DNA of 64,000 bases from Apricaphanius iberus (Eukaryota; Chordata; Actinopteri; Cyprinodontiformes; Aphaniidae): positions 124,001-188,000 of the forward strand of contig JAPXFQ010001710.1 in the NCBI GenBank assembly GCA_028564705.1, written 5' to 3'. The notes under the pieces were generated by a model that saw nothing but the letters and a program-made list of their open reading frames with translations, searched no databases and was not told where the DNA came from. The position numbers were made by a program, and so were the translations under genes. Positions 1-64,000 of the stretch are shown piece by piece. Within the stretch, counting starts at the first letter, position 1; each line of letters opens with the position of its first letter.

Positions 1-804
1 TCTTTAAATGAGTTTTATTTACAAATCATTATATACAATTAATAATTATTAATAATTAATTAAATATTATTATTAATAATCAATGCTATTTTTTTTCACA
101 GTGCTAACAGTGATATTCAGATGCTGAAATACAGATTAAGTAGCCTTCTTCTGGTCCCTTTCACTTAATTATGAACTGGATGTGACTCTCGGTGTTTCAG
201 TAGGCATCTGGGTTCTGCCTCAATAATTGTTCTAGGTTTAATTTAATGCTTTATTTTTGGACAAGACCGTTTACATATTAAGATCAAATCTGTCTCCAAT
301 ATCGCTGTCTGTTTGCATTGCATACATTCAGATATCATGTTTCTGTGATTGTATTTTGCAGTCAGAAGTTTGAAAACATTTTGACCAGTGTTAATGTTTA
401 CCAGGCTACACATCCTTTGCCTGAAAATGTCTACTCTTCATCTGATCAAGAAAAAATGAAAGCAAATTAATTAGCATTTGTTCATAAAGTGCTTTATTTT
501 TCAATTTAACACAGTTTGCATGTGTATGCTACATTTTTGCCTTTTTAGTTGTTCCACCACGTTTTTATCTGACTGGTAGCAAGCTGTGAAACATCAGGAT
601 GGATTACTGAAAAAACAAGAATTTCAACATCATAGTTATCTGGATAGTAGCAAAGAGCTTAAAGTGAAGTTCCAAGTCCCAGCAATCTGCTGGAATTCCT
701 TACATAGAAACATTTTAACTGATTGGAAATACTTTTGTAAAGGTTTCCCATAATTTTCTATTATATGTTGGAGTTCACCACTGACTTTGTTAGGTGAATT
801 GAAG
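1..804. other. AT-rich stretch, nothing recognised
   Basis: The first ~90 bases are low-complexity TAAT-type sequence. The rest is AT-rich with only short chance reading frames. I see no coding, RNA or transposon signature. Confidence 0.6.
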
Positions 805-998
805 CAGTGTTTCCCAATTCTACTCTTCAAGGCAAACTGCCCTGCATGCTTTAGATGTTTCCCTGCTTCAAGCTTCAGATAGTTGTTCAGCAAAACCCTT
901 TGAATCAGTCACCAATTAAAAACTGTAGTGCTGAAGCAGGGGAACATTTAAAACATGCAGGCCAGTGTGACTTGAGGACTACAGTTAGAAAAACACTG
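805..998. mobile_element. hAT-type MITE, 194 bp
   Basis: The two halves form a long imperfect inverted repeat. Both ends read CAGTGTTT inward and stay alignable for about 65 bp, for example CTGCATG then ATGTT(T/C)CCCTGCTTCA. The flanks aattgaag (797-804) and atttgaag (999-1006) match at 7 of 8 bases, as an 8-bp hAT duplication would. It has no coding capacity and would need a transposase in trans. Similar fold-back sequences are common in fish genomes; I cannot name the family. Confidence 0.75.
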
Positions 999-1340
999 AT
1001 TTGAAGAATGTGATGACGAGACTTAGTAAATACCAAATAAACTTTAAACATGCAGCGTTACATATCATACTGCAAACAAGTAAAATATTTTATGATGTTT
1101 TGTATTCATCCTGTTATTATTTGAAGATTGGTCAAGCTAGCATATATTCTTAAGTGTCCAGATAAAAACATTCGGTACATAGAAGCTTTTGCAGTACATG
1201 TACTTAGCATGATGCTGATTGTTAAATGGAACGAAAAATATTTAAGCTTATCAAAAGCCCATCCATCTAAGTCTATTAGCCTCAACTTTAGATAAATTCA
1301 CATGTACATATGAAATGAAGGTAGTCCAGATCTGGGTCAG
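999..1340. other. unassigned
   Basis: AT-rich sequence between two DNA transposons. No feature recognised. Confidence 0.5.
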
Positions 1341-1649
1341 GGGCTGTATTCACAAAGAATCTTCGGGCTAAAAGTAGGTCGTAACTGGCGAATTTAAGAG
1401 TAACTCCTAAAAAATGTGGGCGTGTCACTCTTAAATTTAGGACTTGTAGTTTCTTAAGATAAAAGTAATTCACAACCACTTTTAGGCCTAAAAGTAGCTC
1501 CTAAGTCTAGGAGTCCTTAAAAGAAGTCAAGAGGACTCCCAACTCCCTAAGACCTATTCACAAAGACTCCCAAAATGGCTGCAGCCAGACGCAATGTGTT
1601 GGACACTCTGGAGGATTCTGAATTGACCAAACAATACCGACAATGTCCA

Positions 1650-2182
1650 CAAGTAGCCGGGTTTTTTTTTAAACAAAGATTTTCCTCCGCTCGTTGAAAA
1701 AAAAAAAAATCTCCATCCACACGTAACCGGATAAATACGATAAATAGACGTGACAAAGCAGTGCGGTGCAGTAGTTCTCCCAAATCCTATCTGCTAAGAA
1801 TAACTTTATTTCATCTATCTTCAGTACGCAGCAGTGATAGAGCTTATAAAAGCAAACAAACAAAACGTGCTTTAACAATGGATGATATCAACACAGCTCT
1901 GAGGGCATAAATGCTTTTTTTTTTTTGGAGTACACACAGTTCGCACAAGTGATGTTGGAGCATTTTTTGTTGCGGATAGTGACGTTACAGTACTTAAAAC
2001 TCCGTTTTCAACCGTCCACACGCAGATACTGAAATATACTGAAAACGGAAAAAACGCAAATCTCCACTTTGGCAGGAGTTTTTCAAAAGATTCGTTTTTG
2101 TGCCGAAAATCTCCGGTTACGTGTGGGTGACAGGCTAAACTGTAGAAAAATATCTCCGTTTTGTGAGATACCCGGCTACGTG
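1650..2182. mobile_element. nested MITE with CACGTAGCCGGG ends (hAT-like?)
   Basis: The left end CAAGTAGCCGGG and the right end (reverse complement) CACGTAGCCGGG match. Inside, 'ccacacgtaaccgg' (about 1718) and 'ccggttacgtgtggg' (about 2113) form a second inverted pair, and 'aaaacggagat' motifs recur. It lies inside the Harbinger-like element and so inserted later. I could not find a convincing 8-bp duplication, so the superfamily is a guess from the general look of such fish elements. Confidence 0.5.
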
Positions 2183-2495
2183 TTGTTCCCCCCGCACAAA
2201 GATGAAAACTTGCACGTCTTCCAATTTATGCAACAAATGTAGGGATGCCTATATGACGGACATTGCCTCCCTGTTGCAGCAGCATCCTTTTTATAAGCGG
2301 GGATCTCGAGCCGACAATGGGAGTGTAGAGAATACCATCTCTTCTCACAGTCTTCTGCCGTTCCAGACACCGCTGGATATGATGCATTTATGTTTCTTCT
2401 AATTTCCACCCATGCCTCCCTTTTCTTCTTATTCGTAATCCCGGCTCCGAATCACCCTTTAAATTAGGTTTCCTTGTTCTTTTCTCGCCACTCAT
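2176..2495 (-). pseudogene. Harbinger Myb/SANT-like DNA-binding protein relic
   Basis: Read on the minus strand, an ATG at 2495 opens a frame beginning MSGEKRTRKPN, which resembles the N-terminus (KR.RKPNF) of the Myb-like second protein of Harbinger transposons. After a frameshift near 2405 the frame continues with AVSGTAEDCEKRWYSLHSH, matching the last helix of a SANT/trihelix domain (R-T-x-E-E-x-x-K-K-W-x-x-L), then ATGRQCP, similar to the linker after that domain. In the family this protein helps the transposase reach the element ends. This copy is frameshifted and short. Identification rests on motif memory only. Confidence 0.5.
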
Positions 2496-2524
2496 TTTCA
2501 GTTCAGGAGGTGCTTTTCACGGCA

Positions 2525-2602
2525 TCTATACCGCTTTCATCCAATTCAGGGTCGCGTGGGGCTGGGGGGTGTGCTGGAGCTTACCCCAGCTAGGAATGCA
2601 AA
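2525..2602. repeat. dispersed fish repeat, fragment 1
   Basis: Contains 'ctataccgctt', 'cagggtcgcg', a G-rich run and 'ctggagcttaccccagct', the wording of a very common fish dispersed repeat. Related fragments occur at 17108-17235 and 27343-27445. Its parent element is not evident here. Confidence 0.45.
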
Positions 2603-3043
2603 CTCTCATATAATAAGATGCATTTAACTTTTTTTCGTTTTTAAACTTCATCCACTCTATAAGTAGGCTATTGTGTTTAAGTTGTATGACGTGTCAGTTT
2701 CGTGGCCGACACAAATATGTCATCCTGCATTATTTCTGCTATATGCGCTGTTCATAATTACGCTTTTATCGACATTGAAGTTTTCAATTTCCTCGTTTCA
2801 CATGTGTCATTCAACAACCAATCACACTGCTGTCCGCTTATTTACTCATACATAGGAAATGACGTTTTCCATAGCAACGGGACATCACTCTTATCTTACG
2901 TTTAGGAATTTGTCCTACGTAAAAGTAGCTCTTAGTGCGTTTGTGAATAGGTTTTGGACGACAACTCCTACGTAAGACCTTTTAGCGCGAGTTAGGAGTA
3001 ACACCTAGCTGTAAGATAAGAGTCTTTGTGAATACGGCCCCAG

Positions 3044-3731
3044 GATAGCAACTCAAATATCACATTTTCTCCTGCAGCCTTTAGGATGTGACATCAGAGC
3101 AGATTCTGTAGAATATAAGGAGATGTATTAGTTAAGTAAGTAATTTATTATTTGTGTGGGTAAAGGTGAAAACAGAAAATGATGACTTTGGATACAAAAA
3201 TTAGCTAATAAAAGACATCCACAAATTCACAATGACTGCATAGTAGCATGAAATAAAAATATGTACAATGCAGACACCACAATTCTTAACCTTTATTAGT
3301 TTCATCACCTTTGTGTTTAATTGAATCTTACACATGGAGCCTGATTTATCAAAATTTCAAATAAAGAGCGCAAAACTGCATGCAACACAAAAAAATTGCG
3401 GTAGTAAGTTGTTCTGTGATCGAGTAAGATTGCGTGTGTAATTCATGAGGCGAAAAGAGCACTATTAAAATTAGGACTCTGTGCCCACTACTGTGCACCA
3501 GCTGCTCTACCCATTGCACTGTGCCACAGCCAATAATGTCCTAGCTAAATGGCTACATTTGTAATGATATTTGGGAAATCTACAATTATACAATAACCAC
3601 ACAATTAAGCATAATTGTTACTTGAGGTTCCATATTTCCTTTAGCAATGCTGGCTGACCAACAGCTAAGTTTAGCTGTTAAAAAGTCAAGTCAAGTTACG
3701 TATCGTTAGAATGAATATATTGTATTCTACT
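3044..3731. other. unassigned
   Basis: AT-rich. Around 3340-3460 'gcctgatttatcaaa' followed by 'gcgcaaaactgcatgcaac' looks like one end of a DNA transposon, but no partner end was found. Confidence 0.4.
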
Positions 3732-3869
3732 GTCCATGGTGAGGCGTCTTTCCATTATTATGGCCCTCAACTCTGGAACAGGCTGCCAGAGGACCTCAGG
3801 GCCGCAGAGAACGTTCAGGTTTTTAATAGCAGGATCGAGACTCACTTTTTTACCCAAGCTTTTAACTGA
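3732..3869 (+). pseudogene. LINE reverse-transcriptase C-terminal fragment
   Basis: An open 45-codon segment ends with TGA at 3867-3869 and contains FHYYGPQLWNRLPEDLRAAE, the hallmark C-terminal motif of L2/CR1-type LINE ORF2 (compare LLWNRLPGLVREAD in the better copy ending at 46049). It is followed by an untranslated AT-rich tail. The rest of the protein is missing, as expected for a strongly 5'-truncated insertion. Non-functional. Confidence 0.75.
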
Positions 3870-3964
3870 TTATGATTTATTAATATATGTTTAACTGGTC
3901 TGCATCTTTTACCTGATTTAATTTTTAGTTTAGCTTTTGTTAGATCGGTTATGGTAAATCATTT

Positions 3965-4560
3965 CTGCCTGGTTCACACCGGCCGGGCTCAGAAAACTCA
4001 TGCTCTATCTGCCGCCCAACTGTTCACACTAGATGCAAATTTCTCCTTGGTGGTCGTCAAGCGCTTATGCTCAGCTGTTGTTTGTTCTGAGCTTTTTTTT
4101 TCATAATGGGTAAGTAAATAACGTGTTTAAATAATTACACCATGTTTCTGTGACCAGGAAATTTTTACACTTCTTTAATTTATCCATTGTCAAGACACAC
4201 ACACCCAGAGATAGTGTGCGCAGTAGTAGAGAGTCTACTCTTCACGTTTAATAAATATATTTTCTTTTCCTGTTTCCACGTGCAAGTAGACAGGAGGAGA
4301 GCTCCCTATATCATCTCTATAATCTGTTTAGATCCACAAATATGATTGGATTTGTCTTCCGCAGTATTTTATTTGGAAAAAGTACCTTTATTTTTACAAT
4401 TGACTGGATTGTCTCATGTATCTTGTGGTGACTTCTTCCCACAACTGACGTAAATGGCTGGCAGCTCGATTAAAAAATAGACCAGACACTAAATCGATCG
4501 CTTGTGTGAGCTGACCATCACTGCGCTTCACATCTGATTTGAACGTGGCTTATGGTTTAG
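3965..4560. repeat. dispersed repeat, copy A
   Basis: Shares with 8265-8560 a series of matching blocks in the same order: 'tcatctctata(a/g)tctgtt', 'cacaaatat', 'cagtattttatttt/ggaaaaa', 'acaattgactggattgtct' and 'gtgacttctt'. Copy A is longer on the left, where it begins near 'ggttcacaccggccgg'. Interspersed copies and terminal 'ttcaca' motifs suggest a non-autonomous DNA transposon, but the termini are not resolved. Confidence 0.6.
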
Positions 4561-4566
4561 TGGTGA

Positions 4567-4930
4567 TTTTTCATGAGATGGACTTAAATATCTAAAATTC
4601 ATTCCAGATACACAATATTACCATTTCTCTCAAACATTGTTCACAAATCAGTCTAAATGTGGGATAGTGAGCACTTCTGCTTTGCTGAGATAATCCATCC
4701 CACCTCACAGGTGTGCCACATCAAGATGTTGATCTGACATCATGATTATTGCACAGGTGTACCTTATACTGCCCACAATAAAAGGCCACCCTGGAATGTG
4801 CAGTTTTTTTGCTTTATTGGGGGTCTGGGCACTCAGAACCGGTCAGTATCTGGTGACCGGTTCTGAGTTCTGACCACCTTAGATCTTTAAGTCCATCTCA
4901 TGAAAAATGGGAGCAGAAAAAAAAGTGTTG
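4567..4930. mobile_element. Tc1/mariner, internally deleted copy
   Basis: The 22-bp arms at 4567-4588 and 4886-4907 (core CATGAGATGGACTTAAA) are perfect inverted copies. The interior contains phrases of a familiar fish Tc1-like family: 'cccacctcacaggtgtg', 'gcacaggtgta', 'cacaataaaaggccac' and, at the right end, 'gagcagaaaaaaaagtgttgcg'. The transposase region is entirely lost and replaced by a short perfect palindrome (4831-4868). The outermost left end is missing. Confidence 0.7.
4831..4868. repeat. perfect 15-bp inverted repeat at the Tc1 deletion junction
   Basis: ACTCAGAACCGGTCA at 4831-4845 is matched exactly by its reverse complement at 4854-4868, with an 8-base spacer. It sits where the transposase gene should be. 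Confidence 0.9.
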
Positions 4931-5261
4931 CGTTAATATCTAATATCTAATTTATATACCTGTTTACAATGTACAAGCAATTTACAAGACAATTATATTC
5001 ATGCTCTTTGGTTCTGCCCACCTGTCAAGAAATATTGGTACTAGATATGTGAAGACCTATCAAAGTGTCTAAAATGTAATATCACACCTTCTCCCACAGT
5101 TTGCTTGCTGGGAAATTTAAATGAAGTTACCATGGATACAAAGTCTATGCAATTAGTTCACATTGCCTTATGCATCGCTAAGAAAACTATCCTCTTGAAC
5201 TGGAAAAACTAAAATACTCTGAATATTAATCAATATATAGATCTCCTTCTGGATTACATTG
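4931..5261. other. unassigned
   Basis: Ordinary AT-rich sequence. No feature recognised. Confidence 0.5.
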
Positions 5262-5905
5262 GTCTAGAAACGGCTTCTGCCTCCACATCTGATCAATCTT
5301 TCTGGTCTCCCTTGATCAGCTCCATCACCTAGTTGGGCCGGGCCCTTAATTTTGTTCTGTGGGACACGGTTGTAGATGTGGAGCTTAAGGGTTGGTGGCG
5401 TCTCCAAGGGGTCCTGGGGGTTGGGTCCGCTTGCGGTTGGGGCGGTAGGTGCCGTGGCTCTCACCTGTGGCGGGTCTTTGGGGGCTTTGTGTGGTGACTC
5501 CTAGTAGCTGCATGCGGCGCCTTAGGGTGGTTGTGCTGGCGGACACGGGTTACTGGCCTGGTGCTGTGCTTCTCTGGAGGGGGTCTGGACTGGGTCAGGG
5601 GCTCCATGCCCCCCGGCCTGTGGTCCTGGCCGGGGCTTGGCCGGTGGGGGTGCCACTGCCGCCGGTGCCAGCTGGGGGTGGCTGTGGTCGGCCGGTGGTC
5701 AGCGGGCACTGCTGTCTTTTCCATCTCCCTGGGCTGGTTCTTGTCGCTGGCTCCCCGATGTCCCCTTGCCATCCCTGCGCGTCGGGGTGTCGGCGGGTGG
5801 CCGCCGGGTGGCCGCCGCGGTGGCCGGCGTCTCTGGCAAGCTGTAATACTCTGCTTTGGAAATTAAATCTGTACTCAGACACCAATTCTGTGTAGCAAAC
5901 TGCAA
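5262..5905. repeat. GC-rich repeat, short copy, with shared terminal hairpin motif
   Basis: A sharp island of G/C-rich, GGC/GGG-heavy sequence (about 5400-5840) in AT-rich DNA, ending with TACTCAGACACCAATTCTG then 'tgtagcaaactgc' (5872-5903). The same 32-base terminus (one substitution) closes the longer GC-rich block at 9553-10745. The GC island opens overlapping frames in all directions, which I regard as compositional. Shared ends plus different lengths indicate members of one repeat family. Confidence 0.65.
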
Positions 5906-6621
5906 TTCTGAGTAGCAAATAATAACATCTATTCAGAAGCTTTTCAGTGCATCAGAAGTGGGGAGGACAAAAAGATTGATGTTCTCTTTTGTACACCCAG
6001 GTACAGTGCAGTTTGGATGTGGTCTGGACTCAATGCTTTTGGTTTGTTGCTTCCCTGTTACCGTAGCTCTTCGCGCCGCGGAGGAAGGGACTTACAGGGT
6101 GTAGTTCGGGGAAGGGGGTAATTGGCTGGAACTCAACACGTAATATGCCGAAACGGGTCCTCATATGCCAAACTGCCAAACACCCCATTTCTGAGTGCTA
6201 ATTTCACAATGATGTAAATTAGCACTCAGATGTAGGCACCGGGACAAAGGAAAGACTAATCAGTAATTTTAACCACTTAGGGGCCGTAGGCAGGCTGGGG
6301 GAACTAAAAGATATGATCAAAACCCTCAAAAAATGTCCACATTAAAATTCCAATCGATTTTGTAATAATTAATTGATAACTAATAATTAATATACATTTT
6401 AATTTGATCACTGTTTTGTTTTATTTCCAGCAAATACCATATAATTAGATTGTTTGACATTTAGTGACAATTTGTTTGCTTTAAACCATTTAGAATAATT
6501 AAAAAGGTAATTTATTCAATTTATCAGTGGTCATAATTCTATTTAAAAAGAAAAGATTTGCGTCATCTGCAAAAAGCAATTGAAGTGTAGACTTAGATAC
6601 TGTAGAAAAATCATTTATTTA
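5906..6621. other. unassigned, contains one perfect hairpin
   Basis: Includes a GC-rich patch near 6064-6085 ('cttcgcgccgcgg') and the hairpin at 6191-6229. From 6340 it is strongly AT-rich. Confidence 0.5.
6191..6229. repeat. perfect 14-bp hairpin
   Basis: CTGAGTGCTAATTT (6191-6204) and its exact reverse complement (6216-6229) are separated by 11 bases. Too long for chance at this spacing, but no mobile-element boundary or flanking duplication is evident. Confidence 0.85.
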
Positions 6622-8239
6622 CACTACCGTTCAAAAGTTTGGGGTCACCCAAACAATTTTGTGTTTTCCATGAAAAGTCACACTTATTCACCACCATACG
6701 TTGTGAAATGAATAAAAAATAGAGTCAAGACATTGACAAGGTTAGAAATAATGATTTTTATTTGAAATAAGATTGTTTTTACATCAAACTTTGCTTTCAT
6801 CAAAGAATCCTCCATTTGCAGCAATTACAGCATTGCAGACCTTTGGCATTCTAGCTGTTAATTTGTTGAGGTAATCTGGAGAAATTGCACCCCACGCTTC
6901 TAGAAGCAGCTCCCACAATTTGGATTGGTTGGATGGGCACTTCTTGCGTACCATACGGTCAAGCTGCTCCCACAACAGCTCAACGGGGTTCAAATCTGGT
7001 GACTGCGCTGGCCACTCCATTACCGATAGAATACCAGCTGCCTGCTTCTTCTCTAAATAGTTCTTGCACAATTTCGAGGTGTGTTTTGGGTCATTGTCCT
7101 GTTGTAGGATGAAATTGGCTCCAATCAAGCGCTGTCCACTGGGTATGGCATGGCGTTGCAAAATGGAGTGATAGCCTTCCTTATTCAGAATCCCTTTTAC
7201 CCTGTACAAATCTCCCACCTTACCAGCACCAAAGCAACCCCAGACCATCACATTACCTCCACCATGCTTAACAGATGGCGTCAGGCATTCTTCCAGCATC
7301 TTTTCAGTTGTTCTGCGTCTCACAAACGTTCTTCTTTGTGATCCAAACACCTCAAACTTGGATTCATCCGTCCACAGCACTTTTTTCCAGTCTTCCTCTG
7401 TCCAATGTCTGTGTTCTTTTGCCCATCTTAATCTTTTTCTTTTATTGGCCAGTCTCAGATATGGCTTTTTCTTTGCCACTCTGCCCTGAAGCCCAGAATC
7501 CCGCAGCCGCCTCTTCACTGTAGATGTTGACACTGGTGTTTTGCGGGTACTATTTAATGAAGATGCCAGTTGGGGACCTGTGAGGCGTCTGTTTCTCAAA
7601 CTAGAGACTCTAATGTACTTATCTTCTTGCTCAGTTGTGCAACGCGGCCTCCCACTTCTTTTTCTACTCTGGTTAGAGCCTGTTTGTGCTGTCCTCTGAA
7701 GGGAGTAGTACACACCGTTGTAGGAAATCTTCAATTTCTTAGCAATTTCTCGCATGGAATAGCCTTCATTTCTAAGAACAAGAATAGACTGTCGAGTTTC
7801 AGATGAAAGTTCTCTTTTTCTGGCCATTTTGAGCGTTTAATTGACCCCACAAATGTGATGCTCCAGAAACTCAATCTGCTCAAAGGAAGGTCAGTTTTGT
7901 AGCTTCTGTACCGAGCTAAACTGTTTTCAGATGTGTGAACATGATTGCACAAGGGTTTTCTAATCATCAATTAGCCTTCTGAGCCAATGAGCAAACACAT
8001 TGTACCATTAGAACACTGGAGTGATAGTTGCTGGAAATGGGCCTCTATACACCTATGTAGATATTGCACCAAAAACCAGACATTTGCAGCTAGAATAGTC
8101 ATTTACCACATTAGCAATGTATAGCGTGTGTTTCTTTAAAGTTAAGACTAGTTTAAAGTTATCTTCATTGAAAAGTACAGTGCTTTTCCTTCAAAAATAA
8201 GGACATTTCAATGTGACCCCAAACTTTTGAACGGTAGTG
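6622..8239 (-). mobile_element. complete Tc1/mariner transposon, DD38E type (Intruder-like)
   Basis: The element is bounded by TA on both sides (6620-6621 and 8240-8241), the invariant Tc1/mariner target duplication. The ends are perfect 27-bp inverted repeats starting CACTACCGTTCAAAAG. It is 1618 bp long and contains one uninterrupted transposase gene on the minus strand. Intact ends, intact gene and short compact structure mark this as the youngest-looking DNA transposon in the window. Assignment to the DD38E 'Intruder' group follows from the spacing of the catalytic residues. Confidence 0.93.
6784..7827 (-). CDS. Tc1-like DD38E transposase
   Basis: A 347-residue cut-and-paste transposase, the usual length for Tc1 elements. 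Residues 1-60 hold the first helix-turn-helix (MREIAKKLKISYNGVYYSL) and a GRPR AT-hook (58-62); about 75-125 hold the second paired-type DNA-binding subdomain. The RNase H-like catalytic domain follows with D154 (LWTDESKF), D244 (QQDNDPKHTS) and E283 (DLNPVELLW). The gap between the last two acidic residues is 38, against 34 in classical Tc1. A glycine-rich stretch (HGGGNVMVWGCFG, 188-200) is typical. The ATG at 7827 is the only sensible start. No stop or frameshift, so activity is possible but unproven. It would act in the nucleus on its own terminal repeats. Confidence 0.93.
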   Translation of the reverse strand: MARKRELSSETRQSILVLRNEGYSMREIAKKLKISYNGVYYSLQRTAQTGSNQSRKRSGRPRCTTEQEDKYIRVSSLRNRRLTGPQLASSLNSTRKTPVSTSTVKRRLRDSGLQGRVAKKKPYLRLANKRKRLRWAKEHRHWTEEDWKKVLWTDESKFEVFGSQRRTFVRRRTTEKMLEECLTPSVKHGGGNVMVWGCFGAGKVGDLYRVKGILNKEGYHSILQRHAIPSGQRLIGANFILQQDNDPKHTSKLCKNYLEKKQAAGILSVMEWPAQSPDLNPVELLWEQLDRMVRKKCPSNQSKLWELLLEAWGAISPDYLNKLTARMPKVCNAVIAANGGFFDESKV

Positions 8240-8264
8240 TATATTAGGAACAATAATGGTCTCA

Positions 8265-8560
8265 ATATTGAACCTGGCACCTTGTGTCATCTCTATAGTC
8301 TGTTACAACCACAAATATAATCACATTTGTCAACTGCAGTATTTTATTTTGAAAAAATGCCCTTACTGTCACAATTGACTGGATTGTCTCGTGTTTCTTG
8401 GTGTGACTTCTTGCCAGAATGAATGCAGATCGCTCATGCCCTTGTGCAAAAAAAAAAGAAAAGTAGAAGCTGAAACGAACGCTTCATGGCATGAGCCCGC
8501 TGAGGAAGACCGCGGCGCTCCACATCAAATGTGAACTACACCATAGGTTAACAAGCAGTC
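8265..8560. repeat. dispersed repeat, copy B
   Basis: Second copy of the repeat at 3965-4560, truncated on the left; the order and orientation of the shared blocks are the same. Its right part ('ccacatcaaatgtgaact') diverges from copy A. It begins directly beyond the Tc1 element. Confidence 0.6.
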
Positions 8561-9552
8561 TCCGTTCCATTGGCTGATGTTGCAAACGGACTAATTGACC
8601 TCGAGTTAAGACTTATGCAATTGTGAGTGTGTGTGAGTGTGAGGGGGAGCTGACAACTACCCCTCCACCAGTTTAGAAATCATATCTGTGCCCCTGATTG
8701 TAAGCATGTTTCTGTTTTTAAAACATTTCCTTGGATGATGTGAAATCTATGAATGGTTTTATACGGTATGAGTTGTAAATTTGTGTTCCTGCTCATAGAG
8801 CAAACATTATTGCAGATGTGAGTCCAGAAATCACATTTGATTTAATTGACCATACAGTATGTAAGGCAACAGTCAGTGGCTTTTGTTATTGTGGAGAAAA
8901 AAAGTGAAATTCATCTGCTTGATGTGTGATAGAATGATGTGGATTCTTCATCTATTTCAGACTGAGTATTCAAATCAATTAAATTTAAATGCTATATAAT
9001 AGCTGACGGGTAAGAATTGGTGATGACATGTGTTTTTGACCCTGTGAGACAAACTGAGCTTTATATATATATATATATATATATATACTCTCAATGTTTA
9101 ACTAGCTGTATTCACTGTCTGTGGCACTATTTTACTGTGTATCAGCTGTTTCTCAGTCATCAAGAGAACATCTGCCTCTGAATATTATTTATACTGAATA
9201 TTAATATACTGATATTGACTTAACTTTTAGGAATATTATGTAAAGTGATGTCAGGTAAACTGGGCCACCTTTTGACAACTGTAGACCAGTCAAATCAATT
9301 ATTGATTTTTTTTTTTTACAACACTCATGCCAACCATTGGAAATCTTTTGTTTGACACTGTCTGTATAAAATTAAAAGGCTAGGAGGATTAAACATTAAG
9401 TGGCTCATTTTATCTGATGGTCCAATTTTCCTGATGTCGCGTAAGTATTTTTATATTTGTCTCATGTTAGCACATACGTAACATTATCTTGTTACCAATC
9501 ATTTTCTGCACCAAAACATACAGCAAGTTAACATTTAGCAAGCCATTACTTT
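8561..9552. other. unassigned, with a TA microsatellite
   Basis: AT-rich. Contains a GTGTGAGT-type simple stretch near 8625-8645 and the TA run at 9063-9087. No coding or RNA feature seen. Confidence 0.5.
9063..9087. repeat. (TA)n microsatellite
   Basis: About 12 uninterrupted TA units. Confidence 0.9.
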
Positions 9553-10745
9553 GGTGCCTACCGGTGGGGACCGTGCCTGGCGCCCAGGCCTCCTGCCGGT
9601 TCCATGAGTTCTGTTGCCTGGTCGTTTCATCTGGGGGGGGCTGTCCGGCATTGGCTGGACCCCTGATCTTGGCACTCTACGTGGGGCGGGATCTGGACCC
9701 GGGAGCTGGTAGATCTGGATGTCCAGGTGCTGGCTGGGCGCGGCCTGGGGAGGGCGTACATCCGCTGTGGCTTTTACTGTGGCTCCCTGGCGTATGGGTG
9801 TGTGTGTGTCGGGGGGTTGTTGGCGGTGGGTATTGGTCCGGGGTGGCGGCGGCGTGTGTTGTCTGTCGGTCGGCTGCAGCGTGTGTTGTCTGTCGGTCGG
9901 CTGCGGATCCCTCCTGCCTGGCGGCGGGGGACCCCTGTCGGTGGGTCCCTGGTCGGGGCCCTGCTGGGGGGCGGCGTGCCCCTGATCCCCTGTGGCCTCC
10001 GGGTCCTGTTCCCGGCGGAGCCCGTGGGCTCGTCCCTGCGATCTCTCGGGGCCCCAGCATTGCGGCTGCTTGGTGTTCCCCTGGCGCTTCCATCTGTTCC
10101 TCTCTTGGTGGGTGATCGGCCCTGCGCTGGTCCGCCTGCGGCTCCTGCGCTCTGTGGGACTCTGGATGCATGCGTCTCCTGCCTCCTTCATGTCTGTGTC
10201 GATTCCTATAGGACGGATTGACGGTTCCTAACACCAGCTATCAATCACTTGCATGGGGAAACCTTATTCAGACCTGCATGCTCCCACACACACATAGGTG
10301 TGGGGACATTGGTGTGGACGGACATATCTTGAGCTGAGGTTATCGTCATTAGTTAGTTGTTAACAGGAGTTGGCAGAAACATTAGTATTGTGTTCATTAA
10401 TCCATGCTTGTGTGTAGTGAATATGTCATTCTTAGTTTATATTATTGGATCTGAACTATTGGTGTGGTTCTGTTCAGTTCATTGTTTTTGTTTGTTATTT
10501 TTTTACCGCTTCTCTGCCATCCGGCAGAGTCGGAGGACTGGGATGCTTTCTTGTGTTCTTTGTTTGCCTCCCTGTCTTGTGTCGTCGGTCCGCGCCTCTG
10601 CCGGTCCTGTTTCTTTTCTTCAATATCTTCCTTTCTTCCTTCTTGTCTCAGTTTCGTGTCCATGACTTCAGGAAATTGAACCAACAGTTCATCTTTTGGG
10701 CTTGTACTTGGTACTCAGACACCAATTCTGAGTAGCAAACTGCTA
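9553..10745. repeat. GC-rich repeat, long copy, with terminal hairpin
   Basis: A GC-rich part (9553-10220), an intermediate part, and a pyrimidine-rich part (10600-10650) end with TACTCAGA-caccaat-TCTGAGTA, an 8-bp stem with a 7-base loop (10712-10734), followed by 'gcaaactgctag'. The same terminus closes the copy at 5262-5905. Long frames on both strands in the GC-rich part (for example 9489-10115 plus and 9535-10191 minus) look compositional: proline/arginine/glycine-rich with no domain. Family not identified; the hairpin near a CTAG end recalls Helitron 3' ends. Confidence 0.65.
9852..9905. repeat. 27-bp tandem duplication
   Basis: Two adjacent 27-bp units (9852-9878 and 9879-9905) containing TTGTCTGTCGGTCGGCTGC, differing at one base. 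Local slippage inside the GC-rich repeat. Confidence 0.9.
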
Positions 10746-11937
10746 GAAAGGACACGTAAAAAAATAAATAAATAAAATAAAAAAAAGAAAGTCAGCACTC
10801 TTAAAATCAGATTCACAACCTGAATTACAATATATACATCACAGCTGTCGTTGTCAGTCTGTGCTTTTTGTCTAAAAAAATGTCCCAATATCAATCTCAG
10901 CAACAGGCTCTCATGCCAATGTTTAATACACGCTACATCTATAAGCAGGCAGGCTACTGAAGCAGTTGAAGCATTTAAAATTCAGATTCTGGGCTTCTCA
11001 GAAAACATCCAGGGCTTAAACCCTAGTACTACCCACCCATTAATTCCTTCCCTGATAGGGATTGTACTTTATATGGCCTCTAATACGGACTTGTTAATTG
11101 TTACAAGTCTCACTTTTGTTTTACTGTCTGTATTTCGTTTTGTCTGGTCATTTAATTGATATAAATTGTTTCAAACTGAAACCTCAAAACACTAAAAAAC
11201 ATATTTCTAAATTTCTAAATCCCTGGAAAACGCAGGATCAAGCTGTTCACCATTTCGAATTCCATCGATTATCTTCATAAATATTTTAATAAAATATTAG
11301 GTTATATTGAATAATTGTTGATTTTTGAAAGTTACAACCTGGGAGCGCCAATCAAACATTACACAACAGGAATTAGAGAGATTCCAAAAGACTTATTTTT
11401 GCACCTGAAAAAAAGTACTTGTTTTGATTCTGTTGTGTGGTTGTGTCTACTTGATTAAGTCACCCTATTCTTTAGAGGATCACTGCAGTGCAATAAGTTG
11501 CTACTGCTGGCCTTTTTGAGGAGCTGCCAGAAAATGCCTAAGCCATGATGGCTCATTTGCTAGGAGTTCGTCTGCAACCGCTGGTTTGCAAGTTCAAACT
11601 CCTTCTCTGTTCATCTAACCCCTAATTTCCTCTGCATGTGTTACACCCCTAAAAATAGGGGAGAAATAATCACGAGAGGGATGTTAAGCCGCTTCTCTCA
11701 TGCAGTCATTTAATGCATGTGCGCAAGATTCCACTAGTGGAAAACGGACGGCACTAGCAATCGATCCAAGAAAACGCCTACTAGTAGATTACTGATGCAC
11801 AAATCACAGTTCTTTTAACTAAAATGTACCAAACATTAATGTGTAAGTCAATAAGTTCTTCACAGCATTCTTAATGCATTTACTTTGAGTTTCCTTTTTG
11901 GTTTATGTGAACTTATATGAATTAATATGTACTATAA
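10746..11937. other. unassigned
   Basis: Begins with an A-rich aaaat run (10757-10790). Otherwise AT-rich without recognisable genes. Short frames at 10851-11280 carry no domain. Confidence 0.5.
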
Positions 11938-12075
11938 ACCTGTAAAATCGCTGGAGGTTTCTTCCCGTTAAAGGGAAGTTTTTTCTCTCTAATGTCGCTA
12001 CATGCTTGCTCAAAAAGTGGCTTCAGATGACATCTGTTGGGAATTGGCAATATATAAAAAATCTTAAATGAACTC
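11938..12075 (+). repeat. L2-type LINE 3' tail fragment
   Basis: Holds 'ggaggtttcttcccgttaaa', 'gtcgctacatgcttgctc' and 'agatgacatctgttg', the same ordered phrases found in the 3' region of the LINE ending near 47170. Only the tail survives. Confidence 0.7.
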
Positions 12076-13189
12076 TGCCTATTTCATTTGTTGTTTATTT
12101 CATCTGTTCACCTTGACATTTTTAAAATAGACAAACAATATATGTAGATAAAGTTGTCCTATTTCATTTTTCATTTAGTAATTATTAGCATTTTTTTCTG
12201 ACAAAATATGATCTGAATGTTTTAGGTAATTGCTGGGTATAACTGGATGAGGTACAGGGTTTGCTGGAGCCAAAAGGGACAGTCTGGCTGAACAGATGTT
12301 ATGTTAACCAACTTTTGATGAAACCTGAGAGTCCTGAGTCTTCTTATTGAATCTCTTGTGGTGTTGGTTTTTATTGTAAAGACACCAGTCTGTCACCTCA
12401 GACTCAGACTTATGTGGAACATGACTCTATAATAGCTTGGTAATCAGCAAATCTCATCAGTTTGTTCATTCCCTGGATCCCTGCAGTGCATGCAGCAGAG
12501 AAATCATACAGCCACATAGAGTGATAAGAGTTTTTATCAGAGTTATCACCTGTTGGGTTATTTCCACACTAAGCATAGACCAAAATAGTTGCAAAAGAAC
12601 ACCACCTCAACAAAAAAGTACAGTGAACAGTCAACAAAGGAACTGCCACCTTCCTCCAAATGGCCAGATCCAGAAAATATTTCAAAATGATATTAAGCAA
12701 AGTTGAAAAGTTGGGCTTTTTTGACAGCTCACTAATGATGAACAGAAGCCTTTTAGAATTATATTTTTTATTTAAAGGTTCACTCCGGTTAGAACCAAAC
12801 ATAATTTCAGTAATTACATACATTCTTTTCTTCACTTTATCATTCACCAGAATAATAGAATGCATTAATAATTCTAAGGAAATGAACACAAACAGCATTG
12901 GTTATTCTTCAACCAAATGAATTCTTTGTCATTGTGATAGAAAAATAAAAGTTAAGTAGTTAAACATAAACCCCATTGAAGTTTAATAGGGAAAACAAAC
13001 ATACATTGTGGGGTATGCTGTTACAGTGGTTCATAGTGTCTTTGACCTTTTATCACATTTAATTCTACAACAGAAAGGTGGATACAATTCAAGACCACAA
13101 TCCTAGGCTCTCATTTTTTCTACAAATATCTATTGAACTATATTTGGATGGTGAGCAACATACTTAACCAGCCCTGATCTCCCTTATAT
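12076..13189. other. unassigned
   Basis: AT-rich. Reading frames at 12437-12920 on both strands overlap one another and have no recognisable domain. Confidence 0.5.
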
Positions 13190-13725
13190 AGATGGTGGAC
13201 ACCCCTGTCATCGCTGTAATGCCTTGTTGAAGGGTGACATCGGCTGGGATGATGCTCCCAGTAACAGAACGTCCTTCTTCTCCTGTTATCACAGTTTTAC
13301 TTTCTTTAAGATAGAAAATACTCCTACATTAGTTTGTCTGTTCTTTTTTGTCTCTCTGCTCTGTGTTCGCAAGCCTCAAGTCGGTCATTGTAGGTGGCCT
13401 CTCATACTGTTGGGGGTTTCTTCCTGTGAAATAGGATTTTTTCCTCTCCACTGTTGTCAGGTGCATGTTCAGTAAGAGGGACTGCTGTGAAGGCAACGAT
13501 GAAGGTGACTGTCTACTGTTGCCACTCATTCTTCCATGAGGAGTACATGATTCAAGTCAATGAATCTGTGCAATTCTGCTGGGTTTCCTTAGATAGAATA
13601 CTTTTACACCCCATTGGAATGCTGTCTGATTGAATTGATATAACTTTCCTTGCAAAGTGCCCTAAGGAAATAAAAGTTGTGATTGGTGGTATATGAATAA
13701 ACTGAAATGAATTGAACTGAATCAC
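13190..13725 (+). repeat. L2-type LINE 3' tail fragment
   Basis: Contains degenerate 'gggggtttcttcctgtgaaa', 'cctctccactgttgtc', 'agagggactgctg', then 'ttgcaaagtgccctaaggaaa' and a terminal 'aactgaaatgaattgaactg'. The order matches the tail at 46860-47170. It is more diverged than the 44-47 kb copy. Confidence 0.7.
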
Positions 13726-14369
13726 TGGTTTCTAATGTTTAGTTTAGTGTTTAGCACTTTTCCTTCAGTGACATTAAAAAGGTTGAGAAAAATGCCTTTT
13801 TTTTCCCTATCTGATCCCACTAACTCTTAAAACACAGCATTTATTGCTGAGAAAACCCCCTCACTAATAACTGGTTGTGCCATCGTTGGTGGATACAACT
13901 GTCACAAAACACACAAAGACACTTGACAGTTAATATTCACCGCTCACCATCACTGCAGATCACTACAGATGTAGTTAGGCAGAATTACTTTGGTTTTACT
14001 AAAAGAGAGAGGACTTAGATTACAAATGTTGTTTTTTAAGTTAATGACGGAACATAATTAGAACATGAATAAAGAACATTTTCTGCGTGGATCCCTCCTG
14101 TTTCGTGTTTTGTCTGTTTGTGGATAATGGCTCCTACTGTGGTTCACTGGGGTCAAAGCATTATAAATGGCTTTTTAATTGTTTAGACAGACAAATATTA
14201 CTAACTGATTCTTGTCTCTTCTCCAATTTTGTTAGATAAAGGCATGATTTTTTGTGTTTTGCTATTCTTTTAGCATATTTCATGTTGTCAGACATGTTTT
14301 GTTTAGATAAATTCTGATTCTAAAGGTCAGGCAGTAATCATATATTGGTATGACTTGTAACTTACATCA
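13726..14369. other. unassigned
   Basis: AT-rich sequence between two LINE tails; nothing recognised. Confidence 0.5.
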
Positions 14370-14745
14370 GTTGTCTTGTTCTTTTTGTGTCTCTTCTCTG
14401 TCTTCTCAAACCCCCCTACAGTCGCGGGAGATGACCACCTGTACTGAGCCAGGTTCTGCCAGAGGTTTTTTCCTGTTAAAGGGGAGTTTGTCCGGTCCAT
14501 TGTATCTACATGCTTACTCAGCTTGAGGGATTGCTGAGGCATTACTGTGGTTGGAGTCTGCATGATCCGGCCACAACCTCACTTCGATGACTCAATGCAA
14601 TCTGCTAGGATGCCTTACATAGAAAAGTTTTAACTGATTGGAATGTTTGTATAATTGTACTGAAATGACTTTTCTTGTAAAGTACCTTGAGATGACATAT
14701 GTTGCCCTATGTAAATAAAAGTGAATTGAAATTGAAAAAATAAAT
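14370..14745 (+). repeat. L2-type LINE 3' tail fragment
   Basis: Clear tail of the same family: 'gtcgcgggagatgaccacc', 'tgagccaggttctgccagag', 'ttcctgttaaaggggagttt', 'tgagggattgctgag', 'gtaaagtaccttgagatgac' and an A-rich terminus. Confidence 0.8.
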
Positions 14746-15569
14746 AAACTGGACTAAAAACATATTCATAACTAATTCATGATTAAACAAGGTGGGATTT
14801 TATTTTTTGGGGAAGTTAGGCAATGACTATCCACCATATCCTTTGAATTTATATATCCACATCTCTAAGTAATTTGTCTTCCGATATGTCAAAAGAGATT
14901 ATGTGGGAATAGGGATTTGAGAATAATAAGAAAATATATAATTAACAGTAAAATAGGAATATATTTTTTGAAGGCATTAGTAAGCCCCATAAAAAAATGT
15001 GTTTCAAAATGTGAACCCTGTAAAAAGCCAGGTACATTTATTACTCTAGATTTCTCAGGAGTACAAATAACTGTGAGATTTACAACATATTAAAAATAAT
15101 TGGGTCTTACTGTTGGATTACAAATTTAAAAATATAATAAAGGAAGGAGACAGAACAAATAAAATAGGGCCAAGAAGACCACAATGCAGAACCCTCTGGT
15201 TAAGAGTAAGACACTTTTGGAACAGCTCTGTTTTGCCTCTTGTTTGTCTTTGAAATGAATTATTTAGTTGTGTAAACAAAATAGGGATTGGTTTAGTTTT
15301 CTAATTAAATATATGTCCATGTATCTTTTTACTGGACGTGTAGTTTGCTGAACATCAGCTCAAAAATTATATGACCCATACCATACCATAGCATTTTATA
15401 CACAGCCATACAGCTGACCAAAGTGCTTGAACACTAAAGGGACAGATAAACCAAATAAATAAAAAACAACTACAATAGCCATAAAATGTTTGGGGAAAAG
15501 TAAGGCAAGAAATTAAAAGCAAAAAAGGAACAGCAAATGTTCATGAAAGAGTAAAAACCGACCTGCGGC
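14746..15569. other. unassigned
   Basis: AT-rich; no feature recognised. Confidence 0.5.
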
Positions 15570-15860
15570 TAAGATTTAAAAGCCAGGGAGAAGTATAGAG
15601 GATGTTTGCCTGAATGCTAGAGGGAGTTCATTCCACAATTTTGTAGTGCCGAAGCTATCAGAACCTCTAAGAGAAGTATACTGGATGCCCTAAGCATTCA
15701 AACGCGGTTGCTTGGGACAGAGCAGATCAGACAGGTAGAGGGGTGCAAGACAATGTAATGATTTAAAAAATGAAAAGCAGTAGCTAGTATTGAACCCTGT
15801 AAGCAATTGGCAGTCAGTGGAGGGATTTCAGTAAAGGTGTCATGTGTTGTCATCTGTTGA
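15570..15860. repeat. diverged dispersed fish repeat
   Basis: Contains 'gagggagttcattccacaat', 'ggacagagcagatcagacag' and 'caattggcagtcagtggagg', which resemble a frequent non-coding repeat of fish genomes. Too diverged to place its ends or family. Confidence 0.4.
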
Positions 15861-17107
15861 TATGCATACTAAATATTGCTGTCAATTCCATATCAGTTGA
15901 CCAAAGTTTGTCATATACAACAAGGAACATTTCCTGTTCCAATTAAATGTTTTCTTTGCTGCCCACATAATGTCAAATAAACTATAATATTAACAAAAAA
16001 ACAATATATATTCTAAAAGATAAAAAGGGCTTTAATTTATTTATAAACATTTTCTAGTGTGTAACATGCAATCTAAATGTACAAAGATGGTTAAATCCTA
16101 TCAACTGTTCAAGAGTCTGATAGCACATTCAGTAAAATACTTTTGAAATCTTGTTGTTTGGCATTTCACACTTGTGTACCTGTGACCTGAGGGTAGAAGT
16201 GTGAACAGTCCATACTGAGGATATGTGGCATATTTGAGGATGAGGCAGCTCTCGTGTGGGCTCTGCAGTAGTAGCTGCTCTGCAGAGCTGACAGCATAAT
16301 GGCAACATGTCTGCAGTGTAAAGATGATTCAGAATAGGAAAGGATAGCTGTCCAACGCAACTTGTGATGTCTTTGATTGACCATTTTGTGAGCTGTTAGT
16401 GACACAGTTTCATTCGATGTCACAAATTTGATCAAAGATGAGACATTTAGGCTTTGGGGTTTATACCACCTCACTTTCCAAATTAAGGCTTTATCATTTG
16501 TATCTGCTTGGAAAGTTTGATTGTATATTTTTCTCACTAGATTCGAAAACTCTGTAAACATGTTTTTATTCTAAATAACATTATTTTAAATGTTACTTAA
16601 ATGTTACCAGTCTTATATGGGGCCAGAAGAAAACTGTGAAAATGAGTTTTTAAAGCAATAAAAATGTTGCTCTCTGTCCGATGCTTTATTTTTGGTACAT
16701 AATGCTAGACATTTTCTTTCAACTACACAATACATGAACTGAGCCTTTGTAGTGTTTTTCTTTGCTAGTCAATCATACCACTCAAAAGCACTCTTACAAA
16801 GGAGGCACTCAACTTTGTTGATAAAAAAATATCCAGATTTTAGCTAGTTGGGGTAGTTGCCCAAAGGCTCACTGACCTGTGACATAGAAGAATACTGGAA
16901 TGGAACCAGCTGAGAAGAAAATTTCATAACTCCTCCAACAGTGCCCATTCAGTCTATTAGCATCCTAATACTGTCCTCCTCCATCACCATAGGAACCAAC
17001 ATTTTCATATTGGCTGCAACGCAAAATATCCAGCAACTACCCAGTTTTGACCACCTTAAGTAAATGTGCAGATTTTCTTTCAACTCTACACATGGAGTCC
17101 AGGTAAA
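15861..17107. other. mostly unassigned, faint repeat near 16095-16340
   Basis: 'caagagtctgatagcacatt' and 'ctgtgacctgagggtagaag' at 16108-16200 recall another old fish interspersed repeat. A 131-codon minus-strand frame (16166-16561) crosses it; its translation has no domain and I treat it as chance. Confidence 0.4.
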
Positions 17108-17235
17108 TAAATTTCATCCATTATCTATTACGCTTCTCCTTAAATGTTCACAGATGAGCTGGGTGCCTATATCCAGTGGTCATTGAAAGGCAGGGTAAAC
17201 ACTTGAAAGGTTGCCAGTCCATTGCAGGGTAAATA
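17108..17235. repeat. dispersed fish repeat, fragment 2
   Basis: 'catccattatctattacgct', 'agctgggtgcctatatccag' and 'ggttgccagtccattgcagg' match the common repeat seen also at 2525-2602 and 27343-27445. Confidence 0.55.
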
Positions 17236-18439
17236 CATTGATTAAAGAATAGATTCCCAGTTACTGTATTCAATGCATCCCTCTGAGCAGGAGCTGATTG
17301 CACTTTGGAAAGTTAAAGAGGCTCTAGAGTGCGACTTTGGCCAGAGCAGTGGGTTAGACATGCTCCTAAGGCCACAATGTATGCCAAAAACCGGTGTCGT
17401 GTGGCACCTGCTGCTGCTTTAACTGCAGTTAGTGCAGTTGTTTAAGTCTAACAGCGTTACTAACGGCGTTAATTTTTAGGTAATGGAGTAATCTAATTAA
17501 TTACTTTTCCTATCGTTATAACGCCGTTACAGTTACTTGGGATTTAAAGTGGAGCCTTACTATAATGTGGTTGAATGAAGCGCAGCGGTGTCAGGCTGCA
17601 GGGAGAAAGCACAGGTGTCTGTGATGATGCGCCGCGAATATAATGATGATTTAGTGACTGGGGAGATATTCTGAGTGCTCTTGCTGCCTGGATGCTGTAA
17701 GGAATTTACTTGTGAACTTAGTTTTATGTTGGATATTAGTTTCATTAAAGCGGACACTTCCTCAAACGTCTCACCCAGAACTGCGCTAACAAAGCGGCTG
17801 CATCGCTGCTTGCTCCTGAAGGCAGTAGGTTTGATTTTCAATAAATCTCCATACATTCCACAAAATACCTGTGAGATCTAACAACAAAGTGAACCCAAAA
17901 TATTAATAAATTGTTGCTCAACACCCAAAGAATATATTTCTTATCAATATGTTACTGTAAAATATGTGATATTTTTCTTCATTATGGCTTCCAGTTCATG
18001 TGACGCTGGTGACACCAAATCAATCTTGATATATCTCACTACATCTTAAGAACCAGACACAACAATTTATTTCATATTTGATTGCATAGAATATTTATAT
18101 TAATCATTTTACTGTAATATTTCAGGTTTACCTTCAATAGCTTCCTGGTCAAGTGACCAGGTGATACAAATCAATCTTAAAATGTCTTACCACAACCATT
18201 TGGATTGTGCTCTGTTTACTGTACAATATTACAGATATATAGATTTGCACAACTTAATGTACAGATTTTCCTTCGTTTCATTTTACCCACACCTGTCTGT
18301 CTTAGTTTTGCATTTTAATGAAAATTGTGAGATTATGTATTTACAATATTTACTTTTTGTATATTTTTTATTTTTCTGCTTACAGCTTCAATCTTATTGG
18401 GTCAAGTTAAAATATCAAATGTTCAAAAATATTTTCTTT
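17236..18439. other. unassigned, with a possible hAT fragment
   Basis: Apart from 17440-17545 no element is recognised. Overlapping frames on both strands at 17560-17881 suggest old coding or transposon sequence but show no domain. 18000-18430 is AT-rich. Confidence 0.4.
17440..17545. mobile_element. hAT-type fragment with GTAACGCCGTTAC-like repeats
   Basis: 'acagcgttactaacggcgtt', 'taatctaattaattactttt' and 'ataacgccgttacagttac' are typical internal/subterminal phrases of a large hAT family in fish. The ends are not identifiable. Confidence 0.45.
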
Positions 18440-18691
18440 ATAGACCATCAGCCTGGGAGGCCCCGGCGTGGAACCTCGAGACTTGGAGGCTGGCGGCGTG
18501 GGACCCTGAGCCTGGAAGGCTGGCGGCGGAGTAGAAGCTTGTGTTGAACCTTGTGGTGCAGGGAAGGGCGGAGCTTGACTTTGTCATATGGAGTCTGGTG
18601 GCGCTTGACCTTGTGGTACGGAATCGGACCCATAAAAAGCTGCCGAAGCAGGCTGGAGTGCTGAAGCAGGTTTGTGGACTGCAGAGGCAGG

Positions 18692-19477
18692 TTAGTGGAC
18701 TGCTGAGGCTGGCAGGGTGTGACCTTGTGACGTGGAATGTTGCTGAGTGTGACCTTGTGGCGTGGAGTATGGCAATGCTGAACATTGTGGCGTGGAGTAT
18801 GGCAACGCTGAACCTTGTGCCGTGGAGTCCGGCAGAGCTACGTTATGGCTTGGAGTTTGGTTGGCCTGTTGTAGGAACTGATGTTGGCGCGGAGGCCGGC
18901 TGACGTGGAGCTGGAGCTGAAGTCGGCTGACATGAAGCTGCACCTTGCGCTGAGGTAAGCAGAAGCGAAGTTGAAGCGAAGGCCGGCAGGCCTTTAAGTT
19001 GGGCCTTGGAGGCCAGCGGCGAGGAGCCATGAGGCGTGGAGGCCGGCGGCAAAGGAGAAACCATCTGTCTGGATGGCAAGCTGGGATGCTGAGGCTTGTG
19101 TAGTGGCAAAGGCCGGCGATGGAAGAGGGATCCACAATGAGGCTTGGAAGACCCTCAGAGGAATCTCGGACAACGGCCTGCTGCTGGCAGCCGCTGGAGA
19201 GGTCCGCTGACTCAGGAACCGTTACTGGCACATCAGGTGTCGCAGGAACCGTCACTGGCAAGTCAGTCATCTCTGGAAACGTCACTGGAATGTCACTCGT
19301 CTCTGGAACATCACTCGTCTCTGGAACAGTTACTGGAACGTCAGGAGTCACAGGAACCGTCTCTGGAGCGTGAGTCACCTCTGGAACGTCAATCGTCTCT
19401 GGAACCGTGTCTGGAACATCAGTCGTCTCTGGAACGTCAGTCATCTCTGGAACAGACTCTGGGACAGGAGCGACCAC
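18692..19477 (-). CDS. 261-codon frame with Val-Pro-Glu-Thr repeats, unknown
   Basis: The first ~90 residues are a degenerate repeat around VPETSD (VPETTDVPDTVPETIDVPEV...), followed by a basic middle and a C-terminal part with STPQ(C/G) repeats. There is no signal peptide, domain or typical start context. The underlying DNA is two minisatellite-like arrays, so an open frame may simply reflect tandem repetition with unit lengths divisible by three. It could be a low-complexity part of a decayed retroelement gag or of a host gene exon; I cannot tell, and the plus strand is open in part as well. Confidence 0.25.
   Translation of the reverse strand: MVAPVPESVPEMTDVPETTDVPDTVPETIDVPEVTHAPETVPVTPDVPVTVPETSDVPETSDIPVTFPEMTDLPVTVPATPDVPVTVPESADLSSGCQQQAVVRDSSEGLPSLIVDPSSIAGLCHYTSLSIPACHPDRWFLLCRRPPRLMAPRRWPPRPNLKACRPSLQLRFCLPQRKVQLHVSRLQLQLHVSRPPRQHQFLQQANQTPSHNVALPDSTAQGSALPYSTPQCSALPYSTPQGHTQQHSTSQGHTLPASAVH
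18721..18835. repeat. 33-bp minisatellite-like array
   Basis: About three imperfect 33-bp units carrying 'gtggcgtggagtatggcaa' and 'gctgaac(a/c)ttgtg'. Unit length keeps a reading frame open. Confidence 0.7.
19203..19470. repeat. minisatellite with 12-18 bp units
   Basis: Dense degenerate tandem repeats of (g/t)tctctggaac(g/a)tcag type, about 18 units of 12, 15 or 18 bp, encoding VPETSD-like repeats on the minus strand. Confidence 0.8.
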
Positions 19478-19559
19478 TGGAACGTCTCTGGGACAGGAGC
19501 GACCTCAGGAACCACCACTGGAGCAGGAGCGACCTCAGGAACCAAGTCTGAGGACCTGG

Positions 19560-20425
19560 AGTCTGGACCACACTCAGAAGTCCAGACTTCAGGACTACAC
19601 TCTAAAGAACTGGGTTCCGGATCACACTCCGAAGAACTGGGTTCCACAGCTGTTACAGAAGAAGACTCAGAAATGATCCTTACAATAGTCTTGTGCTCTG
19701 AAACAGTCTCTACTGGGATCTCTGGCTCTAAAGAAAAGTCTCTACTGAGAACTTGGGCTCAGAAACAGTCTGTGGAACCTCTTTGAAAATATTTCTTTTG
19801 TTTTGAACAAACTCATCATAAAGTTCAAAAATGCTTTCAAGAATCATGGTGCAACGACGAGAACAACGACAACGACCCGATAAGGACAGACAGACAGACA
19901 CAGATGGACCTAAATACTGTGGGAAGGGTAGTCAGAATATGGAGAGCACCTGGGAGCAGGGGAGGAAAACACAGGGAGGACTAATAGGACAACAGGTGAA
20001 ACAAACTAGGGCTAATTAACACAGACAGACGGGGAAGAAACAAACAGGGAGGAATAAATGACAGACAGAGACAGATCATAACAAGGGCAGAAGGAAGATG
20101 GAGAGGAGCTTCAGGAAGACAGCACCACTGCAAGAAGGACAGGTATTATTACAGGTAAGGTTTGGATCTGTTTTGTTTGTAGGTGAAAAATCTGGATTCT
20201 TATGGTGACTTGTAGCAGAAGAGATCTGGGGAAGGTAAGCGGATCCTGTGAGGTAGTGATGGGCAGAAAGTACAATCGGTGAGTAACTTCTGTTCTCCTT
20301 TCCCTTTGATTCCAGTGGAGGTGGAGCCCTGAGGTTGGACAGACAAGCGGGTAACGTGAGATAGGATGGGGCAGTACCAGGAAGGCAAGTATACGGAAGG
20401 TAGCCAGAGGAGCAGCACTGAAAAA
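19560..20425. other. purine-rich unassigned stretch
   Basis: Contains 'acgacgagaacaacgacaac', cagacagacaga runs (19888-19905) and 'gggaggaaaacacagggagg'. Similar wording is frequent in fish repeats, but I cannot name one. No gene recognised. Confidence 0.4.
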
Positions 20426-20803
20426 TTAGGGATGGTTCAAAGAGATCTTACGGCCTAGAAGTTCAGCAATGAGGAAGAGAGTGAGGACTAAGAAATGAAA
20501 TTCACATTCCTCTTCTTCTGCACTTTCATTTGGCACGACCCTTCTCTGTTTCCTGTTTTTTTCTCCATCTGAAATATTACCTCTCTTTCCCTTCATCGTA
20601 TCCTGTCCAAAACCAATTTCCATACAATCTTCACTTTCATATTCCTCTATATCTACCCACACCTTCTCATTCACTACACAGCCGTGCCTACCCGGCGATG
20701 CCTGTCCTTCTCGTCTTGATTTTGGCATTTCCTCCAACTCTAGTCCTCTTGTTCTGAGCATCAAAATATTCCCAAGTCCTTTATTTTTTCCATTCGATAA
20801 CAC
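20426..20803 (-). pseudogene. possible LINE ORF1 relic
   Basis: A 125-codon frame with an acidic/basic, Ser/Glu-rich middle: KRGNISDGEKNRKQRRVV followed by NESAEEEECEFHFLVL. This pattern (a charged GEK/RKRR block, an acidic run, then a hydrophobic strand) resembles the start of ORF1 in Tx1/L1-like LINEs of fish, just before the RNA-binding domain. The frame ends soon after, so at best this is a truncated copy. Alternative: chance frame. Confidence 0.3.
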
Positions 20804-21353
20804 CTTGTTCTTTTCCTACAAATGTCCTTTTACCATTAACTTTTCAATCAAACGTCGTCTATCACAATCTGTTAATCCTCCAGTCACTCAAACAAACAAA
20901 CCCGCGCGCTTCCACCACCGGATCTAAATGCCGGGCCGCATTGGGTGGAAGGCTTCCGCCTAAGCCCGCCGTTTTTGGTTTCTGGCAGGGAGCTTCTGGC
21001 TAGAAGAACCTTATATAAGTGGATACAGGAGTGAGAGACAGCAGGTAATTACTGAAAGCAGGTGAGTCTGATGAGTGAAATTATTGGCAGCACAGAGTAA
21101 GTAGGAACCAACAGGTCTCAAGCTGCAACATTACAAATAGTCTATTTTTTTTATTATTATTTTTTTTGCATTATACCTATTCTGTCTTGTCAACAATACC
21201 ATATGGAGAAGCCTGTTGACACTACATGTTCTGATATCTGGAGATAGTATTCTCATGGCCTAGAAAGTATTTGTATTTATATAACATCAGACTATTTGTA
21301 TTTATACAATCTCAGAGTGTTACATCAGGGCTGCATCTGGTAGTCTTGTTTTT
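20804..21353. other. unassigned
   Basis: Contains GC-rich 'cgcgcgcttccaccaccgg' (20900-20920) and a TATATAAG box-like motif near 21012, so it could be the 5' region of a retroelement on either strand. A T-rich run is at 21144-21170. Confidence 0.35.
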
Positions 21354-22065
21354 CAGTGTTGGGAGAAATGCATTACAAAAGTAATAAGTTACAGGAATAG
21401 ATTACCTTTTTCATTAACTGAGTTATGTAATGCATTACTTACAAAATATACAGCAATATATTACTAGTTACAATTTCAGTAACTCAAGTTACAAAAGCAT
21501 TTTAAATAGTTTTTCTGGCCAACTAATGCAACAGATCAAATAAAGCTGGATGCGGTAGGACAAGATCCACCATCCACTTCCTGTTGCTTAAAACCAAAAC
21601 ATCAGAGAATCAGGACGGCTGAGGAAAAGATTGACTGTATATTTAAACAGCGGCATTATTCAGACCGTTTTCCTAACCATCTGTTGTAAGACCTCAGACA
21701 TCGGAGTCTCATCTTTGTCAACCATCTTTGTGATGAGCACTTTCAGCACCTTATATTGATTAGATTTAACAAACATTACCATGAAAAAGAAGGTATGCAA
21801 AGGAACTAGAGACTTAATTTTAATAAAATAGTGTTAAAACTACAGTATTTGGTGTGTGACACTTGTGTAAAATTAAAATTTATAAGTTACGGTGGTTAGA
21901 AGTGGTGGTAAATATTTAAGATATTTTACCCGAAGTAACTTAAAGTAGTATAACTCAGTTACATTTTTTAAGACAGTAATATGGAATGCAAACATATTAC
22001 ATTTTTGAAATTGTAACTAGTAATGTGAAATATATTACAGTTTCTTTGTAACTTTCCCAACACTG
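21354..22065. mobile_element. hAT-type non-autonomous transposon, 712 bp
   Basis: Ends CAGTGTTGGGAGAAATG and CAGTGTTGGGAAAGTTAC (right end reverse-complemented) are inverted, and the flanks are a perfect 8-bp duplication, TTGTTTTT at 21346-21353 and 22066-22073. Both subterminal regions are full of 'attac/gtaat' motifs typical of this fish hAT family. No transposase frame, so it moves only with help. Confidence 0.88.
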
Positions 22066-22073
22066 TTGTTTTT

Positions 22074-22441
22074 AAGAGAAGTGATAAGTTTCGCATAAGA
22101 GTAAGTTACCCTGCCAAAGTATTCCTGGAAGATATGCATATCTAATTGTCCATTTATACCAGATATAAGCTGTGCCAAGTTGCTTTACCAGAAACTCACA
22201 CTAACGTGTTCAGGTATACAAGACAAAGGGATATTTATATGGTTGTTTGTAAAAATGCAGACCCTATGAACAAACAATTCTTACATCTGAAATTCGCATT
22301 CGCGTTAACCATCTGGAATTAGGCTTGCAGGATCCACTCTCCTTATAAAGTGTTTGCCTGAAAGGTAATAGGCAACACCTGGTGGCTGCTCACTGCCGTG
22401 CCCTAGAGAGAAGGTGGGAGAAGGAAGCAGGAGGCACCCAC
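22074..22441. other. unassigned; right end may be Gypsy 3' sequence
   Basis: 22320-22441 (minus strand) follows the Gypsy pol stop codon and includes a 'cctttataaag'-like motif, so it may be part of the retroelement's 3' region or LTR. The remainder is unassigned. Confidence 0.35.
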
Positions 22442-22705
22442 TCACCGGCACACAGACTCAGGAACCCAAACAGTACCCCTCCCCCACAAAGGACTGAGGG
22501 ATACTGGTTTAATTTGAGAGACGTGGAACACAGGGTGGATGTGGAAATGATGAGGGAGTTTAAGCCGGACGGTGGATTGCCTGGTCACTGATTCAACGGG
22601 ATATGGACCAAGGAACCTGGAGGAGAATTTTTTGGAGTGATTTTTATTTGGGAAGTGTTTTGGTGGGGACCATACTTGTTGTAGCGGAAAACGGCTGAAA
22701 GAGGG
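22442..22705 (-). pseudogene. Ty3/Gypsy Pol C-terminal fragment
   Basis: An 88-codon minus-strand segment ending in TGA contains KKFSSRFLGPYPVESV, then VRLKLPHHFHIHPVFHVSQI and KPV. This is the integrase C-terminal (GPY/F) module of chromovirus-type Ty3/Gypsy retrotransposons, where a K(L/F).PR(F/Y).GP(F/Y) motif is followed by VRLKLP...HP.FHVS.(L/I)KP. The upstream reverse transcriptase and integrase core and the downstream chromodomain are missing. Relic only. Confidence 0.8.
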
Positions 22706-22739
22706 AGAGCCATCTGTAGAATGCTGAGCTGATTGGTTA

Positions 22740-23300
22740 AAATTAACTTTTACTTTCCTAACTTCCTGCCATGACTAACTGGGCTGCAGTGCCAATGCAA
22801 GCATTTATTTAAACAGTAAGTGGAGTTCTTTTTTTTCCATCCCTGTATTTAGCACTGCTACTGATAAGAGTGTTTAGGTATCTTCTTAATGATAATGTTG
22901 CCCACAGCACTACTACTTTATTTTTTATGTTTGTTTTATCAAATAAACAAAGAAACCTCCACTTGCTGTACCAGTGTAGCAACAGTATTTCAATTCAGAA
23001 TTTAACTTGGAGTTCAAGAAGAGTAGTTTAAAGCATATATTGTCATTTTCCTAGTGTTACTCCATTTCTCAGATCTAATGATCCAGTTTCTCCTTGTGGA
23101 AGACAAAACAGAAAACTGTAATAGAAATCCTCCCTTGTTACTGGCAGCATTGAAGAGGTTAGCAAACTTTCAATCATAATTTCTGTAACAGTTATTTTTT
23201 TCCCCGCTGATGAGAGGCCTCCGCCTTCTCTGACATTTGACTTGGTTTGCTGATAAATTGCTGCTGCTATTTCCTCCTCTCCCCATGGAAAGAAACAGTG
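22740..23300. repeat. duplicated segment, copy 1
   Basis: Two blocks, 22750-22845 ('tactttcctaacttcc', 'aaacagtaagt(g/a)gagtt') and 23185-23256 ('gatgagaggcctccgccttc', 'tgacatttgacttggtttgc'), recur in the same order at 25515-25680. Copy 1 has about 330 extra bases between the blocks. Probably an unnamed interspersed repeat. Confidence 0.65.
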
Positions 23301-25210
23301 AATTAAATTCATTAAAATTCCACTGGGGAAGATGACACCTTTTACTTTTAAAGGTCTCCCACTCTTGCTCTCTCTACATTTTTCTTTTTTTTACCTAAGA
23401 GATTGATTTGAATTTTAATTTGCCAGCACAATGTCACGGCATCTGTTTGTAAAATGAGGTCAAGGAGCTCAAGTTGTTTTACAGGATCAATACGAGAGGA
23501 TGTAATGCAATAAAGAGGAAAAAATGCTGTGCTGCAGCAATTCTTGAAGGGCTTTCAAATTCAAAACATTAGCAAAAACTTTGTGCTTCTGAAACCAAGG
23601 TCTTTTCATTATTTACCTTCTCTATCAATCAAAGGCCTCAATCCAGCCTCCATATTATTCAGTGAAGACGAAGACAGTTTTTCTCAGCCACTGACCCTGA
23701 CATGGACTGCTGTACAAAGGAAAAATACATCTCCCACTCAGTACCCTCTTCTAGAAGCACCACCAGTGGAGAAATTGCCTGCTGTACCACTTGTCGATGG
23801 AAACAGACTTGCTCAACTTAACCATACAGCATCTGACCAAAACCAGCCATTTTCTTTATTTGTGAGGACAACATTGTAATTGCTTAACGTTCTGGTGGAC
23901 TAAAAACTGCTTTCAAAAAAATTGTCCTTTCTTAAAAAAATTTTTTTTTGCCAGTTGTTTACTTTACAGAACATTCTTTTGAAAGGGAAGATGGGCCATT
24001 TGCTTCTACATTCTCTATTCACCAAGACCAGGAACCATAACTGGATAACTGCGTTGAATAACTAAAATTTCCCCTTTATTCTTGGACTTTTAATGTTTCA
24101 TACATTGGAAGAAAGACAACACAGATGGGTTTGGAAATATAATGAGTTTTATATGTCAGGTTCTACTTGTAACAATTTTCAAGACTCTGAGGCATTTTGT
24201 TTTAAATAATAAATATAATTGCAAATAGAGAGTAGTAAACAGCTGCGAAGTTCGTAGTATTTGGGGAAAGCCTCAGTCCCTTTGTAGATTATTGTTAAAA
24301 GATTGCCTCAAACTACTCCCAGTCCTATTTGAGAAAAAGGGGTGTATACTGTAGATAATAAAAAAACAAAACATAAACCTATCTCTCTTTTTTTTCTGAC
24401 ATTTCACAAATACCAAAAAATATATATTTATTAATTTAAATAAAAACAGTTTAATTTGATGTTTGACGGTAAAGAATCTAACCGTAATATCCCTGTTGAT
24501 GCACACTGCACCAACCAAAGATTGTATTTTGAATAGTTTTGGCCAATCACACCTACTTTAGCTAATCTACATCTGCTATTAATTGAAACAATCCCTACGT
24601 AATATAGGCTATATTCTGCTTATAAGCCTAAGCAAACATGCTTTAGCTTTATTGTAAATAAACTCTGCAGGGAGGACACAAAACTATAAAATATGTTTAT
24701 TTCAGTTGTAAAATCACAGTATATTGTCCCCATAGGGATATTTATATTGGCCCCTGAAGCTGTTAAATTAATTACCCCGGCAATGTTAAAAACAAAACAA
24801 CATAGGAAAAACTGTAAATATACGTAGTATTAAACCATTTGTGACATGACAGATACATATTTAACAATATACTGGAACAGCTGGATTTAGTTTATCTTTC
24901 CACATTCTACTTAGTGATAAACAATTCTGATGGCAGAGCTAAGTCAAATAAATATCAAGATTGCAAATCAGTCATAAAAGATAAAAATATAAACTTTTTT
25001 TTTAATGTTTATTTAATTTACAGCAGGTAAAACAGCATTGAACAGGTCAATGTTTTTCTCTATTTAAGTATTTCTAATGGGGCTATTGAAAAACAAAATT
25101 ATTAATCTTTGCAACAAAGCAATCCAAACATTGAAAGAAGTCAATTAATTAACCCGGAGATTAATTAGGGATAGAAAAGTGGAATGACTGTATATGAAGT
25201 ATTATAGATA
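23301..25210. other. unassigned, with one 116-codon frame
   Basis: AT-rich. A plus-strand frame at 23529-23879 (116 codons) is the longest here; it contains FSEDEDSFSQPLTLTW and is proline-rich at 70-85 but matches no family I know and has no splice-site support. The rest shows nothing. Confidence 0.4.
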
Positions 25211-27133
25211 CAGTGCCTATAGAAATTATTAACCCCTTGGATGTTTTACACTTTTTATTGCTTTTACAAATAAATCATGATCAACAAAACATTTTTAACC
25301 AATGTCAGAGATAGGATCTCTAGTTCCTGTATTAACCAAAAACACCTTGCCACAACCCAGTAGCCAGGAGTAGAAAAAGTGTTTACTTGCATGAAGAAGG
25401 AAAGGAGGGGTCAACCCACTAAAGAACTCAATTCACAAGGCCCATATTTAAACAGATGAATGGCTCTCTGCCTTTTCTACATTCCTTTTGTCTGTTCTCA
25501 TAGCAGCTTTTAAAAGCTACTTTCCTAACTTCCAAACACGACAAGCTGTACTGCATTACTAATGCCAGAATGCATGTAAACAGTAAGTAGAGTTTTGTTT
25601 TTTTGTACCATAATTGATGTTATTTTTTCGCTGCAGATGAGAGGCCTCCTCCTTCTCTGACATTTGACTTGGTTTGCCTATAAAAATATGTTCTGCAGCT
25701 TTTATGACCCCACTTTCCTGTCCATGCAGAGAGCACATGTCATCAAAGCTACTCCAGTCTGTACAGATCAATAATATTCTGTATACAATACTCATTCAGT
25801 GCAAAAACTAAATATATGATAAATGCAATTAATGTATTCACATTTCTTAATTATTTTTTTGCAAAATTATTTTAATGTCAAAGTGAAAACAGATTTTTAC
25901 TACATAATAACCAAGATATGCCACATAAATATTCACCTACTTCAAGACAGTATTTGGTATCTATACCTTTGGCTGCAATCACAGCATATAGTCTAGTTGC
26001 TCATCCGGGCATTGCAGTTTTCCTTCAGAACATCCACCTTTGTGTCTTCAAATCATTTCTAAGACGCTATAGCTCATATCGCTGTCCTGGTGGAAAATAA
26101 ATGTTCTATGAATCCGTAGTTTTCTTGTAGATGGAACTAACTTGTGCTGCACAAATTCTCTACATTTTCTGCATTCATTTTAGCTTCTAAATTTATGAAA
26201 ACTTTCAATGCCTACTAGTGAGACTTATCCCCATAGCATGATGCTGCCACCACAATGCTTCACAGTGGAGGTGTGTTTGTGATGATGTGGGCGTTTGTTG
26301 TCAGCCAAGCGTAACATCTTGTCTAATGGGAAAACAATAAAAAAAATTGGTCTCATCACACTAAATAAATTTCTCCCACTTTACCATGCAGGCTCTCATG
26401 TGTCTTTTGGCAAACTCCAGATTGGAATTTTTTTCAACAGGGACTTTCTCAGTGTCACTCTACCATAAAGCCTCGACTGGTAAAAAACCTGAGCAACAGT
26501 TGTATGAAGACTCTCTTTCATCTCAGCTGCTGAAGCTTGTAACTCCTTCAGTGTAGTCGTAGTGGCCTCTCTTATTCATCTCCATCTTATACGGTCAAAC
26601 AGTCTGAACTCGTCAGATTTACACATGGGCCATATCCGTTCCATCTCTTGATGGATTTAACTGAATTCCAGGGGATGTTCAGTGCCTTAGAGAGACTTGT
26701 GTATCCATCCCCTGACCTATACTTTACTATAACATTTTATTTTAAATGCTTGGAGTGTTCTTTAGTCTTCTTTTGTAATGGTTGCCAGGAACACTGATTA
26801 ACCAATGAATGAACTTCCCAGAGACGGCTGTCTTGATATTACAATCATTTGAGACACATTCACTGCTTTCCCGTGAACTCCATTCCACTCAATGTGAGAC
26901 TACTAGCACCAATTAAGAATTATGTAAATCCCTTTAAATTGGGGTGAATATTTATGCAATCACTTATTTCTTGTTACAATATATTTTCAATTGTCAATAT
27001 TTTGTAGAAATTGATTTTCACTTTGACATTAAAGTTTTTTTTCTGTCAAAAAGCCACATTTGTTGAACCTCATTTATTTGCACAAAAAACCCCAATAAAA
27101 AGCAGCAAAACATCCAAGGGGTTGAATATTGAA
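25211..27133 (-). mobile_element. decayed Tc1-like transposon with an insertion
   Basis: The left end follows a TA and reads CAGTGCCTATAGAAATTATT; 'aaccccttggatgttttac' pairs with inverted 'aaaacatccaaggggtt' at 27107-27124. 25920-26800 is the minus-strand transposase region, recognisable from Tc1 phrases such as 'atgatgctgccaccacaatg' and 'ttggtctcatcacac', but full of stops. The inner arm motif 'aatgtcaaagtgaaaa' (25874) is mirrored at 27016-27031. The left inverted repeat is split by about 550 bp (roughly 25300-25850) of foreign sequence. The right tip is missing. Dead copy. Confidence 0.75.
25505..25680. repeat. duplicated segment, copy 2
   Basis: Same two blocks as at 22740-23300, nearer together. 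It lies inside the insert that splits the Tc1 relic, which implies that the sequence moved here after the Tc1 insertion. Confidence 0.65.
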
Positions 27134-27342
27134 TTGAATCATCCTTTTTATTTCAGATATAATTTCCCTCTGTGAATAGGTTCATAAATCATGCATATTA
27201 AAATGCAGTAATGTTGCATTAAAAGGTAAAGAAAGCCGTGACTTGTCTCCCCAGGGAGTTTTACAGTAATGCACACCTTTGGGTTTGAGAACAAAACAAC
27301 TCATATAGCAATGTAAGGGACATGTTTGAATCGTCTAGCCAC

Positions 27343-27445
27343 CCATCCATCCATCCATCCATTGTCTATGCCGCTTATCCTTCAAGGGACACAGGGACAC
27401 AGCGGGTACACCCTGGACAGGTCGCCATCCATTACAGATCATCTA
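27343..27445. repeat. dispersed fish repeat, fragment 3
   Basis: (CCAT)n run, then 'ctatgccgcttatccttcaa', 'gggtacaccctggacaggtc' and 'gccatccatt'. This is the clearest of three fragments of this common repeat in the window. Confidence 0.6.
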
Positions 27446-27495
27446 TTCAATTTAATTCAGATATAATTTCCCTCTGTGATCAATAAAGTAAGTGC
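27446..27495 (+). repeat. Rex1-like LINE 3' terminus
   Basis: 'aatttccctctgtgatcaat' followed by 'aaagta' is the conserved 3' end of Rex1-type LINEs. A partial second copy ('tcagatataatttccctctg') lies at 27153-27174. Confidence 0.6.
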
Positions 27496-27630
27496 TGTTG
27501 TAACTCATATTATTTAAGTTTCTCCAAAGAGATTTTTCGAATTCTGTTTGCTCTACCGGTCTATGTAACAGCCAATATGAAAAAGCCTCCGACTGAAAAC
27601 ACTGTTGTTTTATGACAGCCTCATAATAAT

Positions 27631-27919
27631 GGTTTGCATTCATATAGCGCTTTTCGAGACCCTCAAAGCACTTTACAATTCCATTACTCATTGACTCTCA
27701 CATGCTGGTGGAAGCAGGCTGCATTTGTAGCCACAGCTGCCCTGGGCCAGACTGACAGAAGCAAGGCTGCCATATCATGCCATTGGTCAACACCAGTAGG
27801 CAAAGTAGGCGAAGTGTCTTGCCCAAGTACATAACCGAATGTACCATGCAGTAGCAGAAATCAAACCCACAATTTATGGGTCGTAGGCCAATAACTCTAC
27901 CATTGAGCCACAGCCGTCC
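27631..27919 (-). mobile_element. tRNA-derived SINE
   Basis: Read on the minus strand, 27919 to about 27850 is tRNA-like: box A TGGCTCAATGGTAGAG and a decayed box B GGGTTTGATTTC, the internal RNA polymerase III promoter. The body contains 'ggcaagacacttcgcctac', and the 3' end reads 'aaagcgctatatgaatgcaa', a tail shared with LINEs in many fish SINEs. It depends on a partner LINE for movement. Old copy, box B mutated. Confidence 0.75.
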
Positions 27920-27989
27920 TTGGAGGGGATAATGTGGGTTGTCCACAGTCTACTTGATTTTATAGAGAATCCATATTTGCATCCTCATC

Positions 27990-28125
27990 TTGAGTGTTTC
28001 CACAGCTGTCCCCAGAACAGAACCAACCTTCTTTATCAGGATGGGCCTTTTATATATCCCTGGTTCCTATGTTGCTACCCCAACAGATGATGGCTGAAGA
28101 GAATACACTGTCCACAGCGACAACA
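27990..28125 (-). pseudogene. Rex1-like LINE ORF2 crumb
   Basis: 'gaacagaaccaaccttcttt', 'atcaggatgggcc' and 'gctaccccaacagatgatgg' match, in order, 55182-55285 in the larger minus-strand Rex1-like LINE. It covers part of the region past the reverse transcriptase. Confidence 0.75.
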
Positions 28126-28134
28126 ACTCAAGGA

Positions 28135-28320
28135 GAATTCAGGGTTCATTTCAGCCGAACATAGAGCTAGGTTCTAAGGCGGACCAGAGTTTACTTTTTT
28201 GGTCTGCATCAGAGCCCGAATTTAGATTCACACCTCCCCCGAACTGGACCAGACTTTCCGGGCAAAATAATTAGAGTTTGATTAAAGCAGACCAAATGGG
28301 GCTGGTGTGAATGCACCCTC
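28135..28320. mobile_element. MITE fragment
   Basis: The right end, reverse-complemented, starts GGGTGCATTCACACCAGCCC, and the interior has 'tggtctgc' and 'cgaactggaccagac' motifs in both orientations, as in an abundant fish MITE group. The left end is degenerate; no duplication established. Confidence 0.5.
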
Positions 28321-29365
28321 AAGCTGTGTAGAGGGTATGGCCAGTGACTTGTGTATCCCTAATGGTCTTATTAGTGTGATGGCTTTAACTAGTGTGTTAC
28401 TATTGTAACAAAGAGGCCTTTTGGTTGAGAGGTGAAAGGTCTCTAAAAATCAAGAGATGTCCAGTTTCCTTTGACTTAGCCTTAGTAATATATTCAAAAT
28501 AAAATGTCATCTGCCTGACAGAAAAAACGATAGAAAAGTATTATTTTAGATGATTGTGAATAAATTCAGGTAGTACGGTTCTTTAAAATGACAATTTGTG
28601 TTAAACTCAGGGAAGCTGATAATAAAATGCTTGTTGTGGTGTGTGTAGAGCAAATAACTTTGAGTGCAAAAACTTTAACCTGTTATTCCAATAAAATCTG
28701 ATTTGTGCTTTAAGAACAGAAAAATCAGATAAATCCAACTGCGTGGATTGGGATGACTCATCGCACGTCCTCTGATTCCTGTTTCATTGGTCTCTGCGGG
28801 CAGAAAACTCTTTCCATTATGTCAGAGATTATATCATTTGCGAAGCAGTTAGCCTGTACCTTGCTTATCTTTTTTGCTAATGCCTTCACAGACTATTTGC
28901 CATGATCAGATTTTGAAGCTCTGTCACCAGCATCCCCCCCTGTAGCCCTTTGCTTTCGGAATTAGTTTCAGTCTTTATGGCGTTTCTGTGTGAGCAAGAG
29001 GTTATCGAGATCATCAGAGATCCAGGGGTCCAGAAGCAGAGCAGCAAATCTGTTTTCTGCTCAAAGCCTTTGTTGTCTGGTGGTCCATTGTTAACTCTTC
29101 TTGTTAAAGCTGGCTACAAAACAGGACTTTCACTGCAATTTCTCCTTCTAATGGACTGTGAGAAACTGGTGGAGAACAAGGGCACTGTCCTCATTCTAAA
29201 TTAGTTTGGGCAATTTGTTATCCTCAAAGAAGTGTCACTCACATGTTTCAGCTGAAGAAGAAAGATTCTCAGGAGAGAGAGCACCAGCACTGTGAGAGAG
29301 CAGGTAATTGAAATGTTGTGGCTTGTGAGTAAACATCCCCACCACCTCGTTCTGTCCAACATGTA
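28321..29365. other. unassigned
   Basis: No element recognised. An 84-codon plus-strand frame at 28950-29204 has no domain. Confidence 0.45.
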
Positions 29366-29373
29366 ACCAGGTT

Positions 29374-30457
29374 ATCGTGTTTCTTTGGTGCCAAAATCTG
29401 TGCGCGCATAAAAACCGTAAAAACCGTAATCAGCGCGCATAAAGACCACACTCTGTGCGCTCGCGGTCTCTGTATACGCACGCGCCGTCACTCTCTGCGC
29501 ATTTGGCGTCACTGTCTGTGCCCTCGCAGTCTCTCTCTGTGCCTTCTGCTCGCTCACCTTTAGTGAGTTTTGGCACTTTGGGGGCGGGCTTTGAATAGAC
29601 GGACCACCAACCCTCCTCCTTTCTGATTGGCCACTACTGTCTCCAGGTCAGAGCCAATCGAGGTAGAGAAGGGCGGCAGCATTTAATTGCAGATCGAGAA
29701 AGAGGTAAGTTTACTAAAAAAGTAGACCATTTTGGTCCGTTTTGGAGCTGGTTGGGGGGATGGTGACTTCATCACACAGAAATAAAACTTTTAATATCTC
29801 AGAAACCAAAACAGCACAAACTATTTTACAAACATTTTAATTGCACAAATCAGCACAAACGAAGCACTAAAAAAGTAGACCACTTTGGCCCGTTTTGGTG
29901 CTGTCTGGGGGGATGGTGACCTTTGAATGACCTATAAAATAAAGTTTAATATTTTCCTTTACTTTTCAAGTGGGGGGGGGGACAGTTTCACTGAGGTAGA
30001 GACGTGTGCTGCTTTGGTTTCTTAGATATTAAACTTTATTTTATAAAGGGTGCCGCCAACCGCAATGATGACCCGCCCTTCTCTGCCTCGATTGGCTCTG
30101 ACCTGGAGACAGTAGTGGCCAATCAGAAAGGAGGAGGGTTGGTGGTCCGTCTATTCAAAGCCCGCCCCCAAGGTGCCAAAACTCAGCAAAGGCGAGCGAG
30201 CAAAAGGCACAGAGAGAGACAGCGAGGGCACAGACAGTGACGCCGAGTGCGCAGAGTGACGGCGCATGCGTATATAGAGGCCGCGAGCGCACAGAGAGTG
30301 ACAGCGCCGCGAGCGCACAGAGAGTGACAGCGCGCGTGGCCTTTATGCGCGCGGATTTTGGCACCAAAGAAACACGATAATATCGTCGCGAGCGCACAGA
30401 GAGTGACAGCGCGCGTGGCCTTTATGCGCGCGGATTTTGGCACCAAAGAAACACGAT
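29374..30457. mobile_element. foldback (long inverted repeat) transposon
   Basis: Perfect 8-bp duplication ACCAGGTT at 29366-29373 and 30458-30465. Ends read ATCGTGTTTCTTTGGTGCC in both directions. The outer arms (about 29374-29690 and 30055-30378) are near-complete inverted copies, GC-rich, containing 'ctgtgcgctcgcgg' and 'gattggccactactgtctcc' motifs. The centre is palindromic too: 29933-29952 and 30026-30045 are exact 20-bp inverted copies. The right 71-bp terminus is present twice (30308-30378 and 30387-30457), separated by AATATCGT. The 8-bp duplication suggests a hAT-like transposase. No coding frame of its own. Confidence 0.88.
30308..30457. repeat. tandemly duplicated transposon terminus
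   Basis: Two 71-bp copies of the right end of the foldback element with an 8-base spacer; period 79 bp. Within and just upstream, 'gagcgcacagagagtgacag' occurs three times. Confidence 0.9.
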
Positions 30458-30465
30458 ACCAGGTT

Positions 30466-30975
30466 GAGGTTGATGAGCAAACAGCCATCATTACAGCAGA
30501 CAAAGTCTTCATAATTCCTTAACGCTCGGATAAAACACGAGCACAAGCTGAGAAACACCAAGAATCACTAAAGTGAAGAAATTTTACATGCAGCAGAGAG
30601 AGGTTGCAACAGCTCGGCAACAATAAAGTCACCCATAGGTTTCTGAAGAGCTGAATTGAAACCAACTGGGTGGCTCCCACTATCACCATCTTGGCTGTGT
30701 TACGTGCTCGTAACGCCTGGAAAATACAAACTATTGGACAAAGAGGGAGATTTGAGAGTGGGGTGTGAGGATGGGGGCAGATGATTGACACCCATCAAAC
30801 TCTAAGCCAATGTAGTTACAAGCTAAGAGAGCTAACCCGGAGCTAACCAAAGCTAACTCACAGCTCATCTGACACCTGTCAATCAATGGGACGTGACACT
30901 TATTATTCATTATTTTAAGCTTAAATTAGATCTAAACGGATGACTTGATATTATTATTTTTTTAAACTCAGAGTT
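30466..30975. other. unassigned
   Basis: Contains repeated 'agctaac' motifs at 30824-30860. No gene or element boundary recognised. Confidence 0.4.
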
Positions 30976-31384
30976 GTCATGACGACCCAAAATGCTTTTT
31001 ACACCGACTGTAACCATGTTTACTTTAGCTGTTGAAGTAAAAACAATCTTAAATTTGTACCAGGCTTTTAATACACTTCATAAATACCGAGCTGTGTTTA
31101 GACCAGGAACTGAAAAAGAGAAGAAATTGCAGCAGACTGTGTTTAAACAGTAAGAAAGATAGTTTAGGTTAAGACCCCTATAAAAGCGGGTATCTGTAAA
31201 TCATTTTGGGGGAGAACCAGACTCGGGGAGCATATGATACTTTGGCATACAATGAATGTTTATGTACTGGGAGTGACCATTTCATATGATTCTTTCTTCT
31301 TCGTGTTTAATAAAAAGAGATGAGCGCTGTTTAGCCAGCGCGTACACATTTGTGAGCCCGACCTGCAGGTGCGTCTTATAACAA
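30976..31384 (+). repeat. LTR-like promoter/poly(A) segment
   Basis: Starts TGTCATGACG and ends TTATAACA, TG...CA as in LTRs. It contains a TATA box (CCTATAAAAG, about 31188) and, about 120 bases on, a poly(A) signal in TTTAATAAAAAGAG, the U3-R-U5 order of a retroviral-type LTR. No internal coding region, primer-binding site or flanking duplication was found, so it would be a solo LTR. The exact ends are inferred. Confidence 0.4.
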
Positions 31385-31772
31385 ACAGATCTGTGTTGTT
31401 GTTTTTTCTGCTTTATTCCTGGAACGGATATGACTTTTTCGACCCTGCTGAGAACCGCTGGATTCTCAAACCGTGAACAGAGCTAATTGACAGTTTTGGA
31501 GTTAATCCACAATAGAGGAACACTTTAATAAAAAAATTAAACTCCAGCACTGTGTAGTTGGCAATTTAAAAAGGGAATCAAAAGGAACTTGCTCCTTTCT
31601 AGAGCCTACCCCTATCTACGGAACTGGCAGGGGTCAAGTGGACAAATAATTTTTATGGGGTAAGAATCCGTACACTCGGTTTACTAAACCATGCACACGG
31701 ATTACTAATATGTTCCCTCTTTATTATTTCTTCTATATTATTTATTTAACTGTGGTCTCAAAAAACAAATTG

Positions 31773-31841
31773 CTGCTTTGGCAGACTGGTTAACATGCAG
31801 GATGGGCACCTGGTTTACAGTGGTTCAAATCCCACTCATGC
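31773..31841 (+). ncRNA. tRNA-like sequence (SINE head or tRNA relic)
   Basis: 'ttggcagactggttaacatg' resembles a box A and GGTTCAAATCC is close to a box B; 'ggca' and 'tgcc' could pair as an acceptor-like end. Length is about that of a tRNA, but the anticodon arm is unclear. Not a functional tRNA in my reading. Confidence 0.35.
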
Positions 31842-32217
31842 CGTCACTTTGCCACACAGCCTTTTTTTGGGTTTCCTACAGGAAAGTAGGCTATAAACAT
31901 AAGTGCTGTTTAAACCGGGGACATCTCCGGCATTATTTATAAATAATAGTTTGGCCCACACCACTTGTGGAATTTTTTAACAGTGCAGGTCTAACATTCA
32001 CTCCTGCTCCCATTGCTATTTTCATATAAACAGCATCCAAACTGATATTTCACTATCTTAAACAGTTTGTTAACGTGCAGATGTTGTAACTTTCTTTGCC
32101 GAGATTCATGTTACGTCCAATAAAGACTTGCATTCAAAGTGGGCACTTTATCAGTAAGTAACAGGTTAACTCCTATCTCTTTAATGCAAGGTGTTTATGC
32201 TGCACCACCCGCTCCAT

Positions 32218-34260
32218 CATACTTGCCAACCTTGAGACCTCAGAATTAGGCAGACTTTCATAATAATAGTACTGGAATTAATAATCATAATAACCGAAGA
32301 TGGAAATGGTCAGCTGGTCTCTGAATGCTATTGATAAAATCTACTCAACTCTACGAAGCACCGGTAAGGGTCAACCGGGGTGTCAATCATGGTGATCGGG
32401 TTTCTGCTGATTGGAATGGGCAGTTACTGGAACTACCGAAAAATGGCAACAAAGATCTGAAACACGGTCGAGATTGGTCACTGTTCTGGAAGCGATTGGA
32501 CGGCTGAAGGAACAGCTGGATGCGTTGATTCGTACTGATGGGACTCAGAACCAAATGCTGGGGGAGCTGGGACGCAGAACAGACGCTGTAAGAGGCGATC
32601 TGGCCGGCGCTCTGGGACTCATCTGCAATTTGTCATCGGACTTGGAGAAACTGTCGGTACGGATTGGGGCAACTGGAAATTAATTGGATTTGGAACTATT
32701 AATCTGGGAATTAATTTGGATTTTGAACTTTAATTTAAACTACAATTTGGCTGAATTAGACTATAAAAGAAACCACTGACAGACTGAAGGGGCAGAAAGG
32801 AATATTTGATATCTCCCTGCAATCCAAACAATTTATATTTTGGCTCCCATGAAGACCTTCAACCTGGTCCTAATCAAATGTCCCTGAGAAGAATGTCAAC
32901 AGAGTCTCCTCTCCCCCGTACACTTGCATCTACTGACGCACACACTGACATGGTTACACAGACTCACATTCACACACACCGTCTCGCTGTCTCCTCAATT
33001 TCTCTCCTGCAACAGGAAGCTGGATAACAGCGCGCCTCGATGGCAGCGTGTTAACCTGTGGACTTGAGCTCATACCTGCCCATCCCTCCTGATGTGTCAT
33101 TGTTAATGTCTGAATATGTGCTTAAATGTTTGTTGGTGTGGTTTTTTCAATTACCTGCGTTGTGAGTGCTGTACGGACCCACAACACAGGTGAGCGTTTT
33201 TTTCCCCTCACCGTGGAACCCTCCCCTCCCCTCCCCAGATGTGTACTTCTCTATGTTTCATAAACGGGAGCGCCGCTCGGTGACTGCATGCCCAACAGTG
33301 ACCTGGATCTGTTTGTTGTTGTTGTTGTTTGTAATGATCTTGGACAGGTTGTACTGTATCTGTAAATTCCTTGTATGCGTCATACTTGTATGTGTCATAC
33401 TTGGCCATGAAAGCTGATTCTGATTCTGATAAGCGCTATATATCCATATAACTATAATGACTAAGAATACACGAATCTTAGAGTGTTTATTTATTTGGCA
33501 AAATAACAGTCCACAGCAATAATGTAAGTTAAGAAATTAAACAGTCTCTCCACTTTTTGATGAAAAACATTTTGTGTAAAAAGGTTGCAATCTTTTTTTT
33601 ATATGCTTTCATATCACATTGTCACATAAACCCTAGCAAACTAAAATGACCTTAAATTGTAATTTTAACATTAACACCTTTGCTTTTATTTTGGTGCTAT
33701 AGTCCCATCCTGGGCCCTTTTAGCCCCTCTTTATTAACCTCCTAGATACGCCCCTGCTCAGCAGCGTTGAGGAGTTTAGGAGGTTAGGAATAGTCACTAT
33801 TAATCAGTCCAAAAACTCGTAGGAGTCTCTGTGTCAGGAGAGAGTGAGAAAGTATTTTTTCTTAGTTTGGCCACATTACCAACTAAAAAAGCAATGAGTC
33901 TGTTGATTTTGACATAACATTGTTTTTTGCCAGACCAAATGCAAAGACTTCTGAAAACTTGTGGCTTGCTGCAGCACTGATTGTTTTCCTCATAGACATA
34001 AGAATCACGTATGTGACCTATTTTTGATTCAAAACGGCAACTTTCACCAAACATGTGATGGATTTTTTAATGTCTGGAATGAAAAAAACTGTTCACGTAT
34101 TTAAAATGTAATGTTTTATTTTCGATCCCTCTCACATTAGAAACAGGGAGTGTTCATGATATGCAACACCGTCAAATATCGGGAGAGATTTGGGAGATTT
34201 TCGGAAGGGGCACTGAAATTCGGGAGTCTCCCTGGAAAATCGGGAGGGTTGGCAAGTATG
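32218..34260. mobile_element. hAT-like transposon, 2043 bp
   Basis: Left end CATACTTGCCAACC and right end CATACTTGCCAACCCTCCCG (reverse complement) are inverted. The flanks CGCTCCAT (32210-32217) and CACTCCAT (34261-34268) are a 7-of-8 match, an 8-bp hAT-type duplication. The right end has the 'cgggagtctccctgg/aaatcgggagggttggc' wording common in fish hAT elements. No transposase is seen; most of the inside is a non-LTR-like insertion (32300-33430) plus unassigned DNA. Confidence 0.8.
32300..33430 (+). pseudogene. non-LTR-type element with decayed ORF1-like frame
   Basis: An ATG at 32300 opens MEMVSWSLNAIDKIYSTLRS, then a stop; after shifts, 32411-32683 continues with RSRLVTVLEAIGRLKEQLDA and LAGALGLICNLSSDLEKLSV, heptad-like and probably coiled coil, as in LINE ORF1 or similar proteins. 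The 3' part is non-coding and ends 'gaaagctgattctgattctg', the short-repeat terminus of several fish non-LTR elements. There is no reverse transcriptase, so it is non-autonomous or internally deleted. A TTG microsatellite is at 33313-33329. Confidence 0.45.
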
Positions 34261-34499
34261 CACTCCATACATCTTTGCAGATAACACAGGACTGTGCCTG
34301 TATTCCAGGGGGCAATGTGGTCATACACTCTATCATTCATGGCCCATTTCTAGACCATTTTTCAGCCATGCAACACATTTTGCAACTGGTTTGTCTAAAA
34401 ATATTACATTTGTTGTGCATGGACCCTACCAGGCTGCATAGGTGGCTACAAAACAACTGTTATTTATAAATATGACACCTACATTTATAACCTTCAGGA

Positions 34500-34545
34500 A
34501 AACAAAACAATATACATAATATCCCTCTGGGATCAATAAAGTATT
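34500..34545 (+). repeat. Rex1-like LINE 3' terminus
   Basis: 'tccctctgggatcaataaag' followed by 'tatttttgaatg' is the conserved LINE 3' end; it is the counterpart of the minus-strand one at 54970-55010. The body is missing. Confidence 0.65.
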
Positions 34546-34703
34546 TTTGAATGTAGAACATCCTGAAGACGGAACTTGATCCACCAACACTTGGGGCCCA
34601 GATAATGGTTTTTACCACCCTGCCAAAGGAGCTTTTTAAATGTCAGCTGGCCAGGGGACCATATCAATTGGATACGATCCCCCACACTGTCACACATGGT
34701 TTA

Positions 34704-34877
34704 TGAATCTGTGCTTTTAGTTTAATAAATCAAGGGAACAGATTACGAATCCGTGCGCACTTTGAAATAACCAAGGGTATGGATTACGAATCAGTGCACA
34801 CGGTTTAACAAAATGAGGGAACAGATTAGTAATCCGTGCGCACGGTCTAGTAAATTGAGGGTACGGATTCTTACCCC
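34704..34877. repeat. subterminal array, ~41 bp x 4
   Basis: Four diverged units of the form 'gaatccgtgcgcac' + 'ggtttaataaa' + 'gagggaacagatta'. Such arrays at transposon ends are usually transposase-binding sites; here this is inference. Confidence 0.8.
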
Positions 34878-34925
34878 TAAAAAAAAAACTTTGGGCCCTA
34901 CCCCCTGCCGGGTTCCGTACCTAGA

Positions 34926-37130
34926 AGATGAGGGGGGAAACAAAATTTTTGTCACTTCCTGGTTGGCTTCAGTTCAGGCCAACAGAGTTTGTTCCTCAAG
35001 TACACGACTCCACAGTCTAATCCAAATATAATTGTACCCATAAAGGTTTGATCTGTTTTTGATCATGCTCCAACTTTAATATCAAACAAATGGTAAATAA
35101 ATGGCCTTCATTTGTATTACTTTACTCAGTCCCTACAGATCCCAAATAAAGTATTTTTCAACTTGAACGTTATTTTTAGCAACTATTACGTTCATTTACT
35201 CACCCAGATAAGTTTGAAGCCACTTGGAGTCCTTTAGGATAAGTTTATATCCAGTCTCAATCAGCGCATATCCATATAATGGAAGTCAATCAGGGCATGA
35301 GATTTGTCGACTGTAACTTTTGGGGCATTATCTGCCCTCAAAGTCCTTCATTTAACCAATGTTTTGTTATTAAACATCAGCATTACTTTCTCTGGAGTCA
35401 AAAATGTCTCGGAAGTCCTTATTTGTACAGTTCAGGGTTGACTTAGAGGCTATAATACAACTGCGCTATCACGCAACTACACTGCCATGCTCCTTCCCAG
35501 TTGTAGTATGAGCAGGGCTTTTACTCTGTGCTCCACAGTGGTCAGCTAGACAGAACTTGCTACTGCAGACATCAATATGGTTTGCTTTTGCATGTTTCAT
35601 AGCACTAGCAGAATGACCAACTGGAATTAAAAGAGCTAAGGCAGAAGTCAAGCTCTTTGGAAAATGTGGAACTTGTTACGTCTCATATAAATCCAGGACA
35701 GCATTTCAGAAAGAAAAATATACTGATAATCAAACATGCTGGTGCTACAAAACTGATATCGACAAAATGATAAGATAGTAGAGAAAGAGCTAACGTTTTT
35801 TCAACCTCTTATCCATTTTCTTCGCTGTCCACATAAATTCAGAAGTTCTCCACTTGCCGTCTGGATTGAAAAAATGTGATAACTTTGCTTGGGAGATAAA
35901 CGCAAAGATTTTATCTTTACTTTCAAGCTTAGATGGATCAAGGAGTTTGTATGGCAATAAGTGAGCAACTCTCTGAAAAATTTATACGGTGAATACTGAA
36001 CAACACTACCACACATTTTTCATAATTAACTATGTTAGAGAGTGACCTGGTGCGTAAAATATCCCAGAGCTCTCTTTTTGATCTGCCCAAACAATGAACT
36101 GCCCCAAACATTATTGAGATGTGACAGAAGTCACCATAGGCTGCAGTAAGAAAAACATTCTCAGTATGAAGACTTTTGAAACCAAATAGGTAATAATGAC
36201 GAAGCAATAATGAGAAAATGTACCAATATTTTTAGCTCATTGTTAAACACATTAAAAATAAAATCTTGATCTTTTTCTTTAAAAGATTTGAGCTAATGAG
36301 AGTTAATTGCAAAAGTCCTCAAACCTTTCGACACTTGGACATTCTGTCTTAATACAATCAGAAATTTGAATTTTATTTTACTGGAATTTGTGCAAAAAAA
36401 TAATTGTATTTTTGTCAGTTTAATTTAATATGCCAATACATTTTTGTCCATGCTTTGCAAAGTCAGTCAAGTTGAGACAGATCAGATGGTGAGTATCTGC
36501 AAACACTTAATTTTTAGGTCTTGCCATCTTAATTGATTAGGACTATGACGAATAAGCTTTGCTCCAAACAACTTGGATGTAGCTCTGATTGTAAATTTAG
36601 GGTTGTTGTCATGCTAGAACACAAACCTTTGACCCAGGTTCAAGCCATTTTGAGCTTATTGCAGGTTTTCTTTAAGTATTATTACCAGATTTTCTATCAT
36701 TAGTAACGAAAACCGCCCCCACAATCCCCAAAATACAGGCACTAAAGCATTAAACAATACCCTACATAATTCAGTCAGCTGAATGTAAATTGAATTATAA
36801 GGAACTACAAGGACATGTAGAGGAGATTTGTGCACATATTTACATTTGCCCACTTTATAAGACCGCAAATAGTCATATTTGATCAATTTACAAAATCTCC
36901 CATCAGTCTCTGGTACTGCAGCAGGATCCATCAGACAACTATTATAGTTATGTTATTATAGTTAAGCTGCTAGTTTAAGCGCTCCTAACAACATGGAGTG
37001 GCATAGTCATTGGTACACAGACAAAAATAAGGGAAGAAGACTATTTTATAACTGACATTGTTACATCCCACCTGGCTAGGGGGACAGGGGCTGTAACAAA
37101 AAGGACACTGCAGACAGTTTAATAAGAGTT
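34926..37130. other. unassigned, one LINE tail crumb
   Basis: 35125-35170 ('ctacagatcccaaataaagt') is another worn LINE 3' end. Overlapping minus-strand frames at 35801-36207 (71 and 89 codons) might be old coding sequence but have no domain I recognise. 36310-36960 shows nothing. Confidence 0.4.
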
Positions 37131-37490
37131 AGAGCAAAACAAAAGTACAGAAACAAAAATGGTGCTAAACAAAACTGACAGGTGAATTACTTAACGTTTC
37201 AACAAAACGAAGACCACGGAGCGGCGGCAGACTAAGGGGACCCATTTGTCCGGCACACGAAGGGGACCCGGAGGGCCCGACACACACAGAGGACTCACAG
37301 ATCCCGCAGTCCAAGGACCCAGATGTCCGGCCACATAGAGGTGATGCAAAAGATGGTCCACAGCCTGCTGGTCTGACATCACCAGGATAGGGTTTGGCTG
37401 CTCCAACTCTGACCCCTCTCAGATTTAGAGCAAAACAAAAATGGTGCTAAACAAAACTAACAAGTGGATTACTTAAGGTTTCAACAAAAC
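37131..37490. repeat. direct repeats flanking a GC-richer segment
   Basis: 'agagcaaaac', 'aaaaatggtgctaaacaaaa' and 'tacttaa(c/g)gtttcaacaaaac' occur at 37131-37209 and again at 37427-37490. Between them lies a GC-richer segment with a 71-codon minus frame without domain. It may be an unequal-crossover duplication or part of a repeat. Confidence 0.6.
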
Positions 37491-37984
37491 AAAAATTCCC
37501 CTAAATCACAGGCTAAGAGAAGCCTTAAAAAAATTGGGCACAAAACAAATAATCTAAAGAGCTGTCTAACTAAATGACAAAAGAGGTTATCTAAAACAAG
37601 CTCAAAGATAACACAAAAATAAACAGCACTAAACCAAAGTTCTTACAAGGAGGAGTCTTTGCTGGCCGGCTTTGACATGCAGACTGAAAGTAAACAGAAA
37701 TAAAGTTAATAAAACACAAGAAGGCCCTTTAAAACACAGGTGGCTGTAACAGAGATCAATGCTAAATCAATCAAATAAGGAAGTTTAGACACGTTTTAAA
37801 TTTAAAAAAAATTGATTTTTCATTTTATTGTTATTATTATTATACATTTGGCCCTCTGATAGAGTTTAATTTTGGCCCTCTGAGGGAAAAAGTTTAGACT
37901 AGACCTACTTATTAGAAAAGACTTAAATATCTGATCATTTCCGCATCTCATTCGAAAGCATCATCTTTACTAAAATTCCGAATC
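37491..37984. other. unassigned
   Basis: AT-rich sequence without recognised features. Confidence 0.45.
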
Positions 37985-38440
37985 ACAGTAAGACCACTCA
38001 AAAAAACAAACAAAAAAACATTTTCAATCCAACTGAATTGGGTTGATTTAACAATAATGAAATTTGTTGAGTGAACTAAACTGATTTGGGTTGATTTAGC
38101 AATAATGAATTTTGTTGAGTGAACTAAATGTAAACATGTTGGGTCAACCTAATGCATTCAGGATGCTGTAATGCAAAACTTCATTTCCAGTGTTAACTAA
38201 ACATGATTACAATGGTTCACTTCACTTTTTTCATAAAAGAAGGGAATTGGCAGGTGTTTATAATATTATAATAGTTTTTAGTTAACACTGGAAATTAAGT
38301 CATATACGTATATTATTATATACAAAATTTTTGAGTTATTTTGCAGCAAAGTGGTTAGTGCAGGTGTTTGAGTCCATCCCCTCCTGTTGATTTTTGTGCC
38401 TTATAACAACCTAAATGTATTAGTTTGACCCAATATTTTT
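37985..38440. repeat. inverted-repeat element with internal tandem units
   Basis: Two ~46-bp direct units ('tgggttgattta', 'caataatgaa', 'ttgttgagtgaactaa') at 38038-38130. 'tgggtcaacctaatgcatt' (about 38140) is inverted near 38410-38430. 38183-38200 and 38278-38295 are perfect 18-bp inverted copies. Likely a non-autonomous DNA element; ends not resolved. Confidence 0.55.
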
Positions 38441-38519
38441 ACATAGTCTGTGGATAGTCTGTTCTCTGAAACTATCTACAGAAACAACAATAATGCAAGG
38501 ACACTATTTGCTGAAATGG

Positions 38520-39245
38520 AGAGATTAACTACTCCTCCTATGACACTAGCCCCTTAACTAGTTTTTAAAAACTTTTCGGGATTCCCACGGGTCACGAGAT
38601 TCCTGCAGGATTCCCGCGGGACGGGAGTCAATTTCACTGTTGGTAACGTGATTTGGACGGGACAGGAAATAATCCAAGGGATCGGACGGGAAACCGGAAA
38701 TTATAATTTAAAAAAAATTTTGTTTACATTTATTTTGTCAGATATTAGGGAATTAGCTTTAAAAAAATATGCTGCGATGCGGTGCCAATGTGTGTGGTTA
38801 AATGCAATTCCATCGGGTCTACTACATTGCACGCACCAAAACTGAAACTGCTACGTTGTTGCTACACCACCTGGATAAACTGGTAAGCATCTGATATCTG
38901 ACTGAAAATGTGTGCATCTTAACAGTTTGGTAGTAAGACGAATCGAGTCCATTCATGACGTGGTAAGGTGGCCAAACAACGAGAATGCAGCATATGGTTA
39001 AAGACGGCGGATAAAGCTAAATAGATGATCTTTGATACTGTGCCTGGCTATGGTTTAAAGGGGGGCGGGGGAGCGAGCGCCATTGGAGGTAAATTACTAA
39101 TCTACGGGTTTCGGGTCGGGAGTCTTTCTCTGTGGATTTTTTCGGTACGAGATTTTTTTCTGGGGCTGTCACGTGATCGGGACGTGATGGGAGTATTTTT
39201 TTGGGATCGGGACGGGACGGGATCGAATATTGATTTCCGTGTCAC
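38520..39245. mobile_element. non-autonomous DNA element with CGGGACGGGA motifs
   Basis: Both halves are rich in 'cgggacggga', 'gggatcgggacgggac' and 'tcacgtgatcggga' type motifs in a pattern common to a fish hAT-like MITE group, and the right side ends 'ccgtgtcaccctctaca'. Exact ends and duplication are not established. The LINE at 39246 starts immediately after it. Confidence 0.5.
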
Positions 39246-41810
39246 CCTCTACACTGAACTAAGCTGCACCAGGGCCTGCAATGAATTTGCCAGATTCTTT
39301 AATGAAAAGATCTTGAACATCAGAAGGTCAATTAGTACATCAGTTTCAGCCCCAATACCAACGTTAAGCCCACTTAACACCCATGCTGAGAAAATGACTT
39401 ATTTCCAAACAATAAATCATTCGAGCTTTGATGAAAATATTGAGAAACTAAGTTCTGCCACCTGCTGCTTGGATATCTTACCAATAGGTTTTCTTTAAAA
39501 TGTACTCCCAGCCATCAGGGCAGATCTGATCAAAATAGTTAACTCATCCCTCCTATCAGGTGTTTTCCCCAAAGCCTTAAAACAGCGCAATACTAAAAAA
39601 GAAGAACCTAGACAGCACAATGATGCAAAACTACAGACCAGTCTCTAATCTCCCATTTATCAGAAAAAAATAATTAAAAAACGGTGTTTCAACAGTTAAA
39701 CAGCTTCCTAACAATGAACAACCGCTTTGATATTTATCAGTCTGGTTTTCCTAGGTACCATAGCACCGAGACTACCCTCGTCAAAGTTTTCAATAACATC
39801 CGTTTAAATACTGACTATGGTAACACCACAGCACTGGTACTATTAGACCTCAGTGCGGCGTGTGACACCGTTGATCATGATGTATTACTGGAACTAGATC
39901 TAGAGAGCTGAGTCTGACTCTCTAGTACAGTACTCGACCTGTTCATATCATACCTCAAGAACAGGAACTTCTTTGTGTGCATTAGCCAATTCTCATCAGA
40001 AAACACCGAAATCACATGTGGGGTCCCCCAGGGCTCCATCCTAGGGCCCTCTATTTAGCATCTACATGCTCCCATTATGCCATATCATAGCCACCAATAA
40101 TGTTAACTACCACAACTATGCTGATTACATTCAGCTTTATATCTCAATCTCACCAGGTGATTTTGAACCCATCCATATCCTCCATATATGCATTGAACAA
40201 ATTAACAGCTAGATGCCGCATAATTTCCTCCAACTGAACAAAAACATACCTGAAGTACTTATCTTCGGACCCAAAAAAGATTTATAGAGACTACTGACCA
40301 GGCCAAAAATCTAGGTGTAATAATGGACTCAGAACTGAACCTCCAAGGTCACATTAAGGCAATAACAACGTCAGCTTTGAATCACCTAAGGAATATTTCT
40401 AGGAACAAAGGACTGATGACACAAGGAGACCTAGAAAAACTCATTCATGCATATATATCTAGCCACCTTGAATACTGTAACAGTATCTTCACAGGTCTGC
40501 CTAACAAATTCTATCAGACAGTTGCAGCTAATCCAGAATGCTGCGGCTCATGTTCTCACTAAAACCAGGAAAGTAGAACACCGCAGTTCTAAAGTCCTTA
40601 CACTGGCTCCTTGTAGCTCAGAGAATAGACTTCAAAGTGCTTTTATTAATGTAGAAGTCATTGAATGGGTTAGCAACAGAGTGCATTAACGATCTGCAAT
40701 CACAGTATAAACCTTCCATGTCACTCAGGTCCTCCAGCTCTAATCTACTGATCGTCCCTAGAATCAGAACCCAACATGGAGAAGCAGCTTTCAGTTTCTA
40801 TACTCCCCGTATCTGAAACACACTGCCAGACAACTGCAAGACTGCAGAAACACTGAACTCTTTTGAATCTAAAATAAAAACATTCCTATTTAGACTTGCT
40901 TATGATTACCTGATCTTAATATTTATTTCACTCAATTGCTAATGATTAGTTGTTTGCCTATTTTTAAGTTTAATACTAATTATTATTTTTGGTCAAATGC
41001 TAAATGCATTGTTTTACTGTCTGTGCTTTCTTGTATGTTAATATTGCTAATTGATTATAAGGGTGTTTTCACATGTGTGGCCGTGCCAGAAAACGGCCAG
41101 AGAGAAATGCTATTTTTTTCTGTTCGTATGCTATGGGTCTCGGCCTGTGCTGGAATCCAGTGTTTTACATGACGGACTACACCAAAACAACAGGTGGCGG
41201 TATACAAATAAGTTTGTAGCTATCCAACAAACAAGTGAGTGAGAAGTACTGACGCCATAAAAAGAGCGACAGCCTAGAAAGTAAGCAAATTGGTCTACTG
41301 GTCAACTGCTACCTGAAGCCATCTACAGGGTGAGTGTTGTAGTAAACCTGCCATTTTCTAACCTGGTGTAGTGCTGTGGGATGCTTGAACAGCGTTGTTT
41401 TGATTTCTTTATGGTCGCGTGGCGATTCGGTAATTTCGGACGGCGGTGTCGTCACTTCCGTGTGGATCGTGTCTATTGTCTTAGATACGACCAGAGTACG
41501 ACTTGTGTTCACATGATCCTTATCCGCTTATACCTGGACTCCAATACTACATCCAAGGCAGGTCTCTCGGGCTGTATCCTGACAAGTTCCAGGCTATGTT
41601 CACATGGCACAAAATAAGTGGATTTTGACCAAATACAGTACCCGAATACGGACTCGAGTCCCATGTGAAAATGCCCTAAATGTTTGTTTAAGCCTTCTTT
41701 TAATGATCATTTATTTTAATTTTCAATTTTTTTTGTAATCATGTAAAGCACCTTGAATTGCCTTGTATTGAAAGTGTGCTACACAAATAAAATTGCCTTG
41801 ACTTGCCTTT
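39246..41810 (+). pseudogene. decayed L2-type LINE (ORF2 and 3' end)
   Basis: Begins inside ORF2 (ACNEFARFFNEKILNIRRSI), then SSATCCLDILPIGFL, a reverse-transcriptase core in several frames (DLSAACDTVDHDVLLE at about 39849-39896, NYHNYADYIQLYISIS at about 40105-40150) and the C-terminal NAAAHVLTKTRK. Motif A aspartate is kept, but YADD has become YADY. There are many stops and shifts. It ends with 'gtaaagcaccttgaattgcc' and an A-rich tail at 41742-41810. The 3' region is split by the MITE at 41061-41676. Same subfamily as 48405-50020. Confidence 0.85.
41061..41676. mobile_element. Harbinger-type MITE, 616 bp
   Basis: Inverted ends GGGTGTTTTCACATGTG and GGGCATTTTCACATGGG, flanked by TAA on both sides (41058-41060 and 41677-41679), the preferred 3-bp target of PIF/Harbinger elements. 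It lies in the 3' region of the L2 copy, hence younger. No transposase frame. Confidence 0.8.
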
Positions 41811-43946
41811 AATATTTTCTCCAAACTCAATTACCTTATCAGCCACATAAAGAAAATAGATCACAAAAAGGCTGGGTCTTAAAAAGCGTGTTGTTTCAAT
41901 GTCACAGCAACAATTCATATTCATTAGCCTCGACTACCTGGCTTGAGACTGCCCAATGGAACGCTGCAATGTTTGGGCCAGAAGCACAGCAGAGATGAGC
42001 TGCAGCTATGAGAAGCTAAAAATCAGCAACTCTAAAACTATCAAAACACCTTCAGTGTTTGTGGAGATGAGAAATCAACTCTAATTTTTTAACTTTTTTA
42101 TCCACAGAAAAGAAACTGTGATGATGCACGTTACTGCATTATTTGAGCAGCTCAGGGAACCAATCAATGTATAATGTGTATCTGATGTAGGTGGCCCAGA
42201 GGCAAGCTAAGCTGATGACGACAGCAATGTGATGTCGGGAATCATTTAGTAAACATTGAAAGATGGCTACAGATAAATACCAGTTGTTTGAAATGGCTTT
42301 GGCCGCTACAATGAACGAGATAGACTTGGCTTTTCATCTAAACGATGAACAGAAAACCGAGCTCACGTCGTTCCTTTGCAAGAAGGACGTCTTTGCTGTT
42401 TTGCTAGACAAGAGTTTAATCAGTTAGCTCCGCTGGTAGCTCGCTCTGGATATGTCACACCGTGTATTGTTGTGATTGGTCGTGGCGCTATCCAATTGCG
42501 TGCAGTGAGAGTTCCAAATGCTTGCTTGGTTCCGCCCCTCGAGTTAGGCCCTTTTCAGTACATGTTGCCAGACCCTTAATCTTAAACTCTTAAACCCATG
42601 GCTGTTATTTTATTTTTTTTCGAAATTGCCATACCTAAACTCTGGAAGGCTTTTTACAGCTTGTGAAAGGTGTAAAATGTTCGAATTGCTCTCATATAAT
42701 AGGAAGGTCTATGAGGATACTGTGACTGTGAAAATTCTCAAGAAAATCATAGTGGGCATGAGTAACCGAGGTTGAAATGCAGAAAATCTGAAATACGAAT
42801 ATGAATGTCGCCTAAAAAGATACACATTAGCAGCTTGTTTTCATTGTAAAGAAGCAAATAAACATCATAAATAGTAACTACTCACTCTTATGTAATGTTG
42901 GATACTTATCAATTAAAATTGATAAATTTGAGTTATGGTCTATCTGGTTATGTTAAGAATATTAACTAATAATTGGAAACTAGTAGTTTAGTTATTCTTT
43001 AAATCATTTAAATGGAGCACCACCAGCCTCTGGGCTGGAAACAAGATTTTATCTATTCAAAGAAGATTATCAACAAATAATCCCATTTATAATTATTAAT
43101 TTTTACTGATTACCAGAAAGACCTTATCTGAAGGAAGTGAATTCTTGCAGTAATTCACACACACACTCAGAATAAAAGAAATCAGAGATTTGATTCAATT
43201 TAACTAATTTATTCTAAAACACAACTAAAATAAAAACACTACTTATACCAGAGCGGTCCTGTCAAGGCTACGGTATACCTGAGCAATATGGCGACCAGTA
43301 TTGATGTCACTTAGTCGTGTCATGGAGTGCTTCCTGCTGAGGTTCATGCGCAGCCTTTCGCGTGCACGCGTAGAGGCGGCGTACGGACGTGAACGCGCAG
43401 CTTGCCAAAAGGGGGGAGAAGTAATTGCTTTATTGCAGGCAAGGTCCTTAAAAATGGGCAACTTTGTTAGCAAAGTCTCTGGTCCAGAGAGACAGGACAA
43501 TTAAGTATTTTGCAAGTTTACTCTCAGCACTGCGCATGTCTTGGAAACACTCCGTGTATGCGCAACAGAACGCTGTTTACGTCGTTAAACACTCACTACG
43601 GTACATGAAAACCAAAGGGATTTCCTACATTCGGATAACTCTGCTTATTACTAAAGGGCAAAATATACTACAGAAATAAAACTTACACAACAATTAAGCT
43701 CACAGTTTACCCGTTAATACGAACAAAGCACAGCACAGAAACTTCAAGTGCGCTGATTAGAAATGAGAACATGCATGCATCAAAATACAGGATTCCTGAA
43801 TAACTCCACCCAGGTCAAGACATAAAATTGAACAGTCTTACTTCATAGAAGTCCCAGATGCAGGAGAAAGGCACCGCGTCCTTGATTGCAACGGAAAAAC
43901 AAGAGAGAAAAAAGAAAGGAAAGTAGTTTATAAATGCAGAACAGAA
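41811..43946. other. unassigned apart from a helicase-like relic
   Basis: Contains the relic at 42263-42579 and a 34-bp sequence (42858-42891) repeated at 48352-48385. 43243-43510 is GC-richer with overlapping frames lacking domains. The LINE begins at about 43947. Confidence 0.4.
42263..42579 (+). pseudogene. RecQ/DEAD-type helicase N-terminal relic
   Basis: From the ATG at 42263 the frame reads MATDKYQLFEMALAATMNEI, then LNDEQKTELTSFLCKKDVFA and VLLDKSLIS-stop (42425-42427). In another frame QLAPLVARSGYVTPCIVVI follows. This is the pattern of RecQ-like helicases: a Q-motif-like segment, then 'KDVFAVLPTGxGKSL.(Y/F)QLAPL', but the Walker A core is lost by a small deletion. Repeat-borne helicase-like genes of this sort occur in fish genomes; here I cannot assign an element. 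Dead. Confidence 0.5.
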
Positions 43947-46049
43947 AACAGTGATTTAACTCGTGACCCCTCACAACTTGACATTTTAGTTCATAGCGTT
44001 AATTCCTCCCTGCGTCGGGCAATAGACAAAGTTGCCCCCTTGAAAAGGAAGGTGGCTAGCCATAGAAGATTAACTCCCTGGTTTAATTTAGAGCTACGTA
44101 CCCTAAAGCAGAATGTTAGAAAACTAGAGAGAAAATGGCGCTCCACGCATTTACATGATTCCTTTTTAATATGGAAAAATAGTTTATTGCTATATAAAAA
44201 GAGCCTTCACACAGCTAGAACAGCATATTATTCATCTTTAATCGAGGAGAATAAAAATAATCCTAGGTTTCTTTTTAATACAGTTGCCAAACTCACACAG
44301 GATCATAGCTCTATCGAGCCAACCATTCCCCAAGCTCTAAGCAGTGACGACTTCATGCAATTCTTTATAAATAAAATAGACTCCATAAAGAATAAGATAA
44401 TTGGGAACCTTCCCAATATGCTTGCTTCCTCCTTAGTTAATGAGGCAGCCTCAAAAATGGTGGAACCTAATATATGCTTAAACTGCTTTAATGCAGCCGA
44501 ACTTTGTGATGTACTAAAATTATTAGCTTCATCTAAACCTTCAACTTGCGTTTTAGACCCAATCCCAACTAAACTCTTAAAAGAAGTTTTCCCTCTGATC
44601 GCTGCTCCAATTTTAAATATAATGAATCTATCCTTAGTCAATGGATATGTACCACAGGAGTTTAAGATTGCTGTAATTAAACCTCTACTTAAGAAACCCT
44701 CTCTTGATCAAAACGACTTAATTAACTATAGACCGATATCTAATCTTCCCTTCTTATCTAAAATTCTTGAGAAAATAGTTGCACACCAGATATGTGAGCA
44801 TTTAAACAATAATGAGCTGTTTGAGAAGTTTCAGTCAGGCTTTAGAGCTCATCATAGCACTGAAACAGCTCTGGTGAAGGTTACTAATGATATTCTCATA
44901 GCCTCAGACAATGGACTGGTGACCATTCTGGTCCTGTTAGATCTCAGTGCTGCCTTTGACACTGTTGACCACAATATTCTCATAGAAAGGCTTCAAAGTG
45001 TCGGTATAATAGGAACAGCACTAGGTTGGTTTAAATCTTATTTGTCTAACAGATTTCAGTTTGTTCAGGTAAACAATAGATCTTCCTCAACCTCAATAGT
45101 TACTTGCGGAGTACCACAGGGTTCAGTGCTTGGGCCGATTCTCTTTACTATATATATGCTTCCTATTGGTAAAATAATTAGGCAGCATGGGATAAAATTC
45201 CATAGTTACGCAGATGATACACAGCTATATCTATCCATAAATCCTGATGAATCCAATCAGTTAGGTAGACTACAGGCATGTCTGGAAGACATAAAAACTT
45301 GGATGACTCTAAACTTCTTGCTTCTAAATTCTGATAAAACAGAAGTTGTCGTCTTTGGACCAGAAGCTCTGAAAAAGAAACTACTTAGTCAGCCCCTTCA
45401 CCTGGACGGCATTAAATTAGCCTCCAGTAATAAAGCAAAAAACCTCGGTGTCATTTTTGACCAAGATATGTCATTTAGAACTTACATTAAAGAAGTCTGT
45501 AGGATTTCCTTTTTTCACCTTAGGAATATTGCAAAAATTAGAACCATCCTGTCCAGGAATGATGCTGAAAAACTAGTCCATGCCTTTGTTACTTCAAGGC
45601 TGGATTACTGTAACTGTCTATTATCAGGTAGTCCACAGAATACAATTAAAAGTCTTCAGTTAGTTCAAAATGCTGCTGCTAGGATTCTGATGAATATTAA
45701 AAGAAGAGATCACATTTCCCCTGTTTTAGCTTCTCTTCACTGGCTCCCAGTAAAATCTAGAATAGAATTCAAGATCCTCCTTCTGACATATAAAGCCCTT
45801 AATAATCTAGCTCCATCATACATAAGAGACCTGATTGTTCCATATGTTCCTAACAGAGACCTTCGCTCTCAGACTGCAGGTTTACTGGTAGTTCCTAGGA
45901 TTTCTAAAAGTAGAATGGGTGGCAGATCTTTCAGCTATCAGGCTCCCCTCCTATGGAACCGGCTCCCAGGGTTGGTTCGTGAAGCAGACAATTTGTCTAT
46001 CTTTAAAACTAGGCTAAAAACTTTCCTCTTTGACAAAGCTTACAGTTAG
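43947..46049 (+). CDS. L2-type LINE ORF2, 5'-truncated but open
   Basis: The last ~700 codons of a LINE ORF2, with no stop from 43947 to 46049. Homology starts at NSDLTRDPSQLDILV; the endonuclease is missing, as in a typical 5'-truncated insertion, so no genuine start exists (numbering below is from codon 44040). Reverse transcriptase spans about residues 200-480: NYRPISNLPFLSKILEKI (229-246), GFRAHHSTETALVKV (267-281), motif A LLDLSAAFDTVDH with D301, GVPQGSVLGP (357-366), catalytic YADD at 390-393, and the thumb (SDKTEVVVFG, 431-440). The C-terminal domain ends with LLWNRLPGLVREAD. It belongs to a different subfamily from the neighbours at 39-42 and 48-50 kb. Its freedom from stops suggests a fairly recent insertion. 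Confidence 0.9.
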   Translation, partial: NSDLTRDPSQLDILVHSVNSSLRRAIDKVAPLKRKVASHRRLTPWFNLELRTLKQNVRKLERKWRSTHLHDSFLIWKNSLLLYKKSLHTARTAYYSSLIEENKNNPRFLFNTVAKLTQDHSSIEPTIPQALSSDDFMQFFINKIDSIKNKIIGNLPNMLASSLVNEAASKMVEPNICLNCFNAAELCDVLKLLASSKPSTCVLDPIPTKLLKEVFPLIAAPILNIMNLSLVNGYVPQEFKIAVIKPLLKKPSLDQNDLINYRPISNLPFLSKILEKIVAHQICEHLNNNELFEKFQSGFRAHHSTETALVKVTNDILIASDNGLVTILVLLDLSAAFDTVDHNILIERLQSVGIIGTALGWFKSYLSNRFQFVQVNNRSSSTSIVTCGVPQGSVLGPILFTIYMLPIGKIIRQHGIKFHSYADDTQLYLSINPDESNQLGRLQACLEDIKTWMTLNFLLLNSDKTEVVVFGPEALKKKLLSQPLHLDGIKLASSNKAKNLGVIFDQDMSFRTYIKEVCRISFFHLRNIAKIRTILSRNDAEKLVHAFVTSRLDYCNCLLSGSPQNTIKSLQLVQNAAARILMNIKRRDHISPVLASLHWLPVKSRIEFKILLLTYKALNNLAPSYIRDLIVPYVPNRDLRSQTAGLLVVPRISKSRMGGRSFSYQAPLLWNRLPGLVREADNLSIFKTRLKTFLFDKAYS

Positions 46050-47170
46050 AGATATGTTTATAGGTAGTTAGAGTCAGGTCAGACAGGTAGATAGGAAGAG
46101 ACAGGTTAATGTTAGTAGTCAGGCAGAGTGTCAAAAGTTAGGAAGAGATAGGAAGAGGTAGAGTAGCTAGGTAGAGATAGATTAATGTAAGCCAGGTAAA
46201 GATCCGGAGCCGGTCGCGGCTTACCGCCGCGGAAGAAATGCGCCCCACAGGGGCCAGCCAGCGCCGGAGAGAGGTCCCTCAAGGGGATCCTCCCGCACAG
46301 TGCGGCCGCCCATTACCTGCCGGGTTGAATCCCCCGGGCAGACTGTGCGGACCCCACCCGTTTATCTCTTAAACGTTTCTCGCCCTCTTCAACTCTGTCC
46401 TCTCAGTTCTGTCTATTTTTCCTTAAGATAGTTGTCGACTATCGGTCTCGTGCCGGTATTTAGCCTTAGATGGAGTTTACCACCCACTTTGGGCTGCATT
46501 CTCAAACAACCCGACTCCGAGAAGACCCCGGCATGACGGGGGCCGTTACCGGCCCTACACCGTCCACGGGTCAGGAGGACTCAGACAGAGTGTTGGTAGC
46601 CAGGTCTCCTAGTAGCTAGGAGACAGGTTAATGTTAGTAGCTATGCTGCTTTAGGCTAGGCTGTTGGAGGACATTATTAGGGTCTGTTCCTACTTTCTCT
46701 CCTACTTCTCCCCAACTGCATGATGTGCTGTCAATTCAAGCACTAACCTGTTTTCTATTATAGTAGGTGCTCCGGATTAGCCCTGCTTGACGACCCTGAC
46801 TAAGATGGCATTGCAGTGACGGAAAATTCTCCACGTCCTGCAACAAACTTGTGCATCAGTTCTATTGCTCTTTCTGTGTCTCTGTTATGTATTCTCCAAG
46901 CCACAGACGGTCGCGGCAGATAACCGCTTGTGCTGAGCCTGGTTCTGCCGGAGGTTTCTTCCTGTTAAAAGGGAGTTTTTCCTTCCCACTGTCGCTGCAT
47001 GCTTGCTCAGTATGAGGGATTGCTGAGAATTCCACGACGCAATCTTCTGTGGTTCTGTAATTTCTACACTAAACATTGTATTGTAATAACTCTTTTTGTA
47101 AAGTGCCTTGAGATGACATCTGTTGTGAAATGGCGCTATATAAATAAACTGAATTGAATTTAAATTGAAT
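46050..47170 (+). mobile_element. 3' untranslated region of the L2-type LINE
   Basis: 46050-46200 and 46586-46700 are purine-rich, loosely repeated 'aggtagagatag/acaggttaatgttagtag' sequence. 46201-46585 is 28S rDNA in antisense. From 46860 comes the conserved tail: 'gtcgcggcagataaccgctt', 'ggttctgccggaggtttctt', 'gtcgctgcatgcttgctc', 'aagtgccttgagatgacatc' and an 'aaactgaattgaatt' terminus. Worn copies of this tail lie at 11938-12075, 13190-13725 and 14370-14745, but without rDNA. Confidence 0.8.
46201..46585 (-). rRNA. 28S rRNA fragment (antisense, pseudogene)
   Basis: Read on the minus strand, the segment follows the 5' part of vertebrate 28S rRNA (end of D1, the conserved stem region and much of D2). 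Diagnostic runs are CCCGTGGACGGTGT, GAATGCAGCCCAAAG, GTGGTAAACTCCATCTAAGG, CTAAATACCGGCACGAGACC, GATAAACGGGTGGGGTCCGC and CGCGACCGGCTCCGG. It has scattered substitutions (a poor match in the stretch around 46395-46435), so it is not a working rDNA unit. It lies within the 3' region of a plus-strand LINE, with no 18S, 5.8S or spacer around it. 'agccaggt' occurs on both sides (46190-46197 and 46598-46605). Confidence 0.93.
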
Positions 47171-48404
47171 TGAATCTGCCGTGTGAAAGGGGGAAAAAAG
47201 TTGAATGAACAAAGAGATCAAACTTTGAAGGCCAGCCTCAAACACAAGAGAAGTTGTTTGTGCAAGGGAAAGGGGTCAGAACACGTGTTGAGAATGTAGT
47301 CTCTTCTTTGTAGTTTTGGGACAAAAACCACCGCTCATATGGATGAAAGCGTGAAGAGGAAGGACAATGGTTTTCAGCACTTTTTTTCTTGGTGCGGGCG
47401 CTTTGCCCCCCTTTCCCCCTATCTGTCTCCAATCAGGCTGCGGGCAGCGGCAGTGGTTTTGAGGGATTGGCATTCCAGCCAATCAGTGCCACAGATCCTC
47501 CAGCGCTCAGCTGGTTTCCGACGGGAGACAAGCGGATAGTTCTCCAATTGGTTAGCCTGGAGCGACCGAGAGGGAGGGGTCGTATTGCCGAGTTATGGAA
47601 TGCTGGGTCATGTTGTAGAGCTCCTTCAATATCATATTCATGGTTCAGACCCAACAGTAATAACATATAATTGAAAGTTGAAAGTCAAAGGTTTCTCTAC
47701 TGTGCTCCAAGAATGTTAAAGATAAACGTACCCAAGGTCAGTGCCTATACCCAGCCGTCAGATAAGGTGCCAGATGGTGCCTCCAGCTTCAAACAGCCTC
47801 TGAGAGTCTAAAAGCAAAGTTCGCCGAAGGTCAGCGCCTCAGCTCAGCGCCTCAGCTCAGCGCCTCAGCTCAGCATGTTGATAACAATAGACCATTAGAT
47901 GGGATATCCAGCCTCTCACAATCCTCTGACAATGACAACGATGACTCAGCAAAACACAGCTCACCGATAGAATTTTGCAAAGAAATTACAGGAACAAATT
48001 ATTATTGGAACTCAGCTAACTCCAAGATTCTCACTCAGGTCAATTGAACATGATGACTCTCCCCTCCCACCACTGGTAGTGACTGATGTTTGATGTTTCA
48101 GGTTGCCAGACATAACTCCAAGAAAACTCTTAAACCAGCACATCTGGTTACTGAGAAAATAGCATTCCTGTGATAATAAGCGGAAGAATTTACTAAAGAA
48201 AATCCCCCCGCATCATGCCAAATCTCATAAATATCACCTGTCAGAATAATTTAAAAACTACCAACAAATCTCTTAAATTGGCATTACTCAATTTCTGATC
48301 CCTATCAAATAAATATTTCCTAATCAATGACTTTATCACTAATCATAATTTATAAACATCATAAATAGTAACAACTCACTCTTATTGTCTTTAGACCAAC
48401 TATT
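47171..48404. other. unassigned, GC-richer at 47380-47620
   Basis: Overlapping frames on both strands at 47238-47670 are short and without domain. 47832-47870 is a tandem repeat. 48352-48385 is the second copy of the 34-bp sequence at 42858. Confidence 0.4.
47832..47870. repeat. 13-bp tandem repeat x 3
   Basis: Three identical units of CAGCGCCTCAGCT. Confidence 0.95.
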
Positions 48405-50020
48405 GGTGGTAATTTTTTTATCTGAAACTTGGTTAGATGCAAATAATGAAGGATCCTCAATGTCGGAAGCCACTCCCCCTAACTTTAGCTTTCCAACTGA
48501 AAACAGGAAACAAAGAAGAGGGGGCGGACTGGGCACAATTTGAAAAAAACAAAACACTGAACTTTAAAAAGACATCTCTGGGCACATTTCACTCCTTCGA
48601 ATACCTTGCTACAGAGATAAAAGAGCCGAACAAGGTCTTAATCATAAATATGTACAAAACCCCCAAAGCTAGCTCAAACTTCATTAATGACCTCAATTAC
48701 CTTCTTTCTGTAATATGTATTTAACCAATGACCAACTAATTATTGTGGGCATCTGAACATTCATACTGACGACCCCCAGGATAGACGGACTAAAACACTA
48801 AGTGATACTCTCAATAACTTTGGTCTAACCCAACATGTAAATCAGCCAACACACAAACAAGGTCACACTTTAGACTTAATCATTAGCAAAGGACTGACAA
48901 TCTCTAACATCTCCATAGTGGATGTTGCATTATCTGACCACTTCTGCATCTTTTTTGAAAGTATGATCCCGACTAAACTATCTAATCAAAATGAGATCAT
49001 AGTAAAAAAAAAACACTCCCTTGTTGACAGCTCTGCTGAAATCTTAAAACAAATTTACTGCTCTACCTCACCCACCCAACACCCCCACCCCCAACAAACA
49101 CTCTGTTAACAACCTGGTAGATAACTTTTTCTCTAAAGTCTCAGACAACATCAATATCATTGCTCCAATTAAAGAAAAAGTAATCTCAGGTAGAAACAAG
49201 TCTCCATTGACCAACAATCCTATAGTACATAGTGAAAAAAGGGAGTGCCGCCGGGCGAAAGAAAATGGAGGAAAACTCAACTCCAGGTTTGCTATGAGAT
49301 TTACAAAAACAAGCTGAACAAATAGAACTTAACTTTAAAAACTGCAAGAGAAACACTCTCCTCTGAAATCATTAACAGAGACATTAATAATGCTCGGACT
49401 CTATTCGCAGCAGTTAAAGTGATAGCAGCCCCTGAGTTACACTCCACTAGGGCCTTTAGTGAATTTGCCAACTTCTTCACTGAAAAGATTCTAGAAATTA
49501 AAAGATCAATCTGTAAAGCAGCACCCAACCCACCACCCTTTTCATTCCCATGTGAAAATAATGCAGATAAAACGTCAGATTTCAAAAAAAAAAAATCAAT
49601 CACATCTTGATGAAATTATTAAAGACCTGAACTCCTCCTCCTGCTGCCTCGATATCTTACCCATACCTTTTTTAAAGAAAGTTCTACCTGTCATTAAGTC
49701 GGATCTGATGCAAATAGTTAACGCATCCCTCCAGTCAGGTGTCTTCCCCCAGGCCCTCAAAACACCAGTTATCAAACCACTATTCAAGAAAAACAACCTA
49801 GAAAATAAATTGATTCAGAATTATAGCCCAATCTCTAATTTCCCATTCATCAGTAAGATTACTGAAAAAACTGTATCTCAACAGTTGAATACATTCCTGA
49901 CAATGAACGACTCCTTAGATAATTTCCAATCTGGTTTCCGTGCCCATCACAGCACTGAGACTGCCGCCGTCAAAGATTTCAATGACATCTACATAAATAC
50001 AGACAGCGGCAGAACCACAG
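48405..50020 (+). pseudogene. decayed L2-type LINE (endonuclease to mid reverse transcriptase)
   Basis: Starts at the endonuclease (SETWLDANNEGSS), continues in several frames with HTLDLIISKGLTISNISI and DVALSDHFC (the conserved SDH of APE-type endonucleases, about 48919-48945), a linker (TARETLSSEIINRDINNART), ACSTRAFSEFANFF-type sequence, CCLDILPIPFLKKVLPVIKS, QNYSPISNFPFISKITEK and GFRAHHSTETAAVKDF. It stops abruptly before motif A near 50020. Same subfamily as 39246-41810. Loss of the 3' end is unusual for a LINE and points to a later deletion or rearrangement. Confidence 0.85.
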
Positions 50021-52817
50021 TTCTCCATCTAACTCAATCTAAGGCTAAATGCCAGCATGGTTTTAGTTTCAGTAAACCCTGTTTACTGAACTCTGTTTAG
50101 TAAACAGAGACAGTGTAGACAGAGCTGTGTTGCAGTTAGCCAGTCAGAGGACAGAAACTTGAAAATTATTAATCTTAACGAGCAAGCCCCCAAATCGTGC
50201 TGTTTTTCCCTGCCCACTGATGCGCTGAACTGGAATACACTAAGAAACAGGAGAGTAGAAATATTTTTTTTTCTCTGAACTTCACCATGAGTTATTACCA
50301 CAATGTTTGTGATTGGATGTTAATTGTGCACTTACTGGACAATGATTTCTTGCTGATTGCACAACAGACCATCGAAGAAGACACTGCTCCAGTTCTTTTA
50401 AGTAAGTAAAATTATATTCATTCTGTGCATTTAAGATAATGCTGCTTGGGTCAAAATGTGTTGAAATTATCAATGTTCTTCTTTACATATTGAATGTTAA
50501 AGCATCTTTTAATTTAAAGTTCACATAGTTTTAGTGAAGGTTATGGACCAACAAAGATTCATGCTTTTATTTGACAAAATTATTGAATTTGCCTAGAACA
50601 CAGAAGGATAGCAGAGTCACCCACCCGTGGTTTTCCGGCTACAAGCGCCTTTTAACCTCTCCTAAACTAGGAGAGAAACTAGTCTATCAGACTATTTGGT
50701 TTGAAAACAACCTTAATTCCTTAAATACCAGCAAAATGGATATATACTTGATGTAAGCAGTGAAAAAAATAACTTTAGAAATAGTAACTGATTGTCTAAC
50801 TCTGATTTCAGACAGTGAGGAAAATAAGGCATGTCATTTTATGCAGTGTAAACATTTGCTTGCACATAATTTCATATGCCTAAACAGGAATCACACACGA
50901 TCATCTAGTTAGTTTGGTTGTGTTTAAGAATATCAAAAAAGATTTGTAAAAAAAAAATTCACTGAATATTCTTATATTTTATCATAGTGCATGTCAGTAA
51001 GAGTTAATGATATTCCCTTTGAATGCCCCTCAGCTAGTTCTTGTGTAACTGCCACTGAACATCATTAGAGCCCTCATTAAAATATGAAAGGCCAACATCC
51101 ATGTTCAGGCACTCTATATTTCACTGTCTTCTCATCATATCCCCCCTCAATTGCTGTCTTATGCTCTTCTGCCTTCATTTTATGCTTCCTCTAATCTGCA
51201 ACTAGATTACTTGAGTGGCTTACGGATAGTGTTGGGCACTTCCAAAGAGAGGCCTTACTCAGGAGGTACTTCTAAGGACAAGATGATGTATTGCATGTTA
51301 CCAATACCATTAGATCAGTTCATAAGTGCAAGCTCATGGAGTTATGGAGCCTTTGGACAGCTTAGTTCACATAAGAATTCAGATACTGCAGTTGACAACA
51401 TACTTCAGAAGCTATAAACTTCTTGGACCATTTACAGAAGTACTGCTTCTGCAATATGAAGGTTGTCTTTTTTTTATTCTATTGTTAGAATAAACCAAAA
51501 AATGTGCAAACAAAGAAAAAACATTGAAAACAGAAAAATAATGCAATAATGAGTTGTTTCCTAATATCAAATCTGGACAAACTCATGGCTAAGAAAAAGG
51601 GGACAGTTTGGAATGCAAGTTCTTCAAATCAAACTTGGGGTAACCTAGCTAACATGTCACTCATAGGACACAATTCAATTAGTCACAGGCAAACTGGAGA
51701 CACAGAATTTATGACACTGCCTGAAAACCGCAGATGGCTTGTTGTGGTCATAAGTCCAATAAATGCGATGTCTGGCAGCATCTCAAACTGCACAGTGACA
51801 GACCACCAAATCACACTCATCATTTACTCTTTTCACAACAAAAGTAAAAGTCTAGGCTTTGTGGAATGTCTCTTGCAACGTTTTACTTTTAGAGTGAATT
51901 AGTCACACCACAGATTTTTAGTTGGATTTGGACTTTGTAGTTCTAGTTACATTTTTGTATGCCTAGTTTCACTGCCATGCTGGAAAGTAATCCTCCACCT
52001 CAGTCTCAAGTCCTTCGCCTTCTTTAACTGGTTTTCGGATAAGTTCTGCCCTGTATTCAGTTCCTACTAGTATCGCTACCCAACGGAAGCCTGCTCTGAC
52101 CCGTGTGTGGGAGCAGATACTGTAACAGCGGCGGTCTTGCTCCAGCTCTCTGCTCACCACTGAGACCTCCTGCTTCTCTGCTGCTACCACTGGCTACCAG
52201 CCTTCTTCTTCCCCTCACTACAGGCTGACAGTGGTTTCTCCGTTCTTTCACACACTGACTTTGCTGCTCCAACCAGCATGCGGAAGGCGATAACTGCCCT
52301 GATCGCCCTCTTCGCGACCTGATAAAAATCTGCCATCATTCACAGTTTTCTGATGTCCTAAATGCCGAAGCTGCAGGCCATATCAAGCCATTTTCTCCAC
52401 TGCTGCAAGCGAAGCCCCCATCAATGTAGATTCTCCAAGTCACCTTTCGGCTTCAGCTTTATCAAAACCACAACCTCTCTAAACGCTTTAAAGCAGTTTA
52501 TAAACACTCAGTTCTTTTGTTATGGAGCTACTTAAAGCAAAGAAAAATAAAACCTTCTCTGACACTTTGAATATTTCCAATTTGATGGAGAACATTTCTG
52601 ATCTTGGTGCTGTTAATGTTATTACATTCTGGACCTCGCTTCAAACAAAACACTCCATGCCAATCAGCAGCTACTGCTGCTAGGTAGGAGTGAAAGGGAT
52701 ATCACTTTAACGGACCAATCAGTCCAAAGGTGGGCATGTTGAGTCGCTTTGGCACGCTTCGGAAAAAGTGTTGGAACTAACCGCCTTGCTTAAAACCCAG
52801 TTCTATAGTTCTATGCG
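50021..52817. other. unassigned
   Basis: No element or gene recognised. 50091-50109 is a small palindrome (CTCTGTTTAGTAAACAGAG). Frames at 51549-51902 (117 codons) and 51969-52272 show no domain. Confidence 0.45.
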
Positions 52818-53241
52818 TGTTACTTTATCAGAGATCCAGGAGAGGAATCCAGTTTTTTAAGTTTATTAAAGCAGATCAAATATTCATGTTACAGACCGTC
52901 TGAGTAGGTCACTCAGACGGGTCAGCAAACAGTCTGACGAAGCCCTCCTCAAAAACATCAAATTATATACCTTTACATTTGCACATGATTGCTTCTTCTC
53001 CTTGTTACTAAGGCATTATGGGCCATTCCTTTTATGCATATTCAATATAGATTTTTACTAATTAGTGGAAAAACTCCAACATGTAAGTCTACTCGTCAAA
53101 CCAATGGAAACACTCCAACATCACTGCAGGCTTTTATCAAACTATTTCTATGCTTTTAAAAGTTCTTATCAGTGTTCTAAAAGAATATCTCCTGAGGGAA
53201 ATTCTTAAACCATGCTGCTGGAAAATCACACTACTATAACA
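52818..53241 (-). repeat. LTR-like segment, minus strand
   Basis: Ends TGTTA...TAACA. Read on the minus strand it has a TATA motif (GGTATATAATTTG, about 52968), a 10-bp perfect stem-loop (52896-52920) and then a poly(A) signal (CTTTAATAAAC, about 52870), the order expected in a retroviral-type LTR. No flanking duplication and no internal region, so it is at most a solo LTR. Confidence 0.45.
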
Positions 53242-53812
53242 AACAAGTCCCATCTCTTAATAAAAGAATTAAACTGTAATTAAACTCTATGAACCTTAAA
53301 AATAAAATACATGGGGCTTTTAATTTTATTCATATATAACTTGATTTTGGATTAAACAAAAAACAAAATATGAAAAACTCTTAAACCATTGGAGACTGAC
53401 TTCATCATGGGAGTATCCACTTTGACCAGTAAAGCTTTGGCCAGAGGGATAAACAACATTCCTTTTCTGTCACCACCCTGCTCAGACATTTAAGCAGAAC
53501 AATTATTAAAAAAAGATTAAGATTAGGTTTTCTACCCATGCACATATTATATATCAAACTCTTCAGCTACTTCTTTTTTTTCAGAATGTAAAAATATGAC
53601 AGATTTGAGGTTTAGTTTTTGAGAAAATGTTCCAGCTACTTTTGAAGACAAACTAAAAATGGCACCTTTTTCAATTGCCTAACTAAAATTCTATACTTAT
53701 TACATTTTCTAAATTTTTAAAACTCAAGTATACATGATACAATATATTTCATTGTGGTTACCTAAAACGGTTTAGTAGTTTTTGTTTTTTATGAGGGAGG
53801 GTCCCCACATAT
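53242..53812. other. unassigned
   Basis: AT-rich, nothing recognised. Confidence 0.5.
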
Positions 53813-53904
53813 CGGTATCGGTTTATATCGTTATCGGAAATTATGAGTTAGGCTATATCGGTATATCGGATGTCGGCAGAAAAGCCAATATCGAACATCC
53901 CTAG
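53813..53904. mobile_element. hAT MITE fragment (ATCGGTATCGG type)
   Basis: Repeated 'atcggtatcgg / tatatcgg' motifs and the terminal 'ccaatatcgaacatccctag' match the end of a well-known fish hAT MITE type. The left end is lost. Confidence 0.65.
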
Positions 53905-54536
53905 ATTTAAGGATTGTTTTTCACTGTGATTTGTTACCTTGTGTAAGATTTCAGTTGCCTTTCAGCCTGTCGTTTTAACCAGTGTTTTCAAAGGTTTTCT
54001 GACTGAGAGTCGTTTTGAATCTTGCAATCTGAGTTACTGAATCCGACATGAGTTTTTATTTTCTTTGTTTAATGTTTGCTGCACGCTTGAGCCAACACAG
54101 GTCATGCTTTTAGGAATGCATTTAATAATCAACAAAGATTGCTATTGCCAGTAGTCAAAATAGAGATTGGTTTAAAATAGCTTGTTTAACACAGAAAACT
54201 AATCTTATTAGCTGTGTTTGAAACCGCCTTCTTAGTGCATCAAAGTACTGAAATTAGATTGATTACTGCAATGATCAATCCTTGAATAGAATCAATTTTC
54301 CAAAGGTTATTGATCCCTAACCCAGTGAATATTTTTGTTAACATTACGTAATTCAAATAATGTATTTTTCATCACATTGTTCATTGGTTTAGACATAAAT
54401 AAATTATACGAATTAGTTTAGACTAATCACAATTGGTCAGATATTTTAGCTTTACTTCCAGTATTACAATATAAGCCTTGGTCTTTAAGCAGCCAGATTC
54501 CTACAGATATGTGACATCAGGTTTTATGGTTTCTAT
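53905..54536. other. unassigned
   Basis: AT-rich; no feature. Confidence 0.5.
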
Positions 54537-54620
54537 CAGTGTTGCCAAATGTCTCTGACAGAAAGTAGCTCAAGTTGCCCCAGAAAGTCGCTAGATGTCA
54601 CCAGATGATGTCACATGCTA
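54537..54620. mobile_element. DNA-transposon end fragment (GTGTTGCCAAAT type)
   Basis: 'cagtgttgccaaatgtctc', 'aaagtagctcaagttgccc' and 'agtcgctagatgtcaccag' resemble the left end of a fish hAT-like repeat. 'tgatgtcac/cgtcatcacgtcatg' repeats follow to about 54680. No partner end found. Confidence 0.45.
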
Positions 54621-54957
54621 ATTGACATATACATTACGTCATCACGTCATGTTAGCGTGATGACTTCATCACTAATGTGGTGGTCTTAATTTTCTTAATG
54701 GAGGAAATAATTATATCTAGATTATGGTTAAATAAAACAGGTTTAAATAAAACAATATTTAAACTGGGAAAATGTGTTACTAGAAACTGTGGAACATGTT
54801 ATATTATTTTAAGAGAAGGGAAGTGCTACCATATGTACAGGATATCAAATTATAACTGGTAGCCAATACTTTTTAAGGAACATTTTCCAGTTCTGAAGAA
54901 GAAAAAAATTATCTATATTAGTACTTTTGTTTAAAAAAAAGTAGGGCATATTTCATT
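54621..54957. other. unassigned
   Basis: AT-rich with a 61-codon frame lacking domains. Confidence 0.45.
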
Positions 54958-57441
54958 TCAATTCATTTCAAAAATCCTTTATTGATCCCAGAGGGAAATT
55001 AAGTTTTGTTGTAGGTCATTAGTAATTCATTTTTAAAGGAGTTCTTGTAGACCATTATGGCTCTCTGTTGATGTAGTACAGTCTCATTAAGTGGATGCTC
55101 AGGGTTGTTCATAAACCTTTTATTTTAAAAATAATTCTTCTTTGCATCATTATCTCCAGTTGTTCAACATGTGTCCCCAGAACAGAACCAGCCTTCTTTA
55201 TCAGGTTGTTGAGCCGTTTTAAGTCCCTGGTTTTGATGCTGCTACCCCAACAGATTATGGAAGAAGAGATGACACTCTCCACAACAGACTTGTAGAAGAT
55301 TTGCAGCTTCCTCAAAAAGTACAGTCTGCTCTGTCCCTTTTTGTAGACTGCTTCACTGTTGATTCTCCAGTCCAGTTTGTTGTCCAGGTGAACTCTGAGG
55401 TATTTCTACTCCTCAACCACCTCCACTTCTTCTCTCACAATGGAGACAGTTTTGTCTTATCCATGTTTCTTCTGAAATCTACAATCATCTCTTTTTTGTT
55501 CACCTTCAAGGTAAGATGATTATTTCCACACTATGCCACTAAGCGGTCCACCAGCTCTCTCTATTCATCTTCTTCTCCATCTCTGATTCACCCAAAAATT
55601 GCAGAGTCGTCTGAGTATTTCTGCTGATGACAGGTTTCTGTCTTATACTGGAAGTCTGAGGTGTACAGAGTAAAAAGGAATGGTGAGAGTACAGTCCATT
55701 GGGGTGCTCCTACGCTGTTGAACAGCTGGATTGATACACAATCCTTCAGTCTCACCTTCAGTCTTACCAACCGTAGTCATTGATCCAGCTGATTGTTGAG
55801 GCCTGTACCTGTGTCTTCAGGAGTTTCTGACAAAGCAAATCTGTCTGAATTGTGTTAAATGCACTGGATAAATCAAAGAACAGGATTGTCACAGTACTAC
55901 CTGCTTTGTCCAGATTACAGTGAGTTGGTTGAAGCAGGCTGGCATCTTCAACACCAACTCCATGGTGATAAGCAAACTGCAGGGGGTCCTGATAGGTTTT
56001 AGTTTGCTTACTCAGCTGGGACAACATGAGTCTCTCCAGGACCTTCAATATGTGGGATGTCAGGGTAACAGGTCTATAGTCATTGATGACTGATGGGTGA
56101 GTTTTCTTTGCAACTGGAACAAGGCAGGAGGTCATCCACAAAACTGGAACCTTCTCCTGGGTCAGGCTAAAGTTTTCAGAGGTGCTGCAGAATCCCACAT
56201 AGCTGTTCTGCACAGGTCTTCAGGACTCTGGGGTTGACACCATCTGGACCTGCAGCTTTGTTCCGGTTTAGTTTCTCCAACTGCCTCTTCATCTGACTTT
56301 AAGAGATAGACAGGTGGGAGAGTGAGATAAAGTGGGTAGCAGCATCTCTTGACTGAGTCTAAGACAAAGTTGTGGAAGTAGAAGAGTTCATGACTGAGGT
56401 CGAAGACAAAACATCTGATGTGTGACAGGACAGGTGTGGAGGAGAGGAGGTCAGAGGAGAGGTCAGAGGAAAGGAGAGGAGGATGTTGAGCTTGTTCCTG
56501 AACTGAACCTATTGAATAATGTGTTCAGTTCATTGGCTTTTTCAAGACTTCCATCTATTCACTCCTTCCTGTGCTTATAGCCTGTGATCTTTTTTCATTC
56601 CAGACCAGACATCTGTTATATTGTTCCTCTGTAGTTTGTTCTCCAGCTTCTTCCTGTAAGCCTCTTTGCTGTTTCTTATCTTGACTTTTAATTGCTTCTT
56701 TATACTCCTTAATAGCTCCCTATCTCCCTCCCTCAAGGCTCTTTTTACATGTTTAGTTGTGTCTTCAGCTCACAAGGTGATCCATGGTTTGTTATTAGGG
56801 AAGCATTGGAGGGATGATGATGTCCACACAGAAGTTTATGTAGTCAGTCATACACTCAGTCATGGCATTGATGTCCTCCCCATGTGTCTGGCAAATAGTC
56901 ATCCAGTTTTTGGACTGAAAACAATCCTGCAGGGCTTCTTCAGCTTCATGTGACCATTTTCTAACAATTATCTTTGTTGGTTGTTGCCTCTAAACAAGTG
57001 GTTTATATTCAGAGCAGAGAAAAACAAGATTATGATCTGATTGTCCCAAAGGAGGTCTTGGTTTAGACATATAAGCATTCTTGACAATTGCAAGAGTTAA
57101 ATATCTGGGCTGCAGAGATGACATTTCACAGTAACATGTCCTGGATGACACGATATGTTGTTAACAATCACTGCTACTCCACCTCCTTTGCTTTTCCCGC
57201 TCCTCTTCAGATCTCTTTCTTCTTGTACAGTCAGAAAACCTGGCAGAGAGATGTTTGAGTCAGGGATATAATCCTGTAGCCACGTCTTAATGAAGCACAT
57301 AACGCTGCATTCCCAATACTCAGGCTGAGTCCTTGTCAAAGCTTTGAGTTCATCCATCTTGTTAGCTTGTGATCTCACATATCCCATTATGATTGATGCA
57401 AGAGATAGTTTGAATTTCCTCCTTCTCTGTCTCCTTTGCAC
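54958..57441 (-). pseudogene. Rex1/jockey-like LINE, decayed
   Basis: On the minus strand: endonuclease N-terminus (57441 on: VRSQANKMDELKALTRTQPE, FIKTWLQDYIPDSNISLPGF, KSKGGGVAVIVNN); after a gap the endonuclease end (GQSDHNLVFL, about 57035) and linker (MTECMTDYINFCVDIIIP); reverse transcriptase (NDYRPVTLTSHILKVLERLM, ILFFDLSSAFNTIQ with motif A, GAPQWTVLSPFLFTLYTSDF, KYSDDSAIFG with SDD in place of YADD); and the C-terminal FYKSVVESVISSSIICW. It ends with the conserved 3' terminus read in reverse at 54970-55010. Several frameshifts, plus loss of the endonuclease middle. This family makes APE-type endonuclease and reverse transcriptase for target-primed integration; this copy is dead. Confidence 0.88.
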
Positions 57442-57929
57442 TCCTGCTCTGCATCCACACCTCTTAAAACATCAACTCATCAGGGATTTGTGGCTTCAGT
57501 TGAGGTATTATTTCAGCTTTTGCAATGTTAATCAGCTGCTCCGGCTTTAAACCACTTCGTTGCCATGGTTACGCATCATAACAAATGAGCAAAAAGGGAA
57601 AAATCAACAGGAAAAAATCCCTCCAACTTCACAGGACAAAAACCCATAAAGCACACAATTCCAAAAAATGCAATTCTTCCTTAAGAAAAAGGGGGAAGCA
57701 ATGTCTGAAAAAACAAAAGAGCCCCTCCAACATGCAGCCACCCAGAACAGCGCATTTCTAGAATGCAGCATGCATCAAACATTGCTTGCCAACAGCTATT
57801 GAACTGACCTTAAATTTAGAAGGTTTATTGAAGGCACCACATGTGCAGATACGGGGTAAAGACAATTTCTGCATTTCCCCCTCCTCGGAAGGAGACGTTT
57901 AAAAGGCGGAGCTGCTTAGTGTTTGGTGA
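57442..57929. other. probable 5' UTRs of two LINEs back to back
   Basis: Lies between the start of the minus-strand Rex1-like LINE and the start of the plus-strand L2 ORF1 and has no separate feature. A purine-rich stretch is at 57585-57720. Confidence 0.4.
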
Positions 57930-59410
57930 TCAGACTCTCCTCGATTGATCAGTTTTTCTCTGTATTCAGGCATTTCTAAGTTATTTTAACACACAAGCAC
58001 ACTTCTACACTCAATTACAGTTTGTGTACACTACATTCTGGGAACCCTTTGTTTCACACGGCTGTTCTCAGTGGCCTAAAATTTTGCTAGCTTGTTAGCT
58101 TAGCTTCTTAGCAGCTATGGCTACCTCTGTTCCTTCTATCTCTCCTTCGTCCCCTCTGTGGCTCCTTTCTCCTGCTCTCTCTGTCAGATGTTTAGCTACT
58201 CCCCTGACTCTTTTAGTGATATTGGCAAGTGTAATAAATGTAGCATTTTCGTAGCTTTGGAGGCGAGGTTTTAAGAGTTAGAGGCCCGGCTCCACGCCGT
58301 TGAGAATCCAGTAAGTAGTGGAGGCCCGTTAGCCAGTTGGGGGTCAACAAGGATAGAATCACCTAGCAGTCCTCCAACAGAACCCACGCAGCTAGGATCT
58401 CAGGCCAACTGGGTGACAGTACGTAGAAAAAGCATTGTTCCCAGCCCAAAGGGCAGCACCATCTGTCCGTGTTTCTAACAGATCTTCCCCACTCAGTGAC
58501 GCACCCACTGAGAAGGGGAGTTTGGAGTTCCATAGTGACCGAAATGTGACATTAGAGACACCATCAATCAGAGTTAAATGTTTCCAGGGGCCAGAACAGG
58601 CTACATAAAATCACACATGAAACTGCTGGCTAAGTATAAGCATAAGGTGACAGTGTGTAGTTTTTGCAGTACACCTTAGAAAATAGCCATTAAAATATTA
58701 TGTAATAATAATTACGTAAAGCACATTAATTGCAAAATATTGGCAATATTGTAAAATATGACTTTAAAAATCCGTTTTAAAATACATAGGCGCAGGTCCT
58801 CTTTTCAGGGGAAAGCCATATTAGATGACGTCTTTACAGCTACAAGAGCCCGGACAGACAAAGCACACGGAACACGCCCGCTATTAAAACATTGATTTCC
58901 CCTGAAAATGCAAAGAAGTGTTGCCATAAATACATTTTTACCTCTTCGCTAGTTCCAAGCGATGAAAGAGAGACTGATGTGCTCGTCATGTTGCTGCAAA
59001 TAGATAATTCTCAGGGAATTGAGCGTTTGAAAACAGCACTAGTTGGACCTCCGTTGTTGAGTTTCTTACTCGAAGACACACATACTGCATGCTTGTGATA
59101 ATTTAGGTATGCACTGCCCCCTACTGGCCGAAAATTACACTGTGCCTTTAAGTACAGTAAGATGGTTTTTCACGCTGGCGGTAATGACACCCGGTTATGC
59201 CAATCGAAGATCACTAAAATTAGTGTTGCTTCTGGTCCCCTGCCCGATTGGACCAGTGACGACATGTTTAGCTGCATGCTGTCATTTCATCGATTGTTGT
59301 CTGAGTGGTGTCCAGCAAACAACGTAGGCTACACTGATAATTGGAAAACGTTTTGGGGAAAACCTGGTTTTATCATGAGAGACAGCATAAACACGGACAG
59401 ACCGGACTTC
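57930..59410 (+). pseudogene. L2-type LINE ORF1 with SGNH/esterase domain, decayed
   Basis: Frames from about 58190 read SYSPDSFSDIGKCNKCSIFV then ALEARF and ELEARLHAVE (a Cys motif and a short coiled coil), WVTVRRKSIVP, the esterase region (about 58575: FPGARTGYIKSHMKLLAKYK) and, after an insertion, HAGGNDTRLCQSKITKISV, SGPLPDWTSDDMFSCMLSFH, CPANNVGYTDNWKTFWGKPG. GGND and the SGPLP block are characteristic of the SGNH-hydrolase-like ORF1 of fish L2/CR1 LINEs. Stops and frameshifts are present. It ends abruptly where L1 starts, so ORF2 may lie beyond the window. Confidence 0.82.
58641..59149. mobile_element. MITE inside L2 ORF1
   Basis: Splits ORF1 between KLLAKYK and the HAGGND block. Ends TAAGGTGACAGTGTGTAGTT and TAAAGGCACAGTGTAATTTT (right end reverse-complemented) are inverted; 'gccccctactggccg' lies near the right end, as in abundant fish MITEs with these termini. 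Boundaries are accurate to a few bases; a TTAA or TAAG target is possible. Confidence 0.72.
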
Positions 59411-59520
59411 CGGAGGTGACGCTGAAGCGAATGGCAGCCTTAACACCTAGCTCCCAACCAGTCGGATATTTATCCCATTTGAATAGCATAAGTTTATAAA
59501 AACTGCACAGAAACTTAACA

Positions 59521-60203
59521 TGGAAGGGGATAAGCAAAGAAAGAGTAAAGGTAAACAAGGCTCAAGACGTGAAAGAGGAGAGAATGTCAAAGAAAAACAC
59601 CACGGCGACGAGGAAAGCGATGAGAACAATGGCGACACTGACAAGGAAGAAGCTTAGAAGTTTAGAGGAGAAATCAACCAAAAACTCGAACAAGTTACAG
59701 GTGAGCTACAAGCCACCATAGCAAGAGTGGACGAGGCCGAGAAGCGCGTATCCGATATTGAAGACTGGGATACGACAGCAAAGGAGGCTCTCACCCAGGC
59801 GCTGGAGAACCAATAGGCCCTGCAGGCTAAGCTAACTGAGCTAGAAGCACGCTCGTGCCGCAACAATCTCCGTATATACGGAGTACCGGAAGATTCAGAG
59901 GGGCCCAATCTGTCGGAGTTTGTAACAAAACTAATAAAATCCGAAGTCGGCCCGCCGGTCGCGGATAAGTACTCGGAATAAGGCGCTGCCACCGGGTGCT
60001 TGCCCCAAAGCCCCCTCAAGACGCTCCGCCGAGATCACTGGTAATTTGCTTCCTCAAGTTCAGAGTGAAAGAACAGGTAATGCGCACGGCGTGGAAAAAT
60101 AGAGGTTAGTTACGAGGGGAAAATGATCTATTTTGATCAAGATTACCCCCCCGAAATAATGAAGAAAAGAAAGGCATATGTGGGAATACTGAGAGGCCTC
60201 TGA
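59521..60203 (+). pseudogene. L1 ORF1 protein relic
   Basis: From the ATG at 59521: a charged N-terminus (MEGDKQRKSKGKQGSRRERG), a coiled coil (INQKLEQVTGELQATIARVD, then EAEKRVSDIED), the RRM start LEARSCRNNLRIYGVPEDSE, and the C-terminal part KIEVSYEGKMIYFDQDYPPE. This order is that of L1 ORF1, a trimeric RNA-binding chaperone. At least three in-frame stops and a frameshift near 60000. Confidence 0.85.
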
Positions 60204-60699
60204 GCCCTTTATCCCCCCCCTTTTTTTTTCTTTCTACAAAAGGAGGGCTACTACTCAAACTCACCTATTTTGAATTTTTTTTTATACCCAAAAAGAAAAT
60301 GCCCTTACAACTTCAATCTAATAAGGAATTAGATTTGTCTCTGCTAAAAGTTTTCATTATATAAATTTACCTGAGTAGATAATTCCTGTGTTTCTCAACT
60401 CTCCGCTAATCTACAAAGAGAATATATAATTAGTTACGGTACATGACTAGATGGATCATTATACCGGTCTTGGAGAAACTGACTCGAAAAGAATGTCACC
60501 GATGCACAGTATCTCTTCTGATACTGATGAGAGGCCCCCGATGGACACGATGATCTCCTCTCAACTGGAGGTTTTATTCGAACTTTGGACTTGGAAGTCT
60601 TAGGGTTTTTTTGTTTTTGTTTTCTTGTGCATCATTCTTGTTCTTGTTCGGGATATCATGGGCAATGTTACACAAGTGTTCACAGGTTGAAAAGAGTAT
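60204..60699. other. L1 region between ORF1 and ORF2
   Basis: T-rich stretch at 60215-60235; no separate feature. Length (about 490 bases) is long for an L1 intergenic spacer. Confidence 0.5.
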
Positions 60700-63600
60700 A
60701 TGCAACATCAGGAATATAAGATAGTCACACTAAAAGTCAATGGGCTGCACAACCCGATCAAAAGGAGTAAAATTATAGCCAAAATGAAACGAGAAAAGCT
60801 GCAGGTAATATTTTGGCAAGAGACTCATTTGTCCTCTCCAGAACACGAAAAAGAAAAAAATGTTGGATTTCAAAATATGTATTACTCATCTCATAAATCA
60901 GCCCATAGGAGGGGAGTGGCTATACTAATCCCTAATGCAGTAAACTTTGAATTTATTTCAGAAGTGAAAGACAAGTAAGGGAGTTTAATTTTAGTAAAGG
61001 GTAAATTAGATGACAAAGAAGTAACTCTAATAAATGTGTATGCCCCCCTAGGAAGCAAAAAAAATATTCTTCAAAAAATTATTTGAATTGATAGGTCTGG
61101 AAACACAAGGAATTCTGATTTGTGGTCATAGACTGTAAAAAAGAATAGACAGCGGCTCCTCACTCTTCCCCGTTTACAAGAATGACACACTTTCCTGGGG
61201 GAATTCATGGCGGATTCACAGAATCCTCCTCCCCAGCTCTGACAAAGCATGTTCCTAAAAAGGGCATAGGGGCAGGATCTTCACTGTAGACTCTGTCTTC
61301 GCGGGGCGTGTATGGGCGTGTAGTTCGGTCGTAATCACGCCCATTCTGCTCCCGTTAGCTCTGATGCTAAACTTGGCTCGGCCCCCTCATTAATTATGCA
61401 AGATTTCAAAAAATTATCTTACGAAAACCAGCCTGGTGCCCAGGTTTTTTATGAGCCCAGCGTTATCTCAGGAAGAATATGTAGCCATAGAAAGTTTAAA
61501 ACAATGGGGCACCAGGCATTAAAGTTGTTTTTAGCGTGTCTAAAGTCCAATGCTTTTCAATGGGGGCCTAGCGGCCAAATGTACTACAAGGTACTACAGC
61601 AAGGGAGGAGCAATGGCGGCCTCCATGGCATGCGGTCAAAAAGCAGAGCAGCCAGTGGCCATTGTTTGTGGTGGTGATCTTAATGTCCAACTGCAACCAC
61701 GATTAGATAAATCTAATCAGTGCCTAAAGAAAAGTCCCAATGCCACCCTAGTTCAGAAGATGCTTGCAGAGTTAGGTCTGATAGACGTGTGGAGAGACTC
61801 CCATCCAGGAGTAAAACAATTAACCTATTACTCCTCACGTCACTCTTTATACTCACGCATTGATTACTTGTTTATGTATAAATCAGATTGGCACAGAGCC
61901 AGGGACTGTAAAATTGGGATAAGGGATGCATCTGATCATGCTGGGGTGTATCTAACTCTGCACCTAACTAAACAATGGAAAAATACACTGTGGAGACTTA
62001 ATATGAGCATCTTAAATGACAAAACAGTGCAGAAACAGATTCAACAGGAATTTGAAACATATTTACAAAATAACGATAATGGGGAGGTGTCTCCATATAT
62101 TTTATGGGACGCAGCAAAGGCAGTTGTTCGAGGCAAAATTATTGCCCTCACAGCTTTTTGTAAAAAGGAAAAACAGAGAATACTTGTAGAACTAAAAGCG
62201 GAAATGAAGTTATTAAAAACTAGACACATGGAACAAAGAGATCCACAAATATTAATTAAAATAAACAAAATTAAACATGATATAAATGGCATATATGATG
62301 ATGAAATTGAAAAACAACTTAAATTTACCAAACAAAAGTATTATGAGACAGGGCATAGGGCAATGAAACTGCTCTCCTGGAGCACTCGAAAACAACGGGG
62401 GGAAAACATGATTTATAAGATCAGAAACCCAAAGACATAAAAAGTTTGCAGTGAACTAGAGGAGATTCAACATGCTTTCGAACAATATTATAAAGGACTA
62501 CATAACCAACCGACCATGGTAGATATTACAACAATAGAGACCTTTCTAAGTTCACTAGATTTACCAACAACAAATTTAAAAAAATTATGGCTGAGATAAG
62601 AATAGAAGAACTAAACAAAGCCATTTTGAGATTGAAAGCTAATAAGGCTCCAGGCTCGGACGGTTATACGCCTGAGTGGTACGAAACATTTAAACAACAG
62701 ATAACACCAGTTCTGCTTAACTGTTTCAACCATACACTGAGAACAGGAGAAGCCCCCCAATCATGGAAGGAAGCAGTTATCTCTCATCCTGAAAGAAGGA
62801 AAGATAAAAATTAATGCAGCTCATACAGACCAATATCAGTCTTGAATGCAGACTATAAATTATTTGCTTCAATCCTATCTAGGAGACTGGAATCCATTGT
62901 CCCAGAGCTGATAGATTTGGACCAAACAGATTTTGTGCTAAACAGAAAGACACAGGATAATTTAAGGTGAACTCTACAGGTGGTGAGTCATATTACATCA
63001 GAAAACATCAGTGCAATGTTAATTAGCCTACATGCCGAAAAGGCATTTGACTTGGTGGGTTGGGAATATTTGTACAGGGTAGTTGCTAGATTCGGCTTCA
63101 AAGATGGTTGTATTAAATTTATTAGAGCTTCTCCCCAACAGCCAGGATCAGGGTTAACGGACACCTATCGCAAACTATTCATTTGGAAAGAGGGACACGC
63201 CGAGGCTGTCCCCTGAGCCCGACTCTATTCGCATTATTTATTGAGCCCCTCGCTCAAGCAATAAGAGAGGATTCTGGGAAAAAGGGGACTATGATTAGAG
63301 GAGAAGAACACAAAATTTGTATGTCTGCAGATGATGTTTTGCTTTTTATTACAAACCCGGACTCAGGTATCCCAAAATTGATGTCCCTGCTAAAAGAATA
63401 AAATTTATACTCCGGATATAAGCTTAATATCCCAAAAAAAAAAAAAAAACCTCACATTTAACTATATTCCCCACCCAGATATTAAAGGGAAATACAATTT
63501 TAAATGGGACTCACCCAAAACAAAAAATATTTAGGAATAAACCTTACTAAAGATATGTCAAAACTTTTTGAAAATAACTACGGCCCTATTAATAAAGAGA

Positions 63601-64000
63601 TCAAATCTGATATTTCTAGATGGACCCTCCTTCCACTAGACATGAGTAATAGATTGGAAATCATTAAAATGTCCGTGTTGCCACGACTTCTTTTTCTCAT
63701 CCAGTCTCTGCCTCTAGAGGTGCCCCAAAAACAATTTGATGAATGTAATGCCTGGATCTTGAGGTTCATTTGGAACAGTAGAAGACATAGGGTTCAGTTC
63801 AAGACTCTGCAGCTAAAAAAAGAGAAGGGAGGGAGAGCTTTACCATGTTTACAAGATTATTATTATGCTGCACAATTGAATCCCTTAGTACACTGGTGCT
63901 CCCCAAATTATGAATCTAAATGGAAATGCCTGGAAACTACGCAGTTAAAAATTCCAGTACAATCTATTATAGGACATAAAAACCATGCAGAAAAATATTA
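60700..64000 (+). pseudogene. L1 ORF2 (endonuclease-reverse transcriptase) relic, partial
   Basis: The ATG at 60700 gives KIVTLKVNGLHNPIKRSKII, IFWQETHLSS (catalytic E of the APE endonuclease) and RRGVAILIPN; after an insertion, GGDLNVQLQPRLD, SRIDYLFM and ASDHAGVYLTL. Reverse transcriptase: LKANKAPGSDGYTPEWYETF (62635 on), [40 protein letters not shown] (motif A retains D only at the second position), [20 protein letters not shown], and [10 protein letters not shown] with SADD for YADD. Thereafter KYLGINLTKDMSKLFE, NRLEIIKMSVLPRLLFLIQS and WILRFIWNSRRHRVQ continue to the window end. Stops at 60976, 62438, 62812 and elsewhere. Inactive. Confidence 0.88.
61127..61664. mobile_element. hAT-type element inside the L1 endonuclease
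   Basis: Perfect 8-bp duplication TTTGTGGT at 61119-61126 and 61665-61672. Left end CATAGACTGTAAAAAAGAAT is the typical start of a fish hAT repeat; the right end GGCCATTG is less similar. Taking out the element and one duplication restores the L1 frame through ILICGGDLN, which fixes the boundaries. Internal 'gggcgtgtagttcggtcgta' is GC-richer. Confidence 0.85.

Follow-up and report, generated by a model that had tools for sequence, protein, structure and literature searches.

The 3' untranslated region (3'UTR) of a LINE copy in the fish Apricaphanius iberus contains a piece of 28S rDNA in the opposite orientation. This raises the question of how a host ribosomal fragment came to lie inside a retrotransposon, whether the joint is peculiar to one locus, and whether the LINE spreads the fragment. 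The window, i.e. the whole 64,000-bp stretch of DNA that was analysed (C1027:124001-188000), belongs to a genome of 1.195 Gb in 1,979 contigs, which was searched for further copies. A young LINE subfamily is spreading one antisense piece of host 28S, found at about 2,400 places. The reading preferred here, a single 28S capture followed by amplification as a passenger, is given a probability of roughly 0.82.

28S fragment and its position in the LINE

The original prediction placed about 385 bases of antisense 28S (D1-D2) in the 3' region of a plus-strand LINE, and this is confirmed by the Rfam model as well as by alignment to the host's own 28S. The minus-strand match to Rfam LSU_rRNA_eukarya scored 92.4 bits in a scan of the whole window and 107.4 bits (E 7.9e-27, minus strand) on 46180-46620; the insert covers model positions 143-536 of 3401. 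Alignment to L090, a 28S copy of the same genome, gave the limits and strand listed in Table 1, with 324 identical positions, 37 substitutions and 35 gap columns (90% identity plus indels). On the left, positions 46032-46198 (167 bp aligned) are identical in L098, a LINE copy without the insert. The two extra nucleotides at the left junction, which can alternatively be counted as one changed base plus one extra, are also present in the older copies L093 and L094. The last two bases on the right are probably the final 2 bp of the captured fragment.

Table 1. Features of the LINE copy and its 28S insert (positions in the window)
Feature	Position	Strand	Basis or remark
LINE copy, 5'-truncated	43925..~47170	+	megablast of the window against 20 loci
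ORF2 part in the window copy	43925..46049	+	open to TAG at 46047-46049
3'UTR left of the insert, purine-rich, ending ...TTAATGTAAGCCAGGTA	46050..46198	+	alignment to insertless L098
21-bp repeat, left copy	46098..46118	+	present in insertless copies too
8-bp AGCCAGGT, left	46190..46197	+	no difference between the filled and empty copies compared
2 extra nt AA at the left junction	46199..46200	+	comparison with the empty site GGTAGAGAGTGTT
28S rDNA fragment, D1 to part of D2, 384 bp	46201..46584	-	Rfam and alignment to own 28S L090
Last 2 bases	46585..46586	-	AC in the window; GC in L093 and L094, there matching 28S
3'UTR right of the insert and L2-like tail	46587..47140	+	40 copies aligned; L024 and L033 partly different
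8-bp AGCCAGGT, right	46598..46605	+	reads AGCTAGGT in L093 as well as in 6 of the 8 insertless copies
21-bp repeat, right copy	46620..46640	+	present in insertless copies too

The LINE family

Homology between the window and 20 other loci (megablast) never starts before 43925 and ends at 47158-47175, and the LINE copy terminates in (TTGAA)n. The reverse transcriptase frame is open over 43800-46046. Full-length copies of about 5.4 kb exist at other loci, and the common 5' start is reached by 9 of the 20 loci (with L010 and L021 being one locus counted twice), some of them having internal gaps. Full-length copies begin with short tandem units of the GACGTATCGCGTTGGTAA type (L011, for example, from oriented position ~3518 onwards), two in most of the copies displayed and three in L027.

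The protein-coding capacity was read from four copies. ORF1 of L011 matches a GDSL esterase in Pfam (Lipase_GDSL_2, 40.9 bits against a cut-off of 32.9), and its ORF2 of 1,038 aa, counted stop to stop, combines an APE-type endonuclease (Exo_endo_phos, 8.1e-11) with a reverse transcriptase (RVT_1, 3.5e-39). An open 304-aa ORF1 frame together with an open ORF2 frame is found in both L011 and L026; in the other two copies whose frames were listed, ORF2 (L027) or ORF1 (L009) is broken. Because L011 has both the esterase ORF1 and the endonuclease-reverse transcriptase ORF2, the family is probably autonomous. Many LINEs of the L2/CR1 group possess an ORF1 with an esterase (SGNH/GDSL), and LINEs of this group end in a short simple repeat and not in poly(A). 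By its domains and tail, the present LINE looks like a member of the L2/CR1 group, and an L2-like one. The proteins closest to ORF2 are reverse transcriptases, whose best matches reach 68% across 93% of the query and 70% across 72%. Among the best 120 proteins listed, those named to species come from ray-finned fish, but for one bacterial MAG record, which is probably contamination.

The loci displayed have TTGAA-type 3' ends followed by flanks that differ between loci. Among 35 three-prime flanks of at least 15 nt, two pairs had a common 12-mer, L010/L021 and L023/L032; L024, L033 and L048 gave no tail for this comparison, and L036 and L042 gave too little flank. L010 and L021 represent one locus found on two contigs, and their sequences differ at 1 of 9,951 bases. 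As for a target-site duplication of the whole LINE, a 7-8-bp candidate was seen in 5 of the 19 copies tested and none in the rest, the boundaries used being rough. A second, inverted LINE copy lies nearby in some loci, about 0.15 kb off in L010/L021 and about 2 kb off in L028. In L027, open frames flank the LINE copy on either side (oriented 3008-3640 and 8904-9950), and since the downstream one resembles another reverse transcriptase by eye, this copy may be nested in another element.

Number of copies and constancy of the junctions

The left junction has 2,391 matches in the 1.195-Gb genome at up to 3 mismatches, and its reversed control has 0. The right joint lies at one and the same place in 60 of 60 left-junction copies sampled: 53 have the exact 13-mer across the joint, and 7, with changes close by, were read individually. 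TAGCCAGGTCTCCTAG, a word inside the right flank that does not span the joint, is present in 59 of the 60. The sample was taken from the first 100 listed exact left junctions, on the low-numbered contigs C1 to C98. Every sampled copy thus carries both junctions, which means that the window does not hold a one-off insertion, and the idea of a LINE that spreads a piece of rDNA is borne out by the number of left junctions and the uniform right joint.

When 46050-46700 was searched against the same genome, 40 of 40 scored matches were identical over 651 bp, an identity produced by selection, since these are the best 40 of 648 candidates; 20 of these 40 places were fetched with their flanks. The copy counts may include haplotype duplicates, because L010 and L021 proved to be one locus present twice. 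An assembly error is an unlikely source of the junctions, given 2,391 matches of which those listed are spread over many contigs. The left junction was not found in viral_contigs, and the 28S probe had no match in viral_contigs or genome_contigs.

Empty site and flanking repeats

Copies without the insert are abundant as well. The insertless junction 31-mer has 2,798 matches in the genome (up to 3 mismatches; control 0), and a gapped pattern from the ORF2 end to the tail at insertless spacing finds 710 copies (control 0). Eight insertless copies, L098-L104 among them, were read. Their empty site is AAGCCAGGTA-G-AGAGTGTT, and the filled site is AAGCCAGGTA-AA-(28S)-AGAGTGTT, where the last two 28S bases are GC in L093/L094 and AC in the window. 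Insertion accordingly produced a target-site duplication of at most 1-2 bp, removed or altered about one base, and added 2 nucleotides on the left side. The comparison with the empty site revealed no A-run at the 28S 3' end. A processed 28S pseudogene made by TPRT would have a 3' tail and a target-site duplication; here there is no tail, and no duplication beyond 1-2 bp.

The paired 21-mer and 8-mer on the two sides of the insert, pointed out in the original prediction, do exist, but they are not marks of the insertion. The 21-bp repeat also occurs twice in insertless copies, exactly in 7 of the 8 read, while in L103 its left copy has a single mismatch; it is therefore a part of the LINE 3'UTR older than the insert. 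The right-hand 8-mer is AGCTAGGT in L093, L098, L099 and L101-L104, with L100 and L094 one further base off, so that the perfect match in the window arose later and is no target-site duplication. The empty copies thus rule out the reading of AGCCAGGT and the 21-bp repeat as a target-site duplication. A duplication of ~70-80 bp of the 3'UTR around the insert was rejected too, as empty copies already contain both sides. The three tails at 11.9-14.7 kb of the window, cited earlier as lacking the insert, do not serve as controls: they are diverged, L2-like and alignable only from ~46854 onwards, do not span the insertion site, and are therefore uninformative on its absence.

Older copies and source of the fragment

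The 28S core probe gave 12 matches in the genome, 11 of which were read in part (10 loci and L076), the remaining one being C743:71093. By eye, L089, L090, L091, L092, L095, L105 and L106 are own 28S-type or rearranged 28S sequences, and L076, L093, L094 and L096 are LINE copies. In the older copies L093 and L094, both junction positions are as in the window and the insert is closer to the host's own 28S; no other old copies with the insert were found, and the left flank of L094 is truncated. Over the fragment, identity to L090 is 94% in L093, 91% in L094 and 90% in the window, and the longest exact run shared with L090 measures 154 nt for L093, against 70 nt for the window. With the L093 insert as query, the 40 scored of 711 candidates were L093, the rDNA copy L105 and 38 matches at 92-93%; within this set, further copies like L093 are rare or absent.

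The word CCTTAAGG is common to the insert and to own 28S in L089, L090, L105 and L106, and the Rfam consensus reads ccGUGAgg there; together with the 154-nt exact run of L093, this points to the 28S of the host lineage itself as the source of the fragment. At this site, CTTAAGG is found in the window and CCATAAGG in L092.

28S occurs in this genome in two forms or more: L105 (C858) possesses a stretch of 28 columns in D1 that is missing from L090, L089, L092 and L106, and L105 differs from L090 at 36 of 450 aligned sites. The insert has the 28 D1 columns that the 28S-like L089, L090, L092 and L106 lack. Dating the capture by a D1 deletion in host 28S was dropped, as L105 (C858) has the long form. 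In L089 and L092, 28S begins in D1 and is preceded by non-28S sequence, and these two are for that reason probably rearranged or pseudogene copies.

Eight diagnostic flank sites place the insert on two LINE backgrounds, a young one (the window) and an older one (L093 and, in part, L094). The insertless L098 and L099 are window-like at 6 of 6 left sites, yet have the old right flank and an intact empty site, which simple deletion from a filled copy would not restore. LINE lineages have therefore probably exchanged the 3' end that bears the insert, a reading based on few copies.

Route of capture

The presence of both junction positions on older flanks in L093 and L094 argues for a single capture. 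A founder LINE would have received one antisense piece of host 28S in its 3'UTR through reverse transcription of a 28S rRNA fragment into a LINE copy already in place, primed from the LINE plus strand at ...AGCCAGGTA; the captured fragment would have been joined with about one target base lost. Ordinary retrotransposition would then have copied the insert to about 2,400 places, the fragment being tolerated as a passenger, and recombination would have passed the insert-bearing 3' end between LINE lineages.

Reverse transcription into a LINE copy, primed at that point, is allotted about half of the weight among the routes of capture, and most of the other half falls to DNA-level filling and a second-strand template jump together. 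Judging from the junctions, reverse transcription with a short truncation and DNA filler both appear to fit, and a second-strand jump is possible. Short target-site truncations and extra nucleotides occur among ZfL2-2 insertions in cultured cells, according to the accessible part of PMC2666801; the same part gives a duplication in 20 of 25 wild-type insertions, which counts against the reverse-transcription route. So does the insert itself, which has neither a target-site duplication nor an A-tail; DNA-level filling leaves like marks.

Filling at the DNA level would mean that a double-strand break in a LINE copy was closed by end joining with rDNA or rRNA cDNA, this copy later becoming a master element. 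The duplication of at most 1-2 bp, the loss of about one base and the extra nucleotides on one side all agree with it, and either orientation is allowed. Nothing specific speaks against this somewhat doubtful alternative, although it needs an rDNA fragment at the break, and the LINE machinery itself makes breaks and cDNA.

A jump during second-strand synthesis, in which the enzyme copying the first cDNA strand moves to 28S rRNA and then back, would account for both the antisense 28S in the LINE plus strand and the short extra nucleotides. Template jumps have been proposed for the 5' joining of ZfL2-2 (PMC2666801, in its accessible part). The enzyme would have had to return to within ~1 nt of the point it left, and this route is considered unlikely.

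Probable passenger status and possible function

Comparison of the window with L093 finds differences at 26 of 375 insert sites, 8 of 149 left-flank sites and 3 of 87 right-flank sites. In the 60 young copies, 103 substitutions in 23,640 sites and 42 indels, of which 26 are distinct, fall in the insert; the left flank has 25 substitutions in 7,960 sites and 9 indels, and the right flank 14 in 7,888 sites and 5 indels. These figures leave out L072, L086 and L087 (left flank), L033 (right flank) and any substitution no more than 20 bp from a deletion of over 5 bp. Thirteen of the 42 insert indels concern an ancestral stretch of 11 or 10 bp that native 28S shares. Deletions of ~96, 110 and 128 bp occur within the insert, as do insertions of 7 to 25 bp, which by eye are duplications. 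L097 has lost the insert almost wholly, apparently at an AGA repeat, and retains the right flank of the young family. Since it accumulates changes no more slowly than the flanks, the insert looks like an unselected passenger. Young copies are ~0.2-0.4% from the majority, and the LINE family looks young.

Of the 17 changes private to the young lineage, 12 fall within 67 nt of the conserved 28S core (window 46372-46432; P 5e-5 by permutation), and 9 of these 12 are transversions. Neutral drift does not explain this clustering, which counts against the preferred reading. Quasi-palindrome conversion as its cause was unsupported (with minimum stem lengths of 5, 6 and 7, P was 0.53, 0.21 and 1.0). 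As for RNA structure, a single-sequence fold has a z of -2.1, a value that GC-rich 28S might reach anyway.

The opposite view is that antisense 28S has been kept for a function, e.g. pairing of LINE RNA with 28S rRNA. The window copy offers 70 nt and L093 154 nt of perfect complement to own 28S, and insert-bearing copies are numerous, many of them identical. The insert nevertheless changes at least as quickly as the flanks, the changes hit the 28S core, large deletions and one near-complete loss are seen, and insertless copies are equally numerous (2,798 matches), all of which makes a function very improbable. It is just as improbable that the segment aids the LINE by tethering its RNA to ribosomes, their precursors or the nucleolus; tethering, if true, would explain the numerous and homogeneous insert-bearing branch.

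Origins that fit poorly

Capture with later amplification was also compared with the origins put forward in the original prediction, which fared worse. Simple first-strand template switching from LINE RNA to rRNA and back to LINE RNA would give sense 28S in the plus strand; the insert is antisense, and this origin is therefore scarcely credible, even though the accessible text of PMC13174262 ascribes 28S/LINE-1 chimeras, which are mostly sense, to RNA ligation or template switching. A 28S-derived SINE that inserted into the LINE is equally hard to credit. Such SINEs are known, e.g. SINE28, which derives from the 3' end of 28S (PMC8010984, in the part available); the present insert comes from D1-D2 and has no tail or duplication, and the 11 of 12 core-probe matches that were read include no free SINE, the probe being of the 28S type and not of the diverged young type. 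Insertion targeted to rDNA with subsequent capture finds no backing, as the copies are scattered over different places, none of 20 three-prime flanks has a 16-mer in common with the 28S pieces compared (a part of 28S), and no R2-like fixed 28S insertion site was seen among the 35 LINE 3' flanks of at least 15 nt.

Comparison with known systems

R2 elements insert into 28S genes. They resemble the present case in bringing a LINE and 28S into one context; here, in contrast, the 28S piece lies within a dispersed LINE. In SINE28, as described in the accessible part of PMC8010984, a 28S-derived sequence is likewise spread by LINE machinery. SINE28 is non-autonomous and comes from the 3' end of 28S, whereas the insert studied here covers D1-D2 (model positions 143-536 of 3401, far from a 3'-end origin) and is carried inside a LINE with its own enzymes.

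The 28S/LINE-1 chimeras form 18 single loci, 83% of them sense; the foreign RNA is joined to the 5' end of the LINE, and the 28S pieces have a median of 269 nt (50-482), as given in the accessible text of PMC13174262. They share with the present element a 28S piece of a few hundred nucleotides fused to a LINE. Unlike in those chimeras, the fragment is internal to the 3'UTR, antisense and present in about 2,400 copies. It lies between two halves of the 3'UTR and not at the LINE 5' end as the product of one insertion. Many published LINE/ncRNA chimeras, though not all, are surrounded by a target-site duplication; around the 28S piece it amounts to at most 1-2 bp. ZfL2-2, by its name a zebrafish L2-type LINE, is similar in its truncations, extra nucleotides and microhomologies and differs in having one ORF (PMC2666801, accessible part), the present LINE adding an esterase ORF1 and carrying 28S. 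Among the open-licence PMC papers searched, by title and opening lines of the abstract, there was no LINE family whose 3'UTR has a fixed 28S piece.

In such species, 28S D1-D2 probes and repeat libraries can catch a dispersed LINE. Filled and insertless sister copies offer a natural comparison of how foreign RNA in a LINE 3'UTR bears on retrotransposition. The nearest parallel among fish is Coregonus, where multiplied rDNA includes the 5' part of 28S and spread by retrotransposons was proposed; the evidence in the accessible part of PMC3585787 is FISH, with Rex1 co-localising on one or few chromosomes, and no joined sequence is described there. Both cases concern a fish, the 5' part of 28S and spread by a retrotransposon. 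The present one differs in that the joined sequence is read and consists of 28S only (384 bp), with no ITS. The spread of fish rDNA by retrotransposons, argued in Coregonus from co-localisation under the microscope, is now read at the sequence level, and with the joined molecule, the empty site, the older copies and the copy numbers at hand the idea becomes directly testable.
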